In this document: positions 1 through 64,000 of the stretch, piece by piece
Layout: every line of letters starts with the position of its first letter
Position numbering within the stretch: the first letter of the stretch is position 1
DNA from: Agarivorans albus
GTDB lineage: Bacteria > Pseudomonadota > Gammaproteobacteria > Enterobacterales > Celerinatantimonadaceae
Direction: 5' to 3'
NCBI RefSeq assembly: GCF_019670105.1
Contig: NZ_AP023032.1
Coordinates: 2,288,972 to 2,352,971 of the forward strand
Length of the DNA: 64,000 nt
The notes under the pieces: generated by a model
Database searches by the model: none
What the model was told of the DNA's origin: nothing
What the model saw: only the letters and a program-made list of their open reading frames with translations
Made by a program: the position numbers and the translations under genes

Positions 1-45
<45 letters not shown>

Positions 46-128
46 TCCGGTCTTAACTAAAGTAGTTAAGTGATTTGAATAGTTAGTTGGCTTAGCTAAT
101 CGAACTAAGCAATTCTTAAATAAAGAAT

Positions 129-205
<77 letters not shown>

Positions 206-288
206 TCCGGTCTTAACTAAATTAGTTAAGTGATTTAAATAGTTACTTGGCTTAGCTATTCGAACTAAGCAATTCTTAAATAAAGAAT

Positions 289-365
<77 letters not shown>

Positions 366-448
366 TCCGGTCTTAACTAAATTAGTTAAGTGATTTAAAT
401 AGTTACTTGGCTTAGCTATTCGAACTAAGCAATTCTTAAATAAAGAAT

Positions 449-525
<77 letters not shown>

Positions 526-608
526 TCCGGTCTTAACTAAAGTAGTTAAGTGATTTGAATAGTTGCTTGGCTTAGCTATTCGAACTAAGCAATTCTTAAA
601 TAAAGAAT

Positions 609-685
<77 letters not shown>

Positions 686-703
686 TCCGTTATTGCGGAG
701 CGC

Positions 704-732
704 ATAGTACGCACAGAGTAGTGATAATACAA
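704..732 (-). promoter_or_regulatory. Sigma-70 promoter of the tRNA-fMet array, stringent type
   Basis: On the minus strand a -35 TTGTAT and a -10 TACTAT are separated by exactly 17 bp and followed by a GC-rich discriminator (GCGCTCC). A GC discriminator after the -10 is typical of ppGpp/DksA-controlled stable-RNA promoters. The same TACTATGCGC string occurs in the tRNA-Asn promoter at 26131-26159. Confidence 0.75.
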
Positions 733-845
733 GAGATTATTTGTTTTAATTATCCAAGTGCCGATTATTTATCCGAATGAGGCTTTTACTACTGATCCTT
801 AGCAAAACAGGTATAATCCACGGGTTAAATAAATAGAGTATCGAA

Positions 846-2942
846 ATGGCAGATTTTTTCGCTTCGACCGCTAAAGGTTTAGAAAGCTTATGTTTAGATG
901 AAATTACCGCGCTGGGTGCAGAAAACTGCAAACAAACAGTAGCCGGTGTTAGCTTTAGTTGTGACTGGCCAACCGCCTACAAAATTTGTATGTGGTCACG
1001 TGTTGCCTCTCGCATATTGTTGCGCTTAGTAGAGACTCAAGCAGAAAACGTTGATGAGCTATATGAAGCAGCCTATTCAGTACGTTGGAATAAGTACTTT
1101 AGCGTAGATCAAACGTTCTCGGTGCATTGTAGTGGAACAAACCACTATATAGACAATAGCCAGTTTGGTGCGCTTAAAGTAAAAGACGCCATTGTTGATC
1201 AGTTTAATAAGCTGGAAGGCGTTCGCCCCAATGTCGCTAAAACCGACGAAGATGCGCGAATAGTGGTTCGTTTAGCGGGTAAACATTTAGCCATTTCAAT
1301 CGATTTATCTGGCGCAGCCCTTCATCGACGTGGTTATCGTTTAGAGCAGGGTGAAGCACCAGTTAGAGAAAACCTTGCAGCAGCCTTGACGATTCGTAGT
1401 AACTGGCAAGAAAAATATCTGATTGATCCAATGTGTGGTTCCGGGACAATTTTGATTGAAGCGGCGATGCAAGCCGCCGACATCGCACCTGGTTTAAATC
1501 GACAATTTGGGTTTGAGCGCTTACGCAACTTTGCGTCTTCTGCTTGGCAAGACATTCGAAACGATGCCAAAGCCAGAGCCCAATATGGCTTAGCAAATTG
1601 TAAACAGCGTCTTATTGGCTACGATATTGATCGTCGCATGGTGACCTTAGCTAAATCGAACATTGAGCGTGCTGGACTTAGTGACATTATTTCAGTACAT
1701 GTTCATGATGCTGCAAATCTGCCAGCCGCGCCAAGTGAGCCCGGACTTATTTTGTCTAATCCGCCTTATGGTGAACGTCTGGGCGAACTGACTAAGCTTA
1801 TCGGCTTATTCTTATCCTTTGGTGCGAGCGTACGCGAAAACTATCCTGGCTGGCGTTTGTCGCTGTTTACCGCTGCACCAGAATTACTCGACTATCTGCG
1901 CCTGCGTAGTGACAAGCAATATAAGTTTTTAAATGGTGCACTTAACTGTGTGCTGAAAATCTATCAAATTGGTGAAGGTGGGCAGGGGACTCAACGTAAA
2001 TATGCTGAAGACTTTGTAAATCGATTGCTTAAAAACAAGAAAAAGCTGCAGAAATGGATCAAGCGAGACAACATAACTTGTTACCGCTTATATGATGCAG
2101 ACTTACCCGAATACAATGTGGCTGTAGATTGCTACGACGACTACGTGATTGTACAAGAGTATCGAGCTCCAAAGAGTATTGAACCCACAAAAGCGCGTCG
2201 TCGTTTAATGGATTTGCTAACCGGGCTTTTACAAAGTGATTTAGTGGCTAACGATAAGTTAGTAATTAAGCAACGTGCTCAACAAAAAGGGCGCCAGCAA
2301 TATGAACGCAATAGTGACGAAAAAGAGCGTTTTGTTGTTCAAGAATATGGTGCTCAGTTTTACGTTAATCTTACCGATTATTTAGATACTGGTTTGTTTT
2401 TAGATCACCGGAACATGCGGCATTACATTCAACAGCATAGCCAAAGTAAAAAGGTTCTCAATCTTTTCGCTTACACCGGCTCAGCTTCGGTTCATGCAGC
2501 GCTTGGTGGGGCTTCTAAAGTTACAACTGTAGATATGTCTAATACCTATTTAAACTGGGCAAAAGATAACTTTAGATTAAACCAGCTTCCGATTAGCAAA
2601 CATGAGTTTATTCGTGCTGATTGTATGGCTTGGCTGAAAACACAAATATCACAACGTTGGGATTTGATTTTTCTCGATCCGCCTACTTTTTCAAATTCAA
2701 AAAAGATGGATGAAGTGTTTGATATACAAAAAGATCACGTTGATTTGTTGGGCTCGGTTTCGCGCTTGCTTAATCCGGGCGGACAGTTGATTTTCTCAAA
2801 CAATAAACGCCAATTCAAAATGGATATAGAAGCCTTAGCAAAGCTGGGGCTTAAAGTTAAGAACATTTCAAGTCAGTCTTTATCGCCTGATTTTGAACGT
2901 AATAAACAAATTCATAATTGTTGGATGATACACAAGGAATAG
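846..2942 (+). CDS. rlmL: 23S rRNA (guanine) methyltransferase RlmKL, bifunctional
   Basis: 698 residues, the usual length of the fused RlmL/RlmK enzyme (about 702 in E. coli). In E. coli the N-terminal half makes m2G2445 and the C-terminal half m7G2069 in 23S rRNA. The N-terminus has a THUMP-like region; the first methyltransferase shows a SAM loop DPMCGSGT near residue 195 and the catalytic NPPYGER near 305. The second has LFAYTGSAS near 540 and DPPTF near 611, so both active sites look intact. A TATAAT at 812-817 is a likely -10, but no good -35 is visible. The glutaredoxin-like gene and uup follow within a few bases, so they are probably cotranscribed. Confidence 0.97.
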   Translation: MADFFASTAKGLESLCLDEITALGAENCKQTVAGVSFSCDWPTAYKICMWSRVASRILLRLVETQAENVDELYEAAYSVRWNKYFSVDQTFSVHCSGTNHYIDNSQFGALKVKDAIVDQFNKLEGVRPNVAKTDEDARIVVRLAGKHLAISIDLSGAALHRRGYRLEQGEAPVRENLAAALTIRSNWQEKYLIDPMCGSGTILIEAAMQAADIAPGLNRQFGFERLRNFASSAWQDIRNDAKARAQYGLANCKQRLIGYDIDRRMVTLAKSNIERAGLSDIISVHVHDAANLPAAPSEPGLILSNPPYGERLGELTKLIGLFLSFGASVRENYPGWRLSLFTAAPELLDYLRLRSDKQYKFLNGALNCVLKIYQIGEGGQGTQRKYAEDFVNRLLKNKKKLQKWIKRDNITCYRLYDADLPEYNVAVDCYDDYVIVQEYRAPKSIEPTKARRRLMDLLTGLLQSDLVANDKLVIKQRAQQKGRQQYERNSDEKERFVVQEYGAQFYVNLTDYLDTGLFLDHRNMRHYIQQHSQSKKVLNLFAYTGSASVHAALGGASKVTTVDMSNTYLNWAKDNFRLNQLPISKHEFIRADCMAWLKTQISQRWDLIFLDPPTFSNSKKMDEVFDIQKDHVDLLGSVSRLLNPGGQLIFSNNKRQFKMDIEALAKLGLKVKNISSQSLSPDFERNKQIHNCWMIHKE

Positions 2943-2946
2943 TTGT

Positions 2947-3186
2947 ATGACTTGGGTTTTATATAGTACTGATGGTTGCCATCTTTGCGAAGATGCTCGT
3001 GCGTTAATTTTAGCTAACCCCAATATTAATGAGCTAAAAGAACAAGACATAATCGAAGACGAGTCTTTAGTCGAGCAATACCGTTATAGCATTCCTGTGT
3101 TGTGTCACGAACCCAGTCAACAAAGAATTAACTGGCCTTTTGACGCGAGCCAGTTAGAACAATTTATAGAGAGTTGTGCGTGTTAG
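2947..3186 (+). CDS. Glutaredoxin-like protein (DUF836 type)
   Basis: A 79-residue thioredoxin-fold protein with a CxxC redox pair at C11/C14 (sequence CHLC) and a likely cis-proline at P50 (SIPVL). This matches the short glutaredoxin-like DUF836 family often found between rlmL and uup in marine gammaproteobacteria. The partner substrate is unknown. An AAGGA Shine-Dalgarno lies inside the end of rlmL, 4 bp upstream of which that gene stops; the 3' end overlaps uup, so translation of the three is probably coupled. No signal peptide is present, so it should act in the cytoplasm. Confidence 0.85.
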   Translation: MTWVLYSTDGCHLCEDARALILANPNINELKEQDIIEDESLVEQYRYSIPVLCHEPSQQRINWPFDASQLEQFIESCAC

Positions 3187-5075
3187 TAAACTTACAAGAC
3201 GCTTTTTTGGCATATGGCGACACGCCACTGTTAAACAAAGCAAATGTGCAAATAAACAAAGCTGAACGAGTATGTCTAGTTGGCCGTAATGGTGCTGGCA
3301 AGAGCACTTTGTTGCAAGTGATCGAAGGCGCTATTCAGTTAGACTCAGGCCAACGTCAACTAGTTAATGACGTTGTCATCACCCGATTACAGCAAGATCC
3401 ACCTGAGGCGAGTGAGCAACGTATTTTTGATTACGTCGCTGAAGGCAAACCACATATCGGTAAATTGCTCAGTGAGTTTCACCACTTAACGTCGAATATC
3501 AATGAAAACTCCAGTGAACGCGAATTAAAACGTATGCAACAAATACAGCATGAGATAGATGTTGTAGACGGCTGGAAATTTGATAACGAAATTCAACAAG
3601 TTCTCACAACCATGAAGCTAGATGGAGAAGCTCCTTTGCAAGGCCTATCCGGTGGTTGGCTAAGAAAGGTTGCGTTAGCAAAAGCGTTGGCAGGTGATCC
3701 AGATATTTTGCTGCTTGATGAACCGACTAACCATTTGGATATTAATACCATCAAATGGCTAGAAGAGTTTTTGCTTAATTTTAAAGGCACTATTGTGTTT
3801 ATTAGTCACGATAGGGCTTTTATTCGTAAAATCGCCACCAGAATTGTAGACATAGACCGTGGTGTGCTTACCTCCTGGCCCGGCAACTACGATGCCTACT
3901 TAGATGGTAAAGCAGAGTGGCTACGTGTTGAAGAAGAGCAAAATGCTTTGTTCGATAAACGTTTGGCTGAAGAAGAGGCCTGGATTCGTCAAGGTATTAA
4001 AGCGCGTAGAACCCGCAATGAAGGGCGAGTTAGAGCGCTTAAAGCTATGCGTAATGAACGCAGTGAACGCGTTAATCGCCAAGGTACTACCAATATGCAA
4101 ATCGACGATGGTTTGCGTTCAGGAAAAATTGTATTTGAAGCCGAACAACTAAGTTTCGGTTACCCTGATGATGCTTATCCTATTATTTCTCCGCTAGATT
4201 TACTTGTAATGCGAGGCGACAAAATTGCCTTAGTTGGAGGCAATGGCTGTGGAAAATCAACCCTTATCAAGTTGTTACTTGAGCATTTAACTCCAAGCTC
4301 AGGCAAGCTAAAAATAGGGACTAATCTCAATGTTGCTTATTTCGATCAGTATCGCCAAGAGCTAGACCCAGAAAAAACCTTGCTAGATAATTTAGCTGGC
4401 GGTAAACAAGAAATTGAAATCAACGGTAATAAACGCCATGTAATGGGGTACCTACAAGACTTTTTATTTCACCCTAAACGCGCATTTACTCCGGTTAAAG
4501 CGCTTTCTGGTGGCGAAAAAAATCGACTCATGTTGGCAAAATTATTCTTGAAACCAGCCAATTTGTTGGTTTTAGATGAACCAACCAACGATTTGGATGT
4601 CGAAACGCTGGAGTTACTAGAAGAGTTGGTAAGCCAATATCCAGGAACAGTGTTATTGGTTAGCCATGACAGAAGCTTTATCGACAATACAGCAAGTCAT
4701 GTTTGGTTCTTTGATGGAAACAGTAATGTAGACAGCTATGTAGGCGGATATTCTGAAGTAGCAGATTACATAGAAAACCGGCAAAAAGCGCCTGTTGTAA
4801 AAGCTGTTGAGAAAACTGATTCTAGTCAGCGAGCCCAAAAACAATCGAAGAAGTTGTCATATAAATTGAAACTGGAACTTGACCAGCTACCCGAAAAATT
4901 GGAAGCTGCCGAGGCGCAAGTAGAAGAATTACAAAGTAAAGTAAACGAACCTGAGTTCTTTAATTTAGAACAAGACGTCGTTCAAAATACTTTAAATGAT
5001 TTAGCCAAAGCAGAGCAGAGTTTAGAAGACCTGTTTATGCGCTGGGAAGAATTGGAAGAACTAAAAAATTCATGA
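3180..5075 (+). CDS. uup: ABC-F family ATPase Uup
   Basis: About 631 residues with two ABC ATPase domains and no membrane segments, as in ABC-F proteins. Domain 1 has Walker A GRNGAGKS, signature LSGG and Walker B LLLDEPTNHLD. A charged linker follows, then domain 2 with GGNGCGKS, LSGGEKNR and LVLDEPTNDLD. The C-terminal 100 residues are Lys/Glu-rich and coiled-coil-like, as in Uup, which binds branched DNA and ribosomes and limits transposon excision. I chose GTG at 3180 because the N-terminus then aligns with E. coli Uup; a TTG at 3174 is also open. It overlaps the glutaredoxin-like gene at its start and the DUF3466 gene (ATGA) at its end. Confidence 0.95.
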   Translation: MLVNLQDAFLAYGDTPLLNKANVQINKAERVCLVGRNGAGKSTLLQVIEGAIQLDSGQRQLVNDVVITRLQQDPPEASEQRIFDYVAEGKPHIGKLLSEFHHLTSNINENSSERELKRMQQIQHEIDVVDGWKFDNEIQQVLTTMKLDGEAPLQGLSGGWLRKVALAKALAGDPDILLLDEPTNHLDINTIKWLEEFLLNFKGTIVFISHDRAFIRKIATRIVDIDRGVLTSWPGNYDAYLDGKAEWLRVEEEQNALFDKRLAEEEAWIRQGIKARRTRNEGRVRALKAMRNERSERVNRQGTTNMQIDDGLRSGKIVFEAEQLSFGYPDDAYPIISPLDLLVMRGDKIALVGGNGCGKSTLIKLLLEHLTPSSGKLKIGTNLNVAYFDQYRQELDPEKTLLDNLAGGKQEIEINGNKRHVMGYLQDFLFHPKRAFTPVKALSGGEKNRLMLAKLFLKPANLLVLDEPTNDLDVETLELLEELVSQYPGTVLLVSHDRSFIDNTASHVWFFDGNSNVDSYVGGYSEVADYIENRQKAPVVKAVEKTDSSQRAQKQSKKLSYKLKLELDQLPEKLEAAEAQVEELQSKVNEPEFFNLEQDVVQNTLNDLAKAEQSLEDLFMRWEELEELKNS

Positions 5076-6898
5076 AGAAGTCTATGATGAAACGCTCTTT
5101 AGCAATGGCATTCGCGCCTTTAGTATTGTCTGCTAGCTTTGCTCAAGCAGCACAAACCGAATCCTATTATCTTATAGAAGAAATTCCACTAGAAACCAGT
5201 AACGGACTTGTCGAAGCTAATGGTGACCTAGTTGTTACTGCCGCAAGTAATGATGGGGAGTATGTAGCGGGTAGTGCTCAAACTTTTAGAAGTGCTTTTC
5301 GCTTTTACGACTTTTCCGACAGAACCACTTTTGACTATGGCTGCCAGTACGCTAGCGAAGTATGTGACTTGTTCTTCTACGGAGATAATAGTTTTTACGA
5401 TACCTATCGTAAACGCTTAAGAGAACAAAGAACCGTTTTGTACCAATCTAATGTGCTCTCTTTCTTAGCCAATCGAAATATTAGTGGGATGCATACCGAT
5501 GGCAAGAACCTGCCGCCGTTGCCTACTTGGGATACCATTAACGAAAAACTTTATGTTTTCGATGATATTGCTAACAGTGACTACACAACTGATACACGAG
5601 TGAATGATATCAATAGTGAATTAGGTTGGGCTGTAGGCTACGACTCAGCGCCATTTAGCAATCCTGATGGTGGAAATTATACAAGGGACTTTATTCAACG
5701 TGGGTTTGCTTTGCGCTTAAGCGACCAAGCTAAAGTTACTTTGCTACCAACAGCCTTTAACAGTAGTGGCGAGCTAGAAGATGATAAAGGTGGGTTATCA
5801 TCAGGCTTACAAATTATCGAAAAAGATGGCCGTACCCTTGTTATTGGCATAGGTAGTGTCAGTTATTCCAATAGCGACAGCTTTGGTGAGTGTCAAACAG
5901 GTAACCGAGAAAACTACTACCGTTGTTCAGGTTTTGATACTCAAGCATGGGTATGGGACATTACAGACGCAATAGATGGAGAGCAAGTAGTTGGGCAACA
6001 ACTAGTTGAAGGCTACGTTCGTTCTCGTTATGGCAATGCTCCAGATTTTAACTTGGTAAAAGATGCCAATAACGAGATATTGGTAGGTATATCTTCAGAT
6101 GATGTCTATGACAGCACTAACGGTTCACGTGGCCGCGCTACTTACTATACCGACAATGGTGATGGTACTTATAGTCTAAATAAAATACCAAATATTCGGA
6201 TTGATGGTGATAATGACAAGTTTGAAGACTCCGTATCACATACTTGGGCAAATTCAGTAAACGACGCCAACTTAATTGTCGGTAATTTGCGATACGTAGA
6301 AGTTAAATCACGTAACCGTCCGGTAGAAGGTTTTGTATATGATGGTGATGAAAATTCAGAAACATACCAAGAGGTAAATTGGCCATTACGTAACAAGCCA
6401 TTTTCTGGTGCTAACAGCGAATTCAGCGATATCAATAATAGCGGTTTAATCGTAGGTTGGCGAGATGGGGATAGTGAAGAACAGCCAGCTTATAATGGTA
6501 CTACACGTAGACAAACGGGTATCTTATTAGATTACAATCGTTACCTAGAAGGTAACAAGACATACACCTGGACGCTTAATCAATTAACCTGTTATGAGCA
6601 AGACGGAACGCCACAGATACCGCTGTACCGGTTCGAGTTTGCAACTCATATTAATGATGAAGGTGAAATATTTGCCAACGGTTATCACTATGAAAGTGCT
6701 GAAGAGTTTATTAATGGAGTAAATCCTCGTGCGGTGTTACTTAAATTGGTAAGAAACCCTGCGGTGACAGATATAGATGACTTAGCAACTTGCCCGCAAA
6801 TAGAAGAAGTGAAGTATGAACGTAAAGGGGCTTCTAGCTTGTGGTTAGGCTTACTGCTCTTACCTGTTGTTTTTGTGAGGCGTTTCATAAAAAGATAA
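5072..6898 (+). CDS. DUF3466 family exported protein
   Basis: 608 residues with a signal peptide (n-region KKSMMKR, hydrophobic core, cleavage after AQA near residue 27). The body is repeat-like, with several segments of the type VNDxNxxGWAVGY, as in the DUF3466 family found next to uup and rmf in Shewanella and Vibrio relatives. The C-terminus has a small-residue turn, a hydrophobic stretch (LWLGLLLLPVVFV) and an Arg/Lys tail. That layout is like GlyGly-CTERM/rhombosortase sorting tails, although the glycine pair is degenerate. Function is unknown; cell-surface anchoring is an inference. The start overlaps the uup stop by 4 bp. Confidence 0.8.
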   Translation: MKKSMMKRSLAMAFAPLVLSASFAQAAQTESYYLIEEIPLETSNGLVEANGDLVVTAASNDGEYVAGSAQTFRSAFRFYDFSDRTTFDYGCQYASEVCDLFFYGDNSFYDTYRKRLREQRTVLYQSNVLSFLANRNISGMHTDGKNLPPLPTWDTINEKLYVFDDIANSDYTTDTRVNDINSELGWAVGYDSAPFSNPDGGNYTRDFIQRGFALRLSDQAKVTLLPTAFNSSGELEDDKGGLSSGLQIIEKDGRTLVIGIGSVSYSNSDSFGECQTGNRENYYRCSGFDTQAWVWDITDAIDGEQVVGQQLVEGYVRSRYGNAPDFNLVKDANNEILVGISSDDVYDSTNGSRGRATYYTDNGDGTYSLNKIPNIRIDGDNDKFEDSVSHTWANSVNDANLIVGNLRYVEVKSRNRPVEGFVYDGDENSETYQEVNWPLRNKPFSGANSEFSDINNSGLIVGWRDGDSEEQPAYNGTTRRQTGILLDYNRYLEGNKTYTWTLNQLTCYEQDGTPQIPLYRFEFATHINDEGEIFANGYHYESAEEFINGVNPRAVLLKLVRNPAVTDIDDLATCPQIEEVKYERKGASSLWLGLLLLPVVFVRRFIKR

Positions 6899-6989
6899 AT
6901 TGTCTTTTTAGTGCAACAAAAATATCAATTAGTTAGCGAATACTTAAAAATTTAGTTTTTGATCTTTTAAAAACGATAAGCGATAGTAG

Positions 6990-7022
6990 ATCAGGAGTCC
7001 AAGTGGGCTCCTGATTTGTTTT
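6990..7022 (+). terminator. Rho-independent terminator after DUF3466 gene
   Basis: An 11-bp stem (ATCAGGAG..CC paired with GG..CTCCTGAT, one G:U) closes on the loop AAGT and is followed by TTGTTTTCT. It separates the rlmL-uup-DUF3466 unit from rmf. Confidence 0.8.
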
Positions 7023-7046
7023 CTGATCTTGATGAGGAAGAAGTCT

Positions 7047-7223
7047 ATGAAAAGACAAAAACGCGATCGTTTAGAAAGAGCGCATGCCAAAGGTTATCAA
7101 GCAGGGTTATCAGGAAGGTCTAAAGAGACCTGTCCGTATGGTGGAGCAGACGCAAGAGGTCATTGGTACGGTGGGTGGCGTGAGGCTGTTGAAGAACGCG
7201 TTTCAGGATTAGACAATAACTAA
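7047..7223 (+). CDS. rmf: Ribosome modulation factor Rmf
   Basis: 58 residues beginning MKRQKRDRLERAHAKGYQAG, nearly identical to the start of E. coli RMF (55 residues). RMF binds 70S ribosomes in stationary phase and drives formation of inactive 100S dimers. The open frame extends to a TTG at 7029, but ATG 7047 has the Shine-Dalgarno GAGGAAG and matches the family N-terminus, so it is chosen. Next to fabA in convergent orientation, the same order as in enterobacteria. Confidence 0.96.
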   Translation: MKRQKRDRLERAHAKGYQAGLSGRSKETCPYGGADARGHWYGGWREAVEERVSGLDNN

Positions 7224-7230
7224 ATAAAAA

Positions 7231-7254
7231 AAGCCCTATAAATAGGGCTTTTTA
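7231..7254. terminator. Bidirectional terminator between rmf and fabA
   Basis: Perfect stem AAAGCCCTA/TAGGGCTTT with a TAAA loop, flanked by an A-run on the left and a T-run on the right. It can end rmf on the plus strand and fabA on the minus strand. Confidence 0.88.
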
Positions 7255-7274
7255 ATATCAGCGTATTAGGAGTA

Positions 7275-7811
7275 CTAAAAAGTTGAAGTGTCGGTAAACA
7301 AACCTACTTTCAAATCATTTGCTGAGTAAATCTGACGACCATCTACCTCTACAATGCCATCCGCAATACCCATAACTAATTTACGCATAATTACACGCTT
7401 CATCTGAATGCGGTAGGTGACTTTCTTAGCTGTAGGTAATACTTGGCCAGTGAATTTAACTTCGCCAACACCCAAAGCTCGCCCTTTACCCGGACCGCCA
7501 CTCCAACCTAAGAAAAATCCAACAAGCTGCCACATTGCGTCTAAGCCTAAGCAACCAGGCATTACCGGGTCACCAGGGAAGTGACAGTCAAAAAACCATA
7601 AATCAGGGTTAATATCTAACTCAGCAACAATTTCGCCGTTGCCAAACTCACCACCTTCGTGGGTGATTTTTAGAATGCGGTCCATCATTAGCATGTTTGG
7701 TGCGGGTAACTTACTGTTTCCTTCACCGAATAAAAGGCCTTGGCTGCAATCAAGCAATTCTTGGCGTTCATAGCTAGTTTTACCTAGTTCTTTTTGCGAA
7801 ACCTGAGTCAT
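7275..7811 (-). CDS. fabA: 3-hydroxydecanoyl-ACP dehydratase/isomerase FabA
   Basis: 178 residues; FabA dehydrates 3-hydroxydecanoyl-ACP and isomerises the trans-2 product to cis-3, the branch point for unsaturated fatty acids. The catalytic His and Asp are visible as H77 ([10 protein letters not shown]) and D91 (LGLDAMWQ), matching H70/D84 of E. coli. The frame is open to 7868, but ATG 7811 has an AAAGG Shine-Dalgarno and gives the family length. The upstream 60 bp carry a FabR operator and a possible FadR site. The lon-like gene lies just upstream on the same strand, as in E. coli. Confidence 0.97.
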
Positions 7812-7839
7812 GAATTTTACCTTTAAAAAATTTGCCGAT

Positions 7840-7868
7840 ACTTTAGCTAACACGTGTAAGCTAAACAA
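7840..7868 (-). promoter_or_regulatory. fabA promoter
   Basis: On the minus strand, -35 TTGTTT (7863-7868) and -10 TAAAGT (7840-7845) are 17 bp apart. The spacer coincides with the FabR palindrome, so repressor binding would block RNA polymerase. The resulting leader before ATG 7811 is about 20-25 nt. Confidence 0.65.
7845..7862. promoter_or_regulatory. FabR operator upstream of fabA
   Basis: On the minus strand the 18-mer AGCTTACACGTGTTAGCT is a near-perfect palindrome and matches the known E. coli fabA FabR site AGCGTACACGTGTTCGCT at 16 of 18 positions. FabR is the TetR-family repressor of unsaturated fatty acid synthesis. Confidence 0.82.
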
Positions 7869-7879
7869 GTCCGATGTCC
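7863..7879. promoter_or_regulatory. Possible FadR site overlapping the fabA -35
   Basis: The minus strand reads ATCGGACTTGTTTA, which resembles the FadR-binding core (TCGGAC..TTGTT) located near -40 of E. coli fabA, where FadR activates. The match is partial and the position overlaps the -35, so this is tentative. Confidence 0.35.
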
Positions 7880-7889
7880 GATAATTTCG

Positions 7890-9881
7890 CTAAAACTTGA
7901 ATAAGTCAGATACTTTCTTCAAAAGCCAGCGAATTAAACCAGGTTCATCGTTTGGTAGATTGATTAATTTGTTAATTTTTCCGTAAACACTTTCTTCATC
8001 GAGTAGGTCGCCAGCAGGCAGATTGAACAAATAGGGCACCGCTTGGCTAATGGTAGAAACAGCAAAAATGCTTAGTTGTTTTTGCTCAACCGCGTTTAAA
8101 ACCTCTTGCGAAAGATTCAGTTGATTAAGGTTAGCTTCCGGTATTACTACCCGGATAGGCTGGTTAGTATTAACAAGTTGCGCAACCCTTAAGTAACCTT
8201 CGATCTTTTCGTTTATGCCGCCTACAGCTAATACATTGCCTTTTTGATCTAAGGCGCCGGTTACTGCGGTATTTTGCTGAATGGGAAGCTTTGAGATAGC
8301 GCTTAGTAAAGCCAAGGCTGATGCGAGAGAAGCGCTGTCACCATCTATTTCATGATAAGACTGTTCAAATACTATGTTGCCGGAATAAGGGAAATGATGC
8401 TCAGAGGCAAACAATTGATTTAGAAAGCCATGAATGATCATCATTGATTTAGCGTGAACATTCCCTGCTAGTTCTGCTTTTCTTTCTATATCGTTAAAGT
8501 CGCCGTCACCTTGAAACACATTTGCAGTTATTCTGATGGGCTCACCAAATGATAAACCTAAGCCAGCGAAGTCGATAACCGATAAACCATTTATTTGGCC
8601 AACTTGCTCACCACTTAAACAAATATTGGTTTGTCTTTCTGTATAGGAGAGATCACTAAACTTTTGTTGGTTGTTAACGTTATCGTTTAAGTGTTTTAGT
8701 GCTTGGGTAAAGCCTTGACTGTTCGCTGTAAATTGATTGAGTTCTAGTGACTGAAGTAGGGTAATTAGTTCTTGTACATCTAAACTTAAATACTGTTGAT
8801 GCTCGCAAAGCTTCGCCGCGTAGTTCAATACACATTCATAGAGCTCCGTTGTTAAGCTGGATAAGCCGCATTGATGTAACTCACCATTTAGGTGGCTTAA
8901 ATACAAATTGATGTTGGTTGAGCTTGCTTCTACTTCTAATGGCAGTTCAGTTTCTAAAAGCCCTAGGGTTTTTATACTTGGGTCGAGCTCATATAAATCG
9001 GCAATGGCATTGGCATTACCAATAAGCACTAACTTGGTAGTTACCGACAAATGTTGAGGTTGGCTAGTTAGCTTTTCGCCTTGCAATTTATCCCACGAAA
9101 AAATTGAGGTAGTTAAACAAGCTTTTAGTTCAAACCAAAGCTTCGCTTCTGCAAGAATATCTTCGGCATTTAAAACCAGTATCCCGGAAGCTGAATGATG
9201 AATAGCCCCTAAATTCACTTCCACCAACTCAGCGCTATTAGCTGTAGGTTGGGCAAGATATTGGCCAAAAATAGTTGCTCTAGTGAATTCGTAACAATAA
9301 TTTAGTGTTGGCTTGTTAAGCCAAGTCTTATAGAACTTTTGAATCGAGGTGAAAGAAGGTAACTCAACAAGGTATTCAAATAGCTGTTTGATGAGATTTA
9401 ATAATTGCTCAGGAACCTGCGCTTGGTTAAGTCTTTTTAGAATTTTGCTAAGGGAGTCGGATTGAGACTCTTCCATAAACGCTAATTCTTCACCTATCTC
9501 TTTGGCTAAAAGTTCTGAACCAAAATCTTTGTTTAGCAAATCTTCCATCTGCAGCATAGTTTGCTCAAAAGCTTGTTGAGCTTTTTGTGAAAGCTCAACA
9601 CAATAAGGGCGCTGTGGCTGGGTAGGGTTGAATATTAAGGCGTAAGCTTGTTGCTCAATATTAAGGTCTTTAGCAAAGTCTGCGAGTACTGAATGCAAAT
9701 TGAAAAAACTAGGGGCCTGACAAACCATAACTTGTTGATGATTATTGGCGTGCGTAAAGTGGTCAAAACTAGATTTAGCTATAGGTAATAAACTCGACCA
9801 CTGAATGCCGTTAGTTGGGTTTATGTTCTCTAGCGAAAAGTTAGGTTTTAGTTTTTCAATGCTTAGGGCTGATTCAGTCAA
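7890..9881 (-). CDS. Lon-like protease (LonB/YcbZ family)
   Basis: 663 residues. The C-terminal third is a Lon-type Ser-Lys protease domain: the serine lies in DGDSASLAS near residue 513 and the lysine in GGINEKIEG near residue 556. The N-terminal region is helical and lacks an obvious intact Walker A, as in the YcbZ group (AAA_32-like), so ATP dependence is uncertain. The start is a TTG (MTESALS) with a GGA Shine-Dalgarno; no better ATG is in reach. The gene sits directly upstream of fabA on the same strand, the same order as E. coli ycbZ-fabA. Substrates are not known from the sequence. Confidence 0.88.
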   Translation of the reverse strand: MTESALSIEKLKPNFSLENINPTNGIQWSSLLPIAKSSFDHFTHANNHQQVMVCQAPSFFNLHSVLADFAKDLNIEQQAYALIFNPTQPQRPYCVELSQKAQQAFEQTMLQMEDLLNKDFGSELLAKEIGEELAFMEESQSDSLSKILKRLNQAQVPEQLLNLIKQLFEYLVELPSFTSIQKFYKTWLNKPTLNYCYEFTRATIFGQYLAQPTANSAELVEVNLGAIHHSASGILVLNAEDILAEAKLWFELKACLTTSIFSWDKLQGEKLTSQPQHLSVTTKLVLIGNANAIADLYELDPSIKTLGLLETELPLEVEASSTNINLYLSHLNGELHQCGLSSLTTELYECVLNYAAKLCEHQQYLSLDVQELITLLQSLELNQFTANSQGFTQALKHLNDNVNNQQKFSDLSYTERQTNICLSGEQVGQINGLSVIDFAGLGLSFGEPIRITANVFQGDGDFNDIERKAELAGNVHAKSMMIIHGFLNQLFASEHHFPYSGNIVFEQSYHEIDGDSASLASALALLSAISKLPIQQNTAVTGALDQKGNVLAVGGINEKIEGYLRVAQLVNTNQPIRVVIPEANLNQLNLSQEVLNAVEQKQLSIFAVSTISQAVPYLFNLPAGDLLDEESVYGKINKLINLPNDEPGLIRWLLKKVSDLFKF

Positions 9882-9933
9882 TTCGTATTCCGGTGTTAAA
9901 CGTGCAATGTGTAATTAAAACAGTTTGTTAGCT

Positions 9934-11262
9934 CTATAGAACAATAGCTGCTATCCAACCAAAAACCAACAGTGGTAGGTTGAAGTGCAAAAATGTGGGT
10001 ACAACGGTGTCCAATATGTGGTCATGCTGGCCATCGCTATTTAAGCCTGCAGTCGGGCCTAGTGTAGAGTCTGAAGCTGGCGAGCCTGCATCTCCAAGTG
10101 CTGCAGATGTTCCAACCAAGGCAACTGTTGCTAACTCAGAGAAACCTAGAGAGAGAGCGAGTGGAACGTATATAGCGGCAATAATGGGAATGGTTGAAAA
10201 TGATGAACCTATTCCCATAGTAATTAGCAATCCCATTAGCAACAACATTGCAGCAGCAAAGGCCTTATTATCACCAAGTATACTTTGAGCACTATTTACT
10301 AGATCTGGTACACCACCAGTAGCTTTCATTACGCCAGCAAAACCATTTGCTGCAATCATAATGAATCCAATTAAGGCCATTAATTTAACGCCTTCAACAA
10401 ACAAGTCTTGGCTATTCTGGGGCTTTAAGCCTGACGCGGTAGTGAGCAGGAGGAAGCCAGTTAAAGCGCCCATAATGATCGACTCAGTATAAACGTTTAC
10501 CACTAAGGCAACGATTATAATGGTGATATTCAAACAGGTTTTTAAGGGGCTAGTCTGTATTTCGCTTGTGCGTTTTTCACTAGTATTGATCGTTGTTTGG
10601 TAAGTTCTTGGCTGCCGATAAGAAAAAAATATGGCTGTAAGCAGACCTAACACCATTCCTAGGGCTGGTATTGTCATAGCAATGGGTAACTGGCTTTTAT
10701 CAATCGTTAAGCCTGCCGACAAAATATTGCCATGTAACAGTTGGTTTAAAAATATGCTGCCAAAGCCATAGGGTAGCCACATATAAGTGGTGACTAAACC
10801 AAAAGTGATACAGCAGGCAATGATTCGCCTATCCATGTTTAGTTGATTGAATACAGCGATTAAGGGCGGGATTAATATTGGAATAAAGGCTATATGCACT
10901 GGAACCAAGTTTTGCGAGCTTACTGCCATTAATATGATGGCGCCAAGCATCATCCACTTCACCAAAGAAAGGTGCTGATCTTTATGCAAATTTACTAAAC
11001 GTACAATCTTGTTAGCAATCATATCGGTTAAGCCGCTTCTGGCAATGGCAACAGCAAACGCACCAAGCAGAGCATAACTTAACGCGATTTGAGCGCCATC
11101 TCCTAAACCGGCTTCAAAAGCGGCTATGGTTTCCGTCAAGCTTAAATCGGATAAAAGCCCGCCAATAATTCCACTTATCGATAAAGCTAATACTACATTT
11201 ACACGCAGTAAACTTAGTACCAACATTAAGCAAACCGACAATACAACAGGATTAGTAATCAT
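9934..11262 (-). CDS. Na+/H+ antiporter family transporter
   Basis: 442 residues, strongly hydrophobic throughout with about 11-12 membrane segments. Sequence features such as [19 protein letters not shown] and [18 protein letters not shown] fit the NhaC/YuiF-type Na+/H+ antiporter family (PF03553 type). Related proteins include amino-acid carriers, so the exchanged ion or solute cannot be fixed here. It starts 3 bp after the rnt stop, suggesting cotranscription with rnt. Acts in the inner membrane. Confidence 0.82.
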
Positions 11263-11265
11263 CGA

Positions 11266-11925
11266 TTATTGATTCTCATCTTGATCTGGTTTTGGTAGAG
11301 GCCAACCGCCTAGGTTCTTCCACTTGTTAACAATCAGGCAAAACAGCGATGCTGTTTTTTGCGCGTCGTATAGTGCTGAGTGTGCTTCTTCGTTGCTAAA
11401 CTCTAAGCCAGCCTCTTTACATGCCTTGGCTAAAACAGTTTGGCCTAAGGCTAGGGCACTAATACTGGTAGTATCAAAGCTCACAAAAGGATGGAAAGGA
11501 TTACGCTTAATATTACAGCGCTCTACTGCTGCGTTAAAAAAGCCCATATCAAAGGCTGCATTGTGAGCCACCATTACAGCCCGGTTACAGCCATGGGCTT
11601 TTAATGCTTTACGTATTGGCTTAAACATCTCTTTCAGCGCAAAGTCTTCGCTTACTGCGCCACGTAAAGGGTTATTAGGCTCTATTCCGGTAAACTCTAA
11701 AGCGGCTTGTTCTAGGTTAGCGCCTTCAAAAGGCTCAACGTTAAACTGTAAGCTTTCAAGAACATAAAGTTCGCCTTGTTCGTTAAAGCTAAGCAAGCAA
11801 GCTGCAATCTCTAGTAACGCATCTGTTTTAGCGTTAAAGCCAGCTGTTTCTATGTCGATAACTACAGGGTAGTAGCCGCGAAATCGACTAGACATTAATT
11901 CGGTCGTGAGTTCAGTAATGGTCAT
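11266..11925 (-). CDS. rnt: Ribonuclease T
   Basis: 219 residues, highly similar to E. coli RNase T, the DEDDh 3'-5' exonuclease that trims the CCA end of tRNA and matures 5S and 23S rRNA 3' ends. D24 and E26 are in VIDIETAG, the third acidic residue is in MVAHNAAFD, and the HSALYD motif supplies the catalytic His and last Asp. Followed at 3 bp by the antiporter gene; divergent from motY, the usual rnt-motY pairing in Vibrio-like bacteria. Confidence 0.96.
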
Positions 11926-11991
11926 AATGTGGGTAACTAATATTAGAAGCGCGCATTATTACAAAAGCCGCAAAGAATCGCTAATTTGCTT

Positions 11992-12018
11992 TAAAGATTA
12001 TCGCTTAGATGCCGATAA
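11992..12018 (+). promoter_or_regulatory. Sigma-28 (FliA) promoter of motY
   Basis: TAAA at 11992-11995, a spacer of exactly 15 bp, and GCCGATAA at 12011-12018: a full match to the FliA consensus. Transcription would begin near 12025, downstream of the ATG at 12022, which supports ATG 12046 as the real motY start. Confidence 0.88.
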
Positions 12019-12045
12019 TTTATGGAGAAGAGAGGATTTCTGCTA

Positions 12046-12915
12046 ATGAAACATTACTTATTGCTGCCTTTGGCATTAAGCGCAATGTCTGCTCAAGCAA
12101 ACGTGCGCAATTATTCAGCATCGCTAGATGACTCAACTTGGGTTGTGTCAAATAAAACGCCTATTGAATGTAGAATGGACCATTTCATTCCCTCTTTTGG
12201 TGTGGCGAGTTTCATTAGTCGCTCATCGAAAAATGTAAATCTAGATTTCTATTTGGATATGTACAGGATTTCCGCAGAAACTCACCAAGTCTCATTACGA
12301 AGTGTTCCACCGAAATGGAAGCCAGGTGCAAGCTCTAAGCGTATTAGCGAATTATCCTTTTATCAGCAATTTGATGGTTACGTAAATGCCCAGCCAGCGT
12401 GGCAAATGCTGAGTGAGTTGGAAGACGGTAACGTACCTACTTTTTACTTTAATGACTGGTACGCCAGCAATAATACAACTGCAGTGGGCATCTCTTCGAT
12501 CAACTTTAAAACCCAATACAACGACTTTTTAAAATGTGTAGGGCGCTTACTTCCGTACTCGTTTGACGATATTGCTTTTACAGTTTTAACCTACAAATCG
12601 AATAGCAATGAATTGACCCCGCGCTCTAAGAAACGTTTGCAACTTATTGGTGATTACGTAAAACATGACCCAGAGATAGATGTAGTGTTGGTTGATGCCT
12701 ACACCGATAGTTACGGGGGTAAGTGGATTAACCAAGAACTTTCGGAAAAGCGCGCGAACATGGTTAAGGATTACTTTAAGTCTGGCGGGTTAGATGAAAG
12801 TGTCATTGAGGTGGCCGGACATGGTGAGCGCAGGCACGTTGCCCGTAACGACAACACCATGGGCAGAGAACGTAACCGAAGAGTGGTTATCTCGTTAGGC
12901 AAAGACTTGCTATAA
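12046..12915 (+). CDS. motY: Sodium-type flagellar motor protein MotY
   Basis: 289 residues with a signal peptide (MKHYLLLPLALSAMSAQA), a MotY-specific N-terminal beta domain, and a C-terminal OmpA-like peptidoglycan-binding domain (VDAYTDSYGGKWINQELSEKRA near the middle, then RRVVISL). In Vibrio, MotY forms the T-ring with MotX and holds PomAB stators at the polar motor. ATG 12046 is preferred over 12022 because it has the Shine-Dalgarno AGAGGA, begins directly with the signal peptide, and lies downstream of the predicted sigma-28 start. No other flagellar gene is in the window. Confidence 0.94.
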   Translation: MKHYLLLPLALSAMSAQANVRNYSASLDDSTWVVSNKTPIECRMDHFIPSFGVASFISRSSKNVNLDFYLDMYRISAETHQVSLRSVPPKWKPGASSKRISELSFYQQFDGYVNAQPAWQMLSELEDGNVPTFYFNDWYASNNTTAVGISSINFKTQYNDFLKCVGRLLPYSFDDIAFTVLTYKSNSNELTPRSKKRLQLIGDYVKHDPEIDVVLVDAYTDSYGGKWINQELSEKRANMVKDYFKSGGLDESVIEVAGHGERRHVARNDNTMGRERNRRVVISLGKDLL

Positions 12916-12918
12916 AAA

Positions 12919-12951
12919 CAAAGGTAGAGCAACTTGCGCTACCTTTTTCTT
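12919..12951. terminator. Terminator between motY and the oxygenase gene
   Basis: Stem AAAGGTAG/CTACCTTT with an inner GC/GC extension, followed on the plus strand by TTCTTTT and on the minus strand by TGTTTTTA. It can serve both convergent genes. Confidence 0.8.
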
Positions 12952-12957
12952 TTATCT

Positions 12958-13887
12958 TTAGAACGGCGCACTTCTGTCACGTAACCCAGAAGGTTTAGCC
13001 CAACGCTCCCTAGCAGAAACTCGATTTTGTTGCTTGCTGGCATACGGCGTTTGCATTTGATCGCCATATAACCAAAGCACCAGGTTAGAACGTTCACCAC
13101 TTCGTATTGCTTGTGATGCATGAGGTACATTGCCACGATGAATCATTGCTGTACCCGGCTCGAAAGAAAGTCTTTTAATATTTCCGGTAATAGGGTCATA
13201 AAAATCAACCTCTGAGCCCGTGAATTTTTCATCGGACAAGTTCATATTAATATTCATTGTTACCGACGACGCATCGGTATGAAGCCTCAACGAAGTGTCC
13301 ATTCCTGCTTGCCACTGAATAGAAAAACCAAATGTTTGGCTGTCATATCCGTATACTTCTGGGAACAACAAGCGAGCGATTGGACGCATATATTTATCGA
13401 GTAGTTTGCGGTAAAACGCTTGAAAACTGGGGGTGGCAAGGTAGCCTTCAGAGCGTTCGTCAAGCATAGCCCCATGCCTATTTAGCACTATTCCATAAGG
13501 TGGCTTTAAAGGAATGCCTGCTGTAGTTACGTCATCTAGGTAGTGGCGTAATTCAATAAGTTTTTCAGGCTTAAAAAACTGTGCGGTGTATACACCTGGG
13601 GCAGCTTCTTGCCACAGATCTTTAACTTGGTTTTCCGTTGATGGGTCATCCCAAGCTGAGTTGACGGCGTTATGTAGCTTTTCATCTAACAGAGTCTCAC
13701 TAGACACAAGCAATGAACCACTGCTTGATGCTTCCCACTCTTTCCAAGCACTAACTAGTAGTTGTTGGTTATTATTCCAGAAAGCGTTAACAGAAGGAGA
13801 ACGTGCAAGCATTTCTTGTCTAGAGGGTAGGGTTAATGCTTGGGCTTGTTCTAATTGACTGCTTACGTTTACAGCTGCATTGTTCAT
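12958..13887 (-). CDS. 2OG-Fe(II) oxygenase family protein
   Basis: 309 residues. The C-terminal half has the jelly-roll oxygenase signature: HxD as LHTDASS, a distal His in VPHASQAI, and the 2-oxoglutarate-binding Arg in GERSNLVLW. These give the Fe(II) triad and cosubstrate contact. The N-terminal half is helical with no motif I recognise. The substrate (protein or small molecule) is unknown. No signal peptide. ATG 13887 has an AGGAG Shine-Dalgarno that is itself part of a leader hairpin (13891-13936), so translation may be conditional. It has its own promoter and appears monocistronic. Confidence 0.85.
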   Translation of the reverse strand: MNNAAVNVSSQLEQAQALTLPSRQEMLARSPSVNAFWNNNQQLLVSAWKEWEASSSGSLLVSSETLLDEKLHNAVNSAWDDPSTENQVKDLWQEAAPGVYTAQFFKPEKLIELRHYLDDVTTAGIPLKPPYGIVLNRHGAMLDERSEGYLATPSFQAFYRKLLDKYMRPIARLLFPEVYGYDSQTFGFSIQWQAGMDTSLRLHTDASSVTMNINMNLSDEKFTGSEVDFYDPITGNIKRLSFEPGTAMIHRGNVPHASQAIRSGERSNLVLWLYGDQMQTPYASKQQNRVSARERWAKPSGLRDRSAPF

Positions 13888-13890
13888 TTA

Positions 13891-13936
13891 TGCTCTCCTG
13901 GTTTTGCAACCGGGGTTCCCGAATTGCTTGAGAGCA
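13891..13936 (-). promoter_or_regulatory. Leader hairpin masking the oxygenase Shine-Dalgarno
   Basis: On the minus strand TGCTCTC pairs perfectly with GAGAGCA (7 bp), and the right arm contains the AGGAGAG ribosome-binding site. Inside, GCAA pairs with TTGC and CGGG with CCCG around an AAC loop, giving 15 nested pairs in 46 nt. A -10-like CATAAT lies at 13942-13947, so transcription would start near 13936, at the foot of the hairpin. A thermosensor, riboswitch or protein-binding leader is possible. Confidence 0.6.
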
Positions 13937-14098
13937 AACTTATTATGTTTCGTTATTTTGATAAATGGGCATTCAATTGAATCAGTATTTACATTTTATT
14001 AAGAATCGCAGCAGGCATTGGTGAAAATGCCAATAAACTCGCATTACTAAATTTATCTAAGGTACTGATATATAGCTGCTATTAGCTAGCTTCTTTAC

Positions 14099-14731
14099 TT
14101 AATCGATTTTATCTTTAAATTCACATAAGTCTTCGATGATACACGAGCCGCAACGAGGCTTTCGTGCAACACAGGTATAGCGGCCATGCAAAATTAGCCA
14201 GTGGTGCACATCTACTTTAAATTCCTTTGGCACTACCTTTAGTAATTTTTCTTCGACCAGATCAACATTTTTCCCCATGGCGAATTTGGTGCGGTTAGAA
14301 ACCCGAAATATATGTGTATCTACTGCGATAGTTGGCCAGCCAAAGGCAGTATTTAGTACTACGTTGGCTGTTTTTCTGCCAACGCCTGGCAATGCTTCTA
14401 AGGCTTCTCGGCTTTCTGGAACCTCTCCACCGTGTTGTTCAATCAAGATCTTGCAGGTTTTTATTAAGTTCTCAGCTTTAGAGTTAAACAGGCCAATTGT
14501 TTTTATGTAAGTTTTAAGCTCATCTACCCCTAAGTCAAAAATAGCTTGGGGGGTATTAGCAACTGGGTAAAGCTTGTCGGTAGCTTTGTTCACCGATACG
14601 TCGGTGGCCTGAGCAGATAACAATACAGCAGCAAGTAGCTCGAAAGGGCTAGAAAAGTTTAGCTCTGTAGTTGGATGTGGGTTGTTATCTCTAAGTCGTG
14701 TTAGGATTTCTAATCTTTTCTGTTTATTCAT
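14099..14731 (-). CDS. nth: Endonuclease III (DNA glycosylase/AP lyase)
   Basis: 210 residues, E. coli length. Nth removes oxidised pyrimidines. The helix-hairpin-helix [13 protein letters not shown] includes the catalytic Lys, the catalytic Asp is in VDTHIFRV, and the C-terminal [4Fe-4S] cluster has the CX6CX2CX5C spacing. The start overlaps the end of rsxE by 4 bp, so it is translated with the rsx operon, as in E. coli. Confidence 0.97.
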
Positions 14732-15414
14732 GCGCTTTGAGTATTGTTTGAAAGGGTTTCTGACGGAGCTTGTTTGGTTTTAGCGCGGTTATCTATGACA
14801 TTTTTAAAAGCGATGATAAAGCCCATCACCAAAAATGCACCCGGCGGAAGTATTGCAACCAAAAAGTGTTCGTTAAAATCAACGATTTGAACATATAAGA
14901 AAGACGACCATTCGCCTAACAGCAATTCAATTCCGTAAAACAAGCTGCCATTTCCTAAAAGCTCTCTAATTGCGCCTACTGCAACAAGTACCAAACCAAA
15001 ACCAATTCCCATCATTAATCCATCGAACGCAGCTGGCTTAACACTGTTACGTGCAGCAAATGCCTCGGCTCTACCGATGATGATGCAGTTGGTCACTATG
15101 AGCGGAATGAATATTCCTAGGTTTTGGTACAAGCCGTAGGTATAAGCATTCATTAACAGTTGTATGCAGGTAACAAAGGATGCAATAACCATAACAAATA
15201 CAGGAATGCGGATCTCTTTAGCTACCCATTTACGAATGAGTGATACCGTGGTGTTTGAGGCTATCAGTACCAGCATGGTGGCAACCCCCAGGCCGAGTGC
15301 GTTGGTTACCGTCGAGGTAACCGCGAGAAGAGGGCACAAGCCGAGTAATTGTACTAAACCAGGATTGTTTTTCCAAAGGCCTTGCCAAGCTAATTGTTTA
15401 TATTCGCTCATCAA
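14728..15414 (-). CDS. rsxE: Electron transport complex subunit RsxE
   Basis: 228 residues with six membrane segments; a paralogue in fold of RsxA. It is the membrane subunit of the Rsx/Rnf complex, which couples NADH-linked electron transfer to ion movement and in E. coli reduces Sox[10 protein letters not shown] near the N-terminus is the conserved Cys-containing segment. It follows rsxG by a short gap and overlaps nth by 4 bp. Confidence 0.95.
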
Positions 15415-15423
15415 ATAACTCCT

Positions 15424-16056
15424 TTAACAATCTGTCGCATTGTCATTAATGCTTTGCTGATTTGTGGCGTGGTAAATCAACACGTTTTTCACTGCTTTTA
15501 CAACAGCACGCGGCGTTATTGTAGCGCCAGTAAAGGCGTCAAACTGGCCACCGTCTTTTTTTACAGCCCAACGAGGATCCTTGGCATCCATTAAACGTTG
15601 TCCATTAAACTGGTAAATCCAATCTGATTTTCTGGTTTCAACTTTATCACCTAAGCCTGGTGTTTCGTTATGCTGTACAACACGCACACCGCTAATAGTT
15701 GAGTCTGCATTTAAACCTACTAACAGGCGAATTTCCCCGCTGTAACCATCTGGTGCAATTGTTTGATAAACGAAAGCCGCTGTTTGTTGATTTAATTCAA
15801 TTAGCCGGATGGTTTGGTCTTTATCGTTACCCAAAAACTGTGGCTCGTTAACTACTACGCATCGTTGCTGGTAAGCACTATTGGCTAACTCTTTTGATAA
15901 GACTTCATTAGTTGACCTAATCAGTTGTGCTTTAACCTGTTGCTCGATTCTTGGCTCGGTAAAGTAATTAACGATGACAACTAACAAGGTGCATGCAAAG
16001 GCGAATAGGGCCAACATCGCCGCGTTTTTAGTCATTGATTGGCGCTTAGTTGTCAT
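15424..16056 (-). CDS. rsxG: Electron transport complex subunit RsxG
   Basis: 210 residues: one N-terminal membrane anchor and a periplasmic FMN domain. The FMN is covalently bound to Thr in the motif FTGATITPRAV. ETPGLGDK, conserved in RnfG/NqrC, is present. The frame extends to 16080, but ATG 16056 has a strong GAGGGA Shine-Dalgarno, so it is chosen; it overlaps the rsxD stop by 11 bp. Confidence 0.95.
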   Translation of the reverse strand: MTTKRQSMTKNAAMLALFAFACTLLVVIVNYFTEPRIEQQVKAQLIRSTNEVLSKELANSAYQQRCVVVNEPQFLGNDKDQTIRLIELNQQTAAFVYQTIAPDGYSGEIRLLVGLNADSTISGVRVVQHNETPGLGDKVETRKSDWIYQFNGQRLMDAKDPRWAVKKDGGQFDAFTGATITPRAVVKAVKNVLIYHATNQQSINDNATDC

Positions 16057-17116
16057 TACTATTTCCCTCGCCGTAACCATATACTCTGGGCTTGGTGAAG
16101 TGATCTATCATCGGCACTGCCATATTTGCTAGTAATACAGCAAAGGCGATTGCGTCTGGATAGCCGCCATAATTTCGAATAACAAATACCAATAACGCAA
16201 CCAAGCTTGCGTAAATAATCCTACCTAAGTTGCTCGTTGCTGCGCTTACCGGGTCGGTCAATATGAAAAATGCGCCAATCATGGTTGCGCCGGAAAACAG
16301 CTGCAGCAGCACTGGAATTGAGTGATCTGGGTTGATGGCTGCGGAAAGTAGACTCAAAACAAATAGGGTGGTCAAAAAAGCCAAAGGAATATGCCAGCGA
16401 ATCACCTTTAAGTAGATAAGCGCAAGACCTCCTGCTAAATAGGCTAAATTAATCCATTGCCAGCCAATCCCTGCAAAACTACTGTAAATCTCATGGCTTG
16501 ATATTTCATTGGATGTGAAACCTAAAGTAAGTTGTGTTTTCATCTCATCAAGCGGTGTGGCGATGGTATGGCCATCGATGCTGGCAATTTGTTTAATGCT
16601 AAAGCCGTCTACGGTAAAACCACTAAAAATGAGCGATAAACCATCGATGCTAGATAAGCTTTCAACTAACAGACTTTGTGGAGGCATCCAGCTTGTCATC
16701 GTTACTGGGAAAGACACTAATAAAAGCACGTAGGCAGCCATAGCAGGGTTAAAAATATTATGCCCAAGACCGCCATACAAATGCTTAACTACAACAATGG
16801 CAAAGAAACTGCCAATAAGCGCAATCCACCAAGGGGCATAGGCTGGAAGTGCCAAACCAACCAAAATGCCAGTAACTAGCGCGCTGTTATCACTTAAGGT
16901 TGGCCAAACAGGTCGCTTACGTAATATAAGAACTAAGGTTTCACTTAGCACTGCAACCATAGATGCCAGTAATACTTGGGTTATGGTGCCTATTCCAAAA
17001 TGAAAGCTTTGAACTAATAAACCTGGCAAAAGACAAAGAATCACCCAAAACATCAATGTTTTTGTTTTTAAGGGCTTTCTAACGAAAGGTGAACTTTTTA
17101 TGCTAGTGCTATTCAT
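16046..17116 (-). CDS. rsxD: Electron transport complex subunit RsxD
   Basis: 356 residues with about nine membrane segments. The flavinylation segment SGATMIG, with Thr as the FMN attachment site, is present, and the tail FAVLLANMAVPMID fits the RnfD/NqrB family. It overlaps rsxC by 8 bp at its start and rsxG at its end. Confidence 0.95.
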   Translation of the reverse strand: MNSTSIKSSPFVRKPLKTKTLMFWVILCLLPGLLVQSFHFGIGTITQVLLASMVAVLSETLVLILRKRPVWPTLSDNSALVTGILVGLALPAYAPWWIALIGSFFAIVVVKHLYGGLGHNIFNPAMAAYVLLLVSFPVTMTSWMPPQSLLVESLSSIDGLSLIFSGFTVDGFSIKQIASIDGHTIATPLDEMKTQLTLGFTSNEISSHEIYSSFAGIGWQWINLAYLAGGLALIYLKVIRWHIPLAFLTTLFVLSLLSAAINPDHSIPVLLQLFSGATMIGAFFILTDPVSAATSNLGRIIYASLVALLVFVIRNYGGYPDAIAFAVLLANMAVPMIDHFTKPRVYGYGEGNSNDN

Positions 17117-19535
17117 TGGTATCTTTCTCTTCGCGCTGTTGTTCTGCTAGTTTTTTAGCTTTAGCGCGAGCAACTGCTGCGGCGACTGCAGGGTTAACTT
17201 TTTTGGCTGGCTTTTCTACGGTTGCGGGCGTGGGCGCTTCAGTTGCGTCCTCCGCTTTCTTATTGGCCTTAGCTTTTGCAACCGCAGCTGCGATGGCCTT
17301 AGCCTTAGCGTTGTTGTTACTAGTAGTACTATCTTGAGTATTTTGTTGAACCGATTGCTCTCGAGCAAGAGGGACCTCTAAAGCTTCATCATCTTGATTG
17401 TTTGCCTTACCGGTATCAACAGACTCGTCGGCTGCTGCTAGCGCGGTTTTTTTTGCTTTAGCTCTGGCTATTGCTGCGGCAACAGCAGGGTTTGCTGAAG
17501 ATTTAGCCGCAGGCTTATTTAGATTGTCGTCGGCTTGATCCGCACTTGCCTCTTTGTTAGCCAGTTTTTTAGCTTTAGCCCTTGCTACAGCGGCGGCTAC
17601 GGCCGGATTAGTGGCGGTTGTTGGTTCAAATTGTTGCTGAGCTTGTGCTTTTTTCGCCTTAGCTCTAGCTACGGCAGCAGCCACAGCTGAATTACTTGAT
17701 TCAACTGTGTTGTCTTCAGCGGTAGTTTCGTTATCTTGATTTTGTTGTTTCTTGGCTTTAGCGCGCGCGATAGCCGCTGCTACTGCGGGGTTTGCGCTAG
17801 GCTTAGACTCGTTTATCGATTCACTGTTATCAGTCTGCTTTTTAGCTTTAGCACGCGCGATGGCCGCAGCGACTGCCGGGTTAGCGCTGGCTTTACTCTC
17901 GTTGGCTTCTTTTTGGGCTCTTCGCTCAGCTTTGCGAGCTTCTCTAGCAGCTATGGCCGCTTGATTATCTGGTACCCATTCACCAGTTTCGTCTTGTTTT
18001 GCTGCTGGACTGGCGGCTTGCTTGTTTTTGACTCTTGCTAAGGCCGCTGCGACAGGATCAGGTTTATTTTGCTTAGCGTTGTCTTCTGTTTGAGCTTGTC
18101 TACGCAAAGCGGCTTGTTGGTGTTTCGCTTTACGTTCTAATTTGTCTTTTTCTAAACGAGCTTGGCGTGCATCGAAGCGTTGTTTGGCTATGTCGGCTTC
18201 TTTTTGTGCAATATCTTCGCTGCGTATTTTAGCTTTTGCTGTTCGGTAGTGTTGTACCAAAGAGATTTCGCTTGGACAAACAAAGGCGCAGGCTCCGCAT
18301 TCGATGCAATCCATTATATTAAAATCGCGCGCTTTGTTTAGTTCATCCCCTTTGGCGTACCAATACAACTGCTGAGGTAATAAGCCCATTGGGCAGGCTT
18401 GAGCACATTCACCGCAACGTATACACGGTGATTCATTTTCAGCTGCCATCGGATTGTTAACAATCAGACAGTTAGTTGTTTTTACCACCGGTGCTTGGTT
18501 GCTGGGGAGCATGAAGCCCATCATCGAACCGCCCATAATGGTTGGCGCGTTAGGCTCACCCTGTAGTTTTTTGTTGATCACATCGCTTACTGCTGTGCCA
18601 ATCGGCACCCAGTAATTGCTAGGACTGGTGACTAAATCACCGGCAAGGGTGACAACTCTAGAAATTAGCGGTTCGCCTAGCGTTACAGCTTGATACACGG
18701 CGTAAGCTGTGCCGACATTTTGCACTAGCATGCCTAGGTCAATAGGTAGCTGGTTAGCTTTAACTTCTTTTCCAGTAAGCACTTGGATAAGTTGCTTTTC
18801 ACCACCAGAGGGATATTTGGTAGGGATGCTTCGAATGATGATATCTTGATTGCCAACCGCTTCTAACGCTTTAATGGCTTTGGGTTTGTCATCTTCGACG
18901 GCAACTATGGTAAGCGCTGGTTTGAGTACTTTTTGCAGTAAGGCCACACCACCGATAATCTCAGCCGCATAGTTCTGCATTAAACAATCGTCGGCCGAAA
19001 TATAGGGCTCGCATTCTGCGCCATTTATAATCAGTACGTCTAAAGGTTTATGCGGAGTAATCTTTAAAGCAGTAGGGAAGCCAGCGCCCCCCATACCGGA
19101 AATACCCGATAAATGAACGCGTTGGCAAATCGCTTCTGGAGTTAATTCTTCATCAGTCAGAGGGCTTGGCCATTGCGCGTCTTGTTGCGCTTTGTCTACG
19201 CGAATAACGACACTTAATTCAGGAATGGCTGAAGCATGCGCAGAAACTCTTGGTTCAATCGCGATGATTTCACCGGAAAGGGACGCATGAACTGGTGGCG
19301 CTTGAAAGAACTGAGATTCAGTTAAGGCTTGTCCACGTAATACTTTATCACCTACTTTTACGAGTAGTTTGCCTGCACTGCCAATATGCTGTTGGACAGG
19401 TATGCTTAACTCGTTAGGCAAGTTGATTAGTTCAGGCTTACCACAGTTGATATCCTGCTTATTGGTTTCTGGGTGGACACCACCTTTGTAGTTCCAAGTA
19501 AAACCTTGTTTAATTTTGTCTAACCACGCCACCAT
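17109..19535 (-). CDS. rsxC: Electron transport complex subunit RsxC
   Basis: 808 residues, longer than E. coli RsxC (740). The N-terminal 440 residues are the conserved NADH/FMN and iron-sulfur part: the GGAGFPTALK nucleotide-binding loop and two 4Fe-4S sets, CIRCGECAQACP and CIECGACAFVCP. The C-terminal third is low complexity, rich in Ala, Lys and Gln, with eight copies of a motif of the type NPAVAAAIARAKAKK. E. coli RsxC also has such a tail but the copy number varies. Long open frames on the other strand across this repeat are artefacts of composition. It directly abuts rsxB and overlaps rsxD. Confidence 0.96.
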   Translation of the reverse strand: MVAWLDKIKQGFTWNYKGGVHPETNKQDINCGKPELINLPNELSIPVQQHIGSAGKLLVKVGDKVLRGQALTESQFFQAPPVHASLSGEIIAIEPRVSAHASAIPELSVVIRVDKAQQDAQWPSPLTDEELTPEAICQRVHLSGISGMGGAGFPTALKITPHKPLDVLIINGAECEPYISADDCLMQNYAAEIIGGVALLQKVLKPALTIVAVEDDKPKAIKALEAVGNQDIIIRSIPTKYPSGGEKQLIQVLTGKEVKANQLPIDLGMLVQNVGTAYAVYQAVTLGEPLISRVVTLAGDLVTSPSNYWVPIGTAVSDVINKKLQGEPNAPTIMGGSMMGFMLPSNQAPVVKTTNCLIVNNPMAAENESPCIRCGECAQACPMGLLPQQLYWYAKGDELNKARDFNIMDCIECGACAFVCPSEISLVQHYRTAKAKIRSEDIAQKEADIAKQRFDARQARLEKDKLERKAKHQQAALRRQAQTEDNAKQNKPDPVAAALARVKNKQAASPAAKQDETGEWVPDNQAAIAAREARKAERRAQKEANESKASANPAVAAAIARAKAKKQTDNSESINESKPSANPAVAAAIARAKAKKQQNQDNETTAEDNTVESSNSAVAAAVARAKAKKAQAQQQFEPTTATNPAVAAAVARAKAKKLANKEASADQADDNLNKPAAKSSANPAVAAAIARAKAKKTALAAADESVDTGKANNQDDEALEVPLAREQSVQQNTQDSTTSNNNAKAKAIAAAVAKAKANKKAEDATEAPTPATVEKPAKKVNPAVAAAVARAKAKKLAEQQREEKDTNE
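17120..18060 (-). repeat. Ala/Lys repeat tract coding the RsxC tail
   Basis: Eight imperfect copies of a roughly 45-bp unit encoding (N/D)PAVAAA(I/V)ARAKAKK, separated by variable Gln/Glu/Ser-rich spacers. The units are alike at DNA level, so copy number can change by slippage or recombination. Confidence 0.85.
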
Positions 19536-20096
19536 CTATTTTTGTTCCTCGATGATTGCGACATCTATTTGGTTCAATTTCCAATCCCAGTTTTTGGTTG
19601 TTGTTGGTATTGGGCGCATTTCAATACAATCGGTTGGGCAGGGCGCCACACATAGCTCGCACCCGGTACATTCTTTAGTAATAACCGTATGCATATGTTT
19701 ATTTGCGCCCATAATGGCATCTACAGGGCAAGCTTGAATGCATTTGGTACAACCGATACACGCATCTTCTACGATGTAGGCTACTTTCTTACGGTCATCT
19801 TCTTTTACGGCTGACTCATCCAGAGGGATCGCTTCAACGCCTAGCAATTCTGCTAGTTTTACTACAGTCTCTTCGCCGCCTGGTGGGCATTTGTTTATTG
19901 CTTCGCCGTTGGCTATGGCTTCAGCGTAGGGCCGACAACCAGGATGACCACATTGTCCGCACTGTGTTTGAGGTAGCAGTGCTTCCACTTGATCGGCAAT
20001 GGGGTTGCCTTCAACTTTATATTTGATGGCCGCATAACCCAGTATTCCACCAAATACCAAGGCTAGAAGGGTGATTGCAATAAGTGCTTCTAACAT
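19536..20096 (-). CDS. rsxB: Electron transport complex subunit RsxB
   Basis: 186 residues: N-terminal membrane anchor, a Cys set CGQCGHPGC for one 4Fe-4S cluster near residues 47-55, and two ferredoxin motifs [12 protein letters not shown] and [12 protein letters not shown]. This is the standard RnfB/RsxB layout. It lies between rsxA and rsxC with almost no gaps. Confidence 0.96.
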
Positions 20097-20105
20097 CTAA
20101 ACATA

Positions 20106-20684
20106 CTACTTAATTAATCCAGTGAAACCTACAAAGGCTAAAGACATAAGCCCAGCTGTGATCATGGCGATCGCCGCGCCTTTAAAAGGTAGCGGGATAT
20201 CTGCTACCACAAGGCGTTCACGCATTGCTGAGAACAGAATCAACACTAGCGAGAAGCCAGCTGCTGCTCCAAAACCATAGATAATTGATTCAAATAGATC
20301 ATGCTGCTCATTAATGTTTAGTAGCGCCACACCTAATACTGCACAGTTAGAGGTGATAAGCGGTAGGTAAATGCCTAATACACGGTGAAGTGCGGGGCTG
20401 GCTTTTTGCACAAACATCTCGGTGAACTGAACCACAACGGCAATAACCAAAATAAAACTCATGGTGCGCAGATAAACAATATCTAGTGGCAACAATATGT
20501 ATTGTTCTACTAAATAGGAGCTCATTGACGCAAGGGTAAGCACAAAAGTGGTTGCTAAGGCCATGCCGATGGCGGTTTCTACTTTGCTGGACACACCCAT
20601 AAATGGGCATAAACCCAAGAACTTAACCAGCACAAAATTGTTAACCAGTACGGTACTGATTAATAACAACAAATATTCAGTCAT
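20106..20684 (-). CDS. rsxA: Electron transport complex subunit RsxA
   Basis: 192 residues, six membrane segments, with the conserved [15 protein letters not shown]-type segment near the N-terminus and TSNCAVLG in the middle. First gene of rsxABCDGE-nth. The region upstream (20685-21029) is shared with divergent nrdD. Confidence 0.96.
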
Positions 20685-20830
20685 TTAAATAAGATGCAGC
20701 GGAACGAGCCGCTATTATCCTTGTTTGTGGTGCGTATAACAACCGTGACTTCAATGTGGAAAAGGCGCTAAAAATTTGCTGTGAGTTGTGAATCATTTTT
20801 GAGCGGTTAAATTTACTTTTTACCCTTCGG

Positions 20831-20844
20831 TTGATCTCGATCAT
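20831..20844. promoter_or_regulatory. FNR-type box upstream of nrdD
   Basis: TTGAT-CTCG-ATCAT matches the FNR/Anr consensus TTGAT-N4-ATCAA at 9 of 10 positions. Its centre is about 38-42 bp upstream of a likely start near 20875-20879 (TAAAAT at 20863-20868 as -10), suiting activation of nrdDG without oxygen. It is about 150 bp from divergent rsxA, which could also respond. Confidence 0.72.
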
Positions 20845-20875
20845 TTGTATTTGCTTTATCCTTAAAATCTCTCGA

Positions 20876-20923
20876 CTACTATATCTAGTGGGATCTAAAA
20901 TCCTTAACCACAATATATGGATA
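20876..20923. promoter_or_regulatory. Paired NrdR boxes upstream of nrdD
   Basis: Two 16-bp boxes: CTACTATATCTAGTGG (20876-20891; 12 of 16 match to the palindromic consensus) and a weaker CCACAATATATGGATA (20908-20923). The gap is 16 bp, so the boxes are 32 bp apart centre to centre, which is the spacing NrdR uses (three helical turns). They would repress nrdDG when dATP is high. Confidence 0.75.
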
Positions 20924-21029
20924 ACCATCACATTGGATGCTTTTTTGAGCGTTTCTTTGTTAGAAGCCTTTAGTGGCGCGGGTTCCACAGTTTTTTATTT
21001 AATGAGTGAGTGAAATTGGAGCGTAAATC
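20924..21029 (+). other. nrdD leader
   Basis: Remainder of the 345-bp rsxA/nrdD divergent region. Apart from the FNR and NrdR sites, only a TTGGAG Shine-Dalgarno near 21016-21021 is seen. A frame on the minus strand at 20677-20988 has no protein-like composition and covers the regulatory sites, so I do not call it. Confidence 0.5.
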
Positions 21030-23150
21030 GTGAAAACAGTCGTGATAAAACGAGACGGAAGCCGTGTACCTTACGACGCAAAGCGGATTGTTGATGCAGT
21101 GCTAAAAGCAGCTGAAGCTTTAGGTGTTAAGGACAACCTAGTTGCATTGCAAATTGCCCAACAAGTAACAGAACAGTTTTTGAACTTACCTGAAGTAGAT
21201 ATCAACGATATTCAATCGTCTGTTGAAAACTACTTAATGGAAAGTGATAACAAGACTTTAGCACGTGCTTACATTGAATATCGTCACGACCGCGACGTTG
21301 CTCGCGAAAAGCGCAGCGTGTTAAATGCTGAGATCCGTGGTTTGGTTGAACAAAGCAATGCCGCGTTACTTAACGAAAATGCGAATAAAGACAGTAAGGT
21401 CATTCCTACTCAACGCGATTTGTTAGCGGGCATTGTTGCAAAACACTACGCTAAAACTCATTTGCTTCCGCGAGATGTAGTAAAAGCTCACGAAACCGGC
21501 GAAATTCACTTTCACGATTTAGATTACGCACCATTTTTCCCAATGTTTAACTGCATGCTAATCGACTTAGAAGGCATGTTAACCGGCGGATTTAAAATGG
21601 GTAACGCTGAAATTGAAACCCCAAAATCAATTTCAACAGCAACTGCAGTAACAGCCCAGATCATCGCTCAAGTAGCGAGCCATATTTATGGTGGAACGAC
21701 GATTAACCGCATCGACGAGATTCTTTCGCCTTACGTCACCAAAAGCCATGAAAAACACTTAGCTACTGCTAAAAAATGGCAAATAGCCGACGCCGAAGCT
21801 TACGCTAAAGCACAAACCGAAAAAGAATGTCATGATGCATTCCAGTCTTTAGAGTATGAAGTAAATACTCTACACACTGCGAATGGGCAAACACCATTTG
21901 TTACCTTTGGTTTTGGCTTAGGCTCTTGCTGGGCCTCGCGACTAATTCAGCGTTCAATCCTAGAGAACCGTATTGCCGGATTAGGTAAAAATGCTAAAAC
22001 GGCCGTATTCCCTAAGCTGGTATTTGCCATTAAAGACGGCTTAAACCATAAAAAAGAAGATCCAAGTTACGATATTAAGCAGTTAGCTTTGGAATGTGCG
22101 TCAAAACGCATGTACCCAGATATTTTAAACTACGACAAAGTTGTTGAAGTAACGGGCTCGTTTAAAACCCCTATGGGTTGTCGTAGTTTCTTAGGTCACT
22201 ACCAAGAAGAAGGTAAAGACATTCACGATGGTCGTAATAACCTTGGTGTAGTGAGCTTGAATTTACCCCGCATTGCTATTGAAGCTAAAGGTGATGAACA
22301 ACGTTTCTTCGAACTACTTGAACAACGTTTAAGTGTTGCCAAACATGGTTTAGATAGCCGCATCTCTCGCCTTAAAGGTGTTAAAGCCAAAGTTGCCCCA
22401 ATCTTGTACATGGAAGGCGCTTGTGGCGTTCGGTTAAATGCCGAAGATGATGTATCTAAAATCTTCGAAAATGGTCGTGCGTCAATTTCTTTAGGTTACA
22501 TCGGTTTGCATGAGACTGTGAACGCGCTATACGGAAACAGTGAACACGTTTACGACAATAAACAGTTACAACAAAAAGCTATCGGTATTGTTACTGCATT
22601 AAAACAAGCTACTTTACGTTGGGAAAAAGAAAGTGGTTACGCCTTTAGTTTATACAGCACCCCAAGTGAAAACCTATGTGATCGCTTCTGCCGTTTAGAC
22701 GCCAAAAAGTTTGGTGTAATCGAGGGCGTAACAGATAAAGGTTACTACACCAATAGTTTCCACTTAGATGTAGAAAAGAAGGTAAACCCCTTTGACAAAA
22801 TAGATTTCGAACAGCCTTATCCTTCAGTAACTAGTGGCGGCTTTATTTGTTACGGTGAATACCCAAATATGCAGCACAATACTGAGGCCTTAGAGGATGT
22901 TTGGGATTATAGCTATAGTCGCGTTCCGTATTACGGTACAAATACGCCAATTGACGAATGTTACGAATGTGACTTCACTGGCGAGTTTAACTGCACCAGT
23001 AAAGGCTTTGAGTGTCCTTCTTGTGGTAATGCAGAATCCAGTAAGGTATCTGTTACTCGACGAGTATGTGGCTATTTAGGTAGCCCTGATGCACGACCAT
23101 TTAACTATGGTAAGCAAGAAGAAGTTAAACGCCGAGTGAAACATCTGTAA
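21030..23150 (+). CDS. nrdD: Anaerobic ribonucleoside-triphosphate reductase, class III
   Basis: 706 residues (E. coli 712). It makes deoxynucleotides without oxygen using a glycyl radical. An N-terminal ATP-cone starts at MKTVVIKRDGSRVPYDAKRI. The C-terminus has the zinc Cys pairs CYEC and CPSC, then the glycyl-radical segment RRVCGYLGSPDARPFNYGK. The start is GTG 21030. nrdG follows with no gap. FNR and NrdR sites upstream predict induction by anoxia and repression by dATP. Confidence 0.97.
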   Translation: MKTVVIKRDGSRVPYDAKRIVDAVLKAAEALGVKDNLVALQIAQQVTEQFLNLPEVDINDIQSSVENYLMESDNKTLARAYIEYRHDRDVAREKRSVLNAEIRGLVEQSNAALLNENANKDSKVIPTQRDLLAGIVAKHYAKTHLLPRDVVKAHETGEIHFHDLDYAPFFPMFNCMLIDLEGMLTGGFKMGNAEIETPKSISTATAVTAQIIAQVASHIYGGTTINRIDEILSPYVTKSHEKHLATAKKWQIADAEAYAKAQTEKECHDAFQSLEYEVNTLHTANGQTPFVTFGFGLGSCWASRLIQRSILENRIAGLGKNAKTAVFPKLVFAIKDGLNHKKEDPSYDIKQLALECASKRMYPDILNYDKVVEVTGSFKTPMGCRSFLGHYQEEGKDIHDGRNNLGVVSLNLPRIAIEAKGDEQRFFELLEQRLSVAKHGLDSRISRLKGVKAKVAPILYMEGACGVRLNAEDDVSKIFENGRASISLGYIGLHETVNALYGNSEHVYDNKQLQQKAIGIVTALKQATLRWEKESGYAFSLYSTPSENLCDRFCRLDAKKFGVIEGVTDKGYYTNSFHLDVEKKVNPFDKIDFEQPYPSVTSGGFICYGEYPNMQHNTEALEDVWDYSYSRVPYYGTNTPIDECYECDFTGEFNCTSKGFECPSCGNAESSKVSVTRRVCGYLGSPDARPFNYGKQEEVKRRVKHL

Positions 23151-23621
23151 ATGAACTATTTGAGTTACCATTCGGTCGACGTAGTTAACGGGCAAGGTAC
23201 GCGCTGTACCTTGTTTGTTGCTGGTTGCGAGCATCAATGTCGAGGTTGTTATAACCAGAAATCCTGGCGCTGTGATTCCGGCCACCCGTATACTGATGAC
23301 TTAGAACAACAGATTATCAATGATTTGAACGATTCTAGGATTCGACGTAAAGGGCTTAGCTTGAGTGGTGGAGATCCACTACATCCAGATAACTTAGACG
23401 CTGTACAACGATTAGTTGAACGCGTTAGAAAAGAGTGCGCAGGCAAAGATATTTGGATGTGGACAGGCTATCAACTTAAAGAACTAAACCCGCAACAGCA
23501 GGCAATTGTTAAGCAAGTTGATACCTTAATTGACGGCAAATTTGAACAAGAGCTGGCCGACCCAAAATTACAATGGCGAGGCAGTAGTAACCAAATTATT
23601 CACTGCCAACCCCTTCAGTAG
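23151..23621 (+). CDS. nrdG: Anaerobic ribonucleotide reductase activase NrdG
   Basis: 156 residues, radical SAM enzyme that generates the glycyl radical in NrdD. The CxxxCxxC cluster motif is CEHQCRGC near residues 26-33, and SGGDPL is the SAM-binding GGE-like segment. The ATG begins right after the nrdD TAA. Its last base abuts the convergent gene at 23622, leaving no space for a separate terminator. Confidence 0.97.
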   Translation: MNYLSYHSVDVVNGQGTRCTLFVAGCEHQCRGCYNQKSWRCDSGHPYTDDLEQQIINDLNDSRIRRKGLSLSGGDPLHPDNLDAVQRLVERVRKECAGKDIWMWTGYQLKELNPQQQAIVKQVDTLIDGKFEQELADPKLQWRGSSNQIIHCQPLQ

Positions 23622-25466
23622 TTAAGCGATAAGCTCAGGACGCGAAATTAAGTAGCCCTGCAAGCTATCGACATACATAGATTCAAGTAGCTGTTTTTGC
23701 TCTAAGGTTTCAACACCTTGAGCAATTACTTGGCAACCTAAACGATGCGATACCTCTACCAGCATACTCACGAATTGCTGATTAGCTTTGTCACTTTCTA
23801 GTGCTTGCACTAAATCGCTACTTATCTTCACATAGTTAGGCTTGAGCTCTTTAAACAATTTAAAAGAGCCAATACCGTTACCAAAATCTGAAATTGCAGT
23901 GTGGCAACTGTTTCGGCGAAGTACTTCAAACAGCTTTCTGGCGTTGCTCAAATGCATATCCAAAATTTCTTCTTCTAGCTCAAAAACAACCCGAGATTTT
24001 AAATTAGGGTAGGTAAGTAGCTGTTGGGTTAGCCAAGAACAAAAATCTGGGTCAGTTAAGATAAGTTTACTTAGGTTTATCCCCCAGCGGTATTCAGCGT
24101 TTTGTCCAGAGATGGTATGCAAGATGTAGCCAATTGTTGCTTTTTCTAGCTCTAATATCATGCCCAGGCGTTGTGCCATTACCATGGTTGTTTCTGTAGG
24201 AAGCTGCTGGTTATTGTCACTCAAAAAACGAATGAATACTTCATGGTACGCCGGCATAGTGCGATGCAACGACTGGATGGCTTGTGAAGCTAGGCGGAAG
24301 TTATTTTTGTTAATAAGCGAGCTAATGGTTGAGTGCCATTGTAGTTCACTACTTTCTAATGTTTCGTCATCTTCGAGCACTATTTCCCAACCATTGGGAG
24401 ATAGGCTTTGGGCAATAGCCAAGGCTGCATCAGCACGAGCAATCACTCGTTCAATGGAGTCACCACTTTTAAGCTCGGTTACGCCGGTATAGGCTGCGCT
24501 TTGCATTTGCTTACCGTTGCTGTACTCGTTTAGAGAGCTTTTTAGTGCCTGAGCGACTTGGCTAACTCTGCTGGCTGGGAATTTAGGCAATACCAGGGCA
24601 AACTCAGCTCCCAAAAGTCTAAACAAGCTGCTTGATGAATAATCTTTGCGATTAACATCGATGATCTTAGCGATATCTCTAATGTAGTCATCGCCAGCTT
24701 GGTGACCACGTGCTTTGTTGATTTCTTCAAGTTGCGAGGCTCTAACCAAAAACAAAACCGTATCTTTAGGTGTTGTCTTTAACATTTCCTGCATTTTTTG
24801 GCGGAACGAGTGTCGATTAAACTGGCCAGTTAATGGGTCTAGGGCAACTTGCTTCTCTAATTGTTGAATTGCATGTTTTTGTTGGCGGATTTGCTGAGTA
24901 AACTGCTGTTTCTGATCCTTAATTAACTCGCCAACTGCACCAAGCACCGGCTTTTCATCAACTAATCGATCGGCATTAACCAGCTTTTTGAGCTTACTTT
25001 TAACCCGAGACATAGCTCGTATATAAAGAAGGCTGGTTAACATGTAGCCCATTGCACAAAGCGCTGCGATGGTTAGATAGAGGCGTAAGTATCCGTCACT
25101 AACAAATTCAAATGAGGGCTTAAAGTTAACTTGGAACTTATCTACTGCAATGGTTTGCATTGATGTTTTACTAGGTTCGGCTAAGTCAACTAACCAGTGC
25201 TGCGGCGCACCAACCAATGCCAAAGTATTATCAACAGCTAACTGTGTAGAGATAAAACTAAGTTGGTGTTGATCACGTAAAGTTGCTAGATACTCTTGAT
25301 TGAGCTGGTCAATTCTGGTCAATTGCAGAGAGAGCAGGGAGTTAATCTGCTGATTTTCACGGGCCAGATCAAGTTTAAACAACTGTACATGAACACCCAC
25401 CAGCGCAATCCATAGCGCGATAAATAAAAAAGCATTTACAACAAAAAATGTTCTAAGGCCTTTCAT
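23622..25466 (-). CDS. Membrane GGDEF/EAL protein with degenerate motifs
   Basis: 614 residues: N-terminal membrane segment, a periplasmic LapD-like stretch to about residue 135, a second membrane segment near 140, a coiled-coil linker, GGDEF domain (about 210-360) and EAL domain (about 375-610). The synthase signature reads LGAEF instead of GGDEF. In the EAL domain, EAL is EVF, DDFG is SDFG, KID is KIS and AEGVE is AQGVE. Both activities are probably lost, so a role as c-di-GMP sensor or as a CsrD/LapD-like regulator is likely. It ends convergent to nrdG. Confidence 0.85.
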   Translation of the reverse strand: MKGLRTFFVVNAFLFIALWIALVGVHVQLFKLDLARENQQINSLLSLQLTRIDQLNQEYLATLRDQHQLSFISTQLAVDNTLALVGAPQHWLVDLAEPSKTSMQTIAVDKFQVNFKPSFEFVSDGYLRLYLTIAALCAMGYMLTSLLYIRAMSRVKSKLKKLVNADRLVDEKPVLGAVGELIKDQKQQFTQQIRQQKHAIQQLEKQVALDPLTGQFNRHSFRQKMQEMLKTTPKDTVLFLVRASQLEEINKARGHQAGDDYIRDIAKIIDVNRKDYSSSSLFRLLGAEFALVLPKFPASRVSQVAQALKSSLNEYSNGKQMQSAAYTGVTELKSGDSIERVIARADAALAIAQSLSPNGWEIVLEDDETLESSELQWHSTISSLINKNNFRLASQAIQSLHRTMPAYHEVFIRFLSDNNQQLPTETTMVMAQRLGMILELEKATIGYILHTISGQNAEYRWGINLSKLILTDPDFCSWLTQQLLTYPNLKSRVVFELEEEILDMHLSNARKLFEVLRRNSCHTAISDFGNGIGSFKLFKELKPNYVKISSDLVQALESDKANQQFVSMLVEVSHRLGCQVIAQGVETLEQKQLLESMYVDSLQGYLISRPELIA

Positions 25467-25607
25467 ATCCTACCTGTTTAATAAATCAGCGATCTCTAAT
25501 AATGATACATGCAAACATTAGACTTATCTATCAGATGCTTAGGATTAAGTAATATATTTAGTGATTAACAAATATCGGAAAGGGTATAACAGGAAGTGAT
25601 AAAAATG

Positions 25608-25683
25608 TGGCTCCCCAGGTTGGGCTTGAACCAACGACACATGGATTAACAGTCCACCGCTCTACCAACTGAGCTACTGGGGA
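25608..25683 (-). tRNA. tRNA-Asn (GTT), divergent copy
   Basis: 76 nt with encoded CCA; anticodon GTT in CTGTTAA. It differs from the other four copies at both sides of acceptor pair 7:66 (G:C here, A:T elsewhere), so the pair is kept. Last gene in transcription order. Confidence 0.95.
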
Positions 25684-25710
25684 ATTATAAGGCTTACTAG
25701 ATAAAAGGAG

Positions 25711-25786
25711 TGGCTCCCCAAGTTGGGCTTGAACCAACGACACATGGATTAACAGTCCACCGCTCTACCAACTGAGCTATTGGGGA
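25711..25786 (-). tRNA. tRNA-Asn (GTT)
   Basis: 76 nt with encoded CCA and GTT anticodon; identical to the three copies upstream of it. Distal flanks ACTAGATA (25696-25703) and TATCTAGT (25798-25805) are complementary. Confidence 0.96.
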
Positions 25787-25813
25787 ATCGTAAGGTATAT
25801 CTAGTTATATGAT

Positions 25814-25889
25814 TGGCTCCCCAAGTTGGGCTTGAACCAACGACACATGGATTAACAGTCCACCGCTCTACCAACTGAGCTATTGGGGA
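25814..25889 (-). tRNA. tRNA-Asn (GTT)
   Basis: 76 nt with encoded CCA and GTT anticodon. It is directly flanked by a perfect 9-bp inverted repeat, TTATATGAT (25805-25813) and ATCATATAA (25890-25898), which would extend the acceptor stem in the precursor. Confidence 0.96.
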
Positions 25890-25923
25890 ATCATATAAGG
25901 TATTGACCTATTGTAATCAAGAT

Positions 25924-25999
25924 TGGCTCCCCAAGTTGGGCTTGAACCAACGACACATGGATTAACAGTCCACCGCTCTACCAACTGAGCTATTGGGGA
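25924..25999 (-). tRNA. tRNA-Asn (GTT)
   Basis: 76 nt with encoded CCA and GTT anticodon. Directly flanked by a different 9-bp inverted repeat, AATCAAGAT (25915-25923) and ATCTTGATT (26000-26008). Confidence 0.96.
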
Positions 26000-26029
26000 A
26001 TCTTGATTTATCACTTAGCAAAGGAGATT

Positions 26030-26105
26030 TGGCTCCCCAAGTTGGGCTTGAACCAACGACACATGGATTAACAGTCCACCGCTCTACCAACTGAGCTATT
26101 GGGGA
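26030..26105 (-). tRNA. tRNA-Asn (GTT), promoter-proximal
   Basis: 76 nt with encoded CCA and GTT anticodon. First gene of the array. The flanks AGCAAAG and CTTTGCT pair, with a small internal loop between them and the acceptor stem. Confidence 0.96.
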
Positions 26106-26130
26106 ATCGCTTTGCTTAAGTGCGGGGCGC

Positions 26131-26159
26131 ATAGTAATAATTGCCCCTATAAGTGTCAA
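26131..26159 (-). promoter_or_regulatory. Strong stringent-type promoter of the tRNA-Asn array
   Basis: On the minus strand a consensus -35 TTGACA and a -10 TACTAT are 17 bp apart, followed by GCGCCCCGC. The GC discriminator is typical of ppGpp-controlled stable RNA promoters; the -10 and first four discriminator bases equal those of the tRNA-fMet promoter. Confidence 0.85.
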
Positions 26160-26760
26160 CTAATTCTACGTCAAAAATGACAATTTCTGTTTGTTTGCTC
26201 AACTTACATCCAGTTGTTGCAAACTACAGATCGAAACTTGTTCAGCTGGTATAAAAAATGCGCAGATAATTAATATTCATAAAAACACATTTCTTTATAG
26301 CTAAGCTTGATTGCCTAATAATTATGCACAATATGTAAAAGCCTTTGGTGCTGGTAGTTAGCGTGACTTATCCACTGATTTTGTGGATAACTGTGTGCAT
26401 TAAAAGTCGCTTATGGGCTACAGCCCACTAGATACCTAGCACGAGCCTAAATTTGATCTACATCTGTTTTTCATTTAATCGCTATTATTCAATGACTTAT
26501 TTAATTATTGGTGTAAAAGCTCAATTTTTGACCTACAAAAAAAGTAGTTGCTTTTACAAAAAAAGTGTTGTGCATTACTTTTCGTTACAATCTTCTTACT
26601 GTGCACAATTTAGGGTTATCTGCTATCGATTTTCTGTTTGCGATATTCTCTGCTAAACAACGCTAATTTTCTGTACAAGACTAATACGCCTTTTTGTTAT
26701 CGCTAGGTTTTGCGTAGAATGGACCAATGATAAAACTTTCAGATGATTGGTAGTAGAGCA
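26160..26760. other. Long AT-rich uvrB upstream region
   Basis: About 600 bp with no convincing gene. It holds the DnaA-box dyad at 26368-26390, a short GGGCT/AGCCC palindrome near 26407, and a near-direct repeat containing ACAAAAAAAGT around 26533-26575. A possible uvrB promoter is TTTGTT at 26693-26698 and TAGAAT at 26715-26720 (16 bp apart). I found no CTGT-N8-ACAG LexA box. Confidence 0.5.
26368..26390. promoter_or_regulatory. Inverted pair of DnaA boxes
   Basis: TTATCCACT on the plus strand and, 5 bp further, TGTGGATAA, which is the perfect DnaA box TTATCCACA on the minus strand. Together they form a dyad. The site lies about 370-390 bp upstream of uvrB; E. coli uvrB is also reported to have DnaA sites upstream. 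Confidence 0.6.
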
Positions 26761-28752
26761 GTGAAAAAACCATTTGATCTAATATCGGAATACAAACCGG
26801 CAGGGGATCAGCCAACGGCTATATCAAGTCTAATAGAAGGCTTAGAAGATGGGCTTGCTCATCAAACGCTATTAGGGGTTACCGGTTCAGGTAAAACATT
26901 TACAGTAGCGAATGTTATCGCAGAGCAAAATAGACCAACCATAGTTTTAGCGCCAAACAAAACTTTAGCCGCTCAGCTTTATAGCGAAATGAAAGAGTTC
27001 TTCCCTAATAATGCGGTAGAGTTTTTTGTTTCTTACTATGACTACTATCAACCTGAAGCCTATGTGCCGACCACTGACACATTCATAGAGAAAGACGCAT
27101 CAGTTAACTCTCACATCGAACAAATGCGGCTGTCTGCCACTAAGGCCTTATTAGAACGACGTGACGTGGTATTGGTAGCCTCGGTGTCGGCCATTTACGG
27201 TTTAGGTGATCCTCAGTCCTATTTACAAATGATGTTGCACCTAAGTGTTGGCGATATGATTGACCAACGCGCCATTCTTCGCCGACTGGCAGAGCTACAA
27301 TATTCGCGTAATGATGCTGCCTTCCAGCGTTCTACCTTCAGGGTTCGCGGAGACGTGATTGACGTATTTCCAGCAGAGTCTGACAAAAATGCAGTAAGAA
27401 TTGAATTGTTCGATGGCGAAGTAGAACGGCTCAGCAGCTTTGACCCACTAACTGGGGCTGAAGAGGCGGTAATGGCAAGGGTGACTATTTTCCCTAAGAC
27501 CCACTATGTAACGCCGCGAGAAACCATTCTTAATGCCATCTCCTCAATTAAAGAAGAGTTAAACGAGCGCAAAAAACAGCTATTAGATGCTAACAAGTTA
27601 ATAGAAGAGCAACGAATTTCTCAGCGTACATTGTTCGATATCGAAATGATGAACGAACTAGGGTATTGCTCGGGTATCGAAAACTATTCTCGTTACTTAT
27701 CGACTCGCGCACCAGGCGAGCCACCACCAACATTATTAGATTATTTACCCGCCGACGGTATCCTCATTATCGACGAATCACACGTAACCGTGCCTCAAAT
27801 TGGCGCAATGTATAAAGGTGACCGCTCGCGCAAAGAAAATTTGGTTAACTACGGATTCCGTTTACCTTCTGCGTTAGATAATCGACCTCTTAAGTTTGAA
27901 GAGTTTGAGCAAATAGCACCACAGACCATATTTGTATCAGCTACGCCAAGTAATTATGAGTTAGAAAAAACCAACCAAGAATTTGTTGAGCAAGTAGTTA
28001 GGCCCACAGGTTTATTAGACCCAGAAATAGAAGTTCGCCCAGTAAATACTCAAGTCGACGATTTGTTGTCAGAAATTCGTATACGCACGGCAATCGATGA
28101 ACGGGTATTGGTGACCACGCTTACCAAAAGAATGGCCGAAGATCTAAGTGAATACCTCACTGAGCATCAAGTGAAAGTGCGTTATTTGCACTCGGATATT
28201 GATACCGTAGAAAGGGTAGAGATCATTCGTGATTTGCGTATGGGAGTATTTGATGTGCTTGTGGGCATTAACTTGTTACGAGAAGGCCTCGATATGCCAG
28301 AGGTATCGCTGGTAGCGATTCTAGATGCCGATAAAGAAGGCTTCCTTCGCTCAGAGCGGTCTTTAATTCAAACCATTGGCCGGGCGGCGCGTCATCCTCA
28401 GGGGAAAGCGATTCTTTATGGCGACAAGATCACCGGCTCTATGGAACGAGCAATTGGTGAGAATAATCGACGCAGAGAAATCCAGCATCAGTTCAACCTA
28501 GATAACGGTATAGTTCCGCAGAAACTTAACAAGAAAGTGGTTGATATTAGCAACTTTGGGAAGAGTAAAGTACTTCAAGCGGCAGAGCCAAAAGCTAAGT
28601 ACGCAGCACTTACGCCTGAAATTATGTTGAAGAATATTGCGCAACTAGAAAAGCAAATGATCAATCATGCAAAAGAGTTAGAGTTTGAACAGGCTGCAGC
28701 GGTAAGAGATGAAATAAATGAGTTGCAAGAGCAACTGGTAAAAATGAGTTAG
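26761..28752 (+). CDS. uvrB: Excinuclease ABC subunit B
   Basis: 663 residues (E. coli 673). UvrB is the damage-verifying helicase-like subunit of nucleotide excision repair. Walker A GVTGSGKT is near residue 40, the beta-hairpin segment is [16 protein letters not shown] is the helicase motif II, and the C-terminal UVR motif ([14 protein letters not shown]) binds UvrC. GTG 26761 gives an N-terminus aligned with E. coli (MxKPF); an upstream ATG at 26743 adds six residues and has no Shine-Dalgarno. Confidence 0.97.
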
Positions 28753-28765
28753 CTGCAAAAGGCAT

Positions 28766-28799
28766 AAAAAAAAGCCGCTGTATTTACAGCGGCTTTTTT
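28766..28799. terminator. Bidirectional terminator between uvrB and tpiA
   Basis: Stem AAGCCGCTGTA/TACAGCGGCTT with A-run before and T-run after; serves both convergent genes. Confidence 0.92.
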
Positions 28800-28811
28800 A
28801 TAGAACTAATC

Positions 28812-29564
28812 TTAGTTTGCTGCAGCGATAATTGCGCCAAACTCTTCAGCCATAAGAGAAGCACCGCCAACTAGCGCGCCATCAATGTCTGGTTGAGAGA
28901 AAAGCTCTTTAGCCGTAGCAGCTTTAACACTACCACCGTAAAGAATTTGAACTTTTTCAGCAACAGTTGCACTTTGCGCTGCTAACCAGCTACGAATGTG
29001 AGCGTGAATAGCTTGAGCTTGCTCAGAAGTAGCAGATTTACCAGTACCGATAGCCCAAACAGGCTCGTAAGCGATAACAGCATTTTCTAATGCTTCAACA
29101 CCACAAAGGTCGATAACAGCTTTAAGCTGAGTTTCAACTACAGCTTCTGTTTTACCTGCTTCGTTTTCTTCAAGAGTTTCACCAATACATAGTACAGGTA
29201 CTAGTTGGTTTTCTTGAATCGCTTTGAATTTAGCAGCAACTACAGCATCAGTTTCGTTGTGGTACTGACGACGCTCGCTGTGGCCCACTAGGTTGTAAGT
29301 ACAACCAAATTCTTTCAACATTACTGGAGAGTTTTCACCAGTGAATGCACCAGAGGTGTTTACGCTTGCATCTTGTGCACCGTAAGCGATTGGAGCATCA
29401 CCCACTAAGGCTTCAACTTGACCTAAAAATACTACTGGTGGGCAAATTGCAGTTTGCACGTTAGTAGCTGCTTTAGCTGGTTCGATTAAGCCATTTACTA
29501 ATGCGGTAACAGAATCTTTAGTACCGTTTAGTTTCCAGTTACCCATTACAAGAGGTGTTCTCAT
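28812..29564 (-). CDS. tpiA: Triose-phosphate isomerase
   Basis: 250 residues. Interconverts dihydroxyacetone phosphate and glyceraldehyde 3-phosphate. Catalytic residues are visible: K11 in GNWKLNG, H95 in GHSERR, E167 in AYEPVWAIGTG. An AAGGAGAG Shine-Dalgarno precedes the ATG. Monocistronic, convergent with uvrB. Confidence 0.97.
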   Translation of the reverse strand: MRTPLVMGNWKLNGTKDSVTALVNGLIEPAKAATNVQTAICPPVVFLGQVEALVGDAPIAYGAQDASVNTSGAFTGENSPVMLKEFGCTYNLVGHSERRQYHNETDAVVAAKFKAIQENQLVPVLCIGETLEENEAGKTEAVVETQLKAVIDLCGVEALENAVIAYEPVWAIGTGKSATSEQAQAIHAHIRSWLAAQSATVAEKVQILYGGSVKAATAKELFSQPDIDGALVGGASLMAEEFGAIIAAAN

Positions 29565-29679
29565 TGTGCGTCTCTCCTTTAAATAAATTGGCTCGATTAT
29601 AGTGAATAAATTACAAAAACGTAGTGTTTCCGCGAAATTATCTGCCTAAAACTGTAAATTGCTGATCTAAAACAAACGA

Positions 29680-30456
29680 TTAAGAAAAATAAGTACGTAT
29701 TTTTTGCCACCAAATCCCAAGTTTTTCGTGCCATAAAGCATCGTACCTATGAATAAAGCGCGCATCGGGCAAAAACTCATAAAGCCGTTGTTCTCCTTGA
29801 ACTTCTTTTCCAAGGTAATCAGTAGGTACAGGGCTAATATTGCTTGAGTACTTGTTGAAATGTTGCAGTGCACGCTTCATATGAGTAGCGCTAGTCACCA
29901 ACGCGGTAGGGCGTTGTCCTATGTAGGTAGCAATCACGGCAGCTTCTTGCTCGGTATCTTTAGCTTTAGGAATGGTAATAATGTTGGCAGGAGGAATGTT
30001 AGCTTGCCTTGCTACTTTTTCCATAAGCTCAGCATTGCTGTTTGGATCGCTGCCGCCATAGCCCGATACAATTAAACGGCTCTGGGGATTAACTAAACTT
30101 AACTCAATCCCTTTTGTGATACGCGCAAACGATGAGCGACTAAGCTGCTCAGTAGGCGAGAGCATTGGATCACTAATATGACCACCGCCTAGTACCACTA
30201 CAAAGTCGAAACTATCGACAAGCTGACTTGGCGCCTTTAATACTCGTTCATTTTCTAGCAACTGTTGATTTACCCACCAAGGGTTGCTGGTAACCAACAA
30301 TATTGCCAAAGCAGGGACTAAAGTCGCTGCAGCGCGGTAGGGACGTTTTGTTATGCCGAAATAAAAAGAGAGCAACAAAAAGAACAACGAAATGTTAAGC
30401 GGCATCAGTAGCGAGCCTAACCATTTTTTTACGATAAAACCTAAACTTAAATCCAT
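29680..30456 (-). CDS. elyC: ElyC/SanA/YdcF-family envelope protein (DUF218)
   Basis: 258 residues, the length of E. coli ElyC (259). Two N-terminal membrane segments are followed by a DUF218 domain: VVVLGGG, the conserved acidic segment DTEQEAA, and TSATHMKRA. The match to ElyC extends along the length (VVLGGGxxxxP, KDTExEAA, LVTSAxHxxRA). ElyC is an inner-membrane factor for peptidoglycan and envelope integrity, possibly tied to undecaprenyl-phosphate carrier use. Divergent from aspC. Confidence 0.82.
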   Translation of the reverse strand: MDLSLGFIVKKWLGSLLMPLNISLFFLLLSFYFGITKRPYRAAATLVPALAILLVTSNPWWVNQQLLENERVLKAPSQLVDSFDFVVVLGGGHISDPMLSPTEQLSRSSFARITKGIELSLVNPQSRLIVSGYGGSDPNSNAELMEKVARQANIPPANIITIPKAKDTEQEAAVIATYIGQRPTALVTSATHMKRALQHFNKYSSNISPVPTDYLGKEVQGEQRLYEFLPDARFIHRYDALWHEKLGIWWQKIRTYFS

Positions 30457-30671
30457 ATAGTGGTTTCTCTCATAAGCCTTACAGGCATCTTAATTGATTG
30501 CACTCTTCGGTGGAATCACAGACCTTAAAAATTACCAAAAATAGCGGCTTAATCCAAATTAATGCGTTAAATCAAAATTTTCCCGAAATTTTTTTCTGTG
30601 ACTAAAGACAGGTTTAGCGACTTAAGGTAATCTTCGCACCATACAGGTATGTAATTAGCAGTGAGGAAAAT

Positions 30672-31862
30672 ATGTTTGAGCGCGTATCCGCAGCCCCCGC
30701 AGATCCAATCTTAGGATTAACTGAAGCTTTTAAAGCTGACGCCCGTCCTAACAAAATCAATCTTGGTGTTGGCATTTACAAGAATGAAGCAGGTCAAACC
30801 CCGGTTTTAGCTACCGTTAAAATCGCCGAAAAACGTCTTTTAGAAAACGAAGCCACTAAATCTTACCTTAGTATCGAAGGTAACCCGGCTTACGGAAAAG
30901 AAGTTCAAAAGTTACTTTTTGGTGAAGACAGTGAAATCGTAGCTAGCCAACGCGGATTTACCGCTCAATCTCCTGGCGGAACTGGCGCTCTACATAACGC
31001 GGCTGAATTTGCTTACAACCATTTGGGTGTGCGCACTGTTTGGGTAAGCAACCCAACGTGGGCTAACCACGGCAACATCTTTAAAGCGCTTGGCTTAGAA
31101 GTTAAAGCATACGACTACTACAATGCTGAAACTAAAGACCTTGACTTTGACGCAATGGTAACGTCTTTAGAGCAAGTTGCAGAAGGCGACTTGGTGCTAT
31201 TCCACGGTTGTTGTCACAACCCAACGGGTATCGACCCTACTCAAGCACAATGGGAACAGCTAGCCAGCTTAACTGCAGCTAAAAAAGCACTGCCTTTGTT
31301 CGATTTTGCTTACCAAGGTTTTGCCACTGGCGTTGAAGAAGATGCAGCAGGTTTACGTATCTTCGCTAAACAGATTAAAGAACTACTTGTAGCCAGTTCT
31401 TTCTCTAAGAACTTTGGTTTATACAACGAACGTGTTGGTGCATTTACCTTAGTTGCTGCTGATAAAGAGCAAGGTGCAACAGCCTTTAGCCAAGTTAAAG
31501 CTGGTATTCGTGCAAACTACTCAAACCCACCATCACATGGTGCTGCGGTAGTAACCACTATTTTGCAAGATGCTGAGTTAAAAGCGCAATGGGTAGCAGA
31601 AGTAGCTGAAATGCGTGACCGTATTAAAGAAATGCGCGATTTGTTCGTAGCAACTTTAGCCGCTAAAGGCGCAACTGGTGATTACAGCTTTATTCAACGC
31701 CAAAACGGTATGTTCTCATTCTCTGGTTTATCGAAAGAGCAAGTACAAACCTTAAAAGAAGAACATGGCGTATACATCGTTGGTTCTGGTCGTATTAGCG
31801 TAGCAGGTATGACTAAAGACAACATGGAAGCGCTTTGTGCTGCTATTGCCGCAGTAGTATAA
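30672..31862 (+). CDS. aspC: Aspartate/aromatic aminotransferase
   Basis: 396 residues, the same length as E. coli AspC, with a matching N-terminus ([16 protein letters not shown]). It moves amino groups between aspartate (or aromatic amino acids) and 2-oxoglutarate using PLP. The PLP lysine is K246 in [13 protein letters not shown] and RANYSNPP are also conserved. TyrB is a close paralogue, so aromatic substrates cannot be excluded. GTGAGGA gives a Shine-Dalgarno. No TyrR box was found in the 215-bp upstream region. Confidence 0.93.
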
Positions 31863-31881
31863 GCACTGGTTTAGATACAAT

Positions 31882-31918
31882 AAAAAGGGGTTAAACGTTT
31901 CTCGTTTAACCCCTTTTT
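31882..31918. terminator. Bidirectional terminator between aspC and GGDEF gene
   Basis: Stem AAAAGGGGTTAAACG/CGTTTAACCCCTTTT with a TTTCT loop, 15 bp, A-run and T-run on either side. Confidence 0.93.
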
Positions 31919-31933
31919 ATTTAGCTCTTTAAA

Positions 31934-33154
31934 TTAACCAACAACAATATTCCTACCTTTGTTCTTCGCTTTATAAAGTGCGTTGTCTGCATCCTTTATC
32001 ACTTCTTCGGCATTGGCATGATGATTTGCTTTTTCTGCTACACCAATACTTACAGTAATTTGAACTGTATTTTTAGGTTTAGCTTCTTCGTTTCGAGCAG
32101 TTTTGTCACCTTTATCTCGGCTGGTTTTATCCCTAATTGCAAACGGAGTTTCTGAGATGATTTCACGAATGTCATCTAAAAACGCAATGGCATGGTCAAG
32201 CTTTTTACCTTTAAATAGTACGGTGAATTCTTCACCGCCGTAGCGAAATACTTGGCCACCACCTTCAATTTGATCGAGTTTAGATGCCACCATTGCTAAC
32301 ACATCATCTCCAACGTCGTGACCATAGGTGTCGTTAAACTTTTTAAAGTGGTCGATGTCTACCATCGCTAGGCTGTAATTTTTAGACATTCCTGCGAGTT
32401 TTTCAAAAAGCATCCGTCTTCCAAGTAAGCCAGTTAACTCATCACGATAAGCCAGCTCATGAGAGGCTCTAAATCCCGCATAAAGCATGATGAGCATAGA
32501 CGCGGTGAAAAATACCGAAGAGATAGCTTCACGGTCTAAAAACATCAGAGGGAATAGGCTTGCGACAAAGCTAAAAAATAACCCGATGGTTAAACTGGTA
32601 GACTTATACGCCCAGCGAAAAAAAGCCGCCACGATACAAACCACAGACAAGCCCAATGCAGCTAAGCTCATGACTAAACCTTCTCTAGGTCTAGGTTCAA
32701 ACCATTCGGTAATAAACTCTGCGGTGTCGGCAACAAAAAAGTTAAGAGCTAGCGATATGCTCGCCATTTGTACTAACAAAAAAACATAAATGGCAATTGC
32801 TCTTGGAGTAGTACTGCCATTTTCATTAATGAACTGATTCAATACCAAGTTAATCGGAATGAACAAACACACTGATGTAAAAGCAAATTTTGCTTCCGAA
32901 ATACTTAGTGGTTGCTGTAAGTAACTGGCGATAAGCCAGTAGCTAAAGGTGTTTACAATCACCACTGCAATAAGTTGTCGGCGGTTAAATTGCAGAGCTA
33001 ACATTGCGGTAATTGCTGCTAAACCGTAAGGCATCCAATAAATAATATCTTGAGTATTCGCCGATAAAGATGAATGCCAAATAAGCAATGCACTCGCTAT
33101 CGATAAGATGATTACAGGAGGCAGTATGTTTTGGCTTGTAAGTCTACTTTCCAT
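31934..33154 (-). CDS. Membrane diguanylate cyclase (GGDEF)
   Basis: 406 residues: about seven membrane segments (residues 12-235) of a MASE-like sensor type, then a GGDEF domain with RYGGEEF near residue 305, an intact active-site signature. YRDELTGLLGRR begins the domain. A basic insertion (RDKTSRDKGDKTARNE) sits in the second half of the cyclase domain, which is unusual. It should make c-di-GMP from GTP at the inner membrane. ATG 33154 is chosen over a TTG at 33163. Divergent from the HD-GYP regulator, with a 16-bp perfect dyad between them. Confidence 0.9.
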   Translation of the reverse strand: MESRLTSQNILPPVIILSIASALLIWHSSLSANTQDIIYWMPYGLAAITAMLALQFNRRQLIAVVIVNTFSYWLIASYLQQPLSISEAKFAFTSVCLFIPINLVLNQFINENGSTTPRAIAIYVFLLVQMASISLALNFFVADTAEFITEWFEPRPREGLVMSLAALGLSVVCIVAAFFRWAYKSTSLTIGLFFSFVASLFPLMFLDREAISSVFFTASMLIMLYAGFRASHELAYRDELTGLLGRRMLFEKLAGMSKNYSLAMVDIDHFKKFNDTYGHDVGDDVLAMVASKLDQIEGGGQVFRYGGEEFTVLFKGKKLDHAIAFLDDIREIISETPFAIRDKTSRDKGDKTARNEEAKPKNTVQITVSIGVAEKANHHANAEEVIKDADNALYKAKNKGRNIVVG

Positions 33155-33252
33155 AGATTTCAAGTGATTGAGTTTGAATCGATTTTATCGAACTATTACT
33201 AGTTTTTGAATCAATAACGAAGCAATAACGCGCTTAGCCTCTAAGTTTTCTT

Positions 33253-33292
33253 CAGCAACTGCATAATAGTCTTTGATATTATGCAGTTGCTG
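33253..33292. promoter_or_regulatory. Perfect 16-bp inverted repeat in a divergent promoter region
   Basis: CAGCAACTGCATAATA (33253-33268), an 8-nt loop, and its exact reverse complement (33277-33292). It lies 39 bp upstream of the REC/HD-GYP start and about 100 bp upstream of the cyclase. It could be an operator or, followed by TTCTAATTTT, an attenuator. Confidence 0.6.
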
Positions 33293-33330
33293 TTCTAATT
33301 TTAGTGTAACTAAGAATAATGGAGCAGGGC

Positions 33331-34869
33331 ATGAGTGACTTTCTTTTCATCGATGATATCGACGAGCCTTCAGAAGAAGTTACCAGACCAACATGGAAGT
33401 TACTGGTCATAGATGATGAAGCCGAAATTCATTCTGTAACACGATTAGTATTGTCTGATGTGGAGATTGATGGTTATAAGCTCGAGTTTTTATCAGCATA
33501 CAGTGCTGAAGAAGCGCAACGAATGTTTGAAGAACATAACGATATTGCCATCGCACTTGTAGACGTAGTAATGGAAACCGACCATGCTGGTTTAGAACTA
33601 GTTAGGTGGATTCGAGAAACAAAAGAAAATCATGCAACACGCCTAATTTTGCGAACCGGACAACCAGGCCAAGCACCAGAAGAATCGGTGATCAAAGATT
33701 ACGATATCAACGATTACAAAAGTAAAACCGAGTTAACAGCCACTAAGCTAAAAACCATTACCTATTCAGCCATTCGATCCTACCGAGATATTTTGTTTAT
33801 TGAGCGTCACCGTCAAGGCTTGATGCAGGTAATAGAATCCACATCTTTGGTACTTAAAAGTAAAACCTTGTACCACTTTGGTTCAGCGGTGCTAAAACAA
33901 CTAGTAGAGCTTTTCCAATTAGAAAGCTCAGCCATGTACATTACAACGCTTACCGAAGATGTACTGCGCCATCAATCTTTTAACGTGCTGGCTGCCACTG
34001 GTGACTTTGTTACCAATGAGCATAACGAATATAATTTCGACCAAAGTAAAATCCCTGAAGATGTAAAACAACTACTCAAGCGTGCGTTGGACGAGAAGAA
34101 AACGCTGGTTACCGAAAACTGCTATGTAGGTTTTTACCCAACAGATAGTCGTAGCGTTAGCCTATTGTACGTGCAACACGAAAACCCCTTAGACGATATC
34201 GAAAAAGGCTTACTTGAAGTTTTCGCCACCAACATTGCACTTACTTTCGAAAACCTCACCATTAAAGAAGAAATTCAAGACACTCAAAAAGAGCTGATAT
34301 TCATTATCGGTGATGCCATCGAGCAACGCAGCAAAGAGACCGGTTCTCATGTAAAACGAGTATCGTTAATTTGTGAGTTAATGGCCAAAAAGCTCGATTT
34401 TGACCCCGAGTTTGTAGAAGCGTTTAAGCACGCAGCGCCGCTACATGATTTGGGAAAAATTGCGATTCCAGAGTCGATATTGCATAAGCCTGGCAAGTTA
34501 GATGCCGAGGAATGGAAGATTATGCAAACTCACGCTCAAGTGGGTTATGACTTATTGGCCGATTCAAATAAAATCATTGCGCGTTTAGGTGCAGAGATCT
34601 CTTTATGTCACCATGAGAAATGGGACGGTAGCGGATATCCCCGTCAGCTGGCTGGAGAAGATATTCCACTAGTTGGTCGTATCATGGCCATCACTGATGT
34701 ATTTGATGCCTTAGGCTCTAAACGCTCTTACAAAGAGCCGTGGAGTAATGACGAAATCAAGCAATTCATTATTGAGCAAAAAGGCAAGCACTTTGACCCG
34801 CAACTGGTTGATATTCTTGTAAATGACTTTGATGAATTCCTCGAAATAAGAAACGCTTACCCCGACTAA
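33331..34869 (+). CDS. Response regulator with DUF3369 and HD-GYP domains
   Basis: 512 residues: REC domain with phospho-acceptor D78 (ALVDVVM), a DUF3369 GAF-like middle (about 150-305), and an HD-GYP domain with H372-D373 (LHDLGK), HHEKWDGSGYP and AITDVFDAL. HD-GYP enzymes degrade c-di-GMP. ATG 33331 has a GGAG Shine-Dalgarno; the upstream ATG 33319 overlaps that site and is rejected. The paired histidine kinase is not in the window. Confidence 0.92.
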   Translation: MSDFLFIDDIDEPSEEVTRPTWKLLVIDDEAEIHSVTRLVLSDVEIDGYKLEFLSAYSAEEAQRMFEEHNDIAIALVDVVMETDHAGLELVRWIRETKENHATRLILRTGQPGQAPEESVIKDYDINDYKSKTELTATKLKTITYSAIRSYRDILFIERHRQGLMQVIESTSLVLKSKTLYHFGSAVLKQLVELFQLESSAMYITTLTEDVLRHQSFNVLAATGDFVTNEHNEYNFDQSKIPEDVKQLLKRALDEKKTLVTENCYVGFYPTDSRSVSLLYVQHENPLDDIEKGLLEVFATNIALTFENLTIKEEIQDTQKELIFIIGDAIEQRSKETGSHVKRVSLICELMAKKLDFDPEFVEAFKHAAPLHDLGKIAIPESILHKPGKLDAEEWKIMQTHAQVGYDLLADSNKIIARLGAEISLCHHEKWDGSGYPRQLAGEDIPLVGRIMAITDVFDALGSKRSYKEPWSNDEIKQFIIEQKGKHFDPQLVDILVNDFDEFLEIRNAYPD

Positions 34870-34963
34870 GTTTTTTATTGAGTTTTACCCTTAAAAGGCG
34901 CATTCTCACAGCATTATTCAGCTAAGTTCACTGCTTAGCATTACTTTTGAGAAGGGCCTTCTT

Positions 34964-35494
34964 TTGGCACTTAAACCTACTATCTATAAATTGCGAATAT
35001 CTCTATCGGATTTAAACCGCAATTACTACGACACCATTAACCTCACTATTGCTCAGCATCCTTCAGAAACCCTAGAGCGGATGATGGCGCGCACAATGGC
35101 CTTTTGCTTGAATGCCGAAGCAGAATTAGAGTTTACCAAAGGACTTAGTGAAGTAGAGCAACCCGACATTTGGCAAAAATCTTTAGAAGGTGACACCTTA
35201 CTGTGGATTGATGTTGGCGAACCAAGCCCAGAGCGAATCAAGAAAGCAAGCAGATCGGCTAAACGCGCCAAGGTATATAGCTTTAATTCAAAATCCGATA
35301 CCTGGTGGCAACAAACAGAGAATAAAATCAACCTGTTGGACGCAGAAGTATGGCAGTTGAGTTGGGATGAAATGGTCAGATTAGCCAGCTTTACTCAACG
35401 CACCATGGATATGTCAGTCACTATTACCGAAGAATCTGCTTATGTAACCAGCGATGAAAACGAAATTGAGATTCACTGGAAGAACTTAAAGTAG
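34964..35494 (+). CDS. yaeQ: YaeQ family protein
   Basis: 176 residues beginning MALKPTIYKLRI, close to E. coli YaeQ (MALKATIYK). The core HPSETLERMMAR and RIKKAxRxAxxxxxYSF is conserved; the fold belongs to the PD-(D/E)XK-like group, and it was reported as a suppressor of rfaH loss, but its biochemical role is not settled. The start is TTG 34964, supported by alignment; AGGG serves as Shine-Dalgarno. Confidence 0.9.
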   Translation: MALKPTIYKLRISLSDLNRNYYDTINLTIAQHPSETLERMMARTMAFCLNAEAELEFTKGLSEVEQPDIWQKSLEGDTLLWIDVGEPSPERIKKASRSAKRAKVYSFNSKSDTWWQQTENKINLLDAEVWQLSWDEMVRLASFTQRTMDMSVTITEESAYVTSDENEIEIHWKNLK

Positions 35495-35502
35495 TTTTTG
35501 AA

Positions 35503-35526
35503 TAAAGGAAGCTTAGGCTTCCTTCT
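35503..35526. terminator. Short hairpin between yaeQ and the SEC-C gene
   Basis: AAGGAAGC/GCTTCCTT with a TTAG loop between convergent genes. The T-tracts are short, so its strength as a terminator is uncertain. Confidence 0.5.
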
Positions 35527-35858
35527 TAGCCGCAACACTTTTTAAACTTTTTACCACTTCCACAACTACACGGGTCATTACGTTTAGGCGTTTTTTCAAC
35601 TACTTTGGTTGCTGGCTTGGCGATCAATAGCTCTAACTGCTCAGTGTTTTCTTCAGCTTCGGAATCTACCGTAACGTTTATCGCAATCCCATACTCTGCA
35701 GCACGCAGTTGAAGTTCCTCTTTTCGTTCTTCAGTGCTTACCAACAGCGGCAAAGGGTTTTCTTCGGTTCCAATTTTTACATCACGCTTTGTGTTAAAGC
35801 CGAAGCTTTCATGTTTTGGTTTTTTCTCGATACGACCTTTAAAAAAGAACTTAGACAT
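35526..35858 (-). CDS. SEC-C metal-binding protein, PBPRA1643 type
   Basis: 110 residues. The N-terminus MSKFFFKGRIEKKPKHESFGF and the C-terminal SEC-C zinc motif (CSCGSGKKFKKCC, as CxC-x8-CC) define the PBPRA1643 family of short SWIM/SEC-C proteins from marine gammaproteobacteria. Function is unknown; SEC-C motifs bind zinc and often contact SecB or nucleic-acid-related proteins. Confidence 0.85.
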   Translation of the reverse strand: MSKFFFKGRIEKKPKHESFGFNTKRDVKIGTEENPLPLLVSTEERKEELQLRAAEYGIAINVTVDSEAEENTEQLELLIAKPATKVVEKTPKRNDPCSCGSGKKFKKCCG

Positions 35859-36323
35859 GAATGTACTCCCAGATAAAAATATTTAGAGCAGGCTTATACA
35901 GCAATATTTTACACAAATAAACTAAAACGGAAGTTGTAGGGTCGTAATGAGGGGCATCAAAGAAATAAGCTCAAAAAAAAGCCACTTAATAAAAGTGGCA
36001 ATACAAAGGCAAAACATATTCAACCAAATGTTTAGGGTTGGGAGTGGCCATAGCCAACCACTCTCAAGTTGAACAGAACGCGAGAACTAGTCGTTGTAAC
36101 GATTAGTTAAGTAAATTAAAGCACTTACTCGGTGATTTAGTTACTGTCAATGTTAACAGTTTGACAAAGTCCAGTGTTCAAGCTACCTATAATTTAGTTT
36201 GTTAATTAGCTATGTAATGATCAACGGAATCAACGCATCCATGCCGTGTCTGCGGTTCAAAATTGAATTTCTCATTAATCGAATACCCGAGCTTAGACTT
36301 GGCTAAACTCAACAACGATGAGT
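35859..36323 (-). other. 465-bp gap with a possible small RNA or long 3' UTR
   Basis: No protein gene seen. On the minus strand a terminator-like hairpin at 35973-36000 (GCCACTT/AAGTGGC followed by eight Ts) ends some transcript. Upstream of it, near 36034-36064, are two mutually exclusive stems (GGTTGG/CCAACC and GAGTGG/CCACTC). This could be an sRNA of 100-200 nt or the 3' end of the photolyase mRNA. A TTGACA on the minus strand near 36145 lacks a good -10. Confidence 0.4.
35965..36000 (-). terminator. Rho-independent terminator, minus strand
   Basis: GCCACTT-TTATT-AAGTGGC followed by TTTTTTTT on the minus strand. It is about 320 bp beyond the photolyase stop and about 110 bp before the SEC-C start. 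Confidence 0.8.
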
Positions 36324-37907
36324 TTAAAGGTTTTCGATATCATCTAAGCAGTGCTTAGCTTTGTTAAGCACTTCTATGCGTTGCTGCTCAGACTTTTTAA
36401 GCCATGAGCTAAACACCATTTTGGTTCTTGGATTGTTTCCCATCTGGTGCTGATGTTTGTCCATAAAGTGCCAATACAAGGAGTTTAAGGGGCAAGCTTG
36501 GTCTTCAGTGGTTTTATTCACTTTGTATAAGCAGTCGGAGCAGTAATCACTCATTTTGTTAATATAGTTACCACTCGCAGCATAGGCTTTAGAGCCCACA
36601 ATGCCACCATCTGCAAACTGGCTCATACCTCGGGTGTTAGGCATTTCTACCCATTCAATAGCGTCGATATAGATCCCTAAATACCAATCGTCGACAAAGG
36701 TAGGGTCAACGCCAGCCAATAAACAAAAATTTCCTGTAACCATTAAGCGTTGTATATGGTGGGCGTAAGCGTAGTCTAGCGATTGCTTGATAGCATGCTG
36801 CAAACAATTCATTTTAGTGTCGCCAGTCCAAAACCAACTTGGTAACTGTCGTTTAGCCTCTAAAGCATTTAGTGATGCGTAGTCGGGCATGTTTGCCCAA
36901 TACACACCTCGTATAAACTCGCGCCAGCCGATAATTTGACGAACAAAGCCTTCAATCTGGCTGATATCAATCCTGCCTTCGCTTCGTTCAAACGCTTCGA
37001 TTGCCGTTTTTACTACGTATTGAGGACTAATTATTTTTGCGTTTAAGGCAAAAGAAATCCGCGAATGGTACAAGCTCCATCCATTATCTTTTCCTAATAG
37101 AGACAACTTACCAGTCATTGAGTCTTGGAATTGTCCAAAACGGGGTAAACACTGCTCGCAGAAAAAACTTAGCAATTGTGTTGCTTGTTTTCGGTTAACT
37201 GGCCAAAGTAGTTGAGTATAGGAGTGTCCGATTGTACTTATCTTATGTTTATCAATTCTTTCAAGAATACTGGTAACGTCATTTGAAAACAGTAAAGGCG
37301 CAGGAACATTAGCTAAATCGTCGGTCTTGAGTTTATTGCGATTATTAGCGTCATAATTCCATTTACCACCAAGCGGTACCTCCTTGTCCATCAGCACATC
37401 AAAACGAAGTCGCATCTTGCGATAAAAGTTTTCCAAACGATGACTTTTACTCGCTTGAAAATATTTGCCAATTTCCTCATCGGGCAAGTAAAAGTGTTCA
37501 GTGCTGTAAGCAGCGGAATTTAACGGTAGAGACTCACTAAAGTTTGCTAGCTGTTCTCTTAACCTATATTCGTCGGGCAGTTGATATTCAAAACGTTGAA
37601 TACTGTAGCTTTCTATTAAGTGGTCTAGTAGTGCAGGCAACTCTTTAAAGGGCTTGGTATCGTCCAAAGTTAAATGAGCAACTTGATGACCAGCGGTCTG
37701 CAAAGCAAAGGCAAACTGCTGCATTGCGGCAAAAAAGGCGGCTATCTTTTGTCTATGGTGCACTGTATAGCAGGTTTCTTGGTGTAACTCTGCAATCAGG
37801 TAGAGTGTTTGCTCATCCTGCTGTTTAAACCAACTATGGCTGGCATTTAGCTGGTCTCCTAATATTAAACGTAATGTTTTATAGCTTTTTTTTGCCTGCA
37901 AAGTCAT
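36324..37907 (-). CDS. FeS-type prokaryotic (6-4) photolyase/cryptochrome-related protein
   Basis: 527 residues of the deoxyribodipyrimidine photolyase-related family (FeS-BCP/PhrB type). [10 protein letters not shown] opens the antenna domain; [17 protein letters not shown] and [24 protein letters not shown] are the FAD-domain signatures. Four cysteines fit a [4Fe-4S] cluster: one in MNCLQHA, two in YCSDC, one in ACPLN. Characterised members repair (6-4) photoproducts with light. ATG 37907 is preferred over a GTG at 37946, because the family N-terminus starts there. It overlaps the DUF2256 gene by 29 bp in another frame. Confidence 0.92.
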
Positions 37908-38058
37908 GGATGTACTCGTTTTTAGTTTGATGTTTGTTGCCAGCACAGCGTTTAGAACAATATTTAACCTGAGCCCAATCGCGTTGCCATTTTTTTCGCC
38001 AGCTAAACGAACGCATACATACCGGGCAAACCTTTCGCGGAAGCTGTGACTTATTCAT
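37879..38058 (-). CDS. DUF2256 zinc-ribbon protein
   Basis: 59 residues starting [22 protein letters not shown] (C11, C14) and YCSKRC (C34, C38) with a WRKKW..W core identify the DUF2256 family, short zinc-ribbon proteins often found beside cryptochrome/photolyase-related genes. An AGGGG Shine-Dalgarno sits 8 bp before the ATG. Its last 29 bp overlap the photolyase start in another frame, so translation is probably coupled. Role unknown; helping cluster insertion or DNA binding is only a guess. Confidence 0.85.
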
Positions 38059-38264
38059 CTATTCGCCCCTATGTTGTGCTGCAACTTTACGCCACTCACC
38101 GTAAACACCTTGGTTGTTGAGTCTTAAACACGTGTAAGGTGTAACGAATAAGCCATTAGGAAAGTTCACTCAAACAGTCTAAGTGGCTAATTAGTGGCAA
38201 GTTGCCTTCTAGTTGATGTTAGGAGGTGAAGCGCTTGCCCAGTGCATTTGCAAGTTCCATGGGG

Positions 38265-38297
38265 GAAAGAATAGCCAGCAGTAGAACTACTGGCTAA
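38265..38297 (-). terminator. Terminator after the glycosidase gene
   Basis: On the minus strand TAGCCAGTAG pairs with CTGCTGGCTA (one mismatch) and TTCTTTCC follows, just after the glycosidase stop. Confidence 0.65.
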
Positions 38298-38303
38298 GGT
38301 GGT

Positions 38304-41300
38304 TTAGTTAAAGGTAGGTTCTATCTTAATAGCTGCAATATCAACCAAATTAGTTGCACCATCGCGCGTATCGGTAAAGGTACTATTGGCATTTAAATAG
38401 CTCATATTGTAAAAATCGTGCAGTGATAAGCTGTAAGTTCCGGCCTCAAGATCCGCAACTAGAGGCGTAGAGTAAACTAGTGGTTTAGTGTTATTAACGG
38501 TGCGGGCATGTGGCATTTGTACAACGCCTTGCGCAACAATGTCTGCATCGCTATTTGTAATAACCATCCACTTCACCGCATTGGTCACACCTAAGTTAAT
38601 TGCATTGTGGTCATTGTGATACTTAAGCTGAATATTGTAGTGGCCATTTACAGCAACTTGCAGGTTACTAAGGGCTAAGCTGTCGTTAGTCTTTCCCCAT
38701 TGGCTTAAATAAGCCTGGGTAATTTCTGTATCAGCTGGGCTTACTTCAACGTTGCTAACCAGCCTAGCGTCATCTACGTTAATCTCTTGGCCTGCTGCGT
38801 AACATAGTGGCGCGCTGCGATGCGATACATTGCCAGAGCTGGTAAATACAGCCTCGGCACTATAACAAGCTGCTACACCTTGCTGTGGGGCAACACTATC
38901 TTTGTATTCTCCTAAGCCTTGGTTACTGGCTATCATTTCTCCATTTCGGTAAATACGGTAAGTGCTTGCAGTATTGTTTTGATTATCGCTGATCTCCACA
39001 GCCAACAAACCATTGTCTAAAAATACCCGTTCAATCATTGGCTCTATAGGTGCGAATACTGCTGGGTTTACACTATCTAAAGGCTCAGCGCTAACCATTG
39101 TGATATCGCTACTCCCGGTATCAAGATCAGCTAGATTGATCACGATATTATTGGTATCTGCCAATGCACTCCAATCTATCGTCGTACCCGAGTTTACCCC
39201 GTTTAAGCTGACAGTTTGCACAGGGTAATAGCCGCTATCTTGGCTTGCTGTTGGCAAGTTGATTTGCAGATTAATGGTATGGCCACGAAGGGTTAGCCCT
39301 TCTAAATTAATGGTACTGCTGTCGGCAAACATATCTCTTCGTAGTTTACTGGTGATAAAGGGTTTAAGGGTTAAACCGTCTTCACTAGTATGCACGCCAA
39401 ATACACTGTCTATTACCATTCCTAGGTATGCACCAACCGACCAAAGCTGCCGGGTGGAGTTAATCACCGGACCAGACAAACCTGGATTATCGATATCCAA
39501 TAAGTTGGGTTTTAAGCTTAACCACTCAAGGTTTTCCATGTTAGAAATGTTGAGTGAGGCTGCTCGTATTAAGGTATCGTAAGCGGCGTCTGCAACTGCA
39601 ACATTGTTGGTAGCAATAGCTGCTTTTAAGCCATATGCCGTTACAAATGGCCAAACCGCTCGGTTATGGTAAATCGCTATATTTGGTTGTTGGGGGAAAA
39701 TGACCGGTGCGCCTAAATCACCATGCGGATAATTGGCCACAACACTTGCTGCGCGTGTTTCATCGGCAATGCCGCTTACTACAGCTAATGCTTGTCCTAA
39801 CCAATCAAATTTATACAGCGGCGCTGTATCTTGATGTCCGGCAATAATACTGCTGTACAAGCCTTTGTCTGCTAGCCAAAATTCTTGGTTTATAGCGATT
39901 TTTAACGTATTTGCCCAAGATTGATACTTTGCTGCTTCTGCGCTGTTGCCTAGCTCGTTCGCTAAAGATTCTGTCAGTCGCATTGCTTTATAATGCAACA
40001 CGTTGGTTGATAAAGCCTTGCTGCTACCCAAGCTTGCGATGTCGTTTACTATCCAACTTGCATAGCTTTGCTCACGCCAATCTAAGAACGACTGTTCACC
40101 ACGGTACAAACCATCTTGCTCATCAAATGCTGCTACTCGGTCATTTTCTAAGGTATTCACTAAGGCCGAATAAGCTTTAGCGACAAAAGTGCTACGGGCA
40201 TCTCCAGTTAAGTTGTGTAACAGTTTTTCGGCTCCTAAGGCCCAAGCTACTCTATCGGTACTAATAGGCCAACTGCCACCGGTGCCGGTATCTTGGACTA
40301 TTTGTAATCCATCATTAGAGCCTTTAGCAAAACTAGGTTTACTAAGTCCTTCACGATAAGGAGAAAGCTTAAATTCTAATGAATTTTGAACTCGCTGCGG
40401 GTCAACTAAAGCTAAACCAAGGTTAGCTGCGTAGGATAAGTCTCTTGTCCAAACATAATGCCATTTTGCACCTGTTTCAAAGCAATCACAGTCAATGGCT
40501 TCGCCACCGTTATAGTTGTCGTCCACAATCTCACTAACACTATTTTGAACTGTCTCGTTGATAGCCAAAGCAAACAGGGCATCAAAGGCAATATTACCTG
40601 TACGTGTTTTAGCTTGGTCAGCTAGTTCTTTATAAACAACGTAGTTATTGCCTGGGTCTCGTAAGTCTTGAGTGGTAGATTGAGCGTATTCTCGTAGCTC
40701 ATCACTGGCAGTTTTAACCGAGAACTTAGCTTTACTTGAATCATCATCTAATACATTGTCATAAACCAGTTCGGTGCTTAACTCATGGTCTAAATGGGGA
40801 TCAATCGTTACATCACCACTGCCATCGGTTTCGGTAACTGTAAACATCAAAGCAGAGGGTTGGCTTGCATCAATATTAAATTGGTAAAAGCCGGTTTCGG
40901 TTACAAAAAAGCTGCTGTTAGGTCCGCCATTACTAAGGACATAAGTCTCATCAAGCCTCGCTACAACCGGGTTATCAGCGTCCAGTACCCATTCGCTAGA
41001 CCAGTCGGCATAGGCAATTTTGAATTCATGATTACCCGGCGAAATTTGTTTAGTAAGCTGGTATTTATTGTCACCTAAGTATTTAAGTTCATCGTCGCTA
41101 GTCCAGCCGTTAAAGCCGCCACGCACATAGATCTTTTGTGCTAAAGGTGGAATATCTTCGCTATAGCTAAATACCGGACTGCTTAAATCATCACCTACTT
41201 TAAGTACAAAATCGTATATGCCTGCGCTATTTAACACCAAAGCCATATTGGCAGCAGCTTCGCCGGTAACAAGGGGATATTCTGTATCAGCACTAAGTTG

Positions 41301-41642
41301 AGTAAGCTGATCAATGTCAGCGGTAAAGGTTGTTTCCAAGGTCCAGTTTTCGTCAGCCACTTTAAACTCATGTACGCCAGCAGCAAACTCTGTGTTGTCT
41401 AAACGGTATATGTCGCTGTCGTAAACAAGTTGGAATTGCTCTTCAGCTGACCAACCACTAAAACTTCCTTTCAGATACAAGGGCACGGAGTAGGGGGCTA
41501 GGCTTACGCAAGCTGTACCTTCCCCGTTCGGCGTTTGAGTATCAGGGCAGTTTAACGTTTCGTCATCAGACAAGCAGCCATTCAATATTAATACAGACGC
41601 AAGACTTACTAAGCCTTTGCCCATAATTGGTAAAGTCTTCAT
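38304..41642 (-). CDS. Lipoprotein six-hairpin glycosidase with N-terminal starch-binding-like domains
   Basis: 1112 residues. A lipoprotein signal ends at LILNGC (lipid Cys near residue 23). Two similar domains follow, each with a G(S/G)F(S/N)GW motif (about 55-160 and 170-275), like carbohydrate-binding or E-set modules of starch enzymes. The catalytic region (about 310-800) is an (alpha/alpha)6 type; WTRDLSY and DWREQSYASW contain likely acidic catalytic residues. The C-terminal 230 residues form beta-rich modules. It probably cleaves an alpha-glucan or related glycan at the outer membrane; the GH family cannot be fixed by eye. Confidence 0.75.
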   Translation of the reverse strand: MKTLPIMGKGLVSLASVLILNGCLSDDETLNCPDTQTPNGEGTACVSLAPYSVPLYLKGSFSGWSAEEQFQLVYDSDIYRLDNTEFAAGVHEFKVADENWTLETTFTADIDQLTQLSADTEYPLVTGEAAANMALVLNSAGIYDFVLKVGDDLSSPVFSYSEDIPPLAQKIYVRGGFNGWTSDDELKYLGDNKYQLTKQISPGNHEFKIAYADWSSEWVLDADNPVVARLDETYVLSNGGPNSSFFVTETGFYQFNIDASQPSALMFTVTETDGSGDVTIDPHLDHELSTELVYDNVLDDDSSKAKFSVKTASDELREYAQSTTQDLRDPGNNYVVYKELADQAKTRTGNIAFDALFALAINETVQNSVSEIVDDNYNGGEAIDCDCFETGAKWHYVWTRDLSYAANLGLALVDPQRVQNSLEFKLSPYREGLSKPSFAKGSNDGLQIVQDTGTGGSWPISTDRVAWALGAEKLLHNLTGDARSTFVAKAYSALVNTLENDRVAAFDEQDGLYRGEQSFLDWREQSYASWIVNDIASLGSSKALSTNVLHYKAMRLTESLANELGNSAEAAKYQSWANTLKIAINQEFWLADKGLYSSIIAGHQDTAPLYKFDWLGQALAVVSGIADETRAASVVANYPHGDLGAPVIFPQQPNIAIYHNRAVWPFVTAYGLKAAIATNNVAVADAAYDTLIRAASLNISNMENLEWLSLKPNLLDIDNPGLSGPVINSTRQLWSVGAYLGMVIDSVFGVHTSEDGLTLKPFITSKLRRDMFADSSTINLEGLTLRGHTINLQINLPTASQDSGYYPVQTVSLNGVNSGTTIDWSALADTNNIVINLADLDTGSSDITMVSAEPLDSVNPAVFAPIEPMIERVFLDNGLLAVEISDNQNNTASTYRIYRNGEMIASNQGLGEYKDSVAPQQGVAACYSAEAVFTSSGNVSHRSAPLCYAAGQEINVDDARLVSNVEVSPADTEITQAYLSQWGKTNDSLALSNLQVAVNGHYNIQLKYHNDHNAINLGVTNAVKWMVITNSDADIVAQGVVQMPHARTVNNTKPLVYSTPLVADLEAGTYSLSLHDFYNMSYLNANSTFTDTRDGATNLVDIAAIKIEPTFN

Positions 41643-41983
41643 TCAATTTTCCCACTTTAGCTATTGATTTAATGTCTTTTTTCTAATGAAAAAGTACATG
41701 TAAGGTATAAAACCTTAATGATAAGTATATCGATAGAGAGTGTGAGGAAAGTGAAGCCCTTCACGATTCCTTGTTGACTCAAAACTCATTTATCTTTTTG
41801 TGAAGCTACGGATATCGAGCAACACCTATGGTTAAACTCGATGGATAAGCTGACGATTTAGCCGCACAAGCTTACTAATCTTGCTAAATATTCAAATACT
41901 TAAACACAGTAACTGGACTAAACTTATTATTGTTTTTATAAACAGCATTGGTCGAAATAGTCTATTTATCGAAGGGATTCAAA
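41643..41983. other. 341-bp divergent region, glycosidase / unknown 898-aa gene
   Basis: No gene seen. Two short dyads are present: AAGGT/ACCTT near 41701-41715 and GTGAAG-CC-CTTCAC near 41751-41764. I cannot assign a promoter or regulator. An AAGGGA Shine-Dalgarno precedes ATG 41984. Confidence 0.4.
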
Positions 41984-44680
41984 ATGACAGATTTAGACAT
42001 CAATAAAGCGCTTGGCAAGTTAGTAGAGAAAATCGACCAAGTAGAAGGTATCGTTGTTGAGCAAGGCACCAACAAAGCTTGGCATGCGTTAGACCAAGGC
42101 GCTAAAAAGCTTCTTAGTAAGATTGGTGTTGATGCCGCTGAGTTAAAAAACCTTTTTGCTTTTATCGATCAAGTTTCGGCAGATCCTTCACTAACCTTAG
42201 ACCTTGAAGAATGGCAAGTCCCCCTAGGCTCTGCACTATCCATAAAAGGCCGAGTAGGGGGGCACTTAATTATCGATATAGTGCTACCGAGCGATGCTGA
42301 ACAATATAGCGATTTTAAGCAAACCAATATGGCCACGGTTGCCATTGACCAGCAGTTACAAATAGAAAGTGGTGTAAGCATAAACCTGCCAGTTAAAATC
42401 CTTAACATCTCTAGTAACGCAGAAGGCCACCTTAAATGGCAGGTAAAAGTAGTTTGTGCAGTTGCCCACGATCAAAAACTTATCCGCTTTTTAGGGCAAC
42501 TAGCTAAAGAAGCACTACCGCTGTTTTCACTAGAGTCCTTATCTAATGTAATTAATGCGCAGTATTCTAGCCATGCAATTCAAGGCGTAGTTATCCAACA
42601 AAATAGAGCGCTATCTGCTTCCGCCACTGCAACTTTGGGCCATGTTTGGAGTGTATCTGGTAACAACAAGTTACTCGATGTAAAAGTTAACGCCAGTGCT
42701 GGTGCTTCATTCAAAGCCAGTTACGCGTTTAGCGGTGACTTTAAGCTGGTAATAAAACCTGCTGATATTGGCGTGCAAATAGCGCTTTATCAACTTACCA
42801 ACAGCACTAAACAAGCTGGGCTTAGCTTAGATGCATTAATAGAACTGCATGGCCTAGACAAAGTTGCAGAAACCTACTTAGCAGCGCCGTTAAAAAAATT
42901 AGAGGGCGAGGCTGCACAGTTACAAACTTTGTTAGAACGTTTTAAGGAACCTGGCACCTGGTTACTACAAAACATTGATGAGCATTTCGCCCAAGCAATT
43001 AGCGACGAAGATTGGAAAGACATCGCGCTATTGTTGGCCGATGGTGACAGTGATGGATTAGCAAAGCAGCTAGGAGCAAGGGTAAAAGATAAGTTGGAGC
43101 TAGCCTTAACCACCCAACCTTTAGAGTGGTTGAGCAAACCCGATGAAACCTCGCAAAAAATAAGTGACTACCTGCAACAAAATACCTTTCTAACGCCTGC
43201 ATTATCAAAGCGCTTAAAACTAAATGATTTACTTACAAAAAACTGCATCAAAGCCAAACAAAAGCTGGTAGACGAAATAGCCGCTATTGCCGATAAATCT
43301 CAGGGGAAAGTCGCGCCCTTACTAACCCCGCTTAAACAACTAAAAGAGGCTAAAACAGAGTTAAAAGATCAGTTAAACAACCAACAGTTAGCTTCAACTT
43401 TAAATGACTGCGTAACTCGATGGTTAGAACAATACAACAAAGCACGTACTACCTTTAGCCAAGCCATTAAAAAGGCAGGTGAATTACAATTAGGTTTATC
43501 GGTTTACGGCTCTAGTAGTAAAGATAACGGCGAACAAGCCATGTTAAGTTTTAAGCTAATAGAAACCAGCGCTATAGAATGCCAAGATTTGTATCAAGAC
43601 CTACTTCTAGGCAAACCTATAAATCTAGACGCACTACAATTAATAGAGCGTGATGGTCAGCTTAGTGATTTATCAGGCTGGTTAGTTAGCAGCAGCAAAA
43701 TCAGAAAAGAAATTGGCCTTAAACTTAACCTAGGAGACAACTTCCAGTTTTCTCAGCAAAGCCTTATAGAGAAAGTCGCCAGTGCAAAAGTCGACCATAC
43801 CGGTCAGCTACTGGAATTAACTGGCGAAAGCGTAATAAGACACCAATCAAAAACGCTTAAAGAAAGTAGAACTGCTGAATTTGTAAGTGCATTTGATGTA
43901 CTCGCAGCCTTAAAGTTTGGTGCCAGCCCCAACATCGGTATTGGTTTAAGCTTTGAAGACAAAGGTGTAATGACCCCAAAAGAAATGGAACAGTTTTTAG
44001 CACCCTTAAGCAATACAGCATTTCCACTAATAGACCGAACTAGTTACTTATTAGCTTTACAGCAATTTAACCTGCTTTACCAAAGCCAGAGCTTGTCTCG
44101 TTCAATCATCGAATGCCAGTTAAATTTGGATGCCAGCGATATCCACGGACTGGCAGCAGCCAATGAAACTGACATAGAAGCCAGTGCCATCGAGTTACTT
44201 TGTAATATGACCCTGTCGGGCAACGAAAGAGGGCAAATAGCCCACGAAAGTAAAATTGCAGAGCAGAGCAAAGCTCAACTAAACGCTTTTCTCGATGCCA
44301 GTTTAACCAGTTCTGCGCCAAGCAGTGCGCAATCCTCCTTCAAACAACTACAGCAACGTGTAAAAGACATACTGGCTAATGCACATCGTTTATCAACATT
44401 TATTGGTATCTATCGGAAGCTAAGCCAGCAAATAGAAAACCTGCAGACTAACGACACAAAAGCCTATATAAAGCTAGTTAACCAAGCCAATGATGAGCTC
44501 GTTGCTACCATGAAGTCATTCATTAAAGTACAAGGTTGGTTTAGCGGTTTGTTTAGCGAAGCAATTCCTAAAACTACAATTATTTTGTTAATTGTACTAG
44601 CGAAATACTTAGGTAGGGATGAACCCTTATTAACGCCAGTTATTTCTTACGATAGCAATGGCAAAACCCAAGTGCTTTAG
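41984..44680 (+). CDS. Large protein of unknown function
   Basis: 898 residues, not recognised. No signal peptide and no clear transmembrane segments except a weak hydrophobic stretch near the C-terminus (TTIILLIVLAKYL). Residues 1-250 look beta-rich (alternating patterns such as SLTLDLEEWQVPLG and VSINLPVKIL); residues 280-480 and 760-870 are helical with Lys/Glu/Gln heptads, probably coiled coil. The start is ATG 41984 with Shine-Dalgarno AGGGA; the frame is open back to a TTG at 41948. It stands between a glycosidase and a hydrolase on opposite strands, so context does not explain it. Confidence 0.7.
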   Translation: MTDLDINKALGKLVEKIDQVEGIVVEQGTNKAWHALDQGAKKLLSKIGVDAAELKNLFAFIDQVSADPSLTLDLEEWQVPLGSALSIKGRVGGHLIIDIVLPSDAEQYSDFKQTNMATVAIDQQLQIESGVSINLPVKILNISSNAEGHLKWQVKVVCAVAHDQKLIRFLGQLAKEALPLFSLESLSNVINAQYSSHAIQGVVIQQNRALSASATATLGHVWSVSGNNKLLDVKVNASAGASFKASYAFSGDFKLVIKPADIGVQIALYQLTNSTKQAGLSLDALIELHGLDKVAETYLAAPLKKLEGEAAQLQTLLERFKEPGTWLLQNIDEHFAQAISDEDWKDIALLLADGDSDGLAKQLGARVKDKLELALTTQPLEWLSKPDETSQKISDYLQQNTFLTPALSKRLKLNDLLTKNCIKAKQKLVDEIAAIADKSQGKVAPLLTPLKQLKEAKTELKDQLNNQQLASTLNDCVTRWLEQYNKARTTFSQAIKKAGELQLGLSVYGSSSKDNGEQAMLSFKLIETSAIECQDLYQDLLLGKPINLDALQLIERDGQLSDLSGWLVSSSKIRKEIGLKLNLGDNFQFSQQSLIEKVASAKVDHTGQLLELTGESVIRHQSKTLKESRTAEFVSAFDVLAALKFGASPNIGIGLSFEDKGVMTPKEMEQFLAPLSNTAFPLIDRTSYLLALQQFNLLYQSQSLSRSIIECQLNLDASDIHGLAAANETDIEASAIELLCNMTLSGNERGQIAHESKIAEQSKAQLNAFLDASLTSSAPSSAQSSFKQLQQRVKDILANAHRLSTFIGIYRKLSQQIENLQTNDTKAYIKLVNQANDELVATMKSFIKVQGWFSGLFSEAIPKTTIILLIVLAKYLGRDEPLLTPVISYDSNGKTQVL

Positions 44681-44687
44681 TCGTTAA

Positions 44688-44718
44688 GCCGTGCACATAC
44701 GTAAACAGTGCACGGCTG
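44688..44718. terminator. Hairpin between convergent genes
   Basis: A perfect 10-bp stem AGCCGTGCAC/GTGCACGGCT with an 11-nt loop lies 8 bp after the unknown gene. There is no T-tract, so termination is uncertain. Confidence 0.45.
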
Positions 44719-44747
44719 TTAAACATGGCAGCCTTGCAAATCTATGT

Positions 44748-45581
44748 TCAAGCTCCAAGAAAGCCTTTAATCCGATCGCCAAAGGCCCGATAAACGTCTT
44801 TATCTGTCCAATACAAAGTATGGCTCCACGGTGTATTACCGCTAATGGGTCCGCCGACACTCACGCATTGGTCTATAACAAATTGGTAGCTGGGGCCAAG
44901 CTCTTTTAGCGGCCAGCCTAGCCAATCGTCTCCATCAAAATAGTTTAACCAACTAAACTCGATGCTCGGCTTGGTAAAACACTCTCGTGTTTGTAAGCCG
45001 CCTAAAAATAGGGGAATATTGCATCCTGTTGTGAATAGCAGTTTTACTCGGTTCCCCTTTAGATAGGCTAACTTATCGTCGTCGATGTTTTGTAAAAAAT
45101 CGTTGTGATTTTTGTCCCATACCTTGGCATCGTTTCTATTTAGGGCATCCCAAAAGTAGTTAGAAATAACTTGTGCCCCAAGGCTATGGCAAATAATCAC
45201 TACGGGAACATTTGTGTTAAAACCACATTCGTTCATACCCTTAAAAAAGGCAGCTTGTACCGCTTTTATAATCTCCATGTAGTCGTCAGTTTGCCTGCGT
45301 CCAGCTACTTCTAAACTTGTAGCATCTGAAAAAGAGTTCATAAAAAACCGACGACCAAGGTTTGATAAGGTACTAAATCGATTGTGGTAGGTTTGCCAAA
45401 TATCGTTAATCAATTGGTCTTGTGGCGCTTGTAATGCCGAGTAATATTTTACTCGCTGCAACGACACTTTATTCATTACATCGTTGCCAAGATACTCAGT
45501 GAGTTTTTCTTCTAAGCCATCGGCAAAGTTAGGTTTTCGTTGTCCCATTCCATGTACGGCTAAAACGATAAGCTCTTTCAT
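44748..45581 (-). CDS. Alpha/beta-hydrolase-like protein
   Basis: 277 residues. The N-terminus MKELIVLAVHGMGQ gives the first strand and HG oxyanion segment; the nucleophile elbow is CHSLGAQ near residue 153, and an HTLYW His near the C-terminus could complete the triad. No signal peptide. Similar cytoplasmic lipase/esterase-like proteins are common with unknown substrates. Convergent with the 898-residue gene. Confidence 0.72.
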   Translation of the reverse strand: MKELIVLAVHGMGQRKPNFADGLEEKLTEYLGNDVMNKVSLQRVKYYSALQAPQDQLINDIWQTYHNRFSTLSNLGRRFFMNSFSDATSLEVAGRRQTDDYMEIIKAVQAAFFKGMNECGFNTNVPVVIICHSLGAQVISNYFWDALNRNDAKVWDKNHNDFLQNIDDDKLAYLKGNRVKLLFTTGCNIPLFLGGLQTRECFTKPSIEFSWLNYFDGDDWLGWPLKELGPSYQFVIDQCVSVGGPISGNTPWSHTLYWTDKDVYRAFGDRIKGFLGA

Positions 45582-45884
45582 AACAGTGTCCTTTTTAGGG
45601 CTTACTAAAAATATCTATTACGTTGTAAGAGGCTGCTGAAAAGAGTGTTCAGTAAAACTAGGCCTAAAGAAATTCTAGGCCATTCTGCAATACATAAAGT
45701 GCTATCCAAATTAAATATGTTTTAAGTCAATTAAATGTCATGCATTTTGTTCGAATGACTTAGCCAAACTACTAAAGCTACATAGGCATAAGCTTAATTA
45801 AGCAATTTCGATTTATGCACTCGCAGTGCAAGGTTAAAACTTTAGGTTTATTACACTAGCCAAAATTTTCTATTTTGGTTTTCA
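45582..45884. other. 303-bp divergent region before the FadL-type gene
   Basis: No gene seen. A hairpin GGCCTA/TAGGCC lies near 45661-45682. No FadR-like site was found. The Shine-Dalgarno of the porin gene is weak. Confidence 0.4.
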
Positions 45885-47048
45885 ATGAACAAAAATCTAT
45901 TGGCTTTGGCCATATCTAGCATGTTTGCCTCACACGCCATGGCCGGAGGTATATTGCTGCACGAAGTAGCTACCTTCGACAGTGTCTCTTCGGCGGGCGT
46001 TAGCAACCCCACCAACAACAAGGATGCAAGCGCGGCTATTACCAGCCCAGCTGGCTTGTCTTACATCGAAGAAAGTAGCTTTACTTTAGGCATACAGTAT
46101 CTCGATGCTTATTCTAAACATGTTGGGCAGCTACCAAACACAGAGCTTCAGCTGTCAACTTACGGTGAGAATAAGTCCTTTGTGCCAAGTTTGGCTTATG
46201 CAACTCGTTTAGATGAGCAATGGGTAATTGCAGCCTCGTTACATGGCGATGGCGGTTTGGGCATGGACTACCAAAACGGCCGAGCAGGTTTAGGCATAAT
46301 AAACCTAGAGTCCCAAGAAGCGCTAAACTTGCATCTTGCAGCCGCATATCAAGTAAACGACAAGCTCCATTTGGGTGGGGCATTAGTTGTGCAACATCTA
46401 ATGACAAGTGTTGATTTGAATTTGGGCGATATAAACGCGAACGGTGATGTGTCCAGTACTGCAGCCAGCTTTATATTCTCAGGTATGTATCAGCTAAACC
46501 CGCAAACCTTATTATCTGCAAACTATAAACATCGGGTAGATCATCAAGATACTCATCTTGATCTAGATGTATCTAATGACCAAAGCATCCCGCTTGATGT
46601 TGGTGTTGTTTGGCCTAGCCGTTTAGATCTTGGTATTTCCCATTCTTTAAGTAATCAGTTCACTGTTAAAGCTATGACAGGCGTTGAAAAGTGGTCAGAC
46701 TTTAATAGCGCTGAACTCGATGCAAACAACGTTTTTAGTGTAGGTACAGCTTTGGCCTATCAAGCTAATGATTGGGTTTACCAAGCGGGAGTGCGTTACG
46801 ACTCACCCATGTTTGATACAGAAGATATGGTGCCAGAACTAACTATTTCTCAAAACTGGTCTGCAGGCATTGGTGCAGAGAAAACCAGGCGTAATGGGCA
46901 TAGGTTTGGCGTCGCTTATGAATACCGTCACCTCGGCAATCATGACGTAAATTATTCAATGAGTGAACAAACTAACAGGTATTCTTACTTTGACGGCCGA
47001 GTAACAGAAAACCGTATTCACGTATTAAGCTTTAGTTATGCTTATTAA
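45885..47048 (+). CDS. OmpP1/FadL-family outer membrane transporter
   Basis: 387 residues with a signal peptide cleaved after SHAMA (near residue 20). The mature start GGILLHEVATFDSVSSAGVSNPTNNKDASAAITSPAGLSYI matches the FadL/TodX N-terminal hatch in pattern; the rest is alternating beta strands ending in an aromatic C-terminus (LSFSYAY), as outer membrane barrels do. FadL proteins pass long-chain fatty acids or other hydrophobic compounds. It appears monocistronic. Confidence 0.88.
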   Translation: MNKNLLALAISSMFASHAMAGGILLHEVATFDSVSSAGVSNPTNNKDASAAITSPAGLSYIEESSFTLGIQYLDAYSKHVGQLPNTELQLSTYGENKSFVPSLAYATRLDEQWVIAASLHGDGGLGMDYQNGRAGLGIINLESQEALNLHLAAAYQVNDKLHLGGALVVQHLMTSVDLNLGDINANGDVSSTAASFIFSGMYQLNPQTLLSANYKHRVDHQDTHLDLDVSNDQSIPLDVGVVWPSRLDLGISHSLSNQFTVKAMTGVEKWSDFNSAELDANNVFSVGTALAYQANDWVYQAGVRYDSPMFDTEDMVPELTISQNWSAGIGAEKTRRNGHRFGVAYEYRHLGNHDVNYSMSEQTNRYSYFDGRVTENRIHVLSFSYAY

Positions 47049-47458
47049 TTGCTAAATGTTCTTTGATACCGTCGCAACAAACACGGGCGTGACTAGCCCT
47101 ATGCTGCTTGCGACTGTTTAGATTTAAACACCAGCAATAAAGTATTAGCGCTAAGCGTTTAGCTGCTTAATCTAATTACGTTCAGCAGTAGTGAGGGCGA
47201 TTATATAAGTTATGATAGCGCTTAAGCCTTTTAATTGACCTAAAGCATAATTAAACGAAAGCTTGATATAGACCTAATTAAAATCTCCAAAGTAACTAGC
47301 TCAAATCTACTTAATCCTCGTTAAGTTCTCCGCTTATTTTAATATCAATTGAATCAACAGGTCATAAATTGTTCACTATTTAACCATCAAAACATAATAG
47401 TTCTAGTTAATTATGGGATTTACATTCCTGTAAATTACAAAAAGTTTGGTGAACTAAA
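47049..47458. other. 410-bp region upstream of phnD
   Basis: No gene seen. It contains a TGTTTA/TAAACA dyad near 47117 and the 18-bp dyad at 47418-47435. A GTCATA near 47361 resembles half a Pho box, but no good second half is present. Confidence 0.4.
47418..47435. promoter_or_regulatory. Dyad upstream of phnD
   Basis: ATTTACA-TTCC-TGTAAAT, a perfect 7-bp inverted repeat ending 23 bp before the phnD ATG. It may be an operator; the regulator is not known. Confidence 0.4.
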
Positions 47459-48346
47459 ATGTTTAATTGGATTAAGAAAATAGGCATGGTAGCCGCTTTA
47501 GTTCTTGCGTGTGCCTCACAAGCAAATGCAGAAACAGTAAAGCTAGCGGTAACAGATTTAGTAGGTCTTGAAGAGCTTCAGCGTGAATTTGGCGCTTTTA
47601 AAGAAACGCTGTCTAAAGCCACAGGTTACGACATCGAGTTTTTACCTGTTACTAACCGTACAGCAGCGGTAGAAGCGCTACGTTTCAATAAAGTCGACTT
47701 TGTACTTACCGGCCCAGCCGAATACGTGGTTATGCAGAAACGCTCAAAGGCTAAAATTGTAGCCGGTTTCTCCCGCCCAGATTACTTTGCAGTAATCATA
47801 ACCATGGCCGACAGCCCATACACTAACGCAGAGTCTCTAAAAGGAACCAAAATTGGTTTAGGTTCAGTGGGTTCTACCTCTAAACACCTTGGTCCTATTC
47901 AAGCGCTTGCAGATGCCGGCCTAAACCCAGCAAACGACGTTGATGTGATTAATACCAAGGTTCCAGTTTTGTGGGAGTCATTGAAGAAGGGTGACGTAGC
48001 GGCAATTGGAATCAACCACTTAAAGTTTATCTCGCTACGTAACAAAGAGATTGAAAAAGGTGGCTTACAACCTGGAGAGTTTCGCGTTGTTGCACGTGGG
48101 CCAGATTTACCAAACGACGTATTAATGGCCGGCAGCCATGTAGACGACAAAATGCTAGAAACCATGAAAAAGGCATTTGTAGAACACTCAGAAGAACTGG
48201 TTGCGGCAATCTTAACCGGTGAAGACAACCAAAAGTACGCGGGCATGCGCTTCTTAACTGGCATTAAAGACAGTGATTACAACTACGTACGAGCAATGTA
48301 CGCCACTGCCGGTTACCCAGAATACTCAGATTTTATTGGCGATTAG
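47459..48346 (+). CDS. phnD: Phosphonate/phosphate ABC transporter substrate-binding protein PhnD
   Basis: 295 residues with a signal peptide (cleavage after SQANA near residue 22). The family pattern is clear: FLPVTNRTAAVEALRFNKVDFVLTGPAEYV early on and GSVGSTSKHLGP as the ligand loop. PhnD proteins bind phosphonates, or phosphite and phosphate esters in some marine groups, in the periplasm. First gene of phnDCE-phnM, 5 bp before phnC. Confidence 0.93.
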   Translation: MFNWIKKIGMVAALVLACASQANAETVKLAVTDLVGLEELQREFGAFKETLSKATGYDIEFLPVTNRTAAVEALRFNKVDFVLTGPAEYVVMQKRSKAKIVAGFSRPDYFAVIITMADSPYTNAESLKGTKIGLGSVGSTSKHLGPIQALADAGLNPANDVDVINTKVPVLWESLKKGDVAAIGINHLKFISLRNKEIEKGGLQPGEFRVVARGPDLPNDVLMAGSHVDDKMLETMKKAFVEHSEELVAAILTGEDNQKYAGMRFLTGIKDSDYNYVRAMYATAGYPEYSDFIGD

Positions 48347-48351
48347 TTTAT

Positions 48352-49152
48352 ATGAGCAACTACGCCGCTGAGCCGAATACACTAGCCGAAGCTAGTGTAT
48401 CGGCAACTTCGCGCCTGCTCCAAGTGAGCGGGCTTACTAAAAGCTTTGATAATAGCAGCACTCCCATTTTTTCTGATGTTAGCTTTTCCATTTTTGCTTC
48501 ACAGTCGGTTGCGCTTATCGGCTCCAACGGGGCAGGCAAAAGTACATTATTGCGCTGTTGCTTAAGATTAATTGAACCCGATGCTGGTTCAATTGTGCTT
48601 GATGGCGAAACCATAGATAAAAAATCGGGTCGCCTCTTAAGTAAAGCCAGAAACAAAGTGGGTTTTGTGTTTCAAAAACACTGCTTGGTTCCTCGCTTGT
48701 CAGCTTTAAGTAATGTGCTGCATGGCAACTTAGCCTATAGCCAAGGCCCCAGAAACTGGCTACAAGGTCTGGCTAAACAAGAAGCGCGAGAGCGTGCAAT
48801 GGATTGCCTTAAGCAAGTTGGTTTAGCTCACCTTGCAAATAAACGCTGCGATCAGCTGTCTGGCGGGCAATCTCAACGCGTAGCGGTTGCACGGGCGCTA
48901 ATGCAGCAACCCTCTATATTGTTTGCCGACGAACCCACCGCCAGCTTAGATCCTCAATCGGCGCAAGAGATCATGGAGTTGTTTAAGGGCTTGGTGAAAA
49001 ACCAAGGCTTAACCTTGTTTTTTGTCTCCCACAATATCGAACACGCGCTTAAATACGCCGACCGAGTTCTTGGTTTGCAAGAGCGAAAGTTGTCTCTAGA
49101 CAGTGCAACCCACACGCAAAGTCTACAAAGTTTGCGAGCATTTTATGGATAA
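48352..49152 (+). CDS. phnC: Phosphonate ABC transporter ATP-binding protein PhnC
   Basis: 266 residues, one ABC domain: Walker A GSNGAGKST near residue 62, Q-loop VFQKHCLV, signature LSGGQSQR, Walker B ILFADEPTASLD, H-loop VSHN. It powers import with PhnD and PhnE. Its last 8 bp overlap the phnE start. Confidence 0.93.
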   Translation: MSNYAAEPNTLAEASVSATSRLLQVSGLTKSFDNSSTPIFSDVSFSIFASQSVALIGSNGAGKSTLLRCCLRLIEPDAGSIVLDGETIDKKSGRLLSKARNKVGFVFQKHCLVPRLSALSNVLHGNLAYSQGPRNWLQGLAKQEARERAMDCLKQVGLAHLANKRCDQLSGGQSQRVAVARALMQQPSILFADEPTASLDPQSAQEIMELFKGLVKNQGLTLFFVSHNIEHALKYADRVLGLQERKLSLDSATHTQSLQSLRAFYG

Positions 49153-49993
49153 GCAAAAAGAAAATGGCTTAATGAATAACGCGATTAATGGCCAAACTAC
49201 CTTAGACACGCCAATGCGGTTTGAGCGGCCCAGCATAATAACCCAAGTGTTATTTGCTTTATTTGTGCTGTTCTTTCTATGGTCTACCTCCAATGCTGGC
49301 TTGTCGTTAAGTGAGTTATTATCGGGCTTACCGAACATGGCAACAATTGGTGGTGAAATGATCCCGCCAGCCACCGATCGCGCATGGCCAATGGCAAATG
49401 CCATTTTAGTTACCTTTCAAATGGCTCTTGTAGGTACGGTAATTGGCATCACGCTTAGTATTCCTATTGCCATTTTGGCAGCACGCAATGCTTCGCCGCA
49501 TCCTATTGTGCGCCATGTTACTCGCTCGGTAGTCAGCTTTTTTCGAACCGTTCCAGATTTAGCATGGGCACTATTTTTTGTTGCCTCGGTAGGCTTAGGC
49601 CCATTCGCTGGCACCTTAACCATTATTGTCGACACCATTGGTTTTTGCGCACGCTTTTTTGCCGAGTCGATGGAAGAAGTAGATCCTGGTCCATCAGAAG
49701 CATTAGCGTCAATTGGCGCTAATCCCATCGATAGAATCGCCGTTGTTTTAATACCGGGCGCAATGCCTAGTTTTATAAACATTAGTCTGTTTTCTTTGGA
49801 AAAGGCGGTGCGCTCGTCAGTGGTTTTAGGCTTAGTTGGCGCGGGTGGAATAGGCGCCGAGTTAGCGGTTTCCATGGAGATGTTTCGCTACGACCAAGCA
49901 GCAATGATCGTGTTAATGATTTTTGTATTGGTGTTTGCAGTAGAGCAGTTTTCCTCCTCAACCCGCAATCGACTATTACGCCAAAGTAAATAA
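49145..49993 (+). CDS. phnE: Phosphonate ABC transporter permease PhnE
   Basis: About 282 residues with six membrane segments. The EAA-type coupling loop reads SEALASIGANPIDRI, followed by VLGLVGAGGIGAEL, typical of PhnE. ATG 49145 (MDKQKEN) overlaps phnC by 8 bp; a second ATG at 49172 is possible. Cytoplasmic membrane channel of the importer. Confidence 0.92.
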   Translation: MDKQKENGLMNNAINGQTTLDTPMRFERPSIITQVLFALFVLFFLWSTSNAGLSLSELLSGLPNMATIGGEMIPPATDRAWPMANAILVTFQMALVGTVIGITLSIPIAILAARNASPHPIVRHVTRSVVSFFRTVPDLAWALFFVASVGLGPFAGTLTIIVDTIGFCARFFAESMEEVDPGPSEALASIGANPIDRIAVVLIPGAMPSFINISLFSLEKAVRSSVVLGLVGAGGIGAELAVSMEMFRYDQAAMIVLMIFVLVFAVEQFSSSTRNRLLRQSK

Positions 49994-50058
49994 ATACATA
50001 GCGCCAAGCAACTAAGCCTTGGCGGCCCCAAGTAAATGAATTGAGATAGCAAAAAGTA

Positions 50059-51234
50059 ATGGATGATAAAAACGTAGTTATCGAAAACGTCATGTTGTTA
50101 AGCGAACAAGGTTGGAGCGATCCTAGCTGTGTATCTATTCAAAATGGAAAGATAAGCGCAATAGGGCAAGTGGCGGCAAATACTCACACCACGCATATCG
50201 ATGCGCAGGGTCAATACATGTTACCCGGCATTATCGATTTACACGGTGACGCCTTTGAACGGCACATTGCACCAAGAGCAGGAACCCATTTCCCCCTAGA
50301 GCTAGCCTTAGCCGCTAACGATGCAAGCCTTGTGGCAAGTGGAATAACCACCTTTTATTACAGCATTACCGATGGTTTTGAGCCGGGCCCTCGCAGTCGC
50401 GATACGGTGCGGGAGTTACTGCAAACACTCGAGACTTTAATGCCTCGCTTTAGCTGCCAAGCGCGCATTCACATTCGCCACGAGAAGGTAAATGTAGAAA
50501 AGCACGAAGAGTTGGTTGATTGGATCTTAAGTGGCCGTATTCATCTATTGTCGCTAAACGACCATTTACCACCACTAAACAACGAGCGCAAAATTCAGCG
50601 TTACCTCGCGGGTATGCGCAGGCGTGTATCTATGTCGGTAGAAGACATTAATCAGTTTTTGTTAAACCTTCAGCAACATCGAGAACTGGGCGAGCAACAG
50701 GCGCAAGCCTTAGCCGAAATAGCAGCTAAGCAAGGCATTTCGCTAGCCTCTCACGATGACGAAACCTTAGAAGAAGTAGCCAAGTCTATTTCTTTAGGCG
50801 TCTCTATTGCCGAGTTCCCGATGTCGGAATTGGCCGCGAGAGAATGCCAAAAAGGGGGAGCGGCGGTGCTAATGGGTTCTCCCAATCTAGTGCGCGGCGG
50901 CTCTCACGTAGGGGCGATTAGCGTTAAAGAAGCAATCGAGCATGGTGTGGTAGACATACTGTGTAGCGACTACCACTATCCAAGCTTATTTAGTGCACCT
51001 TTTACTGCAGTAAAAACCAATAACTTGTCGTTGTACAAGGCCTGGAAGTTAGTCAGCGAAAACCCAGCCAAAGCCGCAGGGCTAGGGGATACAAAAGGTA
51101 AGATAGAACTAGGCTACGATGCCGACTTTATTCTGCTTAGCGACTTAGATAGTTCACCTTTATCTATTTCCTCCACTTGGGTTAAAGGAGCGCGAGTGTT
51201 TGCGAAAGCTAACAAACTAATGGGCGTTTGTTAG
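50059..51234 (+). CDS. phnM: PhnM-family amidohydrolase
   Basis: 391 residues of the PhnM family. PhnM hydrolyses the triphosphate of alpha-D-ribose 1-methylphosphonate 5-triphosphate in the C-P lyase route. Metal-site segments are visible: DLHGDAFERH (instead of ELHTDN in E. coli), SLASHDDET, and CSDYHYPS. GSPNLVRGGSHVG and VSENPAKAAGLG are conserved. The altered first motif suggests a divergent subfamily. It follows phnE by 65 bp. No phnGHIJKL genes are present in the window. Confidence 0.88.
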   Translation: MDDKNVVIENVMLLSEQGWSDPSCVSIQNGKISAIGQVAANTHTTHIDAQGQYMLPGIIDLHGDAFERHIAPRAGTHFPLELALAANDASLVASGITTFYYSITDGFEPGPRSRDTVRELLQTLETLMPRFSCQARIHIRHEKVNVEKHEELVDWILSGRIHLLSLNDHLPPLNNERKIQRYLAGMRRRVSMSVEDINQFLLNLQQHRELGEQQAQALAEIAAKQGISLASHDDETLEEVAKSISLGVSIAEFPMSELAARECQKGGAAVLMGSPNLVRGGSHVGAISVKEAIEHGVVDILCSDYHYPSLFSAPFTAVKTNNLSLYKAWKLVSENPAKAAGLGDTKGKIELGYDADFILLSDLDSSPLSISSTWVKGARVFAKANKLMGVC

Positions 51235-51260
51235 TAAGCTAGTTAATGTTTTATTGTAAA

Positions 51261-51304
51261 CAGTCTTTAGCGGTTTAGGTGCTAAAGACTGCGTTTCTTG
51301 TCTT
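51261..51304 (+). terminator. Terminator after phnM
   Basis: 11-bp perfect stem CAGTCTTTAGC/GCTAAAGACTG with a 9-nt loop and a CGTTTCTTGTCTT tail, 27 bp after the phnM stop. Confidence 0.75.
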
Positions 51305-51569
51305 AAAAAGACGTTTGTTAGCCGGGAAAAATAAACGACTCAACAAGTTTGTTATGGCTAGTAAGAAAAAGCTAATCATAAAAACGACGTAAAGAAACAA
51401 AAGCTAAACCAGCCTTAAATGAAAAGGGCTGCGATAGCTATTAACCTAAAATTTTTTCAACCCACTTAGTACTATTTTATTAACCTTACCGTTTGAGAAG
51501 CCATTTTGTATTTACGTACCTATGAATGATATTATAAATATCAATAGATAGCGCACAGGATAGTAAAAC
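51305..51569. other. Non-coding stretch before the HEPN gene
   Basis: About 265 bp, AT-rich, with no gene or clear structure. No strong Shine-Dalgarno precedes the HEPN gene start at 51570. Confidence 0.4.
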
Positions 51570-52970
51570 GTGAAGCAACATTTAAGCAATTTAGACGAAA
51601 TACTGCAAGAGGTCAGAAATACTCACACTAAAAACTACTTGAACGAAGCCATAGCTTCTTACCGTACCGGGGCGTACAGGGCTGCTTTGATCACCACTTG
51701 GATCGCCGTTTGCGTAGATGTAATAGAAAAAGTTAAAGAGTTAAGCTTGAGTGACGACCCTGCAGCAAAAAAAGTAAATGAGCGTTTGAGTAAAATATCA
51801 CCTGTAGACCCTGCTGGCATGCTAGCTTTTGAAAAAGATATACTCAATATCGCATGTGATGAACTTGGTTTAATTTCCGCTATTGAAAAGTCTCATCTAG
51901 AAAGATTGAAGAATGATAGAAATGTTTGTGCCCATCCTACCTTCTCTGATGATGGAACTCAGTTTTCACCTTTAGCTGAGTTAGCTCTTTCTTACATAGT
52001 TCAAGCCTCAAATTATTTACTAGTACACGCGCCAGTAAAAGGTAAGGTTGTAATTAAACGATTATTCGAGTTGATTAATGAGCCTTCATTTCCATCAGAC
52101 CCTGAAAAAGCCTTTATCGTTTTATCATCAGATAATAACCTAGGTAGAGCTAAGGAAAGCAGTGTACGTAATCTATGCCTTATCTTACTTAAACGAGTCT
52201 TTAAAGATAAAAATACTATCCCGGTAAACATAATGGAGCAAATTACTTCTTCCATACTCGCAATCGAAAGACTGTCACCGCAGATTTACAAGGAAGTTAT
52301 AGATAAAAGTTTTAGTACAATGCTATCAGAAACAGCGGATTTTCAATTAATAAGGGTATTACCTTATATGTATTTTATTGACGCTTGGGCAAGCATTAAT
52401 GAAGCTGAAAGAGTTAGAATTGAAGAACTTGTATCTAACCTCTCTATTGAAGATATTACTAAGTACAGGGTTGTTAAGGTGGCGGAGTCAATTCCCTCAT
52501 TGCATAACGCATTAAAGCTTGTAGTGAAAGAGCTTACTGCTCAAGAATTGTATATTTTCCTTTCTGAGAACCCGTCGGCTTTATTCAAAGAACAGGCTAT
52601 AGATCTATTCTACAGTTCCGTTTCTTTCGATAGTGCTGAGATGCGAGGACTAAATATTTTAATACCGATGGCAGAGTATTTTGATAACGAAGACTATAGA
52701 AAGATATTTAGTTGCTCATTAAATAATAAAGGGGCATATGGTCATAATCAAATTTTGTATGCAGGTGATATTGCAAGATTTTTTGCTGGCCTTTATGCAG
52801 AATCTAAAAAAGGTAATGCGGACTATCAAACTTTGTGGAGAGAGTTTAAAGAAGAACTAGATAAAGTAAATATTACTTATCCAACTCTCATTAGCGAGCT
52901 AGTAAAAGATAAAATAATTATCAGCAACATAAAAGAAGAACCTAAAGAAAAGGAAACCCAATCAATTTGA
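51570..52970 (+). CDS. HEPN-domain protein of unknown function
   Basis: 466 residues. The N-terminal 150 residues are helical and end in LKNDRNVCAHP, with R117-N118-x3-H122. This RNxxxH pattern is the signature of HEPN ribonucleases in toxins and antiviral systems. Residues 160-440 are helical, perhaps repeats, with no catalytic motif I recognise. The start context is GTG-like (frame start at 51570 within AACGTGAAGC). Codon use is AT-rich, with many AGA, ATA and TTA codons, unlike phnM before it, which suggests transfer. No antitoxin-like partner lies beside it. A defence or toxin role is inferred only from the motif. Confidence 0.72.
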   Translation: MKQHLSNLDEILQEVRNTHTKNYLNEAIASYRTGAYRAALITTWIAVCVDVIEKVKELSLSDDPAAKKVNERLSKISPVDPAGMLAFEKDILNIACDELGLISAIEKSHLERLKNDRNVCAHPTFSDDGTQFSPLAELALSYIVQASNYLLVHAPVKGKVVIKRLFELINEPSFPSDPEKAFIVLSSDNNLGRAKESSVRNLCLILLKRVFKDKNTIPVNIMEQITSSILAIERLSPQIYKEVIDKSFSTMLSETADFQLIRVLPYMYFIDAWASINEAERVRIEELVSNLSIEDITKYRVVKVAESIPSLHNALKLVVKELTAQELYIFLSENPSALFKEQAIDLFYSSVSFDSAEMRGLNILIPMAEYFDNEDYRKIFSCSLNNKGAYGHNQILYAGDIARFFAGLYAESKKGNADYQTLWREFKEELDKVNITYPTLISELVKDKIIISNIKEEPKEKETQSI

Positions 52971-53018
52971 CTTCACTAGATACCGATAACTTTACCTATC
53001 AGCTTTAGTTGGCTTCTT

Positions 53019-53240
53019 TTATTTAAATGAAACGTTCTTTGAATTAGATTGCTCCCTGGCTATATAGTCGGGGACTTTTGCTGCTCTACGACTAGTTAGC
53101 CACTTCTGAACTCTCTCATACTGTGGTAAATCAAAAGCAGTGCATATCGCTTGTAGCTGCTCAGGCTTCAAGCATTTGCCATTAGGTGTATAAAGAAGCC
53201 CGTTAAAAATCCTGAAACCTCTACTGTCTTGACAACACAA
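53019..53240 (-). CDS. Possible phage-derived small protein or gene remnant
   Basis: Up to 73 residues. The stretch GFRIFNGLLYTPNGKCLKPEQ has the look of short phage regulators (of the DUF3653 kind) that read G(F/W)R..NG.L.TP.G. There is no ATG; the frame is open further upstream to a stop at 53280-53282, and the start could be TTG 53240. It may be a broken gene. It sits between the AT-rich HEPN gene and the PEP-CTERM gene, which fits a small transferred segment. I am unsure it is expressed. Confidence 0.35.
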   Translation of the reverse strand: MCCQDSRGFRIFNGLLYTPNGKCLKPEQLQAICTAFDLPQYERVQKWLTSRRAAKVPDYIAREQSNSKNVSFK

Positions 53241-53363
53241 AAGAAAAGGGCACTTGCTTGTGAATTGTGTCAGCTTACCTTACAGCTCTGCTTAAGGCGT
53301 TTTATAAACTGGCGTGTTTTCATAGCCTTAACTTTTGGTCGTGGTATTGCATTCCGCTTCAAA

Positions 53364-53396
53364 TTGACAATTGTGTCAACTGGTATGTACCAGTCA
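53364..53396. promoter_or_regulatory. Two adjacent dyads upstream of the PEP-CTERM gene
   Basis: TTGACA-ATTG-TGTCAA (53364-53379) is directly followed by ACTGGTA-TG-TACCAGT (53379-53394). The first contains a consensus -35 TTGACA. They lie 25-55 bp upstream of the start codon and probably form a promoter/operator. Confidence 0.5.
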
Positions 53397-53419
53397 ATTT
53401 TGCATCAAAAGGGAATCGC

Positions 53420-54217
53420 ATGAAATCTATTAAAATGCTGTCTGCATTGGTTTTAATAGCAAGCTCGTTTACTGCAAACGCCACCTTTATTAGTGGAGAT
53501 TACACCCTGAACAATGGTAAGCAAGTAGCACTGCAAGGGCTAGAATGGATGCCGCTTACTTACTCGCAAAGTTATTCTCGTTTATACGTTGAGGCCGATG
53601 GCGGATGGGTTGATCGCTTTGGCAATCAATGGCAACAAAATGATTGGCGCTACGCCACTCGTGCCGAAACGGCCACCTTACTTAACTCGTTGTGGGGTGG
53701 CAACTACCTTGGTTTTTCTAACGACAATTTTGCTGGAGCAACCTGGTTTATTGACCAACTTGGCGGCCTAGGCATAGATACTACACTTGGCCATAATCGA
53801 GTAGATCTTAAATTAACTAACGACGTTTGGCTTAACTATGACGTATCGCAGTTTTTGTTTGGTGAAGATCTAGAGTGTTCGGATGAACTTCGATTAAGCT
53901 GCATTGGAGAAGTAGGCATTGCAGATGGATTTTATGATTCTATGGTAACCCGCAATATTCACACAGGATATGGCGTTTACATGCAAGCTTGGACTCCCTT
54001 AGGTTATTTTGATGACCTCTCTGGGGTAGATGCAGGCTTAAATAGTAACAACCGGGTTCGCTCTAAAAGCAACAGCAGTTCTATGCTTGGTTCGTTACTG
54101 GTAAGGCAACCCGCGATAGCCCAAGTACCAGAGCCAACAACTTTAGTATTGCTGGTTTTCGTTTTATTCGGTATTTGGCTAAAACGTACCAGTCATTCTG
54201 CTAATGCTGTTAGCTAA
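53420..54217 (+). CDS. PEP-CTERM sorting domain protein
   Basis: 265 residues. Signal peptide MKSIKMLSALVLIASSFTANA; the C-terminus has VPEPTT, a hydrophobic segment (LVLLVFVLFGIWL) and KR, the PEP-CTERM tripartite sorting signal, although 11 residues follow the basic pair, which is longer than usual. The middle part has no motif I can name; it is Trp/Tyr/Asn-rich and secreted. ATG 53420 has the Shine-Dalgarno AAAAGGGA; the frame is open upstream but that part is not protein-like. PEP-CTERM proteins are handled by exosortase, which is not in this window. Confidence 0.85.
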   Translation: MKSIKMLSALVLIASSFTANATFISGDYTLNNGKQVALQGLEWMPLTYSQSYSRLYVEADGGWVDRFGNQWQQNDWRYATRAETATLLNSLWGGNYLGFSNDNFAGATWFIDQLGGLGIDTTLGHNRVDLKLTNDVWLNYDVSQFLFGEDLECSDELRLSCIGEVGIADGFYDSMVTRNIHTGYGVYMQAWTPLGYFDDLSGVDAGLNSNNRVRSKSNSSSMLGSLLVRQPAIAQVPEPTTLVLLVFVLFGIWLKRTSHSANAVS

Positions 54218-54255
54218 CAGCTAGTTTTAGTCAATTGATTATTACTGTGTTTTAA

Positions 54256-54287
54256 CTAGCCGCTCAGTGAGAGCGGCTAGTGTTTTA
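54256..54287. terminator. Bidirectional terminator between PEP-CTERM gene and acrB
   Basis: Perfect 10-bp stem CTAGCCGCTC/GAGCGGCTAG with an AGTGA loop, TGTTTTAAC on the plus strand and TTAAAACAC on the minus strand. Confidence 0.85.
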
Positions 54288-54294
54288 ACAAAGA

Positions 54295-57200
54295 CTAAAC
54301 CGTTTTCTCTGCAGTATTTAAAACAACTGGCTTTTTGTTGCCCTTAAACAGTTTACAAATGAGCACAAAGAACAAGGGCGCAAAGTAGATAACCAACAGT
54401 GTTGCCGCCATAATGCCCCCCATTACCGAGGTACCAATAGCATTACGCGCATTTGCTCCAGCGCCAGTACTGATTACTAAGGGCAATACACCTAAACCAA
54501 ATGCCAGTGAGGTCATAATGATGGGGCGCAAACGCATTTCACAGGCTTGCACGGTGGCATCTAACAAATTCACGCCTTTGTCGTAGAGCTCTTTAGCAAA
54601 CTCTACAATTAAAATGGCATTTTTAGCGGTGAGGCCAATGGTGGTTAGCACACCTACTTGGAAGTAAACATCGTTCTCTAGGCCGCGCAACATAATAGCC
54701 GCCAAAGCCCCCAGTAAGCCAAGCGGAACAACCAGAATAATCGCAATTGGAATGCTCCAGCTTTCGTATAACGCAGCTAAACAAAGGAATACCATTAAAA
54801 TTGAGATGGCGTAAAGAATAGGGGCTTGGTCACCCGCTTCAATTTCTTGATATGACATACCGGTCCAACTAACTTGTACGTCGTTAGATATTTCTGCTGC
54901 TAAACGATTAACTTCGTCCATTGCTTCGCCGGTGCTGTAACCTTCCGCCGCTTCACCTACAATTTCTACCGCTGGATTACCATTATAACGTTGCAGCTGC
55001 GGTGAGCCTTTGCCCCAGTGTGATGTACTAAATGCAGAGATGGGCACCATTTCGTTTTGGTTATTGCGAATAAACCATAAATCGAGATCTTCGGGTGTCA
55101 TACGGTATTGTGCGTCTGCTTGAATATATACCTTTTTGGAACGTCCTCGGTCGATAAAATCGTTAACGTACGAGGAAGCCCAAGCAATAGATAAAGACTG
55201 GTTAATATCGTTAATTTCTAGGCCCAGTACTTTGGCTTTTTCGTAGTCTACGTCTAGGAACAGCTGGGCGTTATCTTCTAAGCCATTTGGCCGTGTGTTT
55301 TGCAGCACCGGGCTTTGCGCTATCGCACCTAGAAGCTGATTGCGCACCTCGATAAGTTTGTCGTGGCCTAACGCGCCTACGTCTTCCAAGTAAAAGTTAA
55401 AACCGGTAGCTGTGCCTAACTCTCTAATTGGCGGGCTACTAAAGGCAAATATTTGCGCGTTTTTGTAAGTAGAAAAATGGCTCATAGCTCGGCCAATAAT
55501 GGCATCGACATCGGTGCCGGGTGCTGTTCGCTCAGACCAATCTTTCAAACCAATAAATGCCATACCCGCGTTTTGCCCAGAACCAGAAAAGTTGAAGCCC
55601 GACACTGTGAATATGTGATTAACCGTATCCGACTCATTTTGTTCAAAATAGTCTTTTACATCCAGCATCGCTTCTTGGGTTTTTTGTAAGGTTGTTCCGG
55701 TGGGCGTGGTTACCATTACCATAAAGTCGCCTTGGTCTTCGTTCGGCAAAAACGAGCTTGGCAGCGAATGATATAGATACGCAGTACCAGCAAATAGCAG
55801 TAGGTAAATGAATACAAAGCGAAGAGGGCGCTGCAATGTGTGTTTAACCGACCCTCGGTATGCCGAAGATACTTTGTTGAAGCCTTGGTTAAATAACGCA
55901 AAGAATTTATTACTCTCGGTTTTATCAACCGGCTTAAGTAAGGTTGCACAAAGCACAGGCGTAAGCACCAAGGCTACAATTACCGATAACACCATGGCCG
56001 ATACAATGGTTAACGAGAACTGCTGGTAAATAACTCCGGTTGAGCCCGACATAAAGGCCATTGGAACAAACACCACCGACAAGACCATGGTAATACCGAT
56101 AAGCGCGCTGGTTATTTGCCCCATCGATTTTTTGGTAGCCTCTAGCGGCGACAACTTCTCGTCGTGCATCAAACGCTCTACGTTTTCTACGACTACGATA
56201 GCGTCGTCTACCAGCAAACCAATTGCTAATACCAAGCCAAACATGGTGAGTGTATTGATGGAGAAACCTAATAACGACATCACAGCAAAGGTACCTAGCA
56301 ATACTACGGGTACCGCAATGGTAGGAATTAAGGTTGCTCGAAAGTTTTGTAAAAACAGCAGCATAACAAAGAACACTAAGGCTACGGCTTCGAATAGTGT
56401 TTTGACTACTTCGCTAATGGAAATACGGATAAATAGGTTGTTATCTGTTGATTTAACTAGCGCTAAACCTTCTGGAAAGCCCTTAGAAAGTTGCTGAAGT
56501 TTCTCATCTACCGCGGTTTGCGTATCAAGCGAATTAGCCCCGGTTGCTAGGGTGATTGCAATGCCCGATGCCTCTTGCCCCATGTAGGCAGGAATAGTTG
56601 AAGAGTTTTCGCTGGCCAACTCTACACGTGCGATGTCTTTAAGTTTGATCTGTGAACCGTCACTATCAACCTTAATTAAGATATCTTCAAACTGGTCCAC
56701 GCTAGTTAACAAGCTTTGCGCAGTGATACTGGCATTGATCAACTGAGAGTCTAAAGCTGGTGTGCCACCCAGTTGCCCAACAGTTACTTGGCTGTTTTGC
56801 ACGGAAACAGCATTAGATACATCAACTGGGGTTAAGCTATAGCTATTAAGTTTGGCAGGATCTAACCAAATACGCATCGCATAAGATGGTCCAAAAACCG
56901 TTACGCTACCAACCCCATTAACTCGACTAACAATGTCTTTAATATTAGAATTTGCATAATCTTGAATATCACCCGCGCTCATGCTGCCATCGGGTGAGTA
57001 AAGGTTGGTGACCGACATAAAACCAGAGGTACTTTTTGTTACCGAGGTGCCTTGGTTTTGTACTGCACTTGGCAGGCGATTACTCATTTGTTGCAGGCTA
57101 TTTTGAACCTGAACTTGAGCAATATCTGGATCGGTTTCGGCACTAAAGGTAAGCGTAATACTCGCGCTACCCGAAGAATCACTTTTAGACGACATGTAGA

Positions 57201-57432
57201 GTAGGTTATCTAAGCCAGTCATGCCTTGTTCAATAACCTGAGTAACGCTGTCTTCAATTGTTTTTGCTGATGCACCTGGGTAAGACGCAGATATTGTTAC
57301 TGCAGGCGGCGCAATAGTTGGGTATTGAGCAACGGGCAGGGTAAAGATAGCTGCAAGCCCGGCTAACATAGTAACGATTGCAATTACCCACGCAAAAATT
57401 GGCCTATTAATAAAGAAGTTGGATAAAGACAT
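54295..57432 (-). CDS. acrB: RND multidrug efflux permease, AcrB type
   Basis: 1045 residues (E. coli AcrB 1049), 12 membrane segments and two periplasmic porter loops. The N-terminus [20 protein letters not shown] and the proton-relay DD in [13 protein letters not shown] (TM4) are typical of the HAE1 group. It exports drugs, dyes or bile-like compounds using the proton gradient. The MFP gene precedes it with a 3-bp gap. No TolC-like outer membrane factor is encoded nearby, so the pump probably uses a general TolC. Confidence 0.95.
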
Positions 57433-57435
57433 GAT

Positions 57436-58590
57436 TTACCCCTGTACGTCTAATTGAGTGCTTAGCGAAGTGCTATCAACAACAACATCGATGTTATTTC
57501 TCATGTTAAGTATGTTGTTAATTACCACTAAGTCGCCACTTGCCAAGCCTTGTTTAACCACCCAACCGTTACCCACTTCGTTGCCAAGTTCTACCGACTT
57601 TTTAACCGTTTTATTGTCTAGGCCCACTACAAATACCGAAGGCTCACCTGATTGGCTTCTTACAACTGCTGATTGAGGCACTACCAAGTAGTCACGCGCT
57701 TCAGGCATAGATATATGGGCACGAACATACATGCCAGCCAATAAAGTGTTGTTTGAGTTTGGGATAATTGCGCGCAAAGTTACCGTGCCAGTTGACCCAG
57801 AGACTTGCGTATCGGCGAACTCTAGGTGTCCTATTTGCTCGTAAGCGCTGCCATCTTCAAGCGTTATTGAAACCGGGATCTCTTCACGTTTGTCTTTAAA
57901 ATCTGAGAAATCTTGTTTTAGTTTATGAATCGACAATGAAGATTGCTGCATGTCTACATATACGTTTGAGGTTTGAATAATGGTAGTTAAGTAGGAAGAT
58001 TGCTCGGCGGTTAACAAGGAGCCTTCTGATACTTGAGACAGACCAACTTGACCAGAAATAGGCGCTTTAATTTGAGTGTAAGACAACTCAATGTTTGCGT
58101 AATCTAGCGCTGCTTGTCGGATAGCGACTTCTGCTTGTGCTTCTTTATAGGCAGCATCTGCATCATCGTAAAGCTGTTGGCTGGTAAGCTTCTTCTTTAA
58201 TAATTCTTGATAGCGAATAGCTGTTTTTCTGGCTGTTTCTTGGCTGGTTAGGGCTTTAGCTAACTGTGCTTGTGCGCTGTTCACGTTTGACTGATACACC
58301 GTTGGGTCAATTTGATAAAGCACATCACCGGTTTCTACTTGTGAACCCTCAACATACAAACGGCTTTTCAGAATACCTGTTACTTGTGGCCGTACTTCGG
58401 CTTGTTTAAAAGCAGTAATACGACCGGGTAGTTCGGTAGTTAAACGTAATGTAGTAGGGGTTAGTTTAAGTACATCAACATGCGCTGGACCAGCTTCTGG
58501 CCTTTGATTTGGAATGTTTTCTCCACAACCCAATATTGTGAAAGAGAGTAAAAAACACAAGGTAAGCCTTAGTGTATTGGTGACATGCAT
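57436..58590 (-). CDS. acrA: RND efflux periplasmic adaptor, AcrA type
   Basis: 384 residues. Lipoprotein signal with lipobox TILGC (Cys near residue 22). The order is lipoyl/barrel-sandwich, alpha-hairpin (YQELLKKKLTSQQLYDDADAAYKEAQAEV) and beta-barrel (PISGQVGLSQVSEGSLL). It links the inner membrane permease to TolC. ATG 58590 has an AAAGG Shine-Dalgarno; an upstream start at 58635 would add 15 residues before the signal. Divergent from a MarR gene, with two operator-like sites between. Confidence 0.93.
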   Translation of the reverse strand: MHVTNTLRLTLCFLLSFTILGCGENIPNQRPEAGPAHVDVLKLTPTTLRLTTELPGRITAFKQAEVRPQVTGILKSRLYVEGSQVETGDVLYQIDPTVYQSNVNSAQAQLAKALTSQETARKTAIRYQELLKKKLTSQQLYDDADAAYKEAQAEVAIRQAALDYANIELSYTQIKAPISGQVGLSQVSEGSLLTAEQSSYLTTIIQTSNVYVDMQQSSLSIHKLKQDFSDFKDKREEIPVSITLEDGSAYEQIGHLEFADTQVSGSTGTVTLRAIIPNSNNTLLAGMYVRAHISMPEARDYLVVPQSAVVRSQSGEPSVFVVGLDNKTVKKSVELGNEVGNGWVVKQGLASGDLVVINNILNMRNNIDVVVDSTSLSTQLDVQG

Positions 58591-58683
58591 ATTGATACCT
58601 TTAACTAGAAATAATTGACCGTAAGTGGATAGCAAACAGTGTTTAGTTATTTTCGTTGCGAAGAAGCCTTAGCTGAATTAAAA

Positions 58684-58700
58684 TTGTTGCATCTGCAACT
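58684..58700. promoter_or_regulatory. MarR-type operator 1
   Basis: GTTGCA-TC-TGCAAC at 58686-58699 is a perfect 6-bp palindrome, extended to TTGTTGCATCTGCAACT. It lies in the region between acrA and the divergent MarR gene. Confidence 0.65.
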
Positions 58701-58726
58701 ATATTTCGAGACTCTATCATCAATTA

Positions 58727-58743
58727 AGTTGCAGATACAACAA
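58727..58743. promoter_or_regulatory. MarR-type operator 2
   Basis: GTTGCA-GA-TACAAC at 58728-58741, a one-mismatch palindrome and the reverse complement of operator 1 at 16 of 17 positions. The centres are 42 bp apart, four helical turns, so two dimers would bind on one face of the DNA. Confidence 0.65.
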
Positions 58744-58831
58744 TAAATAAGAGAAGGGTATGGCGCTGTTCCTGTATTAAAGCTATTTTTTGGCTTTTAA
58801 ATGCCCATACGCTGCTGATTTTTAACCAATT

Positions 58832-59290
58832 ATGAGCCGCTCACTTATGACAACTTTGCCCAAAGAAAAAATTGAACACCAACCTATGTTTATTTGTGGA
58901 GCGGTTCACCGATTATTTAGAAACCGGGCGACAACATTACTGTCGAAGCAGAAGCTGATGACGCTAGAGATGTCTAGAGCCTTAGTGGCTGTTCAAGAGA
59001 ATCAGCCTTTAAGCCAACAACAACTAGCAGACATTGTTCAAAATGAAAGAAGTGCAACGAAGCGTATGGTGGACAATCTAGAAGAACGCGGCTACTTAAC
59101 AACGTCTAAATCTGCGACTAATAAAAAACTAAAAATGTTAAACCTGACTAAGCTAGGTGAAGACGAACTTAAGAAGGTGAAATCCACAATCACCGATATT
59201 GAGAAGGAAGTTTTTGAGTGCCTAAGCAAAGAAGAGTACGAAGAGTTTTTGAGATTAATCCGCATCATTGGCGCTCACAACCTGGGTTAA
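58832..59290 (+). CDS. MarR-family transcriptional regulator
   Basis: 152 residues with a winged helix: QPLSQQQLADIVQNERSATKRMVDNLEERGYL is the recognition region and the wing follows at KSATNKKLKMLNLT. It is divergent from acrAB and is the likely local repressor, acting through the paired GTTGCA operators. The start could also be ATG 58847; neither has a clear Shine-Dalgarno. Confidence 0.88.
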   Translation: MSRSLMTTLPKEKIEHQPMFICGAVHRLFRNRATTLLSKQKLMTLEMSRALVAVQENQPLSQQQLADIVQNERSATKRMVDNLEERGYLTTSKSATNKKLKMLNLTKLGEDELKKVKSTITDIEKEVFECLSKEEYEEFLRLIRIIGAHNLG

Positions 59291-59356
59291 GGATGATTTA
59301 ATGAATCGCGTACCATTAGGCTCAATCAAAAAGTAAACCCATATGAGTATATAGAA

Positions 59357-59833
59357 ATGGCTAAAATTGAATTTGTAAGTTTTAACCAGGTAGAACCAGC
59401 AGATCTTCTGCTTGTAGTTAATGAGCCAGCTTTGAGAACACACTTAGTAGATCATGAATATTTTGATTCCGTTAGCATCAAACAATGGATGATAGGTAAA
59501 GCTCAAACAGATTCGATAGCTGGTTGCCGTGTTCGAGTTGTTAATATAGATGGAGTTGTCGCTGGCTGGTGTGGGATTCAACCAGACGATAATGGTTATG
59601 AAATAGCGATAGTTGTTTCTAAAGAGTATTGGGGATTCGGCATATCAATATTCAATTCAATGATGGCTTGGGCCAAAGAGCTTGGGCATAAAGAAGTCGT
59701 GTTTCATTTACTAGAAACTCGACCTGAGTATAAGGCGTTGAAAAGAAGGGCCATTAAAGTTCAGAAAACAGAACTTTTGGATCGAAGCTTTACCACATAT
59801 TTTATATCGGTAGATAAATGGTGTGCAAAGTAA
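59357..59833 (+). CDS. GNAT-family N-acetyltransferase
   Basis: 158 residues. The acetyl-CoA region is EIAIVVSKEYWGFGISIFNSMM, close to the usual R/QxxGxG/A loop but with GFGIS, and is preceded by an AGWCGI strand. Substrate unknown. It follows the MarR gene by 66 bp on the same strand. Confidence 0.8.
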   Translation: MAKIEFVSFNQVEPADLLLVVNEPALRTHLVDHEYFDSVSIKQWMIGKAQTDSIAGCRVRVVNIDGVVAGWCGIQPDDNGYEIAIVVSKEYWGFGISIFNSMMAWAKELGHKEVVFHLLETRPEYKALKRRAIKVQKTELLDRSFTTYFISVDKWCAK

Positions 59834-59945
59834 CTAGGCCAAGAAGTAACAGTAAGCATTGAACTCTAAAACTCTCAAGAACCGCCAATCTCAACTTGAA
59901 TGACGTTTACCAATACAAATTTAGAAGGGTTCCTTTATATATTCC

Positions 59946-59973
59946 ATTTAACATAATATACATTATGCGCCTT
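59946..59973. other. dif site (XerCD chromosome-dimer resolution site)
   Basis: Read on the minus strand the 28 bp are XerC arm AAGGCGCATAA, central TGTATA, XerD arm TTATGTTAAAT. The E. coli dif site has the same last 25 bp without a mismatch; only the first three outer XerC-arm bases differ. XerCD with FtsK resolves chromosome dimers here, so the replication terminus is in this window. Confidence 0.93.
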
Positions 59974-60032
59974 ATGGATGGTTTTTTAGCAATCCAAAGA
60001 AGTTTGCCTGTAATGCCGCGTAGAAATAGCGA

Positions 60033-61322
60033 TTACTTTAAGTGATCCAAAGGCTTATGTTCAGCAGATTGATGGCGTTCTACGCGAGATGTGTGCAAAT
60101 ACTGAGACGTTGTATCAATGCTGTCGTGTCCGGCATCGGCTTGTACATGTGACAATGGCCGACCTACTAAATTTATGTCGTGTGATATTCCGGTGTGTCT
60201 AATGCTGTGTGGCGTAAGTTGGCGTATCTCATTAGCGTCTTGCTTAAAGCCATCCGCCTCGGCGAGCTTAGCCGCTTGTTCAATGAGAATGTAGATTTGC
60301 TCTCTTAATTGGCGAATACCAAGATTGGCATTAAGTAATCCGCTATCTCTACCGCGTCCAGCTGCTCGGTGCCTTACAAACAATGGTGTTTTTTCATTGG
60401 GTGTTGGCAGCGGCGTTAGTTGTAAAAATCGTCGATAGCGTTGTAAGGCATCTAATAATTGCTTAGACACTGCAACGGTTCGCTTTTTCCCACCTTTGCT
60501 ACGCGGTATATAAAAGCCCCATACGGAGGTTTTAGTATCACGTTTAAACTGTCCCATTATCGGCGAAAAGCCTGGCCTAGCTGCTACTTCAGAGATTCGT
60601 AAATAGCAGCTGTACATAAGGCTAACTAAAAATAAAATACGCTCGTTTTCCTCTGGTGTTTGTTTAGCAAGTTGATTAGCGGCACTCATTACATAAGACC
60701 ACTGTAAGTCACTAAAGGATTTAATGTCTTCTAGATCTTCGCCACTAATAGTGTGTTGGCTGCTAGCTTTAAATCGGCCGTTCTTCATTAAAGCCATGGC
60801 TGGGTTACGCTCTGTATATTCTTCATTAATTAGATAGGCATAAAACGAAGATAAAATCGCTAATTTGGTTTTTAAGGCTTTATCACTTATTTGATATGGC
60901 TGCTCAATACCGTCTATTTTCTTACCTAAAAACGGCCGCCATTGTAGATTTGGCACACGTTCTTTCAGCTGTTTATCGACAACAAACTGAGCAACATTTC
61001 GATAAGCGATTAGCTCTAGCGGCGGCTTACTGCAATAGTCTAAATACTTACTTAGTACCCGTCGTGTCACCACTGATAAGGAGATTTGCTCAACAGTATA
61101 AGCCCAGTGTAAAAAGCTGGTTAGTTCGCTTCGGTAGGTTTTGTAATTGTTTTCACTATGACGCTGTTCTAACAACCAATCTACTGCGTATTCGTAAATA
61201 AATCCGGCATCGCTAACGGCGCTTAAAGTAACTTCTGCCAGATGTTGGTTAACGATAGCATTGCCATCTTCAAGATATTGAATGGAATCGAACAGAGGAA
61301 TGGCTGGCGGAAGTGTTAGCAT
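60033..61322 (-). CDS. Tyrosine recombinase/integrase beside dif
   Basis: 429 residues, longer than XerC or XerD (about 300). An N-terminal SAM-like core-binding domain (about 45-190) precedes the catalytic domain: first Arg in CYLRISE, Lys in RSKGGKKR, HxxR in TPHSIRHTG, GH in DAGHDS and the tyrosine in SQYLHT. All catalytic residues are present. No phage, transposon or cargo genes are attached. Its gene ends 60 bp from the dif site, a position that suggests an Xer-related insertion history, or chance. A 9-bp hairpin at 61374-61397 is just upstream. Confidence 0.9.
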   Translation of the reverse strand: MLTLPPAIPLFDSIQYLEDGNAIVNQHLAEVTLSAVSDAGFIYEYAVDWLLEQRHSENNYKTYRSELTSFLHWAYTVEQISLSVVTRRVLSKYLDYCSKPPLELIAYRNVAQFVVDKQLKERVPNLQWRPFLGKKIDGIEQPYQISDKALKTKLAILSSFYAYLINEEYTERNPAMALMKNGRFKASSQHTISGEDLEDIKSFSDLQWSYVMSAANQLAKQTPEENERILFLVSLMYSCYLRISEVAARPGFSPIMGQFKRDTKTSVWGFYIPRSKGGKKRTVAVSKQLLDALQRYRRFLQLTPLPTPNEKTPLFVRHRAAGRGRDSGLLNANLGIRQLREQIYILIEQAAKLAEADGFKQDANEIRQLTPHSIRHTGISHDINLVGRPLSHVQADAGHDSIDTTSQYLHTSRVERHQSAEHKPLDHLK

Positions 61323-61373
61323 GAACTTAGTTAAGCTACTGAATAATATTGATATTATAACCCTAAATGCAAT

Positions 61374-61397
61374 TGCCGATAAATAGCATTATCGGCA
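61374..61397. repeat. Perfect 9-bp inverted repeat upstream of the integrase
   Basis: TGCCGATAA, a 6-nt loop, TTATCGGCA. It lies 52 bp from the integrase start and 121 bp from yibL. Could be an operator, a recombinase-binding site, or part of a terminator. Confidence 0.5.
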
Positions 61398-61517
61398 TTA
61401 AGGCAGTAAATTGTTTACTCTATAAATGTAAAACCTAAGACAAACTTACTGCTATAATAAGTGATTGGCTAACAGGCCTTGAACGATGAATGCTCGATGT
61501 GAGCCTTAGGATTTACA

Positions 61518-61874
61518 ATGAATTTAAAAAATGAACTTCAATCAATTCACAACAAACTAGACACGGCAAAACGTAAGTTAGATGCCGCCCACGAACGTGG
61601 TGACACTGTGATGATTAATCAGTTCAATACTACAATTACTGCACTTACTAAAAAGCTTAAAAGTGTAAAAGCCCAGCAAACTAAGAAGTTAAGTCAACAA
61701 GGCGGTGACGTTAAGTCCCTTCCCTTTAGCCGCGTTCTTACAAAAACAGAACAAGCAGATATGGGTAAGTTGAAGAAATCGGTTAAAGGTTTGGTGGTAG
61801 TACATCCAATGACAGCCTTAGGCCGTGAAATGGGCATTAAAGAAGTTACTGGATTTGCCCCAAAAGAGTTTTAA
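61518..61874 (+). CDS. yibL: YibL-family ribosome-associated protein
   Basis: 118 residues (E. coli YibL 120). The N-terminal 60 residues are a coiled coil rich in Lys. The C-terminal block TKTEQADMGKLKKSVKGLVV and the following HPMTALGREMG match YibL closely. YibL cofractionates with ribosomes in E. coli but its function is not established. A terminator follows. Confidence 0.9.
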   Translation: MNLKNELQSIHNKLDTAKRKLDAAHERGDTVMINQFNTTITALTKKLKSVKAQQTKKLSQQGGDVKSLPFSRVLTKTEQADMGKLKKSVKGLVVVHPMTALGREMGIKEVTGFAPKEF

Positions 61875-61880
61875 TTATTT

Positions 61881-61911
61881 GGGCAAAGTACTAGCTTTGC
61901 CCTACTCTTTT
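61881..61911. terminator. Terminator between yibL and the VCBS gene
   Basis: GGGCAAAG/CTTTGCCC stem with a TACTAG loop and a TACTCTTTT tail. Confidence 0.8.
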
Positions 61912-61915
61912 AACG

Positions 61916-63508
61916 CTAATACTTAGCCACTAAGTGTGCTGGAATATGGCCTATAAACTTACCACCTTTATAGATAAGCGTGTAATTGTGATTGGCCACT
62001 AAATCTTCATAACGCTCTGTTGTTCCATCACTAAAAGTTATTTCTGCGCTTACCTTGCTCAGCTTTCCTAAAGAAAAAACCAGAGGCAAACCGTCCCACC
62101 TTGCCCTTTGTTGATCAATGAGTTTTTCACCTTGGTATATCTTGACTATGGCGTCAACCGCATAGGGGTTGGGTTGCTTATAGCGAGGGTAAATATACAG
62201 GCTGTTTTGTTGCTTTTGGCCGGTATTTAAGAACACTTGCAGCTGTTGGTTACTCGCCCCACCTATCACAATATCTTGGCGCAAATCGTTGTTTAAATCG
62301 GTGATAAATACTGGGTTAGAGTCCCAACCATTAAAGCTTAATACTTGTTTAAACTTGCCTTTCCCATCATTTTCCCACACCTTTCCATACTTTTTTCGAG
62401 GATTAGAAAGTAGCAAATCTAAATCTCTGTCGTTGTCAAAGTCCACTGCAAACACACGCACAAGATAAGGTGCACCGGCATTTAGCATCTTGCTTAGTGG
62501 CGAATTTTGCTTAACAAAACCTTTGTCTGTTTGTAGGTAAACGTCGCCTTTACCTTTACCAGTTGTGATTAAGTCTTGGCGCTGATCACCATTTAAATCT
62601 CCAACAAATATTGGCGTTGCGTATTCTGGCAGCTTGAGGCGTTTATTTGATAAAGAGTAACCTTCCTTAGTGGCTAAAAAATACCAGCCTAGGTGATCAC
62701 CGCCATAGCCGCCGTGACCAGCGACGATAATGTCACTTTGCTGATCGTTATTGAGATCAATGGGTGTAAGCATAGGACTTGGTATTGGCGAACGATTTAT
62801 AAAGTGTTGGTAGGTATTAGCTCGAAAAAAACGGTTCTTTTTGTTGTTGGCCTTAAAGTCTTGTTCAATTTGTTGGTATTTAGCGGGCAATAAATGATTG
62901 TCACTAGAGCTGTAGTTTTTATCGCGTTGAAATGTTTGTTGATCAGCTTGGTAGTAAAAAGCGCCCTTGCGCCCTGCATCTAAGTCTAAGTAGCCATCTT
63001 TATTTATGTCTAACACCGTTTTGGGATAAGACACTGGAGAAAAGGTTTCATTAGGTGAAGCGACTTCGAATTCACCTTGCTTATTCAAGACATAAGGATT
63101 CTTTTTCTCATCAGAGAAAGCGGCGATGTCGAGCCAACCATCACCGTCAAAATCAAAAAACCATGGTTTGTCGTCGGCGCCTGGTAGCCTTTGGTTTGTG
63201 CTAAGGTTTTTAAATTCTAAAACGCCACTAGGTATTAATTGGTTAACTAAAAGCTTACCACCTGGGGTGCCGTGATGAGAAAGGTAGAGATCCACATCGC
63301 CATCGTTATCGTAGTCAAAGCCGCCTACTCCCCATGGCCACCAACCATGTGAGCCAAACTCGCCGCCTTGGGCTTTAAGTTCTTGTTTGTGCCATTGTTG
63401 TATGAGTGCATTAGCGTTAGTCGAAACGGCTTTAAACTCCAAGGCACTGGCGGCCAAACTGGTTACAAATGAAGCTACAACTAAGATAAGTGTTACAAGT
63501 TGCATCAT
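61916..63508 (-). CDS. Secreted FG-GAP/VCBS repeat protein
   Basis: 530 residues with a signal peptide (cleavage near SALA, residue 21). At least six calcium-binding loops of the type DxDxDGxxD are seen (DYDNDGDVDL, DFDGDGWLDI, DINKDGYLDL, DLNNDQQSDI, DLNGDQRQDL, DFDNDRDLDL), forming FG-GAP/beta-propeller blades. The C-terminal part (ISFSDGTTERYEDLVANHNYTL-like) resembles the ASPIC/UnbV domain of CRTAC1-type proteins. Extracellular or surface role; ligand unknown. ATG 63505 is an equally possible start. Confidence 0.85.
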   Translation of the reverse strand: MMQLVTLILVVASFVTSLAASALEFKAVSTNANALIQQWHKQELKAQGGEFGSHGWWPWGVGGFDYDNDGDVDLYLSHHGTPGGKLLVNQLIPSGVLEFKNLSTNQRLPGADDKPWFFDFDGDGWLDIAAFSDEKKNPYVLNKQGEFEVASPNETFSPVSYPKTVLDINKDGYLDLDAGRKGAFYYQADQQTFQRDKNYSSSDNHLLPAKYQQIEQDFKANNKKNRFFRANTYQHFINRSPIPSPMLTPIDLNNDQQSDIIVAGHGGYGGDHLGWYFLATKEGYSLSNKRLKLPEYATPIFVGDLNGDQRQDLITTGKGKGDVYLQTDKGFVKQNSPLSKMLNAGAPYLVRVFAVDFDNDRDLDLLLSNPRKKYGKVWENDGKGKFKQVLSFNGWDSNPVFITDLNNDLRQDIVIGGASNQQLQVFLNTGQKQQNSLYIYPRYKQPNPYAVDAIVKIYQGEKLIDQQRARWDGLPLVFSLGKLSKVSAEITFSDGTTERYEDLVANHNYTLIYKGGKFIGHIPAHLVAKY

Positions 63509-63519
63509 GCTAAGCCCTT

Positions 63520-63546
63520 AATAAAAAAGCCAGCTTATCGCTGGCT
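63520..63546 (-). terminator. Terminator after the SYLF gene
   Basis: On the minus strand AGCCAGC pairs with GCTGGCT and is followed by TTTTTTATT, just beyond the stop of the SYLF gene. Confidence 0.85.
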
Positions 63547-63568
63547 ATTTAAAGTGTAGCTGTATTTC

Positions 63569-64000
63569 TTAGTTTAAATCGCTGTCTTGCCAAAACTTGG
63601 TGCCTTTAATAGTGGCTTCAAGTGACAGACCCGCTTCCGTTAACTGATATATTTCTACATCACCGATAGCACCTTCGACCTCGGCTGAACCGCCTTTATC
63701 TCCGGCCGTTGCGGCGGCATCTGCTTGGGCGCCAAACAGCCATCCGCTTTCTACAAACTTGTCGAAGGCTTCACGAGTTTTGAAGATCATTAAAGCCCTA
63801 AAATCTTTTACACCTAAACCAAAACCTACGCCAGCTTCGCCCATTTTCATATAGGTTTTCTTACCTGATGCATTATCCACTGCGATACCAGTTCCACCGC
63901 CAGCTGAAATAACAAACAAATTAACGCCAACGTTACTAAATACAGCATAGCCGACACCGCTTGCCATTTTTCCTGATATATCAGGCTTTTCTTCCTTAAA
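63569..64000 (-). CDS. SYLF-domain (YSC84-type) lipid-binding protein, partial
   Basis: The 5' end is outside the window. 143 residues are visible and the frame is open through 64000 (FKEEKPDISGKMASGVGYAVF). The pattern KASGVGYAVFSNVGVNLFVISAGGGTGIAV and KMGEAGVGFGLGVKDFRAL belongs to the SYLF/DUF500 domain, which binds phosphoinositide or other lipids in eukaryotes; bacterial members are usually exported, with unclear function. The ATG at 63967 is inside the domain and is not the true start. Confidence 0.85.
   Translation of the reverse strand, partial: FKEEKPDISGKMASGVGYAVFSNVGVNLFVISAGGGTGIAVDNASGKKTYMKMGEAGVGFGLGVKDFRALMIFKTREAFDKFVESGWLFGAQADAAATAGDKGGSAEVEGAIGDVEIYQLTEAGLSLEATIKGTKFWQDSDLN

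What the first reader, a model, noticed from the sequence alone, without database searches (positions are those of the whole stretch)
59946..59973. Chromosomal dif site: the window spans the replication terminus
25 contiguous bases equal those of E. coli dif, including the whole XerD arm and the central TGTATA; only three outer XerC-arm bases differ. Such a match is very unlikely by chance. It means that the window crosses the change of replichore, so strand bias and FtsK-orienting sequences should flip near 59960.
Basis: partly seen in the sequence, partly recalled or inferred. Interest (0 to 1): 0.85.

Follow-up and report, generated by a model that had tools for sequence, protein, structure and literature searches.

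The report
Chromosome dif site beside conserved recombinase
The 28-base site is the ordinary chromosome-separation site (dif) of a marine Agarivorans bacterium, sitting where the two halves of the chromosome meet; the unexpected part is a conserved extra recombinase gene 60 bases away that stays next to dif in dozens of related species and appears undescribed.

Summary
Window 59946-59973 (minus strand) matches E. coli dif at 25 contiguous bases; only the first three XerC-arm bases differ. It is the only copy in the 4.79 Mb single-contig genome (genus Agarivorans). It lies 49% of the way round from dnaA. KOPS point right before it and left after it, switching between 57334 and 61717. XerC, XerD and FtsK-gamma are encoded. 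GC skew also changes sign, but gradually: the cumulative maximum is 23 kb past dif. So the window does span the terminus. As a dif site this is ordinary.

It is neither XerC nor XerD. Homologues of at least 52% identity occur in Agarivorans, Aeromonadaceae, about three quarters of Shewanella species and other families. In all 91 genomes where both lie on one contig, dif is on the 3' side of the gene, 36 times within 250 bp. Catalytic residues are intact and dN/dS is 0.015-0.03 among close relatives. Its function is untested. I favour a resident recombinase acting at or near dif; a passenger kept by synteny is not excluded.

The parts
59946..59973 (-). dif, 28 bp: AAGGCGCATAATGTATATTATGTTAAAT
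   Evidence: 25/28 to E. coli dif, single copy in the genome
59963..59973 (-). XerC arm AAGGCGCATAA (first three bases differ from E. coli)
   Evidence: read from sequence by alignment to E. coli dif; binding not tested
59957..59962 (-). central region TGTATA
   Evidence: identical to E. coli dif
59946..59956 (-). XerD arm TTATGTTAAAT
   Evidence: identical to E. coli dif
60033..61322 (-). dif-linked tyrosine recombinase (429 aa), 3' end facing the XerC arm of dif
   Evidence: PF00589 47 bits; catalytic Arg, Lys, His, Arg, His, Tyr positions invariant in 54 family members; Xer-like fold; linkage to dif in 91/91 same-contig genomes
57334..57341 (+). last KOPS (GGGCAGGG) pointing right towards dif
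   Evidence: G000:C1:2346305-2346312
61717..61724 (-). first KOPS (GGGAAGGG) pointing left towards dif
   Evidence: G000:C1:2350688-2350695
61518..61874 (+). DUF2810 (YibL-like) gene, 5' neighbour of the recombinase in all five intact Agarivorans loci
   Evidence: PF10928 117 bits; synteny
59357..59833 (+). GNAT acetyltransferase, neighbour on the XerD side (variable side)
   Evidence: PF00583; present there only in window and G005

Best explanation
Window 59946-59973 is the functional chromosomal dif of this Agarivorans chromosome. XerC and XerD, switched on by FtsK arriving along convergent KOPS, recombine sister dif copies there to resolve chromosome dimers. Shown here: the site, its uniqueness, its position opposite dnaA, the convergent KOPS, the skew change, and the presence of xerC, xerD and an FtsK gamma domain. 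Inferred from homology: XerCD binding and the reaction. Beside it sits a separate, conserved tyrosine recombinase whose gene is kept next to dif. My working model is that it is a catalytically active resident enzyme acting on dif or on DNA next to it (for example on elements inserted at dif, or as an auxiliary resolvase), fixed long ago from a dif-targeting element or a large-plasmid resolvase. That last part is inference, about 0.5 likely. The confidence below is for the dif statement.
For: 25/28 match, unique in the genome. Contig begins at dnaA and dif is at 49.0% of its length. KOPS 94:1 plus:minus before dif and 8:79 after it, switching inside a 4.4-kb interval that contains dif. GC skew +0.047 and -0.052 on the two sides. 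XerD 397 and XerC 360 bits, both over the NCBIfam cut-offs of 330 and 335; FtsK gamma 92 bits. The same site with the same XerD arm in 249 of 296 genomes of the order. For the recombinase: dif 3' of it in 91/91 genomes, at most 31.5 kb away, 36 within 250 bp; dN/dS 0.015-0.03 within Agarivorans.
Against: No binding or recombination experiment. Base 3 of the XerC arm is G where T is usual. The skew maximum is 23 kb off. No canonical matS was found (no exact site, fewer near-matches than the reversed control), so Ter macrodomain organisation by MatP is not supported. For the recombinase model: plasmid homologues do not sit by a dif-like site as a rule, a quarter of Shewanella species lack it, and some other genes of the dif neighbourhood are also kept across families.
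Confidence: 0.97

Rival explanations
1. The recombinase is a passenger: a once-mobile integrase that landed beside dif in an ancestor and has stayed only because this part of the terminus keeps its gene order.
For: Of 55 protein clusters within 8 kb of dif, seven others recur in three or four of five host groups, so some ancestral synteny exists. The int side is syntenic within Oceanisphaera/Oceanimonas while the far side of dif is not. Some species have broken copies (G005, G301, G347).
Against: It is the only cluster in all five groups and in all 28 loci, though the loci were partly chosen for it. Very strong purifying selection with all catalytic residues kept. dif stayed 3' of the gene while its orientation flipped at least five times on the tree. 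More distant homologues in other families also lie within 10 kb of dif in 8 of 23 genomes.
Confidence: 0.35
2. The dif site and recombinase together form an integrated mobile element (IMEX) with its own integrase.
For: An integrase next to an att-like site is the usual layout; IMEX insertions at dif are common in relatives (hybrid dif sites in L053, L085, L092, L097, L098).
Against: Only one dif copy exists in this genome. In relatives the insertions lie between the recombinase and dif and do not contain the gene. The gene is present in all sampled Aeromonadaceae and Agarivorans and its tree follows host groups. No close phage homologue (best 26%).
Confidence: 0.05
3. The 25-base match is chance or a decayed, inactive dif.
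For: Three XerC-arm bases differ.
Against: No chance match in shuffles, no second site, exact KOPS switch, conserved position in relatives.
Confidence: 0.01

Closest known systems
E. coli chromosomal dif / XerCD-FtsK system
   Same: Same 11-6-11 layout, same centre and XerD arm, unique site at the KOPS and skew switch opposite dnaA, XerC, XerD and FtsK gamma encoded.
   Different: First three XerC-arm bases AAG instead of GGT; an extra tyrosine recombinase gene adjoins the site; no canonical matS found.
Single-recombinase modules XerS/difSL and XerH/difH
   Same: A tyrosine recombinase gene genetically linked to the dif site; XerH and XerA are among the closest solved folds (Z about 17-19).
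   Different: Here the site is a canonical two-recombinase dif and separate xerC and xerD genes are present; the linked protein is longer (429 aa) and scores only 29 bits against XerS.
IMEX (integrative mobile elements exploiting Xer) and dif-targeting integrases
   Same: Act at dif; relatives carry such insertions between the recombinase and dif with hybrid sites.
   Different: The recombinase lies outside those insertions and is fixed in whole genera.
Large-plasmid tyrosine recombinases (e.g. on pSbal01 and Vibrio megaplasmids)
   Same: Same protein family at 50-59% identity over full length.
   Different: No dif near them in 8 plasmids, except one weak dif-like site 98 bp 3' of the gene on pIFL1_1.

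Membership tests
chromosomal dif site | 28 bp with 11-bp XerC arm, 6-bp centre, 11-bp XerD arm | tested here: met
   25/28, all differences in the three outer XerC-arm bases
chromosomal dif site | one copy per chromosome | tested here: met
   one match at up to 3 mismatches in 4.79 Mb
chromosomal dif site | lies where KOPS converge | tested here: met
   switch between window 57334 and 61717
chromosomal dif site | near the GC-skew switch opposite the origin | tested here: met
   dnaA at contig start, dif at 49.0%; skew maximum 23 kb away
chromosomal dif site | host encodes XerC, XerD and FtsK with gamma domain | tested here: met
chromosomal dif site | XerCD bind and recombine it; deletion gives dimer phenotype | not testable with these tools
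   needs bench work
XerC or XerD (for the 60033-61322 protein) | NCBIfam TIGR02224 / TIGR02225 cut-off | tested here: not met
   60.9 and 56.6 bits against cut-offs 335 and 330
catalytic tyrosine recombinase (for the 60033-61322 protein) | R-K-H-R-H-Y catalytic set | tested here: met
   R242, K276/K279, H372, R375, H399, Y408 invariant in 35-54 aligned members
XerS/XerH single-recombinase module | recombinase gene linked to its dif | tested here: met
   about 60 bp here; 91/91 genomes on the 3' side
XerS/XerH single-recombinase module | replaces XerC and XerD in the genome | tested here: not met
   xerC and xerD both present
IMEX integrase | gene lies between two dif-like attachment sites | tested here: not met
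   single dif in the genome; insertions in relatives exclude the gene

The most novel reading that the evidence does not exclude
Many gammaproteobacteria (Agarivorans, Aeromonadaceae, most Shewanella and others) encode a third, dif-linked tyrosine recombinase that acts on dif or on DNA joined to it, alongside XerC and XerD: for example as a backup or regulator of dimer resolution, or to remove or control elements inserted at dif.
Probability: 0.3. Interest if true: 0.7.

Novelty: new member of a known kind. Interest (0 to 1): 0.4.

Why it matters
The dif site is routine, but it fixes the terminus of this chromosome. The neighbouring gene matters more: XerCD is treated as the whole recombinase complement at canonical dif sites, and a strongly constrained, catalytically intact third recombinase kept beside dif across several families would be a new component of terminus biology, with a simple deletion test in laboratory Shewanella.

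Tried and rejected
A second dif or half-site in this genome: none at up to 3 mismatches. MatP sites: canonical matS not found. A conserved recombinase target other than dif in the gap between gene and dif: gaps of 18-200 bp are not alike between genera; a shared ACAGGCAAACTT stretch is limited to Agarivorans and a few others. A dif-like site beside the plasmid homologues: absent in 7 of 8 plasmids. Phage origin: best phage match 26% identity. A solved close relative: no sequence match in PDB. Literature: no paper found that describes this gene by dif; PMC2731167 notes only that 14.2% of dif sites are flanked by transposase or integrase genes. The library lacks most subscription journals.

Full report
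1. Observation. The minus strand of window 59946-59973 reads AAGGCGCATAATGTATATTATGTTAAAT. E. coli dif is GGTGCGCATAATGTATATTATGTTAAAT (PMC2731167). Bases 4-28 are identical. No shuffle of the window gives a match at 3 mismatches. The site is the only one in the 4,792,255-base single-contig genome. The closest named relative of the neighbouring gene is in Agarivorans sp. Toyoura001, and the contig of that record (201,105 bases) is also the contig of same-genus genome G005, so the genus is Agarivorans.

2. Terminus. The contig starts at dnaA-dnaN-recF-gyrB (read from the translations), and dif is at 49.0% of its length. KOPS: 102 plus and 80 minus in the genome; all 94 listed plus sites lie before dif with a single minus site, which leaves 8 plus and 79 minus after it (the tool lists only the first 100 places, the rest follows by subtraction). 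The last plus KOPS is at window 57334 and the first minus KOPS of the right arm at 61717. GC skew is positive in every 20-kb sample left of dif and negative in every sample right of about 2,369,000; the 60 kb from 2,309,000 to 2,369,000 is near zero, and the cumulative maximum is at 2,372,241, 23 kb past dif. XerD, XerC and FtsK gamma are present.

3. The neighbour. The 429-aa protein at 60033-61322 (minus) ends about 60 bp from dif. Pfam finds Phage_integrase and an N-terminal SAM-like domain. It falls far below the XerC and XerD cut-offs. An AlphaFold model (mean pLDDT 84.6, pTM 0.58) matches archaeal XerA (Z 18.9), XerH (Z 17.5), Tn1549 integrase (Z 17.0) and Cre (Z about 15) over both domains. 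The low pTM and high rmsd with some chains mean that the domain arrangement is uncertain. Catalytic residues R242, K276/K279, H372, R375, H399 and Y408 are invariant. dN/dS against three close Agarivorans species is 0.015-0.03, as low as for other conserved neighbours.

4. Linkage to dif. In 296 genomes of the order, 74 have a homologue at E<=1e-30. Counting only homologues of 52% identity or more with dif on the same contig, 32 genomes from the order sample, 6 further Shewanella and 53 of the Shewanella sample give 91 genomes. In all 91 dif lies on the 3' side, at most 31.5 kb away; 36 are within 250 bp; 81 have the same relative orientation and 10 the opposite. Eleven draft genomes have the two on different contigs and cannot be judged. 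In G003 the contig ends inside dif, right after the gene. The gene is present in all 24 sampled genomes of f25 (Aeromonadaceae), all 7 Agarivorans (broken in G005), all 5 of f15 genus g18, and 59 of 77 Shewanella. The tree groups it by host genus and needs at least 5 changes of dif orientation (quick tree, partial support).

5. What lies between gene and dif when they are far apart. Several such genomes carry a hybrid dif-like site right after the gene (for example L092 CCGCGCATAATGTCCGGTTTGGTTAAAT, L097, L098, L085, L053), the mark expected of an element inserted at dif by XerCD. The gene is outside these insertions.

6. More distant homologues (29-43%). Of 23 such genomes, 8 have dif within 10 kb, on the 5' side in most. 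The others have no dif within about 6 kb. On plasmids the family occurs at 50-59% identity without a dif; a dif-like site with 2 mismatches lies 98 bp 3' of the gene on pIFL1_1 only. Close phage homologues were not found.

7. Caution. The dif neighbourhood keeps some other genes across host groups (seven other clusters in three or four of five groups), and the 28 loci of that test were partly chosen because they hold the gene. The linkage is therefore real, but part of it could be inherited gene order. No result here shows that the protein touches dif.

8. Verdict. dif: confirmed, ordinary, a new instance of a known kind. Recombinase: an apparently undescribed, conserved, dif-linked gene, worth a deletion experiment.

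Noticed in passing
L216-L224 (genomes G233, G280, G130, G075, G243, G298, G271, G091, G223; family f27, 2.2-2.9 Mb, possibly Orbaceae by size and AT-richness, a guess): dif is paired with a second, inverted dif-like site 0.14-2.5 kb away that keeps the centre and XerD arm but has a degenerate XerC arm, XerD arms always outward. In several drafts the sequence outside both sites is the same inverted repeat at a contig end, as if the inner segment occurs in both orientations: a possible Xer-invertible segment at the terminus.
   Followed up: partly
61 non-redundant dif loci, positions just outside the 28-mer: Conservation extends past dif: T at positions 5, 7 and 9 beyond the XerD arm (80, 72, 56%) and an A-rich stretch outside the XerC arm.
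   Followed up: no
L053, L060 (G005, Agarivorans sp. Toyoura001): A 13-kb insertion lies between the recombinase gene, which is broken there, and dif. Genes on the XerD side are 94-99% identical to the window while the recombinase is only 74-85%, so the two sides of dif have different histories.
   Followed up: partly
L004 (G000:C1:3344210-3344815) and L005 (G000:C1:3897948-3898508): Two further tyrosine recombinases of the genome are integron integrases by NCBIfam.
   Followed up: no
whole genome G000: Canonical matS sites are missing: no exact match, and fewer one-mismatch places than for the reversed pattern.
   Followed up: no
L039 (Marinobacterium arenosum contig of 16.5 kb): A 76% identical recombinase beside a dif in a different order; horizontal transfer or contig contamination.
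   Followed up: no
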